A DNA stretch of 30,582 bases from IMG/VR virus record IMGVR_UViG_3300042453_002251, positions 1 through 30,582 of that record. One strand, written 5' to 3'. This document shows, in pieces, positions 1 to 30,582 of this stretch. Under the pieces are notes generated by a model. That model worked only from the letters and a program-made list of their open reading frames with translations, ran no database searches and was not told the origin of the DNA. Source of the stretch: a virus. The first letter of the stretch is position 1. Each line of letters begins with the position of its first letter. The translations under genes and the position numbers were made by a program.

Positions 1-184
1 CCACGAACGGGCCTTCCTCACTAATAATTGTATTAAGTAGTTTCCAAGCAAGTTGGACTTTTCCTTTTCTTAATTCATGGATTGCAGATTCTTTAGAGAA
101 TCCATCATTTGTAATTTCAAGAAATTCCTCGTAAAGAGGGCTAGTTTCCGATGCTGGGTCGTATTGTGTTGTTTTCTTTTTCAT
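1..184 (-). CDS. Hypothetical protein, partial (runs off the window start)
   Basis: Leftward open frame starting with ATG at 182-184 and still open at base 1, so only the first 61 residues are visible. The product starts MKKKTTQYDPASETSPLYEE and is charged, with no signal peptide or membrane segment. It follows the next gene (stop at 189) by only 4 bases, as expected for co-transcription. No family recognised. Reality is supported by the uninterrupted frame and the tight spacing. Confidence 0.6.
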   Translation of the reverse strand, partial: MKKKTTQYDPASETSPLYEEFLEITNDGFSKESAIHELRKGKVQLAWKLLNTIISEEGPFV

Positions 185-188
185 GGTT

Positions 189-407
189 TTATTTGCGGAG
201 TTGAACTGCGTAATCGTAAGCATGGTCCTCATAATAGAACGGACCATATTGGACATCGTTCTGGAGGTCGGAGAGACACCACCCTCCATCGGTGTCGCGG
301 GCAGGCTCGACCCAGAACACGTCGAAGGGTTCTAGCATATAAGCAAGAGTCACGGGAGATTCCCCTGTGCGCTGTGCGCGTTCGATTGCGTATTGTTCTC
401 TAGTCAT
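189..407 (-). CDS. Small hypothetical phage protein (72 aa)
   Basis: Starts MTREQYAIERAQRTGESP and ends with an aromatic, acidic stretch (YGPFYYEDHAYDYAVQLRK). The ATG at 405-407 is preferred over a longer frame because a GGAGG lies 8 bases upstream. The first codons overlap the stop of the gene at 400-591 by 8 bases, which suggests translational coupling. No signal peptide, membrane segment or known domain is visible. Function unknown. Confidence 0.65.
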   Translation of the reverse strand: MTREQYAIERAQRTGESPVTLAYMLEPFDVFWVEPARDTDGGWCLSDLQNDVQYGPFYYEDHAYDYAVQLRK

Positions 408-591
408 GGAAAATATCCTCCGTAATTTCGCGCTGGTCGCACTCCAGAACCTGTTCAATCTGCTGGCGTAGTTCGGTAATATCGTCGCCGATACCGCCGC
501 TCGTGCAGTTCTCCATGCAGGCTAGATAGGTATCCGCCCACTCAAGCAAGCGCAGCAATTTCTTCACTTTTGTTTTCGATGTATCTCTCAT
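400..591 (-). CDS. Small hypothetical phage protein (63 aa)
   Basis: Starts MRDTSKTKVKKLLRLLEWAD, with a basic N-terminus and an acidic C-terminus (ECDQREITEDIFHD). It has two cysteines four residues apart (CMENC) and is predicted mostly helical. The internal ATG at 589-591 is chosen because the longer frame would run into the divergent gene at 677. No strong ribosome binding site precedes it. The frame contains the palindrome TATCG-TCGC-CGATA at 480-493. Function unknown. Confidence 0.5.
   Translation of the reverse strand: MRDTSKTKVKKLLRLLEWADTYLACMENCTSGGIGDDITELRQQIEQVLECDQREITEDIFHD
480..493. promoter_or_regulatory. Palindromic site TATCG-TCGC-CGATA
   Basis: Perfect half-sites with an atypical centre, inside the small gene at 400-591. 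It is the only copy in the first 5 kb and the least certain. Confidence 0.35.
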
Positions 592-649
592 TTCAGTTTT
601 GAGTTTAGGGTTGGCGTTCGGGGAGAACAACAAAAAAATATAGACAGAG

Positions 650-662
650 CCGCTGCGGAGGG
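650..662. repeat. Short interspersed repeat CCGCTGCGGAGGG, copy 1
   Basis: A 13-base perfect repeat, found again at 1355 and 1844 and not noticed elsewhere in the window. This copy lies between the divergent genes at 400-591 and 677-1327. It contains GGAGGG and the short dyad CCGC-T-GCGG. Confidence 0.5.
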
Positions 663-676
663 TTATCGTCCCGCCC

Positions 677-1327
677 ATGGCTAAATGCACAACAGGATCG
701 GCCCCGAAATGGGACTGGGATTTGATCGAAAGGCTCTTGATGGCCGGGAAGACCGTGAGGGAGGTTCACGCGATGGAAGAGTTCGGAGGAAAGGGGATGT
801 CTCTGGCCTACCTGAAGAACCAAGTGGCGATCCGCAAACTGCTCGACAAGCGGGATGAGGTTCTGGCCAAAGCAAAAGCCGCGACGGACAAGACAATCGT
901 GGAGCGAAGGACGGCTGGCGTCGAGGAGCACCATCTGTTCGCGTTCGACACATTGGAAAAACTGCGGAGAGCTATAGCGGAGCATCAGGTGAAGGGAAGC
1001 GTTAAAGAGTTGCGCGAAATGATCGACTTGTTCCAGAAGTATTTGGAGGCAGCGGAAACATCATACGGGCTAAAGGGCGCGGATGTCGCATCGACGCAAG
1101 CCGTGAGTCTAAACGCAATGGTCGCGCTGCACATAGCCCCGCCGAGTAAAGCAGAGGAAATTGAGGTTCAAAGCGTCCGTGTTGACTATCAACAAACAGA
1201 GGCGAAAAAGGGTAGTGATGCGGAGGATTCACAATCAATTTTCGACCCAGAAACGGAGGCGGAAGACAGGAAACGGGAAGGCGCATTGTTAAGTGCAGGC
1301 GATGCGGGTGATAATCGGCAACGATAA
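677..1327 (+). CDS. Putative DNA-binding protein, possibly small-terminase-like (216 aa)
   Basis: The N-terminus (about residues 12-50: WDLIERLLMAGKTVREVHA, then MSLAYLKNQVAIRKLL) looks like a helix-turn-helix of the kind in phage small terminase or homeodomain-like regulators. A long charged helical region follows (about 55-130), then an acidic tail. It is the only rightward gene in the first 13.5 kb, is divergent from the gene at 400-591 and convergent with the one at 1369-1539. A GGAGGG lies about 13 bases before the ATG, farther than ideal. Assignment as a terminase small subunit is only a suggestion: the large terminase is 15 kb away and the motif could belong to any DNA-binding protein. 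Confidence 0.55.
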   Translation: MAKCTTGSAPKWDWDLIERLLMAGKTVREVHAMEEFGGKGMSLAYLKNQVAIRKLLDKRDEVLAKAKAATDKTIVERRTAGVEEHHLFAFDTLEKLRRAIAEHQVKGSVKELREMIDLFQKYLEAAETSYGLKGADVASTQAVSLNAMVALHIAPPSKAEEIEVQSVRVDYQQTEAKKGSDAEDSQSIFDPETEAEDRKREGALLSAGDAGDNRQR

Positions 1328-1354
1328 CGCGGGCGGAAGGGTTGGACTTCGCAC

Positions 1355-1367
1355 CCGCTGCGGAGGG
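1355..1367. repeat. Short interspersed repeat CCGCTGCGGAGGG, copy 2
   Basis: Identical to the copies at 650 and 1844. It lies between the convergent genes ending at 1327 and 1369, one base from the second stop codon. Confidence 0.5.
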
Positions 1368-1368
1368 A

Positions 1369-1539
1369 TTAGAGAAGGGCGAGGCGTTCCATTATGAGAA
1401 CATCCAGCCGACCCAGTTCTTTGGCGGTTAGCAGGCCCGCGACATAGAGGCGAGTGGAAGAGTTTTCCAATCGGTAGAGGGTGCCGGAATCTTTTGCGGA
1501 ACGGATACGCTTGGCGAGGGCGCGGAATTCGGCGCTCAC
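1369..1539 (-). CDS. Small hypothetical protein with GTG start (56 aa)
   Basis: GTG at 1537-1539 overlaps the TGA stop of the upstream gene (GTGA) and follows a GGGGGAA ribosome binding site inside that gene's last codons, a classic translational-coupling arrangement. The product starts MSAEFRALAKRIRSAKDSGT and ends ELGRLDVLIMERLALL; it is short, helical and amphipathic. Function unknown. Its frame and coupling, rather than any homology, argue that it is real. Confidence 0.6.
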   Translation of the reverse strand: MSAEFRALAKRIRSAKDSGTLYRLENSSTRLYVAGLLTAKELGRLDVLIMERLALL

Positions 1540-1823
1540 GCTTCCCCCTTTGCTTTGGCGATTGCGCCCCGTGCAACGGATAGAATGTCAGAATAAAGCT
1601 CTGGATCGTGCTCAAGAGCAGATTCGATCCGCTGCAATGCCGAAAGCAAATCCGGCGCGGAGGCGATGAGGCGGGCGTTTGCTTCTAAGTTGCCGTGTTC
1701 TTTGCAGAGTGCCGCCGTGAACAAATCGGCGACATGAGAGCGGAGCATGCCGTCCGAATAGGTCAACCGAATGCCATGGTTTGTGTTTTCGATGGCCCAA
1801 GGGCCGGGAGTGTGTTGTTTCAT
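1536..1823 (-). CDS. HTPGPW-type phage protein (95 aa)
   Basis: The start MKQHTPGPWAIENTNHG followed by ANARLIASAPDLLSALQRIE (about residues 54-73) is the signature of a very common, functionally unknown phage family that begins with an HTPGPW motif and has the conserved ANARLIA-APELL helix. Full length for that family. It is followed by a GTGA-coupled gene at 1369-1539. The family is usually in early or accessory regions, which fits this location. Confidence 0.85.
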   Translation of the reverse strand: MKQHTPGPWAIENTNHGIRLTYSDGMLRSHVADLFTAALCKEHGNLEANARLIASAPDLLSALQRIESALEHDPELYSDILSVARGAIAKAKGEA

Positions 1824-1843
1824 GTTTTGATTCGCAGGCTGAC

Positions 1844-1856
1844 CCGCTGCGGAGGG
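1844..1856. repeat. Short interspersed repeat CCGCTGCGGAGGG, copy 3
   Basis: Third identical copy, 21 bases upstream of the ATG of the HTPGPW-type gene (on the minus strand it reads CCCTCCGCAGCGG). Its role is unknown. Confidence 0.5.
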
Positions 1857-1976
1857 TTTGAGTTTTGTTGCAGGCCCGCCCGCATTTGCGCGAGAAAGGC
1901 CGTAGGATTGCGTTTGATAGGTTCGGAGGGGAGAGATAGCGGGAAAGGGAATCGAACCAGTGCCCGCCGGGTTGGA

Positions 1977-2219
1977 TTAGGATTTGGCTTGTATATGTTC
2001 TTCGCCACGGTAAAAACCCCGAGTGAATGCGGTGACGCATGCATCCAAGACGGAAGCGGGGACATGCCCGTAGGTCATCGCGTGACGCCCTTGGTCATCG
2101 ATGAACGAATAACCTCTGCCATTTCCAGAGCATTGTGCGGACAAGGTGAATTTTCTACCCGTGCAGTTTTCGAGATAATCGAGACGGGCGACGAGGGTTT
2201 TCTTTGTGATCTTTTCCAT
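1977..2219 (-). CDS. Hypothetical phage protein (80 aa)
   Basis: Starts MEKITKKTLVARLDYLENCT and continues GRKFTLSAQCSGNGRGYSFI, resembling small phage proteins with a basic helical start and a beta-rich middle that contains many glycines and aromatics. There is no signal peptide or membrane segment. No strong ribosome binding site precedes it. About 150 bases without a confident gene separate it from the next downstream gene. Function unknown. Confidence 0.65.
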   Translation of the reverse strand: MEKITKKTLVARLDYLENCTGRKFTLSAQCSGNGRGYSFIDDQGRHAMTYGHVPASVLDACVTAFTRGFYRGEEHIQAKS

Positions 2220-2267
2220 TGTGTGTTTTTTTCTATTTTGAGTTTTAATGTTCTGACGGGAACAAGG

Positions 2268-2954
2268 TTAGGATTTGGCAATAGCCTCCGCTTTACGCTT
2301 TGAACTACCGTGTGCGCGAAAAGCAATAATGACGCTACGCTTTGAACGAGAGCACAATTGGCAATCTGCACACGTGATATCGTCTCTTTGTTGGGCAGGA
2401 CAAACTATAGCTTTCCTCCCGGCGGGAGTTTCCATGGTATCGGGTGCATTTTCAGGGACAACGGCGACAACCGGGCCCGCATCCAAATCGACAAGACGGT
2501 CCGCGTGGGAAAGACTATTCGCTGAGAGATTGACCGTGAATCCCGAAAGATTCGCATGACGAACGGCGGCGCGGTTTGCCGTCTCCATATTGGAATCGCC
2601 CTCACATGGCTTGTGGGTGTATGTGAATCCCCGCTTTCCCTCATTCGCGGACACAAGCCGGGACAAGGCCAGAACATCGATGGAATCTGACAAGCCCGGC
2701 AAATCACCCGCTTGATTATGGCGCCACAATTGGCCAGCGGGAAAGGATCGGATTTGATGCTCTAACACACGAAGAGTCCCGCCGCGCTGTTTACGGCTAA
2801 CCTTTTGCCAGTGCATGCCTAAAGGCCCGCCCTTTGCGTAACAACCGCCCGCTTTCAACGGGCAGGCATCGGGGCAGGTAGATGCTTCTGAGGTTGTCAC
2901 CGGAATTGGCCCGGTTTTAACATTGGAGGATTTAAGTGTTAGGTGGATGTTCAT
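2268..2954 (-). CDS. DUF7227-like cysteine-rich phage protein (228 aa)
   Basis: The N-terminus (MNIHLTLKSSNVKTGPIPVT, then STCPDACPLKAGGCYAKGGP) matches, from memory, a phage family (DUF7227 type) with an N-terminal CPxxCP...GGCYA cysteine cluster. A second cluster near the C-terminus (CPAQQRDDITCADCQLCSRS, about residues 185-204) adds four more cysteines. The two clusters suggest metal or iron-sulfur binding; function is not established. Start ATG at 2952-2954 is 4 bases from the stop of the upstream gene, so the genes are probably co-transcribed. Confidence 0.8.
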   Translation of the reverse strand: MNIHLTLKSSNVKTGPIPVTTSEASTCPDACPLKAGGCYAKGGPLGMHWQKVSRKQRGGTLRVLEHQIRSFPAGQLWRHNQAGDLPGLSDSIDVLALSRLVSANEGKRGFTYTHKPCEGDSNMETANRAAVRHANLSGFTVNLSANSLSHADRLVDLDAGPVVAVVPENAPDTMETPAGRKAIVCPAQQRDDITCADCQLCSRSKRSVIIAFRAHGSSKRKAEAIAKS

Positions 2955-2958
2955 AAGA

Positions 2959-3099
2959 TTAGAATGAATTATTGTTAGGAAGGCCGAGTTTATAGATTAG
3001 CTCAGCGATCACCCCGGCGATCAAGAGAGCGAACGAGATTAGGAATGCGCCGACGGCAAACACCCCGATATGTGAGAGGAGAGAGAAGAGAGCGCGCAT
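2959..3099 (-). CDS. Small single-span membrane protein (46 aa)
   Basis: Starts MRALFSLLSHIGVFAVGAFL and contains one long hydrophobic segment (about residues 9-34) followed by a short polar tail (LGLPNNNSF). The start at 3097-3099 is chosen over a longer frame because GGAGGG lies about 10 bases upstream, inside the end of the previous gene. Inferred inner-membrane protein. A holin-like or superinfection role is possible but not shown. Confidence 0.6.
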   Translation of the reverse strand: MRALFSLLSHIGVFAVGAFLISFALLIAGVIAELIYKLGLPNNNSF

Positions 3100-3103
3100 G
3101 GGA

Positions 3104-3241
3104 TCAAAACCCTCCGGTGAATGAGAGAATGAATGTCCCATTGTCTTCGCGGACACTATAGGTTGCAGAACTATTAGGAATGAAAGCCGCAAGGAACAAT
3201 GCCAGCGATGCGGCGCTTTGAAATGTGATGGTGTTTTTCAT
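3104..3241 (-). CDS. Small exported protein with signal peptide (45 aa)
   Basis: Starts MKNTITFQSAASLALFLAAF, a weakly basic start plus a hydrophobic core, followed by NSSA, a plausible signal peptidase I site. The remaining mature peptide would be only about 20 residues (ending FTGGF). Its stop is 4 bases from the next start, and its last codons provide that gene's ribosome binding site, so the pair looks coupled. Function unknown. Confidence 0.5.
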   Translation of the reverse strand: MKNTITFQSAASLALFLAAFIPNSSATYSVREDNGTFILSFTGGF

Positions 3242-3262
3242 GTGATGGAATAGAGTGGAGAG

Positions 3263-3505
3263 TTAGATGGAGAAGCGTTCGCAGATAATGCCGGCGGCAT
3301 CTTTCATGGTTTGCAGATGCTGCAAATCCATCGCAGGACCACAAGCAGCTTTGATCCATTGCAATATTTCTTTAGGCTCAGGGTAAACGCGGCCAGCATC
3401 TATCAATTCAAGGAGTGAAAGCCCCGTCCAATTGACATGTTCAAGAGTCTTTTCCGCCATGGTGACGGACTCGGGTTCGATTCGGTTTTCAAGTGTTGTA
3501 TTCAT
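3263..3505 (-). CDS. Hypothetical phage protein (80 aa)
   Basis: Starts MNTTLENRIEPESVTMAEKT and is soluble and mostly helical with three cysteines. The ATG at 3503-3505 is preferred to a TTG two codons upstream. It is the first gene of the leftward cluster that ends at the window start, directly downstream of the 1.1-kb gene-free region, so its promoter should lie between about 3506 and 3600. No clear promoter was picked out. Function unknown. Confidence 0.6.
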   Translation of the reverse strand: MNTTLENRIEPESVTMAEKTLEHVNWTGLSLLELIDAGRVYPEPKEILQWIKAACGPAMDLQHLQTMKDAAGIICERFSI

Positions 3506-3729
3506 ATTCAAATATGCGGATATATTGATGGGTTGATTTTCTGTTCAATCTGGAATGAACTGATGAACATTCCGGACATTGGAGAGCATAGCTATTCCCG
3601 TGCCAACCCTGAAAAGCCCGCTTGAACCGTTCAAATCCCCTCTCGCTCGGCAAATCCTTCCCACTATCTAGGCAAATCTTTCCTTGTGCGGTAATTCTTG
3701 CCTAGTCTCTTTTCAATAACCCACAGTCT

Positions 3730-3791
3730 AGTCTCAATAATATTGCCCCAAATGCGGCAAAAGGCGGGAAAACACCTGCCTTATTGAGACT
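3730..3791 (+). ncRNA. Candidate structured element: three-way junction inverted repeat
   Basis: An 11-base perfect inverted repeat AGTCTCAATAA (3730-3740) / TTATTGAGACT (3781-3791) encloses two further hairpins: TTGCC-8nt-GGCAA (3743-3760) and GGCGGG-AAAACA-CCTGCC (3763-3780). Unpaired linkers are only two bases or none. One inner pair is G-T, tolerated as G-U only if the plus strand is transcribed, which favours a rightward RNA. It may instead act as a DNA cruciform or protein-binding site. Confidence 0.4.
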
Positions 3792-4130
3792 GAGGCGGGG
3801 AGCGTAGCTGTTACCATGCCAAGCCAAACGCACCGCCACCACGCAAATCCCCGCCCATCGCTTGCCAATCCACCCGGCATCCCCTGATTCAAACGCCCAT
3901 CCACCCCGTCCGCTTGTTGCGATTGATATCTTCAGATAACTGCATAGAGGAGATAGTGGCGACGATCCTATCTCAATAAGCTAGCCATGCAACACTAGTC
4001 TCTCATGCATCCCTAGCCTAGCCTGTAGCGTCTAAGGAATCTCTTTCCTGGCACACAGCCGACCGTCCCTCCACCCACCACCACACAGCCCAGATTTCGT
4101 CTATCACACATAAAAGAATTCCCTCCCACT

Positions 4131-4204
4131 TGTGAGAGAATCCGTTTCTGCTTCCTCTGTGAGAGAATCCGTTTGCCTCCTACTCGTGAGAAACCCTGTT
4201 TGCC
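4131..4204. repeat. Three imperfect tandem repeats, unit about 26-28 bp
   Basis: TGTGAGAGAATCCGTTT begins at 4131 and again at 4159. A diverged third copy (CGTGAGAAACCCTGTTTGCC) begins at 4185. Copies 2 and 3 share the downstream TTTGCC. Iteron-like arrangement in gene-free DNA; function unknown. Confidence 0.5.
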
Positions 4205-4233
4205 CTCGTCTGCATCTCTGCCTCCCCTAGCCT

Positions 4234-4265
4234 CTAGTGGTTAAATGTCCCTAGTGGTTCAATGT
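4234..4265. repeat. 17-bp period direct repeat
   Basis: CTAGTGGTTAAATGT (4234-4248) and CTAGTGGTTCAATGT (4251-4265) differ at one base. They lie downstream of the 26-bp tandem repeats in the same gene-free region. Confidence 0.5.
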
Positions 4266-4581
4266 AAAGGAATCTGTCTTTTCTTCCTATGTGTATTGGG
4301 AAGTGTAAAGAAAATGAGGTTTATCGCATACAAGTGGGGATGTTGGCTGTGGGCGACATTGGGCTTACCCGCGAGCGGGCACATATGGTTATGTGTCCGA
4401 TTCAGTATCGGCTTGATCTGGAGTGGTCCGAGATGATGCTGGGTATATGTCCGAAAAATGTAGGCGGGTTTCTGACATAACTCCGAAAGAAATCCTATGC
4501 ACATTTCCTTTCAAGAAGTGCAATGTTTAGATTCGGGGCCGCAGATCGAGTGTGGCCTGAACTACTCTACAGTTTCTAATC

Positions 4582-4620
4582 ACTCTACACTTCCCTTGTG
4601 TAGGGTTCTCTTTAAAGTAA
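4582..4620 (+). terminator. Putative rightward rho-independent terminator
   Basis: ACTCTACAC (4582-4590), a 7-base loop, then GTGTAGGGT (4598-4606) form a 9-bp stem with one T-G pair that is a good wobble only in a plus-strand RNA. A T-rich tail (TCTCTTT, further TTTTTTT near 4624) follows. No annotated rightward gene precedes it, which suggests an unannotated rightward transcript in the gene-free region. Confidence 0.4.
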
Positions 4621-4642
4621 TCTTTTTTTGGTTGGCTTCCTT

Positions 4643-4855
4643 TTAGCGGAACCCGAAGATGGACTTGAGTTGTTCTAGGGCGATGGAGTCCCCGTAGTCT
4701 TCCCGGCTTGCCTCCTCTTCCCCCGAGTAGTAGGCGGTGTCCCATGTGGTATCGAAGAGTTTTCTTAGCCCCCGTTTGGAGAGCGTTACATTCCCCTCCC
4801 CCTCGAAGGATGGGTTGCGTTCCACATACTTGGCCCAGAGTTCGTTCTTGGTCAT
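4643..4855 (-). CDS. Hypothetical phage protein (70 aa)
   Basis: Starts MTKNELWAKYVERNPSFEGE, a sequence type recurring in phage genomes (N-terminal LWAKYVERNPSFE followed by a short helical part and an acidic middle). The ATG at 4853-4855 overlaps the TGA of the upstream lipoprotein gene (ATGA), so this start is preferred over the longer frame reaching 4909. It is the last gene of the long leftward operon. Function unknown. Confidence 0.75.
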   Translation of the reverse strand: MTKNELWAKYVERNPSFEGEGNVTLSKRGLRKLFDTTWDTAYYSGEEEASREDYGDSIALEQLKSIFGFR

Positions 4856-5211
4856 TCTATGTAGAGAGCGCGGGTTAAGGTATCTGTTGGGTGGGTCCAG
4901 CGCAGCCATGCTTTGGCTACCCCCTCTGGTTCGTCTGTGTAGGCGCGGAGTCTCAGGCTCTTCCAGTAACTATCCCAGCCCCAGAGTTGGTTTTTCCCTT
5001 GTGGGTAGAGGTAGACGCAGATTGCGTGGCCTAGCTTCGGGGTGTATATCCCTAGCACCCTTGCGTCCACTCCTGACTTCTTGAGGGCGTTTGTCATCAT
5101 AATAGCCTCTGGCAGGCAGGCGTTCTTATACTTCCCGGCTATCTCAGGTTCCTCGATGTGGGCACACCCGATAAGCAGGATTATCGTTAACGATAAAACT
5201 AGGTTTCGCAT
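4852..5211 (-). CDS. Lipoprotein with transglutaminase-like Cys-His-Asp arrangement (119 aa)
   Basis: Residues 1-16 (MRNLVLSLTIILLIGC) form a lipoprotein signal peptide with lipobox LIGC, so the mature protein should be lipid-anchored at Cys16. Downstream, Cys32 at the start of a helix (NACLPEAIMMTNALKKSGVD), His62 on a strand (LGHAICVYLY) and Asp80 (WGWDSYW) follow the order and spacing of the catalytic triad in transglutaminase-like/papain-fold proteins. That fold assignment is inference. A role in the envelope, such as superinfection exclusion or peptidoglycan work, is possible. GAGGA lies 5 bases before the ATG. It overlaps the upstream gene by 13 bases and the downstream gene by 4. Confidence 0.75.
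   Translation of the reverse strand: MRNLVLSLTIILLIGCAHIEEPEIAGKYKNACLPEAIMMTNALKKSGVDARVLGIYTPKLGHAICVYLYPQGKNQLWGWDSYWKSLRLRAYTDEPEGVAKAWLRWTHPTDTLTRALYIE
5182..5195. promoter_or_regulatory. Palindromic site TATCG-TTAA-CGATA
   Basis: Extended form TTATCG-TTAA-CGATAA at 5181-5196, a perfect 16-bp palindrome. It falls in the signal-peptide codons of the lipoprotein gene, close to its start. Confidence 0.7.
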
Positions 5212-5417
5212 CGCTTTTCCTCCTCACTTAGGTATTGCCACGCCTCATCTGCCTTCAATGAATAATACTCGGCAAGTAATCTTCTTACGGCTAGGTAGGT
5301 CGTATCCTCTTCGGTGCGGCAGAATGGTTCCACGGCGACCGAGATTCTTCCCAGCATCTGGCTATGGGAGAGCAAGGTTTTCACCTCATCCTTAAGCTCT
5401 TTTTCCTCTTTCTTCAT
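5199..5417 (-). CDS. Hypothetical charged phage protein (72 aa)
   Basis: Starts MKKEEKELKDEVKTLLSHSQ and is rich in Lys and Glu, predicted helical, with two cysteines. Its start overlaps the stop of the 32-residue membrane protein upstream (ATGA), and its end overlaps the start of the lipoprotein gene. No known domain; probable small soluble early protein. Confidence 0.65.
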   Translation of the reverse strand: MKKEEKELKDEVKTLLSHSQMLGRISVAVEPFCRTEEDTTYLAVRRLLAEYYSLKADEAWQYLSEEEKRCET

Positions 5418-5512
5418 ATTACTACCGTAATCTTAGGTCTTTCTTGCTGGCTGGCGTAGAGGTAAATGCCAGCGAAGGTTAGGGCTATAATGAGTGCTAT
5501 AATGATTTTCAT
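5414..5512 (-). CDS. Tiny membrane protein (32 aa)
   Basis: The frame encodes MKIIIALIIALTFAGIYLYA followed by SQQERPKITVVI: one hydrophobic span and a short polar tail. Its ATG overlaps the TGA of the upstream gene and its TGA overlaps the ATG of the downstream gene, so it is coupled on both sides. That double ATGA linkage is the main evidence that it is translated. Function unknown. Confidence 0.6.
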   Translation of the reverse strand: MKIIIALIIALTFAGIYLYASQQERPKITVVI

Positions 5513-5793
5513 ATCAATTCAGGTAGGTTTCTGCGCTGTTTCTGCTCTATTACCCATTGCCACACTTTCTCTAGCGTATGGTCGTCTCCCTTGGCGGTGA
5601 TCTTCTTGAACTCGTCTTTCTCCTCATCCCACTCTTCAGCGGGGAATTCTTGGAACTCTCCGGTTTCATAGCGAAGTTTGGCTCTGATCTCGCTGCATAG
5701 GTCTTCGATAAGGAGGAGGGCATCTGTCCCAGCTAGGGCGTAGCGGTGTTCTGGCTCTTCTTCTGGTAAATTGAAGATTAACTGAGCTTGCAT
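5509..5793 (-). CDS. Hypothetical acidic phage protein (94 aa)
   Basis: Starts MQAQLIFNLPEEEPEHRYAL and continues with a helix (AGTDALLLIEDLCSEIRAKL), then an acidic stretch and a C-terminal helix (EKVWQWVIEQKQRRNLPELI). It resembles uncharacterised phage proteins that begin with a short strand followed by LPEE and an A-helix. AAAGGA lies 6 bases before the ATG. Upstream is the 370-base hairpin-rich gap, downstream a coupled membrane peptide. Confidence 0.7.
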   Translation of the reverse strand: MQAQLIFNLPEEEPEHRYALAGTDALLLIEDLCSEIRAKLRYETGEFQEFPAEEWDEEKDEFKKITAKGDDHTLEKVWQWVIEQKQRRNLPELI

Positions 5794-5799
5794 GTGTTT

Positions 5800-6169
5800 C
5801 CTTTCATAGTGGTTTCCCCGCCGCTGGCGTCCCCCGACATGTGCCGAAGGTGGTTATGCCCGCCTTGCGCTTTTCTACAGCTACTGGCTCGGCCTAGGCT
5901 CTGCGTTGGCTGAATACTTCGTCCGGCAAAGAAACGGAGAAAGAGATTCCCTACTTTGCAGCGTCCTGCAATCTCACCCGTTAATTCGGGATCGGTTGTT
6001 ACCCGAACAGGTCGGGCAGAGCAGTAGCCGGGGATAATGTGGTTACCGCAGGGACGCGTATGCATCCGCTTTTCAGATGTGGGCTTTCGGGAGTCTAGGA
6101 CCAACATAGGTCGCCCATCCCACCGCGCTGTTCCTAACGCAGTCGTATCGTCCACCTGCCTGCGGCAAA
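5800..6169 (-). ncRNA. Candidate structured non-coding RNA in a 370-nt gap of the early operon
   Basis: No protein gene with a start signal fills this gap in an otherwise tightly packed operon. Several hairpins occur: CCCGA-5nt-TCGGG (6002-6016), CCCG-6nt-CGGG (5977-5990), TTGCAG-4nt-CTGCAA (5956-5971) with an alternative outer GAGATT/AATCTC pairing (5943-5975), and GGGC...GCCC enclosing GACC-6nt-GGTC (6081-6116). Strand is inferred from the surrounding transcription. It does not match any RNA family I can name: not tRNA, and not clearly tmRNA or RNase P. Confidence 0.45.
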
Positions 6170-6355
6170 TCATTTCTTGGTTTTGCTGAACCAGTTTATA
6201 AAGTTTCCGTATTCTTCGGGGTCTGTGACCATGGCGTTCTTCCCGCACACTTCACATTTCCCGTAGCTCCAATCGTCTTGGTATTTCAAGACTGCTTTCT
6301 TAGTGCCGTGCTTGGCTCCACAGGGAGCGCAGGCCCATTTTGGGTATGGTTTCAT
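6170..6355 (-). CDS. Zinc-ribbon phage protein (61 aa)
   Basis: Two cysteine pairs, C9-x2-C12 (CAPC) and C34-x2-C37 (CEVC), form a typical zinc ribbon; a conserved-looking TDPEEYGNF follows near the C-terminus. It resembles small phage zinc-ribbon proteins of unknown function often found in early regions. The palindrome at 6358-6371 lies directly before the ATG, occupying the position of the ribosome binding site, so binding there could shut off this gene and those downstream. Confidence 0.75.
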   Translation of the reverse strand: MKPYPKWACAPCGAKHGTKKAVLKYQDDWSYGKCEVCGKNAMVTDPEEYGNFINWFSKTKK

Positions 6356-6357
6356 TC

Positions 6358-6371
6358 TATCGTTAACGATA
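6358..6371. promoter_or_regulatory. Palindromic site TATCG-TTAA-CGATA
   Basis: Perfect 14-bp palindrome in the 17-base gap between the gene ending at 6373 and the ATG of the zinc-ribbon gene at 6353-6355. Confidence 0.7.
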
Positions 6372-6372
6372 A

Positions 6373-6561
6373 TTATTCGTCGTCTAGTTCCACTTCCAGA
6401 TCGTCATCGTCATCTTCGTGGGAAGCCGCGATGATCTGGTAGATTTTGCACATGAGGGTGCCAACTTGGCTGGCGAGGCTCATCTCAAACTCGTCGGCAT
6501 ACTTGTCGAGCAAGCGTTGCAGATCGTCGTCAAAGTGCCCGATTTGGTCTTTCTCGTCCAT
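6373..6561 (-). CDS. Acidic hypothetical phage protein (62 aa)
   Basis: Starts MDEKDQIGHFDDDLQRLLDK and ends in an Asp/Glu run (HEDDDDDLEVELDDE). The central part is helical (LASQVGTLMCKIYQIIAASH). Strongly acidic small proteins of this kind can act as DNA mimics, but there is no direct evidence for that here. The stop lies next to the palindrome at 6358. Function unknown. Confidence 0.6.
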   Translation of the reverse strand: MDEKDQIGHFDDDLQRLLDKYADEFEMSLASQVGTLMCKIYQIIAASHEDDDDDLEVELDDE

Positions 6562-6563
6562 AA

Positions 6564-6662
6564 TTATTCAAAGCTAACCCAGTTTAGGGCTATGTAAAGG
6601 AGCAGCAGGAACGCTGCCACCATGAATGCTAGGTCGAATAGTATTTGTCTCCAGTCTTGCAT
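6564..6662 (-). CDS. Tiny membrane protein (32 aa)
   Basis: Encodes MQDWRQILFDLAFMVAAFLL and then LLYIALNWVSFE, a single hydrophobic span. A strong GGAGG lies about 5 bases before the ATG at 6660-6662. It sits in another frame inside the last half of the gene at 6574-6759, so the two overlap by 89 bases. The good ribosome binding site and coherent membrane sequence support translation. Confidence 0.55.
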   Translation of the reverse strand: MQDWRQILFDLAFMVAAFLLLLYIALNWVSFE

Positions 6663-6759
6663 TTTCCTCCTTCGGTTGTTTCTTGCGGAAAATCTCATCG
6701 AAGTTCTCGCAGTATTTCTTGTAGTTTACTGGTCTTGGTTTGTCTCCCTTACCGGCCAT
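6574..6759 (-). CDS. MAGKGDKPRP-type phage protein (61 aa)
   Basis: Starts MAGKGDKPRPVNYKKYCENF and continues DEIFRKK, the signature of a widespread short phage protein of unknown function. GAGGAGGT lies 6 bases before the ATG, an excellent ribosome binding site. Family members I recall are usually shorter (about 30-45 residues). Here the frame runs on about 25 residues across the membrane peptide encoded at 6564-6662, so the C-terminal extension may be unusual or not conserved. Confidence 0.7.
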   Translation of the reverse strand: MAGKGDKPRPVNYKKYCENFDEIFRKKQPKEENARLETNTIRPSIHGGSVPAAPLHSPKLG

Positions 6760-6910
6760 GGTTTACCTCCTCTTCGCATAGCGGGCAGATGTTGAAGTTA
6801 GGTTCGTTCCAAGCGGCTAGGTTATAGACCACCCCGGCGATTGTTAGAAAGATCAGCAGGAATATGATTCCCGTTTCGACTGAATAGTGTTTGAAGTTCG
6901 GTGAGTTCAT
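6749..6910 (-). CDS. Small membrane protein with C-terminal CPLC (53 aa)
   Basis: Encodes MNSPNFKHYSVETGIIFLLI, one hydrophobic span (about residues 15-33) and a tail containing CPLCEEEVNHGR, half of a zinc-binding site. AAGGA lies about 8 bases upstream. It starts inside the 3' end of the NrdR-like gene (89-base overlap) and its stop overlaps the start of the MAGKGD-type gene. No family recognised. Confidence 0.5.
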   Translation of the reverse strand: MNSPNFKHYSVETGIIFLLIFLTIAGVVYNLAAWNEPNFNICPLCEEEVNHGR

Positions 6911-7112
6911 CTGTGAGTTCCTTGAATCTGGCGACCTTTTCTAGCGGAAGGCTGACCATCGTGTCAAGATAATTTTGTTGAATTTCGTAGGTAGTCCAAA
7001 GGTGGAAACACTTCAGGCATGACCGCCTGCGTCTAGTGGCTCCGTTGAACCGTTCATTTGGGCGGGAGTCTATCACTTCCGTCTTTCTGGATTTACAGCG
7101 TGGGCAGTTCAT
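6822..7112 (-). CDS. NrdR-like zinc-ribbon protein lacking the ATP-cone (96 aa)
   Basis: The N-terminal 43 residues (MNCPRCKSRKTEVIDSRPNE ... RRRRSCLKCFHLWTTYE) closely follow the zinc-ribbon and arginine-rich DNA-binding part of NrdR, the repressor of bacterial ribonucleotide reductase genes; the zinc ligands are C3, C6, C32 and C35. The ATP-cone that follows in NrdR is missing: after residue 45 there is only an unrelated helical tail. It might bind NrdR boxes of the host constitutively. The ATG overlaps the upstream stop (ATGA). Confidence 0.75.
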   Translation of the reverse strand: MNCPRCKSRKTEVIDSRPNERFNGATRRRRSCLKCFHLWTTYEIQQNYLDTMVSLPLEKVARFKELTDELTELQTLFSRNGNHIPADLSNNRRGGL

Positions 7113-7312
7113 TTTGGGCGAGATTCTAGGAATTTGAACCGTTCATACATAGCTAGTGCATCGTCTCCTATTGGGCCGCAGTCGGCTTCGTAGAGGGCTT
7201 CGGCTAATTTGTTGGCGATATGTTCCCACGCGCATCTCTGGGCGCAGGTGCCATATAGTCCAAAGTGGTCGATAAGTTTTATTCCGCAGGCTTCACACTT
7301 CTGTTCGCTCAT
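7109..7312 (-). CDS. Zinc-finger-like phage protein (67 aa)
   Basis: Starts MSEQKCEACGIKLIDHFGLY, with C6-x2-C9 and C23-x3-C27 as a probable metal site, followed by a helix (WEHIANKLAEALYEADCGPI). Resembles small phage proteins of unknown function. GGAG lies about 7 bases before the ATG. It is coupled by ATGA overlaps both to the 50-residue gene upstream and to the NrdR-like gene downstream. Confidence 0.7.
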   Translation of the reverse strand: MSEQKCEACGIKLIDHFGLYGTCAQRCAWEHIANKLAEALYEADCGPIGDDALAMYERFKFLESRPK

Positions 7313-7461
7313 TTCTTCTCCTCCTTTTTCTCGGGAACCTTCCCTTCGGCTGTCCAGCGGGCGGAAGATAGCTCGTCAAACTCGCGGCTCCACTCCTCTT
7401 GGGTAATCTCCCCGTTGGCATACTTGTCATTGAGCCTCCTTTGGGCTTCTATTCGTGTCAT
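7309..7461 (-). CDS. Small hypothetical protein (50 aa)
   Basis: Encodes MTRIEAQRRLNDKYANGEIT followed by QEEWSREFDELSSARW and a Lys/Glu tail. The pattern of a short helix, a GEITQEEW turn and a second helix resembles SHOCT-like or short oligomerisation modules, but this is only a resemblance. Both ends overlap neighbours (ATGA), which supports translation. An alternative start two codons upstream is possible. Confidence 0.6.
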   Translation of the reverse strand: MTRIEAQRRLNDKYANGEITQEEWSREFDELSSARWTAEGKVPEKKEEKK

Positions 7462-8018
7462 TCGCATGAGTAGATTATCTCGGATAGCTTAAGGCGGGGA
7501 AGGTTATTGGTTGATAGGGTGAAGGAATTGTCGGTGAATACCACCCGATTTGTGGGCTGAATGGTAAGTCTACCGTTGTCCAACTTGGCGAAAATGAATT
7601 CCTTGTCCTGATCTGGACTATCTGAGTATCCGTCCAGTAAGTGGGCTGCTGAAAATAGGTATTCCCCTGACAATACATCGTCTCCCACCTTGGCCCGTAG
7701 GCCGAGGCAGAGATGATCATTGCGAAGAAGAGTGAAGTGATAGCTGTAACAATCCCAAAGCTGCGCTTGGTGAATTGTCCATTTGTTTGGTCTGAATTTT
7801 TCTTGTGGATCATGGAAGTAGATTGCGTGTGGTGGTAGGTTTCTGTAGAGCATCCCGCCATCTCGTAGGAGGACGGAGATACCCCATGTTCTGCCGGGGA
7901 TTGAGGTGAGGCCAACCCACATTGCTTCCACGAAGCCGATTGGCTCTTCATGTGTAAAGCGTGAGTCAACCCAACAGTAAAGGTGGCGTGGTAATGGAGC
8001 GATCTTGGAGAAGATCAT
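7458..8018 (-). CDS. Conserved phage protein of unknown function (186 aa)
   Basis: Starts MIFSKIAPLPRHLYCWVDSR and contains EAMWVGLTSIPGRTWG and GRLTIQPTNRVVF. I recall closely similar sequences in environmental phage genomes, where the family has no assigned function. It is mixed alpha/beta, with no signal peptide or membrane span. Stop and start overlap the neighbouring genes by 4 bases each, so it is part of the early operon. No catalytic motif is evident. Confidence 0.75.
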   Translation of the reverse strand: MIFSKIAPLPRHLYCWVDSRFTHEEPIGFVEAMWVGLTSIPGRTWGISVLLRDGGMLYRNLPPHAIYFHDPQEKFRPNKWTIHQAQLWDCYSYHFTLLRNDHLCLGLRAKVGDDVLSGEYLFSAAHLLDGYSDSPDQDKEFIFAKLDNGRLTIQPTNRVVFTDNSFTLSTNNLPRLKLSEIIYSCE

Positions 8019-8257
8019 TTCATTGACTTTGATCCCCTACAACGCCATTTCTTGCGTGATAGGTTATTTGGAGAGTTTGGATCACTTTTCCAATCTCCTT
8101 TGATTTTGGCTGAACGAGCGCAGTAAGCATCGCCTTTGGCCGTGCCGGGGCGAATGCGATCTCCTCCATCTTTAGCTTTTCCAGCCTGCCCAAACTTGAC
8201 TGTCTTTGTCCTGCCAGTCTTTGGGTTCTTGACTACCTTGGTGAATCGCTTTTCCAT
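8015..8257 (-). CDS. DUF6321-like basic protein (80 aa)
   Basis: The C-terminal half (AYCARSAKIKGDWKSDPNSP followed by NLSRKKWRCRGSKSM) matches from memory the DUF6321 phage family. Very basic throughout. GGAG lies about 9 bases before the ATG, inside the 19-residue frame at 8259-8318. Likely nucleic-acid binding by charge; function not established. Confidence 0.8.
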   Translation of the reverse strand: MEKRFTKVVKNPKTGRTKTVKFGQAGKAKDGGDRIRPGTAKGDAYCARSAKIKGDWKSDPNSPNNLSRKKWRCRGSKSMK

Positions 8258-8258
8258 G

Positions 8259-8318
8259 TTAATAGCTCCAGAAATATGTGTCCCAAAAATAATCGTAAGA
8301 ATATCTTGTAGCTTTCAT
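8259..8318 (-). CDS. Possible aromatic micropeptide / coupling ORF (19 aa)
   Basis: Encodes MKATRYSYDYFWDTYFWSY: 9 of 19 residues are Tyr, Trp or Phe. Its ATG overlaps the TGA of the upstream gene and its last codons contain the ribosome binding site of the DUF6321-like gene. It may serve only to carry ribosomes between the two genes. Very short, so evidence is limited. Confidence 0.35.
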   Translation of the reverse strand: MKATRYSYDYFWDTYFWSY

Positions 8319-8461
8319 TTCTTCTTTGCTGTTTTAGCTGATTGTTTGAATGCTTTGTTCGTAGGCGCACCTTTTGATCCGGGCTTCCTCATCTTCTCGC
8401 CGCTACCTGCTGCGATGCGTTTTTTCTTGGCGTTGATATTTGCGTAAAGTCCAGCTTTCAT
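8315..8461 (-). CDS. Small basic phage protein (48 aa)
   Basis: Starts MKAGLYANINAKKKRIAAGS and contains GEKMRKPGSKGAPTNKAFKQ, a sequence type I recall from many environmental phages, always short, Lys/Arg-rich and of unknown function. The internal ATG at 8459-8461 is chosen because the family begins with MKAGLYANI. It sits in a row of three basic proteins (8015-8648). Confidence 0.75.
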   Translation of the reverse strand: MKAGLYANINAKKKRIAAGSGEKMRKPGSKGAPTNKAFKQSAKTAKKK

Positions 8462-8462
8462 A

Positions 8463-8648
8463 TTATTTCTTCTTGGACATTCCAGCTTGTGAGAGGGCAA
8501 TGGCGATGGCCTGCTTGCGACTCTTCGCCATAGGAGCTTTCTTCGGCCCCTTGGGATCGACGCCTGCTTTTAGTTTGCCAGCCTTGTATTCGCGCATGGT
8601 TTTCGCGATTTTGGCGGCTTTACCTGCTTTTGTGGTGGGTTTCTTCAT
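8463..8648 (-). CDS. DUF6496-like basic protein (61 aa)
   Basis: The C-terminal part KSRKQAIAIALSQAGMSKKK preceded by MREYKAGKLKAG is characteristic, from memory, of the DUF6496 phage family. Lys-rich, helical, likely to bind nucleic acid or to be packaged with the virion; function not established. The start overlaps the stop of the nuclease gene (ATGA). Confidence 0.8.
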   Translation of the reverse strand: MKKPTTKAGKAAKIAKTMREYKAGKLKAGVDPKGPKKAPMAKSRKQAIAIALSQAGMSKKK

Positions 8649-8974
8649 AGTTTAATACCTTCAATGCCATCGCGTAAGAGTTTAAAGAAAAGGTCGGATG
8701 GCATAGTTACCTTCCACTTCTTGTTGTTCTTGCGGTGGGCCACAATGTATGGCTTCCCGCGTGAGTCTCTTTCAGCCTGTTCGCAGGCTTTGTCAAGGTT
8801 GAGGTTCTGAACCCTCTTGACCTCCATGTGGAGTCCGGCGAGTTCTTCGCAGATCACATCCGGACTATCCGGCCCACCAGAGAATTGCTGCCCCCTACGC
8901 GCCGTGAAGCCTTGTTCTCGGAGTTGGTCCCGCCACTCCCTTTCCCCGGCTGCACCTTTAGCGCGTGAGTTCAT
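8645..8974 (-). CDS. PD-(D/E)XK nuclease, resolvase-like (109 aa)
   Basis: Starts MNSRAKGAAGEREWRDQLRE. The conserved pattern is Glu11 in the first helix, Asp39 in SPDVIC, and the E-x-K pair Glu51/Lys53 (MEVKRV), which together form the metal-dependent PD-(D/E)XK active site seen in Holliday-junction resolvase-like phage nucleases. Full length for a minimal single-domain nuclease. Its position next to the DnaB-type helicase fits a role in replication or recombination intermediates. Structure-specific activity is inferred. Confidence 0.8.
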   Translation of the reverse strand: MNSRAKGAAGEREWRDQLREQGFTARRGQQFSGGPDSPDVICEELAGLHMEVKRVQNLNLDKACEQAERDSRGKPYIVAHRKNNKKWKVTMPSDLFFKLLRDGIEGIKL

Positions 8975-9138
8975 TCTTTTACAAAGTATTTGTTCTCTAC
9001 ATCAGCTAGCGTCTTGCACACTAGGTCGAGCCATCTCAATATCTCTTCTGCGTCTCGGTTGCCTAGCTTCTCTTTCCTTTCCTCGTCGGTCAGGTGTTCC
9101 ACTTCCACGGGTTGTCTTTTTCCGTCCCGCTCGGCCAT
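8971..9138 (-). CDS. Small hypothetical protein (55 aa)
   Basis: Starts MAERDGKRQPVEVEHLTDEE and ends LADVENKYFVKE; charged and helical. The ATG at 9136-9138 is chosen because GGAG lies 8 bases upstream. An in-frame ATG six codons earlier (9156) is also possible and would be nearly leaderless relative to the promoter at 9164-9193. The stop overlaps the nuclease start (ATGA). Function unknown. Confidence 0.6.
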   Translation of the reverse strand: MAERDGKRQPVEVEHLTDEERKEKLGNRDAEEILRWLDLVCKTLADVENKYFVKE

Positions 9139-9163
9139 GAGGTATGCTCCAGTCATGTGTGAT

Positions 9164-9193
9164 ACTCTAGAATGGGTTCGCTTCTTCTGTCAA
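9164..9193 (-). promoter_or_regulatory. Putative sigma70-like leftward promoter
   Basis: On the minus strand a perfect TTGACA (9193-9188) is followed 18 bases later by TAGAGT (9169-9164). It lies in the 50-base gap between the helicase gene and the gene at 8971, so it could give a second entry point for the downstream half of the early operon. Confidence 0.45.
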
Positions 9194-9206
9194 GATATTT
9201 TTGTTA

Positions 9207-10433
9207 TCATTCTTTGAGCTTGCTGATCTCCCCGTCCATTGTGATCGGGAAGGTGTAGTTCCTTGGCCCACGGCGGTTCTTGTCCACGAAGATCATGGAC
9301 TTGTCGTTTGTGTGCTTGATGAAGATAAGCTGGTTGCTGTGCTGCTTGATCGCTCTGGACTCTCTGACCTTACCTTCGTCGTTTAGCTGGCTCCCTGTGA
9401 CTACGGGCACTTTGAGTTTAGTCGCGAGGTTCTTGAGCCTTCTAGCGATATCGGAGACCTGCTGCTCGCGGTTGTCGTTGTTCTCGCTCTCAATAATCTG
9501 GAGATAGTCGATGATAATCACATCGGCTTTCCCCAGCATATGCAGTCTCTCGGCTTCTGCGAGGATGGAGGGCAGGTCGAGAATATCGTCAACGATAATC
9601 AAGGGATACTTCTGGAGGGTTAGGATGGACTGGCTGATTGCTCCCAGTTCACGCCCGTGTGAAGTCTTATACTCCTCTGCCGTGCGGACTGGCAGGTTGG
9701 CGTGGTGGGCGACCATCCTTTCAAACACATCGGTCTTGTCCATCTCTAGGCTGAAGTAGACCACCGACTTGTTCTCCATGAGGTTAGCCATAGCCGTCTG
9801 CACCATGAAGATCGACTTACCTCCACCAGACTCCGAGGCCACGGTGAGCAGTTCTCCCCCGTGCATACCGCCCTTGAGGTTGCGGTCTAGGTAGACCAAA
9901 CCAGTCGAGAAGCAGGGTCGTTGGTCCTTACCCTCCATCTGGTCGATTAGCTTAACGGCAATCTCCTTTGCTGTTGAAAATTCTGTATTCTTTTCACAAC
10001 AAGTATGGGATATTTTATCAGCTAGCTCGCGGATATCGCCTTGGGCACTCCGAAGTTGATCCTCATGCTCTTCCATAAGCTGGATGGTTTTGCGATAAGC
10101 ACGATACTTGAGTAAGGTTAACCGCTCGTCACTAGCGATCTCTAGCACAATATCGCTCCGCAAGAACCTGTGGGCTTCCAGAATATCGGTGACAGGTGTG
10201 GACCCGCCGATCTTGTCTAGCTCTCCCATGGCTTCTAGCTCAGAAATGACCATAAACGCGTTGAAGTCGGGGTTCCGCTGGTAGACCCTTTGCATGGCGA
10301 TAAAGATCGTTCTGTGGTCTTGTAGCGCGAAATAATCGGGTTCCCAGACTTGGACTCCCAAGATTTCTGGCTGGATGCAGATGAGCGAGAGTGCGCTGAT
10401 CTCCGTGTGTGTGGCTATAGGGACTTTTTTCAT
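9207..10433 (-). CDS. DnaB-family replicative helicase (408 aa)
   Basis: N-terminal DnaB-like helical domain (residues about 5-110), then a RecA-type ATPase domain. Walker A is SESGGGKS (200-207), Walker B VIIIDYLQ (305-312), followed by the DnaB-typical segment VPVVTGSQLN (342-351) and a C-terminal RGPRNYTFP. It should unwind DNA at the phage fork as a hexamer. The first Gly of the canonical Walker A is Ser here, while the essential GK(S) is intact. It is about 50 residues shorter than typical cellular DnaB. No primase is visible nearby, so host primase or another gene must supply primers. It contains a TATCG-N4-CGATA site at 9584. Confidence 0.92.
   Translation of the reverse strand: MKKVPIATHTEISALSLICIQPEILGVQVWEPDYFALQDHRTIFIAMQRVYQRNPDFNAFMVISELEAMGELDKIGGSTPVTDILEAHRFLRSDIVLEIASDERLTLLKYRAYRKTIQLMEEHEDQLRSAQGDIRELADKISHTCCEKNTEFSTAKEIAVKLIDQMEGKDQRPCFSTGLVYLDRNLKGGMHGGELLTVASESGGGKSIFMVQTAMANLMENKSVVYFSLEMDKTDVFERMVAHHANLPVRTAEEYKTSHGRELGAISQSILTLQKYPLIIVDDILDLPSILAEAERLHMLGKADVIIIDYLQIIESENNDNREQQVSDIARRLKNLATKLKVPVVTGSQLNDEGKVRESRAIKQHSNQLIFIKHTNDKSMIFVDKNRRGPRNYTFPITMDGEISKLKE
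9584..9597. promoter_or_regulatory. Palindromic site TATCG-TCAA-CGATA
   Basis: Perfect half-sites with an asymmetric centre, inside the helicase coding sequence at the codons for IVDDI. This copy may be fortuitous. Confidence 0.4.
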
Positions 10434-10437
10434 TTGT

Positions 10438-11079
10438 TTATTTTTCTATTATCCATCCTGCAAATTCTCCGATCCTAAAAAATTCAACGAAATCGGAATT
10501 CAATTCTTTTGGAGAAAGCGGTCGCTGAATCCCGCTTAATGAAAGTTCCTTGCTTGCAATGTTCTCTTGACTTGCCCCACCCAGCAGCTTCCATTCCATT
10601 GTTAATCGCCGGAAAACAGAGCCAATATATCCGTCTGGCTGTATTTGCTTGTCCACTATAATAATGCATCCGCCATCCTCTATTTTGGATCGCAGCTTGC
10701 ATAAAAGCAATGACCTTCTGGAAGGATGGATGAACATCAAACTCAAGAAGCAGATAGCAACGGAAAAACCCTGATATTCATAATCAACGGCATCGCAGAC
10801 AGCAAGCTCTCCCACCCCGCTGTAGTTACTTGCTATCTCTGGGCTTTCCTCGATAGCCACCAGTCTTGCCCTTCGAGAATCTAGAATGCCAGATATAGCC
10901 TTTCCTATATTCCCCGTGCTTGCGCCTATATCATATACAAGTCCATCTTTTCTCAAATAGTTCTTAACAATACAAGATACCGTTTGAGTTGCAAAATCAT
11001 ACCAAGGAAGTTGCTCCCTGACATGAGAGTCAAAATTATTTACGATCCAATCGTTATTGAAGTTCCAGTCCTTTGTCAT
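10438..11079 (-). CDS. Class I SAM-dependent methyltransferase, CmoA-like (213 aa)
   Basis: SAM-binding motif I is LVYDIGASTGNIG (47-59), followed by acidic VAIEES (74-79) and CDAVDYEY (95-102), the order of a Rossmann-fold methyltransferase. The start (NFDSHVREQLPWYD) and the C-terminal KELSLSGIQRPLS and FFRIGEFAGWIIEK are, from memory, shared with phage methyltransferases related to the tRNA-modifying CmoA group. Substrate unknown: nucleic acid or a small molecule. It overlaps the C5-methyltransferase gene by 26 bases, so the two are probably made together. Confidence 0.8.
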   Translation of the reverse strand: MTKDWNFNNDWIVNNFDSHVREQLPWYDFATQTVSCIVKNYLRKDGLVYDIGASTGNIGKAISGILDSRRARLVAIEESPEIASNYSGVGELAVCDAVDYEYQGFSVAICFLSLMFIHPSRRSLLLCKLRSKIEDGGCIIIVDKQIQPDGYIGSVFRRLTMEWKLLGGASQENIASKELSLSGIQRPLSPKELNSDFVEFFRIGEFAGWIIEK

Positions 11080-11959
11080 ATTGTAAAAGTTTTTCAGCCA
11101 CCCATTTAACTGCGTTAACCGTCATTCCGTTCGCCTGATACATTTGAGATTCGGTCAAACCGCATCCTTCAAGCCAGTTATCAGGAAATCCTTGCAGCCT
11201 TAATCGCTCGACAACCCCAACCCTACGAATAGCTCCATCTCCGTGCAAGACGATATCGGTGAAACTTTTGTAATCTCTTTTTGCAATTGTTCCAGACAGT
11301 CCGCAGGCAGCGTATTCGTCAGAGCGTTGTCTAGTAAAGTAGGCAATGGGATTCTCCGTTCCCTCGCTCTCCTTAAAATACCAATCATGCTTTTCTGTGA
11401 TAGCATGAGCTTTGGATCGCACTTGGTAAGTAGAACGCTCTGAATTTTTGAGAGGGTCGGAGTCTCTGGAGATTCCGTCACGAAATCCCAGAATGTAAAC
11501 TCTGCGTCTCCTTTGCGGCACTCCGCAATACTTGGAGTCGATGACCGTCCAAGTCGCATCATACCCGCTCTCGGCCAAGTCTTGCATAATGACTCCAAGT
11601 CCCGATCCAAGGAGATCGTAAACATTTTCAATGATGATGTATTTTGGGGAAGATTCACGAATAACTCGCAAGTAGTGCTTCCACAGTCCGCTTCTCTCTC
11701 CATGAATTCCAAGTTTATTTTTGTTTGTGTTTGCTCTTGAGATATCTTGGCAGGGAAAACCCCCTGTGATAACCCAAGGAGAAAACTCTGGTTTGAATGA
11801 TGTGATGTCTCCATGAATTTTTGATTGTTTGAAGTTTTTTCTTAACACCGCTTGAAGGCGGGGTTCGTATTCTACAAATGTATGGTCAAATTCTCCGGCC
11901 ATTGATAGGCCCAACGCAAATCCTCCGATTCCAGAAAATAAGTCTAAGTGTGTTTTCAT
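11054..11959 (-). CDS. DNA (cytosine-5-)-methyltransferase (301 aa)
   Basis: All key motifs are present: I, DLFSGIGGF (6-14); IV, GGFPCQDIS with catalytic Cys70 (66-74); VI, ENV (111-113); VIII, QRRRRV (149-154); IX, VVERLRLQGFPDNW (249-262); X, QANGMTVNAV (275-284). The target-recognition stretch between VIII and IX (about 160-245) is short, typical of phage orphan enzymes. It probably methylates the phage genome against host restriction. No partner endonuclease is seen nearby. The ATG abuts the palindrome at 11961-11976, with no Shine-Dalgarno sequence. Confidence 0.93.
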   Translation of the reverse strand: MKTHLDLFSGIGGFALGLSMAGEFDHTFVEYEPRLQAVLRKNFKQSKIHGDITSFKPEFSPWVITGGFPCQDISRANTNKNKLGIHGERSGLWKHYLRVIRESSPKYIIIENVYDLLGSGLGVIMQDLAESGYDATWTVIDSKYCGVPQRRRRVYILGFRDGISRDSDPLKNSERSTYQVRSKAHAITEKHDWYFKESEGTENPIAYFTRQRSDEYAACGLSGTIAKRDYKSFTDIVLHGDGAIRRVGVVERLRLQGFPDNWLEGCGLTESQMYQANGMTVNAVKWVAEKLLQYDKGLELQ

Positions 11960-11961
11960 TT

Positions 11962-11975
11962 TATCGGTAACGATA
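11962..11975. promoter_or_regulatory. Palindromic site TATCG-GTAA-CGATA
   Basis: Extended TTATCG...CGATAA at 11961-11976. It fills the gap between the stop of the O-like initiator and the ATG of the cytosine methyltransferase. Confidence 0.7.
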
Positions 11976-11976
11976 A

Positions 11977-12891
11977 TTACTCGTTTGGTTTCACATTGGC
12001 CCAGTATTTGCCAGCGGCTACCGGGTCTAGTTTCTCGTCGGGGATTTCTGGGGCTGGCGGGAACATGGCACGGGCCTTGTCGATCTCACCAGCCCAGTTG
12101 TTAAGCAAGGTAAGCATGGAGCGGCGTGTGAAGACATCCTTCTCCCCGCGCTTGGCGTAGAGCTTTTCGAGCAGCTTCCAGTCCTCCTCGCAGGTTTGGA
12201 AGTGAGGCTTGGCAGCGCGTAATTCGGCGGCAGACCATGCCGTAGCATCGCGGCGACCGAGCAGGCGGTTGGCTCGCGCCTTGAAATCGGCGGAGGTTAT
12301 AGTTGATTGCAGAGAGCGCGAATCCATTGATGAGCGTTCGGCAATCTGTGGGTTGGACGGTTTGGGAACATTGGAATCAACCGTAGGGAACAAATCAGTA
12401 GCCATGGTTTTCGGAGCGTCAGCGACAAAACCATCTGATGGTTCTTTTGATGGTTCCTTATGATGGTTCATATAAGGGAGACTAACGCGCGTTACCCCCA
12501 CCCCCCGATAACCCGTGTTACCCCCTCCCCCACTAACGCGTGTTACCCCCTCCCTAGCCACCAATCTGCTTTTCGGCGTAACCCATTCCATGATATCGCG
12601 GGTAATTTTATCATCGCCAATCTGGTCAACCATGATCGTGTAGTAGTTCGATGTTTGCCTGCCAGACTGATCTTCTCTTTCTTCGCGTCTAACGACGCCG
12701 ACCTCTATCAGAGCATTCAGATACTTCTTTGCTATCGGCTCGGACAAGTTGGCTTTCTCTGCAATTTTCCGAATGGAAGGCCAACAGGCACCATCGTCAT
12801 TCGCACAATCGGCAAGGCTCAAAAGCACCAGCCGCGCATTACCCTCTGTCTTGCTCCGCTCAAAGACATCGGACATAATTTTGACACTCAT
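11977..12891 (-). CDS. O-like replication initiator with winged-helix domain (304 aa)
   Basis: The N-terminal region (MSDVFERSKTEGNARLVLLS, then CWPSIRKIAEKANLSEPIAK and YLNALIEVGVVRREE) is a helix-turn-helix of the HTH_36 type found in phage replication proteins of the lambda O class. The middle (about residues 115-160) is low-complexity Gly/Val/Thr/Pro sequence encoded by iteron-like DNA repeats. The C-terminal part (RSMLTLLNNWAGEIDKAR) is helical. It probably binds the origin inside its own gene and loads the DnaB-type helicase downstream. The start at 12889-12891 is tentative; no ribosome binding site is evident and the frame extends to 12975. Confidence 0.75.
   Translation of the reverse strand: MSVKIMSDVFERSKTEGNARLVLLSLADCANDDGACWPSIRKIAEKANLSEPIAKKYLNALIEVGVVRREEREDQSGRQTSNYYTIMVDQIGDDKITRDIMEWVTPKSRLVAREGVTRVSGGGGNTGYRGVGVTRVSLPYMNHHKEPSKEPSDGFVADAPKTMATDLFPTVDSNVPKPSNPQIAERSSMDSRSLQSTITSADFKARANRLLGRRDATAWSAAELRAAKPHFQTCEEDWKLLEKLYAKRGEKDVFTRRSMLTLLNNWAGEIDKARAMFPPAPEIPDEKLDPVAAGKYWANVKPNE
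12436..12555. other. Candidate replication origin: iterons plus AT-richer direct repeats
   Basis: Three copies of a 25-bp unit start at 12481, 12507 and 12532. Each carries a palindromic core (TAACGCGCGTTA, TAACCCGTGTTA, TAACGCGTGTTA) followed by a C-rich CCCCC(A/T)CCC tract. Beside them are three perfect TGATGGTTC repeats at 12436, 12448 and 12461 (period 12-13) in AT-richer sequence, like the unwinding repeats of an origin. They lie inside the initiator gene, as the lambda origin lies inside gene O. Function inferred. Confidence 0.6.
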
Positions 12892-13049
12892 AAGTGAAAA
12901 GGGGCGACCCCTTGCGGTGGCGAGCAGAAGCGGCAACTGACGCATGAGAGTGGTGAAACCACCACAAGGGATCATATATTATTGTTTACTTAATTCTGCT
13001 CTGTTTACTTCGGCTCTCACCCCGAAGGCGCGTTCTCACGCACATGGGC

Positions 13050-13078
13050 ACACTAGCGGGCGCGAGTTTTCATGTCAA
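13050..13078 (-). promoter_or_regulatory. Weak putative leftward promoter before the initiator gene
   Basis: Minus strand TTGACA (13078-13073), 17-base spacer, TAGTGT (13055-13050). The minus 35 box is perfect but the minus 10 box matches at only three positions. It lies at the stop of the upstream gene. Confidence 0.3.
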
Positions 13079-13458
13079 GCCAATTTCTCGCCGATCACAA
13101 TCTTTTCTACTTTCCCCTGCGCCCAGTCATCAATCTCGTCCATCATGTCTACCCAGAAAGCCTCGGCATCCTCCTTGTTCTGTAGTTCCAGCACGGAGAG
13201 TTTGCGCTCGTAGTTGCTCGCCTCATCGTTGATGTAGACCTCCAGCATGTAGACCTTCTGGGCGACTCCAAGGAAAGTAGCGAGGAGGGCGTGACCGGAC
13301 GGGCGGCAGGCTAGGACGATCTCCTTGTCCACTTGGGCGGGGATATCGTAGCTCATCACGATGCCCTCACCGAGTAGCTTGGAGAAGGCGAGGTTGGAGA
13401 TGATGATGCTCGTCTGCGCGGCGGTCGCGATGAATCGGCCTACTTCTTCGTCATTCAT
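13075..13458 (-). CDS. Hypothetical early protein, first gene of the leftward operon (127 aa)
   Basis: Starts MNDEEVGRFIATAAQTSIII and contains SYDIPAQVDKEIVLACRPSG and a C-terminal acidic helix (KEDAEAFWVDMMDEIDDWAQ). No domain recognised and no membrane span or signal peptide. Its ATG directly adjoins the operator-like palindrome at 13458-13473 and lies 8-9 bases from the inferred minus 10 box, so its message is probably leaderless. As the first product of the early operon it may be an anti-repressor or a host-takeover protein, but that rests only on position. Confidence 0.75.
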   Translation of the reverse strand: MNDEEVGRFIATAAQTSIIISNLAFSKLLGEGIVMSYDIPAQVDKEIVLACRPSGHALLATFLGVAQKVYMLEVYINDEASNYERKLSVLELQNKEDAEAFWVDMMDEIDDWAQGKVEKIVIGEKLA

Positions 13459-13472
13459 TATCGGTAACGATA
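13459..13472. promoter_or_regulatory. Palindromic operator-like site TATCG-GTAA-CGATA
   Basis: Extended TTATCG...CGATAA at 13458-13473. It covers the inferred minus 10 box of the leftward early promoter and touches the first base of the downstream ATG, the expected position for a repressor operator. Confidence 0.75.
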
Positions 13473-13512
13473 ACGAATCTGCGCTTGACTTGTCAATAAA
13501 AGTTTCTATACT
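13467..13512. promoter_or_regulatory. Divergent back-to-back promoters (early operon and repressor)
   Basis: The dyad TTGACTTGTCAA (13485-13496) supplies both minus 35 boxes. Rightward: TTGACT (13485-13490), 16-base spacer, TATACT (13507-13512), then 8 bases to the ATG at 13521, implying a leaderless message. Leftward: TTGACA (13496-13491), 18-base spacer, TATCGT (13472-13467), then 8 bases to the ATG at 13458. The leftward minus 10 lies in the palindrome. Confidence 0.6.
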
Positions 13513-13520
13513 CCCCCGCG

Positions 13521-13835
13521 ATGGATCACCCACTACTAGGAGCCTACGAAGCCTGCATGGAAGCCTACGAGAGAAGTCGGATGTTGCGGCAGGCCGGGAG
13601 GGCCGTATTCGGCAAAGAGTTGAAGTTGGCGAGGAAAAATCTCGGCATGACCGTGAGGGAGATGGGCAGCGTGGTGGGGACAACAGGAGCGTTAATCAAC
13701 CAGATCGAGACCAGCAGCCGATCTATCTTGAAGCTGGATCAGGTCAAGAAAATCGTGGAGCTATGCTTAAACGGAAAACACCAATCAGAGCAAAAAGCGG
13801 ATTCAAGAAGCGAGGGGGAAGGCTACGAGCGGTAA
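13521..13835 (+). CDS. Xre/Cro-type HTH regulator, candidate phage repressor (104 aa)
   Basis: Residues about 30-75 (FGKELKLARKNLGMTVREMG, then VVGTTGALINQIETSS) form a classic HTH_3 domain. An N-terminal helix (1-28) may dimerise, and the tail is charged and disordered. There is no LexA/S24-type peptidase domain, so induction by RecA cleavage is unlikely. It is divergent from the early operon and shares the palindromic operator region with it; a leaderless message, as for lambda cI from PRM, is inferred. It is the best candidate to bind the TATCG-N4-CGATA sites spread over the genome. It overlaps the next gene by 73 bases. Confidence 0.75.
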   Translation: MDHPLLGAYEACMEAYERSRMLRQAGRAVFGKELKLARKNLGMTVREMGSVVGTTGALINQIETSSRSILKLDQVKKIVELCLNGKHQSEQKADSRSEGEGYER

Positions 13836-14080
13836 GCAAGAGTCGGGCGAAGGTGAACGAGATTTACCGAGCCGCGAAGCAGATGTATATGTTTGAACAT
13901 CCTAACTGCGAGATATGCGGGAAAGTGGCACACGATCTTCACCACAAATGCGGGCGCGGGAAGAATCTCTGTAACATGAACACATTCATGGCCCTTTGCC
14001 GTTTGTGTCACGATAGCGTCCACCATAATGTAGCTTGGGCCAGAGAGCGCGGCTACATTCAATACGATTACAAACCATGA
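13763..14080 (+). CDS. HNH-type zinc protein, putative nuclease (105 aa)
   Basis: Starts MLKRKTPIRAKSGFKKRGGR, a basic arm, then C49-x2-C52 (CEICGK), His60-His61 (DLHHKCGR), Asn71/Asn73, C79-x2-C82 and further His (CRLCHDSVHHN). This is the order expected of an HNH nuclease fold with a structural zinc, similar to NinG-like or late phage HNH proteins. GGAG lies 4 bases before the ATG. The start lies inside the HTH gene in another frame, and its stop overlaps the following ATG. Could assist recombination or packaging. Confidence 0.75.
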   Translation: MLKRKTPIRAKSGFKKRGGRLRAVSKSRAKVNEIYRAAKQMYMFEHPNCEICGKVAHDLHHKCGRGKNLCNMNTFMALCRLCHDSVHHNVAWARERGYIQYDYKP

Positions 14081-14307
14081 GCTACAACCAACCATTCGAG
14101 TCCCTAGTCAAAGTGCGCGGGTATATCTGCGCGGAGAACCCATATAAGATTCGCTTCATGCAGACCTACAACGACTGCTGGATCAAGCGGAAAGATATTA
14201 CGAACATCGAGCGCGTGGAGAAGACCAGCGAAGGCTACTGGCTATCCTTCCTCACAGTCCGCGAAGAAGTGGCGAACGAGCTTGAGCTTGACGGGGAGCT
14301 TGCTTAA
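14077..14307 (+). CDS. Hypothetical small phage protein (76 aa)
   Basis: Starts MSYNQPFESLVKVRGYICAE and contains RFMQTYNDCWIKRKDITNIE and LSFLTVREEVANEL. The beta-rich pattern and the phrase describing a strand-turn-strand around NDCWI-KRKDI suggest a small SH3-like or barrel fold, but no family is recognised. The ATG overlaps the TGA of the HNH gene. It ends just before the palindrome at 14309-14324. Confidence 0.65.
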   Translation: MSYNQPFESLVKVRGYICAENPYKIRFMQTYNDCWIKRKDITNIERVEKTSEGYWLSFLTVREEVANELELDGELA

Positions 14308-14309
14308 AT

Positions 14310-14323
14310 TATCGTTACCGATA
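14310..14323. promoter_or_regulatory. Palindromic site TATCG-TTAC-CGATA
   Basis: Extended TTATCG...CGATAA at 14309-14324, directly after the stop of the repressor operon and about 45 bases before the next start. Confidence 0.7.
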
Positions 14324-14330
14324 AATTGTG

Positions 14331-14362
14331 CTTGCGGAATTAATTTTCCGCGAGAATAGTGT
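14331..14362 (+). promoter_or_regulatory. Hairpin and weak promoter before the fibre/decoration genes
   Basis: CTTGCGGAA (14331-14339), TTAATT loop, TTCCGCGAG (14346-14354) form a 9-bp stem with one wobble. TAGTGT (14357-14362) lies 8 bases before the ATG at 14371, the same spacing as at 13512 and 18338. TTGCGG (14332-14337) could be a minus 35 box but with a long 19-base spacer. Confidence 0.35.
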
Positions 14363-14370
14363 AAAGAACT

Positions 14371-15003
14371 ATGGCTTCTCCAGACAGACATTTCGCAAAC
14401 GCGGCGATCTTCACGCACAGCACGGGACTCACTCCGAACAGCGGAGACGCGGCACTCTACATTAAGAGTGACAACAAGGCCTACATCAAAGATTCTGCTG
14501 GCACGGAAGCTGCTGTGGGTGGTGGTGGCACGAAGACCTACGCCGTCTTCAACGCTAACGACAACCAACCTCCCGCCACAAACTTTGCCACGCTGGATAC
14601 CCGCAATAGCATCGCCATCCTCGACTTTGACGATACCACCGATGAAAGCGCAATCTTTCTTGGCATCATCCCAGAGGCGGCAGTCCTTGGAAGCGGACTC
14701 AAGATTCGCCTCATCTGGACAGCAACCACCGCCACCTCTGGAGACTGCGTGTGGGACGCTGCATTAGAGAGGATGAATACTGACATCGACACGGATAGCT
14801 TCGACACCGCAGCCAGCGTGACTACTACGACCAACGGAACCAGCGGAGTGCCGAACTACTCGGAGATCACCTTGACCACCATCGACTCCGTCGTCGCAGG
14901 CGACGGCTTCCGACTCAAAATCACACGCGACGCAAACAATGCGAGCGACACCATGACAGGCGATGCCGAGTTGATTGCTGTCGAAGTAAGGAGCGCGGCG
15001 TAA
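14371..15003 (+). CDS. Putative virion structural or fibre protein (210 aa)
   Basis: Starts MASPDRHFANAAIFTHSTGL, has NSGDAALYIKSDNKAYIKDS and a beta-rich C-terminal half containing LIWTATTATSGDCVWDAALE. The latter pattern (a jelly-roll-like strand pair around TSGDxxWDxAxER) recurs, from memory, in phage tail or neck proteins. No coiled coil or signal peptide. The gene is followed by a LamG-like and a tail-fibre-type protein with overlapping stops and starts. Exact virion location unknown. Confidence 0.7.
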   Translation: MASPDRHFANAAIFTHSTGLTPNSGDAALYIKSDNKAYIKDSAGTEAAVGGGGTKTYAVFNANDNQPPATNFATLDTRNSIAILDFDDTTDESAIFLGIIPEAAVLGSGLKIRLIWTATTATSGDCVWDAALERMNTDIDTDSFDTAASVTTTTNGTSGVPNYSEITLTTIDSVVAGDGFRLKITRDANNASDTMTGDAELIAVEVRSAA

Positions 15004-15653
15004 TGGCTTACGATTTCACGGCAGCGAGCAGTCAGTTTCTTTCTGTAGCATCAGCACCAGCAACAGTCGCACCGTTAACAATGGCCTGCTGGTTTCGCTC
15101 TGCAACAGTCACAACTGCGTATGGTTTGATTTGTTTAAATTCGACCACCGCAACGGATCGGCACGCTCTATTGTTGAGGGGAGACTTATCTGGAGATCCT
15201 GTTTCTTTTTTTTCTGCCGCAGGTGCATCAAATGCGGCCGCGAATAGCACAACCTCATTTAGTGCTAACACTTGGTCTCATGCTTGTGGGGTTCTTTCAT
15301 CGAGCGCAAGCAGGTCTGTTTATCTGAATGCGGGGGGGGTGGCTACAGAAACAACAAACTTGGCAACAACTGGACTAACCCAAACCTCTATCGGTGCTCA
15401 ACGATTTTCAACATTTCCTTCAGGAGCGAGTTTTATGGGCGGTCAAATCGCAGAAGTCGGCATCTGGAACGCAGCCCTAACCGCCGCCGAAATCGCCTCC
15501 CTCGCAGCAGGCATGACCTGCGACAAAATCCGCCCGCAAAATCTCGTTTTCTACGCCCCACTCGTCCGCGACCTCAACGACCAAAAAGGCGGCTTGACCA
15601 TCACCAACAACAACGCCGCCACCGTCGCCAACCACCCAAGAGTTTATGCCTAA
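15003..15653 (+). CDS. LamG/concanavalin A-like lectin-fold protein (216 aa)
   Basis: Starts MAYDFTAASSQFLSVASAPA. The pattern of an initial YL-type strand, TMACWFRSATVTTAYGLICL, NTWSHACGVLSSSASRSVYL and a C-terminal GGQIAEVGIWNAALTAAEIA is that of a LamG-like jelly roll (LamGL/concanavalin family), which in phages binds surface sugars. The gene starts on the stop of the previous one (TAATG) with AAGGAG upstream. It contains an 8-G run at 15332-15339 that could cause slippage. The middle of the gene is AT-richer than its ends. Likely a receptor-binding or decoration protein. Confidence 0.75.
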   Translation: MAYDFTAASSQFLSVASAPATVAPLTMACWFRSATVTTAYGLICLNSTTATDRHALLLRGDLSGDPVSFFSAAGASNAAANSTTSFSANTWSHACGVLSSSASRSVYLNAGGVATETTNLATTGLTQTSIGAQRFSTFPSGASFMGGQIAEVGIWNAALTAAEIASLAAGMTCDKIRPQNLVFYAPLVRDLNDQKGGLTITNNNAATVANHPRVYA

Positions 15654-16065
15654 TTATTATAATAAGACCACCTTTGAGCGCAAAGACATCGCGCAGGAAC
15701 TGATTGATCTCTGGACCGAGACGAGCAACCCCAAGCTCGGCGAGTATGAGTTAACCCCACCCGCCCCATCACCAGATGCGGTATGGGACAATGGGCAATG
15801 GGTCATCCCTCCTCCTCCGACATACACCGCAGAGCAATGGCTCGCCAAAGAAGGCTACGGCCCCACTCAGTTGGTTACATTGCTTGATCTATTCGCAGAG
15901 CTTACCGCTGCCGCCAAGGTATCGCCCAAGCTCGATGAGGTGAAGGCATGGACGAACGCTATCCTCGGAGAGTATGTGCAGAGCAACCAGCCCAAAGAAG
16001 ACTGGGGTGCCGCGCCATTTGGATTCAACGAGACGGTGATCGAAGCCTACGGGTTGCTCGCCTAA
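15646..16065 (+). CDS. Hypothetical tail-fibre-associated protein (139 aa)
   Basis: Starts MPNYYNKTTFERKDIAQELI, with a Pro-rich centre (ELTPPAPSPDAVWDNGQWVI followed by PPPPTYTAEQWLA) and a helical C-terminus. The VWDNGQWVxPPP segment resembles phage tail-fibre assembly or chaperone proteins, but not strongly. It overlaps the LamG-like gene by 8 bases and is convergent with the terminase, whose stop codon overlaps its own by 3 to 4 bases. Confidence 0.6.
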   Translation: MPNYYNKTTFERKDIAQELIDLWTETSNPKLGEYELTPPAPSPDAVWDNGQWVIPPPPTYTAEQWLAKEGYGPTQLVTLLDLFAELTAAAKVSPKLDEVKAWTNAILGEYVQSNQPKEDWGAAPFGFNETVIEAYGLLA

Positions 16066-17903
16066 TCCTCGCCCCACGAATCTGAGGAGTAGGCATCCTC
16101 TTCGCTATCGGGTTGAATCTTATTTTCGGGTCTAGCCCAGAAGCGGTCGGTAGGCACAGTTTTATCGGTTCCGATAAAAACAAGTCCGTAGCGGCGAGCC
16201 ATCTCGACCATATAGATGAAGCTGTCGGAAAGGTCTGGAGAGTAACCAGTTCTGCCCTTGAGGTCATCCTTTGTTTCGATGGACATCTTCTTATTCTTGG
16301 TGCGCCACCTACGCAGGCATAGCTCGCGTCCGAGATCGCTAGCCGGGTCCAGCCCATAGATCACCTTGGCCTTCAAACCGTGGTAGACAGAAAAGAAGTA
16401 TTCCGAGACAAGGCGATCATAGACCTCATTACAAGGTCGCTTATCCACATCCGCCGCGATTCGGTCGGTAGGCTTACCCATAGAAGAGATAAGAGCGATA
16501 GAGTGCCCATTGGGATCAAAGCGCAGCCATTCGCGGATGATCGCTTGGCCCACGCGCCCACCATCTCCGCTCACATCCATACCAAAGCGTTTCGGTTCCA
16601 CCCCATATCTGCGGCAAATATCGACCACTTTCTCCGCAAGCTGGACATCAAACTCTTGGGCTGCGTTGGCAGAGAGTTGGATCACTTCTTGGTGCTGGAG
16701 GTAGAGAACCCTCGCGCTCGTTCCCCTGACATTACCGAGCTTACCGATAGAGAGAACACAGCGATCCCCGCCTACAGTAAAGGCGGTATCAAAGCCAGCT
16801 ACCTTCACAAACCCATCGGCAGACCAGATAGGTTCTTCAAGAGTATCGGCATTTCTGATCACATCGGAGGTGAGAATCGTCTGATTGAAGCCAGACTTCG
16901 GCCACCAGCCGATAGCATTGCGAACATAGTCCACAGCATTCTCATCGCCGTAAGACATCTTAAGCATATCGGCCTGCTTCTGGCGATCCATGAGGAACGG
17001 GAATGGAGGAGGCTCGCTGGCAGGAGCGTCGAAGTTGGGAGACTTGTTGCCATTGTAGAAGAGGCAGATACCCGTCTCCGTCTCCCATTGGAGCATATCG
17101 GCATTCACAGTATCAAAGGTCGAGGCACCTTTGGGCATACACCAGCGGGTATGAGGATTGTCGCCAGTAGAAGGGTTGCCGATTCCAATAAAGACCTTAT
17201 CGTTGTTGGAGGAAAGGTTCTGTCTGGCACTTAGCGCACCCATCTCCATTTCCGGCAACTCATCCATAGCAAGACGGATGCGCTTATTCTTACGACCACG
17301 CGTAGTGTCGATGGCTTTTTGCCCCTCATTACCTTGAGGAAAGGCCAAGGCTTTGATAGCATTTTGGTATTCTTTTTCATCTTGTCCACTTGCTCCACCC
17401 CACACGATCATGTGGCGATAGTCGATTAGGTTTCCAATTCTATGTCTGGCACACTTGTAGAGTTTCGAGATGATACCCCAGATACGATCCTCCGAAGCAC
17501 CGAGGGTAGTAGTCGCCACCCAAGAGGAAGTGCAATGAGGAGCCGCGCACCAGTCGAGGTAAATCCAGACAGAGACAGGGAACGACTTGCCAGCAGACGC
17601 CGCGCCAGCCAGCACCACATCGTCATTATTGCACAGAGACTCAAAGGTGCGGAGCATTGAATGGTTGGTATACCCGCGATTCTTGATAATGACATCGGTC
17701 GGCCATTGGAGTTGGACGGCTTTGATAAAATGCTCAAATGGGGACATGAGTTTGAACTGCGAGAGATCGACATTCTTCTCGATGCAGAGCGTCTTGCCAT
17801 ACTGCCCGCGAGTGAGGGCGTAGCAGTATAGCTCAATCTGAAGATCGTCCATGTTATCGGGGAATAACATGCCGTAGCGTTGTATACCTTTTTTGCTTGA
17901 CAT
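16062..17903 (-). CDS. terL: Terminase large subunit (613 aa)
   Basis: Two-domain packaging motor. ATPase: Walker A GAASAGKS (100-107) and Walker B IRLAMDE (209-215). RNase H-like nuclease: the three acidic positions are Asp372 (VAGFDTAF), Asp443 (FGMDVSGDGG) and Asp557/560 (YSPDLSDS). Length is normal. It cuts concatemers and drives DNA into proheads through the portal. ATG at 17901-17903 is preferred over a TTG 12 codons upstream. Unusually, the gene runs against the adjacent structural genes: convergent on one side with a 4-base overlap, divergent on the other with only 38 bases between. A palindromic site lies near its 3' end. Confidence 0.93.
   Translation of the reverse strand: MSSKKGIQRYGMLFPDNMDDLQIELYCYALTRGQYGKTLCIEKNVDLSQFKLMSPFEHFIKAVQLQWPTDVIIKNRGYTNHSMLRTFESLCNNDDVVLAGAASAGKSFPVSVWIYLDWCAAPHCTSSWVATTTLGASEDRIWGIISKLYKCARHRIGNLIDYRHMIVWGGASGQDEKEYQNAIKALAFPQGNEGQKAIDTTRGRKNKRIRLAMDELPEMEMGALSARQNLSSNNDKVFIGIGNPSTGDNPHTRWCMPKGASTFDTVNADMLQWETETGICLFYNGNKSPNFDAPASEPPPFPFLMDRQKQADMLKMSYGDENAVDYVRNAIGWWPKSGFNQTILTSDVIRNADTLEEPIWSADGFVKVAGFDTAFTVGGDRCVLSIGKLGNVRGTSARVLYLQHQEVIQLSANAAQEFDVQLAEKVVDICRRYGVEPKRFGMDVSGDGGRVGQAIIREWLRFDPNGHSIALISSMGKPTDRIAADVDKRPCNEVYDRLVSEYFFSVYHGLKAKVIYGLDPASDLGRELCLRRWRTKNKKMSIETKDDLKGRTGYSPDLSDSFIYMVEMARRYGLVFIGTDKTVPTDRFWARPENKIQPDSEEDAYSSDSWGED
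16163..16176. promoter_or_regulatory. Palindromic site TATCG-GTTC-CGATA
   Basis: Extended TTATCG...CGATAA at 16162-16177, in the last codons of the terminase gene (residues FIGTDK on the minus strand). Confidence 0.65.
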
Positions 17904-17941
17904 CCGATATAGAAGACCACATCTTCTTGCCCAGATCAAGC
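17904..17941. promoter_or_regulatory. 38-bp divergent intergenic region
   Basis: Lies between the divergent terminase and 17942 genes. It contains the dyad GAAGA-CCACA-TCTTC. A rightward TTGACA at 17897-17902 overlaps the terminase start, but the matching minus 10 (CATCTT, 17920-17925) is weak. Promoters for both genes must be here or within their neighbours. Confidence 0.35.
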
Positions 17942-18313
17942 ATGAAACTTAAAGATCGAAACAGAGCGCCTGTGGGCGGGTTCAAGTATCGTTATACGAT
18001 ACATCGCTTCAATCTAGACTTCCCCGCCACAGTCTACGGGGATTCGTGGACCCGTCTCATAGCGAATATTAAAAAGGACATGGTTAGCAACGCGCATCCT
18101 GTTCCCAATGATCTTGAGTATCAGGTGGAACAACAAATCTGTGCGAGCCAACCCGCCGACCGATGCTGGCAACAAAGCGGTGATGTTACCGCAAATCTTA
18201 TCCACGGCGCAGCTAGACTCATCGACAGTATCGCAGGGACAAGGCTGGAGAAGAAGGCAAAGGGATGTCTGTCTTGCGGGAAGCGCAGGGAAAAGATGAA
18301 CAAAATTCTTTGA
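17942..18313 (+). CDS. Conserved phage protein preceding the portal gene (123 aa)
   Basis: Starts MKLKDRNRAPVGGFKYRYTI and ends with a C-x2-C pair (KGCLSCGKRREKMNKIL). Proteins with an MKLKDRNR-PNGGF start occur, from memory, near terminase genes in other phages; their role is unknown. The region EYQVEQQICASQPADRCWQQ carries two more cysteines. It is divergent from terL. The frame contains TATCG-TTATA-CGATA (17987), a spaced-out relative of the palindrome. Confidence 0.7.
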   Translation: MKLKDRNRAPVGGFKYRYTIHRFNLDFPATVYGDSWTRLIANIKKDMVSNAHPVPNDLEYQVEQQICASQPADRCWQQSGDVTANLIHGAARLIDSIAGTRLEKKAKGCLSCGKRREKMNKIL

Positions 18314-18338
18314 CGGAATGACTATCGTTAACGATAAT
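18310..18338 (+). promoter_or_regulatory. Putative promoter of the portal operon, overlapped by the palindrome
   Basis: TTGACG (18310-18315), exact 17-base spacer, GATAAT (18333-18338), then 8 bases to the portal ATG. GATAAT is formed by the right half of the palindrome at 18323-18336, so a protein on that site would block RNA polymerase. The message would be leaderless. Confidence 0.6.
18323..18336. promoter_or_regulatory. Palindromic operator-like site TATCG-TTAA-CGATA
   Basis: Perfect 14-bp palindrome covering the spacer and minus 10 box of the inferred portal promoter. Confidence 0.7.
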
Positions 18339-18346
18339 ACCGAACT

Positions 18347-20857
18347 ATGATCGACGCTGGCTCTGATAATTTTACGCTCGCAACTCTTGGTCCCGATGGG
18401 GAAGTGCCAGCAACGAGGATAGGTTCAGCGAACGTCGCTTGGAATATTGCCGATCAGCTAGCTAGAGATAACGTGGGTCGCGAGCAAAAGCGCATCCGAA
18501 TCTTCAAGCAATACAATCGGTTTCCGCCGACCGAGTATAGCAAGCTCGCGCAGAAGACACTTCCTTTTAGCTCCAACGTGTGTTGGGGCCAGCTAGAATT
18601 TATTGTAAACAACCAGAAGTCTTCATATTATGACGTCATTACAGAACGCCAAGCGTGTGCGGAAATCAAAACCAAATTCGGGAACGAAAGGGAAAGACTC
18701 GTTCACTCGGAAAACATCACGAAAGCGTTCGACCACGCAATCCGCGAATGGCCCGGTTACCTTTATAATAAAGAGCAAGACATCACGTCGATGCTGCTAT
18801 ACGGAAAAGGAATCGGTATGTGGACAAGCCCGCTTGGGTGGATGCCAGAAGCCGTGCCGCTTTCCGACCTGCTTTTTCCATCAAATACGAAAGTGGACTT
18901 CTCTAATCTGGAAGAGTTTGTGCGGCGAGTTCGACTCACCCCCTACCAACTCTACAAGGTCATCAAGAATCGGGAAGCCGCCGAAGCACTTGGGTGGAAT
19001 GTTGATGCAGTCATAGATGCGATTAGGTTCCAGAGGAGCTTCCTTGAGACCAACAAAACCCGCGAAGAATTCTACCGCACGATCAGCGAGGCTAGCTTCA
19101 ACTGGAACCTCTCGGTCAACCAGACTATCGACCTCTACGAGATTTACTGGCAGGAGTTCGACGGCAAGATCAGCAAGGCAGTCGTGTTGCAAGACTACAC
19201 ACCGATTGTCAGCAATATCAAAAGCAAGTTGCGCGGAGCGGAGAAGATCACCGATGCCGAAGTCCGCGACCAGCATGGGTTCATGCAACTCAACATCGGG
19301 TTGTTCGATAGCTGGGATCAGATTCTCTACATGGTTACAGACTCAGTTGGGTCGGGACTCTTCCACGACATCAAGAGCCAAGCGGAGGCGTGTTTCGTTG
19401 CGTGTCGCCAGTATGACTTCACGATGAATAGCCTTGTCGATGCGGTGCGGCTCAACTCCATGCTACTCTTGGAAGGCCAAGCCCCCGATGCTACTAAGAC
19501 GCTCAAGCAGATGGAATGGCTCCCAATGAGCATCATGCCAGACGGGGCCAAGTTCAGCCAGAACCGTATTACCCTGCCCGTCCAAGAGAGCATGGCATTC
19601 ATGCAATTCTACATGGGCGATCTCTATCGCGGGATGGGGCAGTATCGCATCAACGCTCCCACCAGCGGAGGAGCGCAACGCACCCGAGGAGAAGCAGAGT
19701 TGGATGCCGCCGAGTCCGCCAAGCTATCTGGCACACAAATTAGACGGTTCAACGAGTGCGAAACGCTATACTTCCGCGAACTCTACCGACGCTTTGTTTC
19801 AGCTACTCGCAATGATGATGGGTATCAGTATGTCAAACGATTCTACGAAATTCTTGAGGAGCTTGGAACGCCGAAGGAGGCTGCTTCCTTTAAGAACATC
19901 ACCTCAATCCGAAGCAATCTCATCAACGGGGCGGGAAGCCCGAGCTTCAAGCTCATTACTGCGGAGAGGCTGGTCAACCTTACGAGCATTACTCCCGCGA
20001 ACGAAGGGCAGGAAAATGCAGTCAAAGACGCCATCGCCGCGCTAGCAGGCCGAGATAACGTGGAGCGGTATCGCAACACCAAGGTAGCGAAGATTGACGA
20101 TACAGATCGTATCATCGGTTTCGAGAACGCAGGCATGACCGATGTGTTCGTCAACCCGCAGAACTTCCCTGTACTGCCCACCGATCCTCATATAGAACAC
20201 GCGACTGGTCACTTCAACGACCTCATGTTGCAGATTCAGACCAACATGCAAGCGATCCAGATGGGTCAGCCCGATGTCAACGAGCTTGCCAAGGCAGTTC
20301 GCTCCATCCAGTTCAAGGGTGGGCACATCATGGCGCACGTCGAATTCATCGCCAAGGACGAAGGCAAAAAAGATTTCCTCAAGCAGTTCATGCAAGGAAT
20401 GGGCGAAGCGGGCAAGATGGGCGACCAAATCGCGCAGGTCTACCAAGAGATGGTGCAAGCCCAGCAGCAACAAGGTGGTCAAGGTATGAGCGAAGAGGAC
20501 ATCAAGCTCCAATACCTCGCAGCCAAGTCTGGTATCGAGATCGACACCAAGCAGAAGCTCGCCGACATCTCCATTGGCAAGGCTTCGATCAGCCACGCTC
20601 AACGCACCGAGCAACGCGAGAAGCAAGGCATCACACAACTCGCCTTGCAGAAAGCCAAAGCCCGCGCCGAGATTCAGAAGCAGATGGCAAAGGCAAAGCC
20701 CATGCAACAGGCTCCAGAAATGGAAGAAGAAGAGGAAGAGATCGAAGTCGAGGAAGAAGAGACTCCAGAAGAGGAAGCGCAAGAAGAACTTATGGAGGAA
20801 CAGATGGAGCAGAATACCCGAGCGGGAATGCAGAACACAACACAACCAACTGAATGA
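18347..20857 (+). CDS. Portal protein (836 aa)
   Basis: The large size, the position next to terL, and regions such as SNVCWGQLEFIVNNQKSSYY (near residue 80), KEQDITSMLLYGKGIGMW and QFYMGDLYRGMGQYRINAPT fit the portal or head-tail connector family of podovirus-like phages; a dodecameric ring at the packaging vertex is expected. The C-terminus is coiled and ends in a very acidic run (about 790-820, mostly Glu). Stop overlaps the next ATG. No ribosome binding site; an inferred promoter gives a leaderless message. The assignment rests on size and context more than on a unique motif. Confidence 0.78.
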   Translation: MIDAGSDNFTLATLGPDGEVPATRIGSANVAWNIADQLARDNVGREQKRIRIFKQYNRFPPTEYSKLAQKTLPFSSNVCWGQLEFIVNNQKSSYYDVITERQACAEIKTKFGNERERLVHSENITKAFDHAIREWPGYLYNKEQDITSMLLYGKGIGMWTSPLGWMPEAVPLSDLLFPSNTKVDFSNLEEFVRRVRLTPYQLYKVIKNREAAEALGWNVDAVIDAIRFQRSFLETNKTREEFYRTISEASFNWNLSVNQTIDLYEIYWQEFDGKISKAVVLQDYTPIVSNIKSKLRGAEKITDAEVRDQHGFMQLNIGLFDSWDQILYMVTDSVGSGLFHDIKSQAEACFVACRQYDFTMNSLVDAVRLNSMLLLEGQAPDATKTLKQMEWLPMSIMPDGAKFSQNRITLPVQESMAFMQFYMGDLYRGMGQYRINAPTSGGAQRTRGEAELDAAESAKLSGTQIRRFNECETLYFRELYRRFVSATRNDDGYQYVKRFYEILEELGTPKEAASFKNITSIRSNLINGAGSPSFKLITAERLVNLTSITPANEGQENAVKDAIAALAGRDNVERYRNTKVAKIDDTDRIIGFENAGMTDVFVNPQNFPVLPTDPHIEHATGHFNDLMLQIQTNMQAIQMGQPDVNELAKAVRSIQFKGGHIMAHVEFIAKDEGKKDFLKQFMQGMGEAGKMGDQIAQVYQEMVQAQQQQGGQGMSEEDIKLQYLAAKSGIEIDTKQKLADISIGKASISHAQRTEQREKQGITQLALQKAKARAEIQKQMAKAKPMQQAPEMEEEEEEIEVEEEETPEEEAQEELMEEQMEQNTRAGMQNTTQPTE

Positions 20858-21099
20858 TAGACTCAAATAAACTCAAGAGTCTTTGTGGATCAATAGCTAA
20901 CCACGAAGACTGGAACGCGCTACAAGCCTACTTGTTACTGACAGCCCAGCCCTCTTCGGGTATAGAGGCTGTGAGGCATATCTTAAACTCAATTAGCTCA
21001 CTCGGAGAAGATGTGCCTAAACAGTTTAAGAAAACCAAGCAAGGCGTCACCCAAGTGGCGATTGACCCGAACGAAGACCCTGACCTTAAAGAATTATGA
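20854..21099 (+). CDS. Small hypothetical protein between portal and scaffold (81 aa)
   Basis: Starts MIDSNKLKSLCGSIANHEDW and ends VTQVAIDPNEDPDLKEL. Its ATG overlaps the TGA of the portal gene and its TGA overlaps the ATG of the scaffold gene, so all three are translationally linked. Helical, no membrane span. Proteins of this size between portal and scaffold often assist head assembly, but that is inference from position. Confidence 0.7.
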   Translation: MIDSNKLKSLCGSIANHEDWNALQAYLLLTAQPSSGIEAVRHILNSISSLGEDVPKQFKKTKQGVTQVAIDPNEDPDLKEL

Positions 21100-22388
21100 G
21101 CGACACCAACAACGAAACAGCGGAGATCATTAACGATCTCAAAGCCAAAGCAAGCATCCCGATCAAGGGAAACACGGCAGACTTCCTTGCGAAGTTCACG
21201 CAAAAGCAAACCGACGAAGGTAAGCCTAGCGCGGATAACATCAACGATCCTATGTTGGGTCGCCAGCAAGAGGAGGTATCAAATGATACTGAGGAAGAAA
21301 TTATCGGTAACGATAACGAAGAGAAGAAGCCCTTGATCAGCGTTGAAAAGAAAAAGCCGGGTTTCGTGCAGAAACAGATTGAGGAGAACAAACGCCTCAA
21401 GGAAGAGTTGGAAAAGTTCAAGACTGACGAAGTTCCTAAGTATACCCAGAAGATTGCCGAGCTTGAGCAACTGGTAAAGAACAGCCAGACCACGGCGGAA
21501 GCCAACCACTACCAAGAGCAGCTTAATAAAGCCAACGAGGCTAAAGTTGAATTAGAGTCCCAGCTATCAAAGGAAATCGCAGACCTTAAGAGTAAGGTGG
21601 AGTTCTACGACATCACGGCTAGCGAAGACTTTCAGCGCACCTATGTTGCTCCCATCCAAGAAAGCTACAATGAAGCTAAGAAGATTCTTGGGAATGACCA
21701 GCAACTCCAAGCATTGTTCGGAAGGGCGATTGCAGCGAACGCGGCGGCATACAACCACACCAACGAAGCAGATAGACAGCAATCATTTCAAGAACGAGAT
21801 GAAGCATTGGATGAATTGACCAACCAACTTAATACTTTCAAGCAGGTCCGTTTCGCCGACCAGTTGAACAGCTATCTCAAAGCGATTGATAACCACGCTA
21901 ACGCCCTCTACAACTACCAAGCCACCAAGCAGGAAATCTCCCGCAAGGCGAAAGAGAAAGAGCTAAAAACTCGCACAGAGTTCTTGAGCACATGGCGCAA
22001 CAGCTACAAGGAGCAAGCGCAAGCGGTGGAGAGCGAGATTCAGATCACCGAAGACATCGCCGAATATATGAAAGAGAAAGGCATCAAGTTCGATACTAGC
22101 CGAGATGATGCCATCGCCCTCGCCGCTACTCAACAAAGTGACGAGGTAGCCAGCGTGGATGAGATGAATCGTCTTATCAATCAGGGCCGCAGTTATAAAA
22201 AACTACAGGCACTTGTAAAAGCGCAGGCAGAGATGTTGAAAGAAAAAGACGATTATATCAACAAGCTCAAGGGTGCATCTAAGACCACCTCGGCTCCCGC
22301 CACCACAGAGACCAAGCAACGAGTGAGCATCCCAGAAGGTTTGGCTGCAAAGCTGGCTAAGTTCGGACCACGGTTGGCTACTGTCTGA
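21096..22388 (+). CDS. Putative capsid scaffolding protein (430 aa)
   Basis: Long coiled-coil segments (for example QIEENKRLKEELEKFKTDEV and HYQEQLNKANEAKVELESQL), rich in Glu, Lys and Gln, directly upstream of the major capsid candidate: the usual composition and place of a prohead scaffold. The C-terminus is basic and compact (LAAKLAKFGPRLATV), where scaffolds contact capsid protein. No protease motif is seen. Followed by a rho-independent terminator, so the portal operon ends here. Contains a palindromic site at 21302. Confidence 0.75.
   Translation: MSDTNNETAEIINDLKAKASIPIKGNTADFLAKFTQKQTDEGKPSADNINDPMLGRQQEEVSNDTEEEIIGNDNEEKKPLISVEKKKPGFVQKQIEENKRLKEELEKFKTDEVPKYTQKIAELEQLVKNSQTTAEANHYQEQLNKANEAKVELESQLSKEIADLKSKVEFYDITASEDFQRTYVAPIQESYNEAKKILGNDQQLQALFGRAIAANAAAYNHTNEADRQQSFQERDEALDELTNQLNTFKQVRFADQLNSYLKAIDNHANALYNYQATKQEISRKAKEKELKTRTEFLSTWRNSYKEQAQAVESEIQITEDIAEYMKEKGIKFDTSRDDAIALAATQQSDEVASVDEMNRLINQGRSYKKLQALVKAQAEMLKEKDDYINKLKGASKTTSAPATTETKQRVSIPEGLAAKLAKFGPRLATV
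21302..21315. promoter_or_regulatory. Palindromic site TATCG-GTAA-CGATA
   Basis: Extended TTATCG...CGATAA at 21301-21316, inside the scaffold gene at the codons for IIGNDN in its acidic, disordered N-terminal part. Confidence 0.65.
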
Positions 22389-22409
22389 TTCCCATCCCAC
22401 ACCATGAAA

Positions 22410-22442
22410 GGGGAGGAGTGTAAAAGCTCCTCCTCTTTTTTT
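22410..22442 (+). terminator. Rho-independent terminator after the scaffold gene
   Basis: GGGGAGGAG (22410-22418), 8-base loop, CTCCTCCTC (22427-22435), a 9-bp stem with one wobble, followed by seven T. Placed 22 bases after the scaffold stop. Confidence 0.85.
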
Positions 22443-22454
22443 GTAAAAAAACAT

Positions 22455-22482
22455 TTGACAGCATTTGCGTGAGGATTAAGTT
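22455..22482 (+). promoter_or_regulatory. Putative promoter for the capsid gene
   Basis: TTGACA (22455-22460) with a 16-base spacer to TAAGTT (22477-22482); the minus 10 box is a poor match. A promoter is expected here because a terminator lies immediately upstream and a highly expressed capsid gene follows. Confidence 0.35.
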
Positions 22483-22485
22483 GCG

Positions 22486-22646
22486 AGCATAGGGATATCC
22501 GAAAGCGCGAGCAATTAGGGATTCAGTCGCATCCTGACTGGCGAGTAACAGCACTCGCATGAAAAGCTGTTTCCGGACTGGGCGCAAGCCAAAGAGGGGT
22601 AGAATCCGGCCTCAGAGAACCAAGCACTCGCTTGGCGGTCCTCTGG
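22486..22646 (+). ncRNA. Structured leader of the capsid mRNA with H-type pseudoknot
   Basis: Hairpin CAGTC-7nt-GACTG (22524-22540) abuts a pseudoknot: GCGAG (22541-22545) with CTCGC (22554-22558), and AACAGC (22547-22552), in the loop, with GCTGTT (22566-22571). Loops of 1, 1 and 7 bases suit H-type geometry. Then CCGGA...TCCGG (22573-22609) encloses a GGC-GCAA-GCC hairpin, and CCTCAGAG...CTCTGGG (22610-22647) encloses CCAAGC-ACTC-GCTTGG. Could be a riboswitch-like regulator, a translation enhancer or mRNA stabiliser. Confidence 0.5.
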
Positions 22647-22699
22647 GTTGCCACGCGGGTTTAACAAAACCAAAAATTAAACCTAACTAAATCAATCAT

Positions 22700-24097
22700 A
22701 TGTCACAAATCATCTTCAATTCCTGTGAAGAGATCGACAGCTTTTTCCGCGAAGGTCGTGAGTATTTCAACGATCTCTATGTGAAGAAGCTCGTCACTAA
22801 CAGCGTTTATTTCCAACGCTTCGAAGAGCAGCCTTGGCCGCTCAATCACACCACCGAGCAAAAAGCCTTCCGCTTTGGCCGTGGGTTCTACGATCCCTGC
22901 ACCCCCTTCAACAAGATCACGGACACCTACTGCGAAACCGATAGCTGCGCTACGAACAGCACCCTCATCCAACGCCCCGGCACCGAGAGCTACACTTTCG
23001 AGCTTCTGCGTAAAGAGATGCATACCGACTGGATTTGCGTGGAGAGCCTTCTCTATCGCTTGTTCCCAGCCGAAGAGATTCTTCAGTTCGAGGAGTCCAA
23101 CGCCCGCATCACCAAGAACGTCCATGAAGAGTTCCTTCGTGCGAACTACATTGGTCAAGCTGGCCACAAATGGGTTGGTCTTACCACCGATGACGGAACC
23201 TACTGCGGTCTCCTTGACGATCAAGCGTGGTTCATCCCGCAGCACAGCGAAGGCTCTACTGCTGGTTACGACCTCTGCCAAGTTAAAGTGAAGGTTGCAC
23301 CCGCCGATCTCGTTAAGATCGCCTACCTCTCGCTCGACATGTTGGATGACGCTCTTATCGAGCTTCAGAACGAAGACGATGCCTTCCGCCTCGACATCAA
23401 CGAAGCAACTGGCATGCAGCTTCTCGACATTGTTATCCCTGATCCTCGCGTGGGCCGCGCCCTTTACTTCCAAGCGAAGCGCAACAACGGCTACTGGGAT
23501 GCCAACACCGACTTCGACGCCCGCCTCTCCAGCCTCAAGCTCGGAGTCAACCGCGTCATCGGCGACTACGCCTTCGGGTATGACATCAATGCGGCTCGTT
23601 TCAACGCGTCTCCTGATCAACCCGCTGGTCCCTTCAGCCCGTCCGACCCCGACACTTGGGCCGTGCTTGTGCGCGTTCCTCGCTACGTCAAAGTTGTGCA
23701 GGAGAACGGTTGCTCGTATGTCCCGAACAAGGACTACCAGAACGCCGACTTCGCCATCTCTGTCGCTATGGTCAACAAAGCCATGGTCAAATGGACAATG
23801 CCTTCCGCTACTGGATACGGCAAAGCCCAGCAGATGGCCCAGAACTACGCTGGTGACTGGGAGTGGAAGAACCCCGATTGGGAGTGCAACCGCTGGCGCA
23901 AGATGGGCTACTATCAGGCCCAATTCCGCCTCGCCGCGCAGGTTAAAGACCCGACCCTGATCCACGTCTTCCTGCATCGTCTGCCCCGCACCAAGAACCT
24001 CTACGGTTCCTGCTGCCCGCTGAACGAATACACCCCGCCTGTCGATCCTACGGATTGCTACAACTGCGAAGGTGTTGGTGACATCCCCGGCGCTTAA
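22700..24097 (+). CDS. Major capsid protein (465 aa)
   Basis: Follows portal and scaffold, has typical length for an HK97-fold capsid protein, and uses an extreme set of C-ending codons (GAC, AAC, TTC, CGC, CTC), a mark of very high expression. It starts MSQIIFNSCEEIDSFFREGR and is unusually rich in Cys (for example DTYCETDSCATNS and GSCCPLNE ... DCYNCEG at the end), which may cross-link the shell. It has its own leader with structured RNA, and hairpins flank it. No Shine-Dalgarno sequence; an AT-rich stretch precedes the ATG. Identification is by context and codon use. Confidence 0.82.
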   Translation: MSQIIFNSCEEIDSFFREGREYFNDLYVKKLVTNSVYFQRFEEQPWPLNHTTEQKAFRFGRGFYDPCTPFNKITDTYCETDSCATNSTLIQRPGTESYTFELLRKEMHTDWICVESLLYRLFPAEEILQFEESNARITKNVHEEFLRANYIGQAGHKWVGLTTDDGTYCGLLDDQAWFIPQHSEGSTAGYDLCQVKVKVAPADLVKIAYLSLDMLDDALIELQNEDDAFRLDINEATGMQLLDIVIPDPRVGRALYFQAKRNNGYWDANTDFDARLSSLKLGVNRVIGDYAFGYDINAARFNASPDQPAGPFSPSDPDTWAVLVRVPRYVKVVQENGCSYVPNKDYQNADFAISVAMVNKAMVKWTMPSATGYGKAQQMAQNYAGDWEWKNPDWECNRWRKMGYYQAQFRLAAQVKDPTLIHVFLHRLPRTKNLYGSCCPLNEYTPPVDPTDCYNCEGVGDIPGA

Positions 24098-24112
24098 GCC
24101 AAACGCTCCAAA

Positions 24113-24140
24113 GGAGGAGTCGGGACACCCCGGCTCCTCC
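24113..24140 (+). terminator. Strong 12-bp hairpin after the capsid gene (attenuator or mRNA 3' cap)
   Basis: GGAGGAGTCGGG (24113-24124), loop ACAC, CCCGGCTCCTCC (24129-24140), with one T-G pair. No T-run follows, so full termination is unlikely; it may partly stop transcription or protect the capsid message from exonucleases. Its lower stem resembles that of the terminator at 22410. Confidence 0.6.
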
Positions 24141-24166
24141 AAGCGGGGCAAACCAGAATAAAATCT

Positions 24167-24451
24167 ATGGCTTGTTTCACCGATCTGCCCTACTCAAACT
24201 GGAGCTATCAATTGCTCCAAACCCTCTATGCAGCGGCAGGAGAAAACGCAGTCACGGTTTCCTTGGGATGCTACCAAGCAATGCCCAGAGCAAACCAGAT
24301 GTATCAGTTCTATGTGAACTTACATTATATCGGCGGCTCCATACAACCAATTTCAGAAAACTGCTATGTCCAAATGACCGAGGATATGCAATGGTATCAT
24401 TTGAACGAGGCATTAGAGTATTCCTACAACCCCGTTTACCCACCAATTTAA
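24167..24451 (+). CDS. Hypothetical virion-associated protein (94 aa)
   Basis: Starts MACFTDLPYSNWSYQLLQTL; rich in Tyr, Asn and Gln, with NQMYQFYVNLHYIGGSIQPI and a Tyr/Pro-rich end (YSYNPVYPPI). Beta-rich, with three cysteines, no membrane span. It sits between the capsid and the fibre genes, so a small head decoration or connector role is possible. No family recognised. Confidence 0.65.
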   Translation: MACFTDLPYSNWSYQLLQTLYAAAGENAVTVSLGCYQAMPRANQMYQFYVNLHYIGGSIQPISENCYVQMTEDMQWYHLNEALEYSYNPVYPPI

Positions 24452-24453
24452 AT

Positions 24454-24467
24454 TATCGGAACCGATA
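24454..24467. promoter_or_regulatory. Palindromic site TATCG-GAAC-CGATA
   Basis: Extended TTATCG...CGATAA at 24453-24468, four bases before the ATG of the first collagen-like fibre gene; takes the place of a ribosome binding site. Confidence 0.7.
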
Positions 24468-24472
24468 AAACC

Positions 24473-25894
24473 ATGAACTGCTCCTGTTTTACAAATCAAA
24501 CGCCAGAACAGCAACGCTATTCCATCTACAGCACATTGATGGACGCTGCGTTGCAAGAAAAAATCTCCGCAAGTTGCTTTGTCGTATTAAGCGAATCAGA
24601 GCAAGTCTGCCTTATAAACGATGCTCTAAACAAAGTATTTGAATTTGGAAACTTTGGCGGAGAAGGATTGCCCGGACTACCCGGCCCAGAAGGAGATCAA
24701 GGCCCTACCGGCCCTCCGGGGCCTCCGGGGAATGACGGAGAACAAGGGATACAGGGTGAAATAGGTATTCCGGGACCGCAAGGAGGCGTTGGACCGGGCA
24801 TTGATTTCCAAGGAACAGTTGCTAATCCAGCAGCACTCCCTACCCCATCCACGCAAGGTTTTGCCTATTTCGTTACAAGCACAAGCTCAATCTGGATTTA
24901 CAATGCAGCAGGAGTATGGGTTAATGGTGGCGTCATTCAAGGACCACCCGGCATTGAAGGTCCAGAAGGGGACCAAGGCCCTCCCGGCCCCCCCGGCCCT
25001 ACCGGCCCTCCGGGTCCTCCCGGCCCTCCCGGAACTCCCGGAGCTACTGGGCCAGCAGGCGAAGGCTTCTCTGCTGCAAACATTGTAATCGCAAGGCGCG
25101 GAGATAACTTAATTACAAAGTATGCTGAAGCAGTTGCGTTGGTCCCAGCCCCATCAGTTACAAATCGCTGCTTCCTAATCATTCTGCCCGGAGAATACAC
25201 AATCGGCTCAACGCTGAATGTGAACACAGATTTCGTAGATGTGATCTGCATGGAAGATCAAGAAAACACGCAGTATGCAATCATCAATGGAAGCATCAAT
25301 GTTACTGCGACTAATGTAAAAGTCTCTGGCCTTAATGTAACTGGATCACTCAATTGCAGCGGTGCGGCAACACAAATTTTCGCCAACTGCAAGGCGGGAG
25401 CGAATAGCTTTGGATATTCTACATCTGCACTAACAGTAAACAGCAAGTTCATCAATTGCACGGCAGGCAATAACAGTTTTGGTTCCTCAACCAATACGAT
25501 TGCCACGACGAGCGCAGAGTTTACCAACTGCACTAGCGGGACGAATAGTTTCGGATACGGAACGAGCGGAACGGTTGCCGGAACATTCACAAACTGCACG
25601 GCAGGCGTGAACAGTTTCGGTCATGGAACTAGCGGAGTCATTACTGCAAGCGGAACATTCCGCGACTGCACAAGCGGAACCGCCAGCTTTGGTGGATCGA
25701 CCAATGGTGTTGCAAGTGGATCGTTCTACGATTGCACCGGAGGTGAATATAGCTTCGGTGGAAATACTGGAGGCTCACTCACAGGTTTAGTCGCGTGGTG
25801 CAAAACCACTACTGGGGGATACGCGAACCAGACTGGCGCAGGTCGGGTCCGTATGTCCTTGGATGCTACTAATACAATCATAAACATTCCTTAA
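24473..25894 (+). CDS. Collagen-like beta-helix fibre protein 1 (473 aa)
   Basis: Domains in order: a Cys-containing helical head (1-60, [20 protein letters not shown]), a Gly-X-Y collagen stretch (about 65-110), a spacer (110-155), a second collagen stretch (about 157-197), a bridging domain (200-300) and about six 22-24-residue repeats of the type F-x-NCT-x-G-x-NSFG (about 305-450), likely a right-handed beta-helix. The collagen parts predict a trimer. Probably a tail or head fibre that binds the host surface. Paralogous to the next gene. Confidence 0.85.
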
Positions 25895-25896
25895 AA

Positions 25897-27345
25897 ATGT
25901 CAAACTGCACATGCCCTCCCACGGTAGAAGATCAGGAGTATGAGATTTATAAGACACTAAATACTGTCGCTGAAAACGCAGAGTTTTTTTCAAGCGCATG
26001 CTGGAAGAATTTGAGCGATGATCAGAAGCTGTGTTTGGTCACTCGCTCCTTCATTGATGTAGTAGATACTGTAGGCGGAAGAGGGCCGCGAGGCCCACAG
26101 GGGCCAGAAGGCCCAATCGGAGACGAGGGTCCACAAGGTCCGGCGGGATTGCAAGGCTTGCAAGGCATTCGTGGCATTCAAGGCATCGAAGGAGTTGAGG
26201 GTCCAGCAGTAGATTTTCGTGGAGCAGTTCCAAATGCCGCTGCGCTTCCAATACCATCGACTGCTGGCTACTGCTATTTTGTAGAAGGAGAAGGATCGTA
26301 TTATGTATACGATGGCTCTGCTTGGACAGGATATGGGCCACTTCAAGGACAACCGGGTCCGCAAGGCCCTCCCGGAGTAGATGGCCCTCCCGGAGTAAGT
26401 GGCCCTCCCGGCCCAGTCGGACCAGATGGGAGTGCTGGAATACCCGGAACGCCCGGTCTACCGGGACCTTCGGGAGGTTTCCAAGCTAGCAATATTATTA
26501 CAGCAAAAGTCGGTGATAATCTTGCGACTAAATATGCCCAAGCCGTTTCGCTTGCTACATCCATTGGAGCTACGGCAACAAACCGCGTGGCATTGGTTAT
26601 CATGCCGGGAAACTATTCCTTATCTACACAATGGAATATAAACACTGAATTTGTTGATGTGATTGGGTTGGGTTCAAGCCCCAAAAATCCTAAAGTAATA
26701 ATAACAAGTAGCGCAACAACAGGTATAAATGTTACAGCAAACGATGTAAGAATAATCGGTTTGCAAGTTTCCGCCGGGTCTTTCCCAATAGAAATAGCAA
26801 CAAATAAACCTCTTCAATATTTTCAAAACTGCACAGCAAATGGAACTGGATTTGGACGAGCTACTATATCCGGTCAAATATACAATGGAACATTTGTAAA
26901 TTGCGTTGCCACAAATGGATTTGGTTATAGCACAAACGGATCAAGACCAACAGCAGCTGGCACTTATATTAACTGCGCTGTTACAAATGGATTTGGATAT
27001 TCGTTTACCGCTGGTTCTGGAACAAGAGCAGCAAATGCATCTGGAACTTTTATAAAATGCAATGCAACCAATGGATTTGCCGGGAGTGCAGGCGCATTTA
27101 ACTCCGGAGGATTTTCAATTGCGTCTGGAACATTTATTGATTGCACCGCATCAGTATTCGCAAGAGATGATTTTACAGGAGTGGCAAAAAACTGCGTTGC
27201 TGGAGCAGACTCATTTGGCCCAAGAGTAAATACAGGCCAAATCATCAAATGCAAAAAAACTTCTGGGGCGTTTCCAACACTAACTGGAAGCGGCTTCATA
27301 AGATTCTCGCTTGACGGGAGCAACAACATCGTAAACCTTGGGTAA
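25897..27345 (+). CDS. Collagen-like beta-helix fibre protein 2 (482 aa)
   Basis: Same architecture as the preceding gene: Cys-rich helical head ([20 protein letters not shown]), collagen stretches (about 61-103 and 149-193), the shared bridge ([20 protein letters not shown], compare [19 protein letters not shown]) and a Cys/Gly repeat region ([11 protein letters not shown] type). It begins 2 bases after the previous stop. The C-terminal repeat region (about 26640-27280) is AT-richer than the rest, suggesting a separately acquired binding tip. Trimeric surface fibre inferred. Confidence 0.85.
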
Positions 27346-27347
27346 AC

Positions 27348-27361
27348 TATCGGAACCGATA
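27348..27361. promoter_or_regulatory. Palindromic site TATCG-GAAC-CGATA
   Basis: In the 23-base gap between the second fibre gene and the ATG at 27369. Same centre (GAAC) as the copy at 24454 in the same relative position. Confidence 0.7.
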
Positions 27362-27368
27362 AAACACT

Positions 27369-27656
27369 ATGTTATCTGAAAACTGTTTCAAAGAAAGCAC
27401 ACCTGATGTGCAGAACTGGGAAATCCTCCAGCAACTAGGGGCCATCGAGGCCGCAGTTGAAGCGGAGGGCGGATTCCCGATTCCTACTTACGACTTCATC
27501 GACCTCAACTATATTGGTTCGACAAACAATATCGGAACTGTTATCTTCAAAGAAGGAGGTTCTGGAGGAACTACAGTCGGCACACTTACGCTTACTTATG
27601 TGGGTGGAGTGCCAACTGATGACGATGCTTTGCTCGACACCGTAACTTTGACATAA
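27369..27656 (+). CDS. Hypothetical virion protein (95 aa)
   Basis: Starts MLSENCFKESTPDVQNWEIL, with a helical first half (LQQLGAIEAAVEAEGGFPIP) and a beta-rich Gly/Thr second half (GGSGGTTVGTLTLTYVGGVP). It stands between fibre genes and ends one base before the next ATG. Perhaps a small connector or fibre accessory; no family recognised. Confidence 0.65.
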   Translation: MLSENCFKESTPDVQNWEILQQLGAIEAAVEAEGGFPIPTYDFIDLNYIGSTNNIGTVIFKEGGSGGTTVGTLTLTYVGGVPTDDDALLDTVTLT

Positions 27657-27657
27657 G

Positions 27658-30144
27658 ATGCCTTACAAATTCAATCCATTCACAGGTAAGCTCGACAACG
27701 CGCCGGGTGCGCCAGTCTTCAATGACAGCAAGTTCCGTATTTTCGATAACGGAAATAATACGAAACGCTTTCAGTTTGAAGCGAGCGCGATCAGTGCGGC
27801 GACTACTAGGACGCTGAATATCCAAGACGTCAGCGGGCCTGTTGCGATTGGATTTGGCACAGCAAGCCAATACATCCGAGGAGATGCCACGATTGCGAAC
27901 TTCCCTGTGGCAGCGGGTGGAGGAAGCTCACTCAGCTACTACTTCAACGGAAGTGTAAGCCAAGGCACGATCCTTGGGAATCCGTATTACGAGATCAACA
28001 AGATTCCAGCGGGTGGAGCGCAGACCAACTTCACGATCAACGCTGGCAATACAACCGCCTACTTCATCACGGATGCTGGCGATCCAAATCGGATTCTGAT
28101 ACCGCAAGGTAACTTCACCTTCCAGCTTTACTGCCTTACCTCCAGCGGAAACCCGCAATTGGCGGTGGAACTCTACAAGTATGACGGAGCCACCTTCACG
28201 CAGATCGGCGCGACCAGCCCTGCGGTCACGATTTCTAATACTACTTCGGACATCCACTTGCTCACGGTAGCCGTGCCTGCCTCTACGACTCTTGCACTCA
28301 CCGACCGCTTGGCTGTGCGCGTGATTGGCAGTAGCTTGGGTGGGCACACAATCACTTTCAATACGGAAGGCAATACCGATAGCCAAATCATTACGACATT
28401 CTCGACTGGGTTGGCGGCACTCAATGGCTTGACCGACCAGATTCAGTTCTTCTCTACTGGGACTACTGGCACCGACTTCAACATTGCCAGCAGCGCAGCC
28501 ACCCACACCTTCAACATCCCTACAGCTAGTGCAGCCAATCGCGGTGCGCTCTCTAGTGCAGACTGGACTACCTTTAACAACAAGATCGGCGCAGGGCTGT
28601 ATACTGCGACTACTGGTCTGACGATGAACACCGCCCGCCTGCTTGGTAGAACCACCACAGGAGTCGGCGCAGCAGAAGAGATTACCGTAGGCACAGGCTT
28701 GTCGCTTACTTCCGGAACCCTTACAGCCGCAGGAGTCACCTCCGTCACCGCTACCGCCCCGCTCACAAGCTCTGGAGGCACGACACCCGACATCTCGACC
28801 AGCATCGCTACCAACCGCATCGTAGGCCGCAGCACCGCAGGCACGGGTGTAATGGAAGAGCTTACCCCAGTCGGCATCACAGTCTCTGCTGGCAACATCA
28901 CAGGTATCGGCGGCACGACTGGCACGACTGACAATGTGGTAGCGCGAGCCGATGGCAGCGGTGGCTACACCGTCCAGCCTAGCGGTTTGATCGTGGAAGA
29001 TGCGATTGTCTCTGTCACCGGAATTACAGGCGATGCAGGCACCGAGATTATCACAGCCCCAGCCACAGCATTTGTCACGGGCCAACCAATCCGCTTCACC
29101 GCACTCACGGGTGGCGCAGGGCTGAATACTACGACCAACTACTTCGTGGTCAATCCGGTTGGAGCTACCTTCCAAGTTGAAACCAGCATCGGCGGTGGCG
29201 CAATCAACTTTACCACCAACATCACGGCAGGCACGCTCCTCACAGGCCACAGCGTGCAGGTCAATGTCACCCTCTCCGAGAACACCACCGAGACCAACTC
29301 CGCGCTCGTCCTCACGCCGAAAGGCACGGGGGCGTTCATCCTCGGGCCGAAGCCAGATGGCACGGCGACTGGCGGGAATGCGAGGGGGGCCGGAGCGGTT
29401 GATTTGCAGATAAGTCGCACAGCAGCAGCGCAAGTAGCAAGCGCGAGCAATTCATTTATTGCTGGCGGAAGTGGGCATACAGCATCGGGAGGCAATAACG
29501 CAATTTGTGGGGGGGCAGGAAATACTGCATCGGGGAATTTTGCTTCTACTCTTGGTTCTGCTAGCAGCACGGCTTCAAGCAATTACTCAAGCGTAATCGG
29601 CGGATTTGGTAATTCCGCATCAGGCACCCAATCTTTGGTATGTTCTGGAGAATCCAATCAGGCGTCTAATACATATTCAATTACATTGGGGGGCCAGCAA
29701 GCCCTTGCAGATCGTCGTTCAATGCACGCGCATTCTGGAGGGCAGTTCTCCTCAAAAGGCGACGCCCAACGCGCCCGCTTCGTCCTCCGCTGCAAGACGA
29801 CTACCAACGCTGCTGTGGAGATGGCACTGGATGGCAGCACGACATATCTCGGCATCCCATCTGGAAAAGTCATCGCCTGCACGATCAACATCTCTGGCGT
29901 GAAGTCAGATGGCAGCGCAGTCGCCCATTATGTCCGCCAATACGCAGTAAAGAATGTCGGCGGTCTTTCCAGCGAGGTTTACGCGCCAGTAACTATCGGC
30001 ACCGATAACGCCGCAGGAACAGTCATCGCACTCTCTGCAAACAATGGAGACGACACTCTCCGCATCGCCGTGACTGGTATCGCCGCAGAAACATGGCGGT
30101 GGGTAGCCTCGGTGGATGCAGTCGAAATCGCTTACGGAACCTAA
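27658..30144 (+). CDS. Large tail fibre with YadA-like head repeats (828 aa)
   Basis: N-terminus (MPKY-type: MPYKFNPFTGKLDNAPGAPV) resembles phage fibres that attach by a short KFNPFTGKLD motif. The middle carries repeats of the R-x-GRTTxGxGxxEE type (about 325-357 and 383-414), common in phage fibre shafts. Residues about 590-680 are YadA-like head repeats (NSFIAGGSGHTASGGNNAIC and similar), giving a trimeric coiled head. A compact C-terminal domain ends in WRWVASVDAVEIAYGT. Likely a receptor-binding fibre. The YadA-like part is AT-richer than its flanks and carries G runs of 6-7. Confidence 0.82.
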   Translation: MPYKFNPFTGKLDNAPGAPVFNDSKFRIFDNGNNTKRFQFEASAISAATTRTLNIQDVSGPVAIGFGTASQYIRGDATIANFPVAAGGGSSLSYYFNGSVSQGTILGNPYYEINKIPAGGAQTNFTINAGNTTAYFITDAGDPNRILIPQGNFTFQLYCLTSSGNPQLAVELYKYDGATFTQIGATSPAVTISNTTSDIHLLTVAVPASTTLALTDRLAVRVIGSSLGGHTITFNTEGNTDSQIITTFSTGLAALNGLTDQIQFFSTGTTGTDFNIASSAATHTFNIPTASAANRGALSSADWTTFNNKIGAGLYTATTGLTMNTARLLGRTTTGVGAAEEITVGTGLSLTSGTLTAAGVTSVTATAPLTSSGGTTPDISTSIATNRIVGRSTAGTGVMEELTPVGITVSAGNITGIGGTTGTTDNVVARADGSGGYTVQPSGLIVEDAIVSVTGITGDAGTEIITAPATAFVTGQPIRFTALTGGAGLNTTTNYFVVNPVGATFQVETSIGGGAINFTTNITAGTLLTGHSVQVNVTLSENTTETNSALVLTPKGTGAFILGPKPDGTATGGNARGAGAVDLQISRTAAAQVASASNSFIAGGSGHTASGGNNAICGGAGNTASGNFASTLGSASSTASSNYSSVIGGFGNSASGTQSLVCSGESNQASNTYSITLGGQQALADRRSMHAHSGGQFSSKGDAQRARFVLRCKTTTNAAVEMALDGSTTYLGIPSGKVIACTINISGVKSDGSAVAHYVRQYAVKNVGGLSSEVYAPVTIGTDNAAGTVIALSANNGDDTLRIAVTGIAAETWRWVASVDAVEIAYGT
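29994..30007. promoter_or_regulatory. Palindromic site TATCG-GCAC-CGATA
   Basis: Inside the large fibre gene, at codons for TIGTDN, about 140 bases before its end. Confidence 0.5.
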
Positions 30145-30148
30145 TACT

Positions 30149-30391
30149 ATGCTACGAACCTACGGACTCATATTCGCAGACGGACGCAAAGAACTTGCCT
30201 CTGTCGTTCTGGACGATGAAGGCAACCCGCGCATTGACACGATCCGCCCCTACCCGGTCCCAGAAGACTGGGCTGACCCGACACTCGTCCCGCTCATCAA
30301 AGCCGATCCTCCGGGACCAGAGAGCGAATGGGTGAGCCACCTTGAGTGGTTCGATGACCGCGTTGAAGTGAAGTGGGAGCCGATTGCATGA
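30149..30391 (+). CDS. Hypothetical small phage protein (80 aa)
   Basis: Starts MLRTYGLIFADGRKELASVV and contains GNPRIDTIRPYPVPEDWADP and a C-terminal WFDDRVEVKWEPIA. Beta-rich, acidic, soluble. It begins 4 bases after the fibre stop and its own stop overlaps the ATG of the holin-like gene. It may be a fibre accessory or belong to the lysis group; no family recognised. Confidence 0.65.
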   Translation: MLRTYGLIFADGRKELASVVLDDEGNPRIDTIRPYPVPEDWADPTLVPLIKADPPGPESEWVSHLEWFDDRVEVKWEPIA

Positions 30392-30564
30392 ACGACCATC
30401 CTACAGTCACAGGTATTCTTGGGACAGCCACCAGTCTATCCGGTGTGCTGGTGAGCATGCTGCCCCACCTTGAGACTGGGCTACGCATCGGTGGAGCTTT
30501 CGTCGGCCTCATCGCAGGCTGCTTGACATGTGTGTATATGTGGAAGAAGATAGAAAAATTATGA
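30388..30564 (+). CDS. Holin-like membrane protein (58 aa)
   Basis: Starts MNDHPTVTGILGTATSLSGV. Two hydrophobic segments (about residues 7-26 and 33-53) are separated by a short turn (PHLETG), and the C-terminus is basic (WKKIEKL), the layout of small class II holins. GGGAG lies about 8 bases before the ATG, which overlaps the preceding stop. Placement after fibres and before another overlapping gene suggests the beginning of a lysis module, but no endolysin is in view. Confidence 0.6.
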   Translation: MNDHPTVTGILGTATSLSGVLVSMLPHLETGLRIGGAFVGLIAGCLTCVYMWKKIEKL

Positions 30565-30582
30565 ACATTCTAAATACCATTC
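30561..30582 (+). CDS. Start of a further gene (partial, runs off the window end)
   Basis: ATG at 30561 overlaps the TGA of the holin-like gene and opens a frame reading MNILNTI before the window ends. A lysis protein would fit the position, but the visible part says nothing about function. Confidence 0.4.

What the first reader, a model, noticed from the sequence alone, without database searches (positions are those of the whole stretch)
12436..12555. Iteron origin embedded in the initiator gene
Seen: three 25-bp repeats, each with a TAAC-GCGC/GTGT-TA type palindromic core and a C-rich tract, next to three perfect TGATGGTTC repeats of period 12-13 in AT-richer DNA. Both sets encode a low-complexity protein linker, so the constraint appears to be on the DNA. 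Known: the lambda origin lies in gene O, with four palindromic iterons beside an AT-rich unwinding region. Inference: this is the phage origin, recognised by the winged-helix part of the same protein, with the DnaB-type helicase downstream. The repeat sequence itself is unrelated to lambda.
Basis: partly seen in the sequence, partly recalled or inferred. Interest (0 to 1): 0.75.

Follow-up and report, generated by a model that had tools for sequence, protein, structure and literature searches.

The report
Phage replication origin inside initiator gene
The stretch is very probably the phage's DNA replication start site, hidden inside the gene for the protein that starts replication; next to its phage-specific binding sites sits a short repeated DNA word, AACC(A/G)TCA, that turns up at the same spot in many unrelated phages and is read in different reading frames, so the DNA itself, not the protein, is being conserved.

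Summary
Three 23-25 bp palindromic, C-tailed iterons (TAACN4GTTA-CCCCC) and three TGATGGTTC copies lie in the disordered linker of an HTH_36, O-like initiator (gene 11977-12891, minus strand).

The larger finding is the second repeat set. In 54 dereplicated, protein-selected initiator genes, AACC[AG]TCA occurs 95 times sense, 2 antisense, 1 reversed (codon-shuffle mean 10), 3' of the iterons in 42/42 genes, at about 11-bp spacing. It is read in all three frames: 29/34 genes with two or more copies mix frames. DNA-pattern scans return O-like genes: 79/120 and 110/120, control 0/61. Members occur in Pseudomonadota, Actinomycetota, Campylobacter and Chloroflexi genomes; none was found in 199 Bacillota genomes.

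Best explanation: a lambda-like origin with a variable, initiator-specific iteron module plus a conserved, strand-specific unwinding/loading element, probably read by the initiator. No replication or binding data exist. I found no description of the array in the papers searched.

The parts
11977..12891 (-). O-like replication initiator gene (304 aa from Met-29 of the 332-aa ORF 11977-12975)
   Evidence: ORF; HTH_36 1.5e-13; PHROG replication initiation O-like 2.6e-26; start supported by relatives
12562..12891 (-). winged-helix domain, residues 1-110; proposed reader of the iterons, and possibly of the array
   Evidence: AlphaFold2 pLDDT mostly above 85 over residues 1-110; generic wHTH matches incl. 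DnaD N-domain and initiators, none with E below 0.001
12292..12558 (-). disordered linker (residues 112-200) whose codons carry both repeat sets
   Evidence: pLDDT 37-50 for most of it
12532..12554 (.). iteron 1, palindrome TAACGCGTGTTA 12534-12545 plus C-run
12507..12529 (.). iteron 2, palindrome TAACCCGTGTTA 12509-12520 plus C-run; degenerate (half site) in most sisters
12481..12503 (.). iteron 3, palindrome TAACGCGCGTTA 12483-12494 plus C-run
12461..12469 (-). array copy 1: GAACCATCA on the coding strand; AACCATCA read in frame 0 (NHH)
12448..12456 (-). array copy 2: GAACCATCA on the coding strand; read in frame 1 (EPS)
12436..12444 (-). array copy 3: GAACCATCA on the coding strand; read in frame 1 (EPS). 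Copies 1-3 together are the proposed unwinding / strand-loading element
   Evidence: less stable than 93% of 40-bp windows nearby
9207..10433 (-). DnaB-like replicative helicase, the likely cargo of the origin
   Evidence: DnaB_C 4e-39, DnaB N 1e-8; PHROG DnaB-like 3e-60
11054..11959 (-). C5-cytosine methyltransferase between initiator and helicase (context, not part of the origin)
   Evidence: PF00145 7e-49

Best explanation
The region is the phage's replication origin, written into the codons of the disordered linker of its own O-like initiator. It has two modules. Module 1 is three palindromic iterons (TAACN4GTTA plus a C-run), bound as duplex by the initiator's winged-helix domain; this module is specific to the lineage and changes with the recognition region. 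Module 2, immediately 3' in the gene, is a directional array of AACC[AG]TCA at about one helical turn (10-13 bp). It is conserved across otherwise unrelated O-like initiators and most probably works as the duplex-opening / single-strand-binding element that sets which strand receives the helicase (here the phage's DnaB-like protein). Shown: the sequence features, their conservation as DNA, and the order and strand bias. Inferred: binding by the initiator, melting, helicase loading. My weights: origin in gene about 0.9; array is the unwinding/loading element about 0.65; it is read by the initiator rather than a host protein about 0.55.
For: Initiator and helicase identity. About 20 sisters keep TAAC/GTTA arms while the centre drifts; L027/L028 have a nearly intact N-part (0.89 identity to the window) but a changed helix region (0.43), a different palindrome (TGAACCAGTTCA x2), and array copies 1 and 3 unchanged. 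In 54 protein-selected genes AACC[AG]TCA is 95 sense / 2 antisense / 1 reversed, codon-shuffle 10.1 +/- 3.0 (max 20), enriched in each frame; 29 of 34 genes with two or more copies mix frames; AACCATCA and AACCGTCA rank 2nd and 3rd of all 8-mers by gene count. Array 3' of the repeats in 42/42; spacing mode 11. AT content peaks on the array (0.60/0.55 against 0.35-0.38 in the iterons and about 0.40-0.46 downstream). Pattern scans: 79/120 and 110/120 stretches in O-like genes, control 0/61. Repeated 10-mers in the linker exceed all 30 codon shuffles in 50/54 genes. The array occurs with several downstream modules (DnaC-like, P-like, DnaB). The AACC[AG]TCA and AACCAGTCA variants co-exist within Stenotrophomonas and, inferred from record titles, within Enterobacterales, following the initiator. 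Precedents: lambda O origin, P22, P1 repL, where synonymous changes in an AT-rich segment reduce RepL-driven amplification (PMC9948254), RctB binding ssDNA ATCA repeats (PMC10316083), TrfA/RepE binding one DUE strand (PMC4081077).
Against: No replication mapping, binding or genetics. GC skew shows no clear switch at 12.5 kb. The array is only about 40 bp and modestly AT-rich. 15 of 54 genes lack the strict motif; 10 still lack it when AACC[AG]{1,2}TCA is allowed, though near-variants are visible in several. Global HTH-iteron correlation is moderate (Spearman 0.41) and partly phylogeny. Structure search gives only generic winged helices.
Confidence: 0.75

Rival explanations
1. The array is the binding site of a conserved host factor (a nucleoid protein, DnaA, primase or helicase loader) rather than of the initiator; the iterons are still the initiator's sites.
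For: The motif is nearly invariant while the initiator's recognition region and downstream modules vary; it spans several host groups.
Against: Variants AACC[AG]TCA and AACCAGTCA both occur within one host genus (Stenotrophomonas) and, inferred from titles, within Enterobacterales, and go with initiator type. No DnaA box within the origin region and only 4 in 54 genes. Position 3 of the initiator separates the two variants in the dereplicated set, but only 2 supported independent switches exist, so this is not significant.
Confidence: 0.25
2. Conservation is on the peptide: EPSxEPS/NHQ is a functional or disorder-promoting linker motif and the DNA repeats are a by-product.
For: The linker is disordered and Pro/Ser-rich; EPS is the commonest reading.
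Against: The same DNA word is read in three frames (EPS, NHH/NHQ, TI) and 29 of 34 genes mix frames; codon shuffles keeping the protein give 10 copies instead of 95.
Confidence: 0.03
3. The repeats are operators by which the initiator autoregulates its gene (or a transcript signal), not an origin.
For: Palindromic iterons could be repressor sites; many Rep proteins autoregulate (general knowledge, not tested here).
Against: They lie about 340-410 bp inside the gene, not at the promoter; the array is directional, at helical period and next to the iterons, as in known origins. A dual role is not excluded.
Confidence: 0.07
4. The conserved array is a recombination seam at which phages swap initiator modules, kept because it helps exchange.
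For: It sits at the border between variable wHTH/iteron and variable C-terminal parts; sisters differ mainly on either side.
Against: Repeats of 8 bp with variable spacers, strand-biased and helically phased, are poor recombination substrates; AT peak.
Confidence: 0.05

Closest known systems
Phage lambda ori in gene O (and P22 gene 18)
   Same: Origin inside the initiator gene; repeats in the linker codons, AT-richer segment on the 3' side; helicase or loader gene downstream.
   Different: Initiators belong to PF04492 Phage_rep_O, not HTH_36; iterons unrelated; no AACC[AG]TCA in either gene.
HTH_36 / PHROG 8540, 391 'replication initiation O-like' phage proteins
   Same: The window's initiator belongs here; iterons plus AACC[AG]TCA or AACCAGTCA array are shared by most members tested.
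   Different: This iteron sequence (TAACN4GTTA) is specific to the window's close family.
Vibrio cholerae ori2 / RctB
   Same: Short repeats ([G/A]ATCA) in the unwinding element bound as single strand by the initiator (PMC10316083, PMC10797057).
   Different: A different initiator family; repeats of another sequence and not described as lying in a gene; similarity of ATCA to AACC-ATCA may be chance.
Iteron plasmids RK2 (TrfA) and F (RepE)
   Same: Initiator binds iteron duplex and one specific strand of the unwinding element (PMC4081077).
   Different: Sequences and domain architecture differ; repeats are not in a linker of the initiator gene.
Phage P1 repL / oriL
   Same: Origin inside the initiator gene; synonymous changes in an AT-rich segment reduce RepL-driven amplification (PMC9948254).
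   Different: Different initiator; I did not test it for the array.

Membership tests
HTH_36 / O-like phage initiators | HTH_36 domain near the N-terminus | tested here: met
   PF13730 1.5e-13, above gathering score; PHROG 8540 2.6e-26
HTH_36 / O-like phage initiators | replication gene (helicase or loader) nearby | tested here: met
   DnaB-like helicase 9207-10433
Lambda-type origin (architecture) | origin repeats inside the initiator gene's linker codons | tested here: met
Lambda-type origin (architecture) | several palindromic iterons | tested here: met
   three, TAACN4GTTA
Lambda-type origin (architecture) | AT-richer segment beside the iterons, 3' in the gene | tested here: met
   window and 44-gene profile; modest
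Lambda O family (PF04492) | Phage_rep_O domain | tested here: not met
   no PF04492 match for the window protein against 6e-36 for lambda O
Replication origin (function) | replication starts here / autonomous replication | not testable with these tools
   GC skew without a clear turn at 12.5 kb
Iteron-type initiator | initiator binds the repeats | not testable with these tools
   indirect: palindrome differs where the recognition region differs, L027/L028
DnaA-dependent origin | DnaA boxes in the origin | tested here: not met
   none with up to 1 mismatch between 9999 and 13490
AACC[AG]TCA array class (defined here) | two or more sense copies 3' of iterons, 10-13 bp apart | tested here: met
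   3 copies, spacing 13 and 12

The most novel reading that the evidence does not exclude
A single directional DNA word, AACC[AG]TCA (variant AACCAGTCA), is the common unwinding / strand-selection element of origins embedded in HTH_36 O-like initiator genes across several bacterial host groups. It is read as single strand by the N-terminal part of the initiator itself, with position 3 of the protein co-varying with the variant: a phage counterpart of the DnaA-trio or the RctB ATCA repeats.
Probability: 0.45. Interest if true: 0.82.

Novelty: new variant of a known kind. Interest (0 to 1): 0.68.

Why it matters
Origins inside initiator genes are known one by one (lambda, P22, P1). Here a sequence signature would locate the origin, its orientation and its iterons in very many phages and prophages from DNA alone, and split each origin into a swappable specificity module and a conserved opening module. 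It also gives a clean test system for how initiators choose a strand: named phages such as Pseudomonas phi2, Sphingopyxis VSN-002, Escherichia PhiR47_1 and Stenotrophomonas BUCT709 carry it. Because the motif is read in several frames, synonymous recoding can separate DNA function from protein function.

Tried and rejected
Peptide-level explanation (EPS/NHQ linker): rejected by mixed frames and codon shuffles. DnaA-box origin: no boxes nearby. GC skew: uninformative; AT skew changes sign near 13 kb, but gene orientation changes there too. Lambda membership by sequence: not met. Triple AACC[AG]TCA pattern in genomes: 67 of 117 hits are perfect minisatellites with only 1 in an O-like ORF, so perfect tandem repeats are uninformative; of 50 imperfect ones 29 are O-like and several others look like broken O-like genes. 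Bacillota sample: 2 of 199 genomes, neither in O-like genes, so the motif is not universal. Parageobacillus O-like gene: no motif. Position-3 'code': complete separation in the dereplicated data but only 2 supported independent switches, so not established. Searching papers for the motif letters gave only unrelated papers, apparently primers; full-text searches found no description of the array. The RctB paper itself (PMC7641748) is not held.

Full report
What is there. The finding's span lies in the linker codons of a 304-aa gene on the minus strand (11977-12891). The 332-aa ORF listed starts 28 codons earlier, but close relatives start at the internal Met. The protein has an HTH_36 domain and matches PHROG 'replication initiation O-like'. 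A C5 methyltransferase, a tRNA-methyltransferase-like protein and a DnaB-like helicase follow in the same direction. The AlphaFold2 model has a confident winged helix (1-110), a disordered stretch (about 111-200) and a helical C-part.

The two repeat sets. Three iterons at 12481-12503, 12507-12529 and 12532-12554 share TAACN4GTTA followed by CCCCC. Three GAACCATCA copies (coding strand) lie 12 and 13 bp apart. Because 13 is not a multiple of 3, the same DNA word is read as NHH in one copy and EPS in two. Codon shuffles that keep protein and codon usage do not account for the repeats.

Close relatives. 29 loci encode relatives of the N-domain. Among complete window-type sisters the arms TAAC/GTTA are kept (TAAT in one arm of two L025 copies) while the four central bases vary, including the wobble base of a Thr codon that falls in the centre. 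In L027 and L028 the first 36 residues of L027 are 0.89 identical to the window but the following 47 only 0.43; their palindrome is TGAACCAGTTCA, while array copies 1 and 3 are unchanged. This is a natural swap of recognition region and iteron with the array left in place.

Distant relatives, chosen without using the motif. 80 viral loci were selected by an N-domain peptide pattern (the seed alignment itself was drawn mostly from motif-bearing genes, a mild bias, though of L029-L032, found by protein alone, three of four also carry the motif). In 54 dereplicated genes AACCATCA and AACCGTCA rank second and third of all 8-mers by gene count. AACC[AG]TCA: 95 sense, 2 antisense, 1 reversed; null 10.1 +/- 3.0; frames 19/57/19, each above its null. 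39 of 54 genes have it; 44 with AACC[AG]{1,2}TCA. It lies 3' of the repeats in 42 of 42, spacing mode 11. 29 of 34 genes with at least two copies use more than one frame. Iterons in these genes differ widely in sequence but are often C-run plus palindrome, e.g. CACCCCCGCAGAATCTGC; repeated 10-mers exceed all 30 codon shuffles in 50 of 54 genes. AT content rises on the array.

Blind DNA scans. AACCAGTCA-N1-12-GAACCAGTCA: 110 of 120. In genome samples (orders and phyla inferred from the titles of the seed records): Burkholderiales, 4 of 200 genomes, all 4 in O-like genes; Actinomycetota, 3 of 198, two in O-like genes (Mycetocola, another) and one in what looks like a broken one; Enterobacterales, AACC[AG]TCA in 6 of 198 (one O-like, one truncated O-like by eye, the rest probably chance) and AACCAGTCA in 5, all O-like; Bacillota, 2 of 199, none O-like. 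O-like members in named genomes include Mycetocola, Bifidobacterium, Campylobacter concisus, a Chloroflexi MAG, Alcaligenes, Bordetella, Paraburkholderia and Stenotrophomonas.

Who reads the array. Downstream genes vary (DnaC-like, P-like, DnaB and others), so a particular helicase partner is unlikely to set the motif. The AACCAGTCA variant goes with initiators beginning MSM.LM..AM, AACC[AG]TCA mostly with MS[IVT]; positions 3 and 10 separate them even within the KLADNAND clade. Stenotrophomonas carries both types, as does an Enterobacterales sample. This favours the initiator over a host factor, but only two supported independent switches exist, so it is a lead.

Comparison with the known. 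Lambda O and P22 gp18 are Phage_rep_O proteins with their own iterons and no AACC[AG]TCA. The architecture is the same, the family is not. Single-strand recognition of short repeats in unwinding elements is known for RctB ([G/A]ATCA) and for TrfA/RepE, and synonymous-site dependence of an in-gene origin for P1 repL. I found no description of an AACC[AG]TCA array in the papers searched; the library lacks most subscription journals, including reviews of phage replication modules that I know of, so this is a limited negative.

Verdict. The iterons are a new member of a known kind; the conserved array is the part that may be new. No function has been measured.

Noticed in passing
window 1312, 5181, 6357, 9583, 11961, 13458, 14309, 16162, 18322, 21301, 24453, 27347, 29993: A dispersed palindrome (T/C)TATCGNNNNCGATAA: 7 exact TTATCGNNNNCGATAA copies and 16 matches with up to 2 mismatches against 1.17 expected (max 5 of 100 shuffles); several sit just upstream of start codons (11961, 18322, 24453, 27347). 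Looks like a phage-wide operator ('stoperator'-like) or other regulatory site.
   Followed up: partly
window 4122-4204: About three imperfect copies of a 26-27 bp tandem repeat outside the longer ORFs.
   Followed up: no
window 24701-25041 and 26365-26411: Gly-X-Y collagen-like repeats (GGCCCTCC-type units) in two neighbouring proteins (24473-25894, 25897-27345), probably structural.
   Followed up: no
L229, L220, L263, L241 and other O-like genes: Iterons of unrelated O-like genes often have a C-run (CACCCC or its complement) attached to a variable palindrome, as in the window; the C-run may be a second shared element.
   Followed up: partly
window 11054-11959: A C5-cytosine methyltransferase gene lies between initiator and helicase; whether it methylates the GC-rich iteron centres was not tested.
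   Followed up: no
L412 (Escherichia phage mEp554 O): HTH_36 O gene with clear iterons but no AACC[AG]{1,2}TCA; it has AATCAGTCA and AACCAGTAA instead, suggesting further variants of the array.
   Followed up: no
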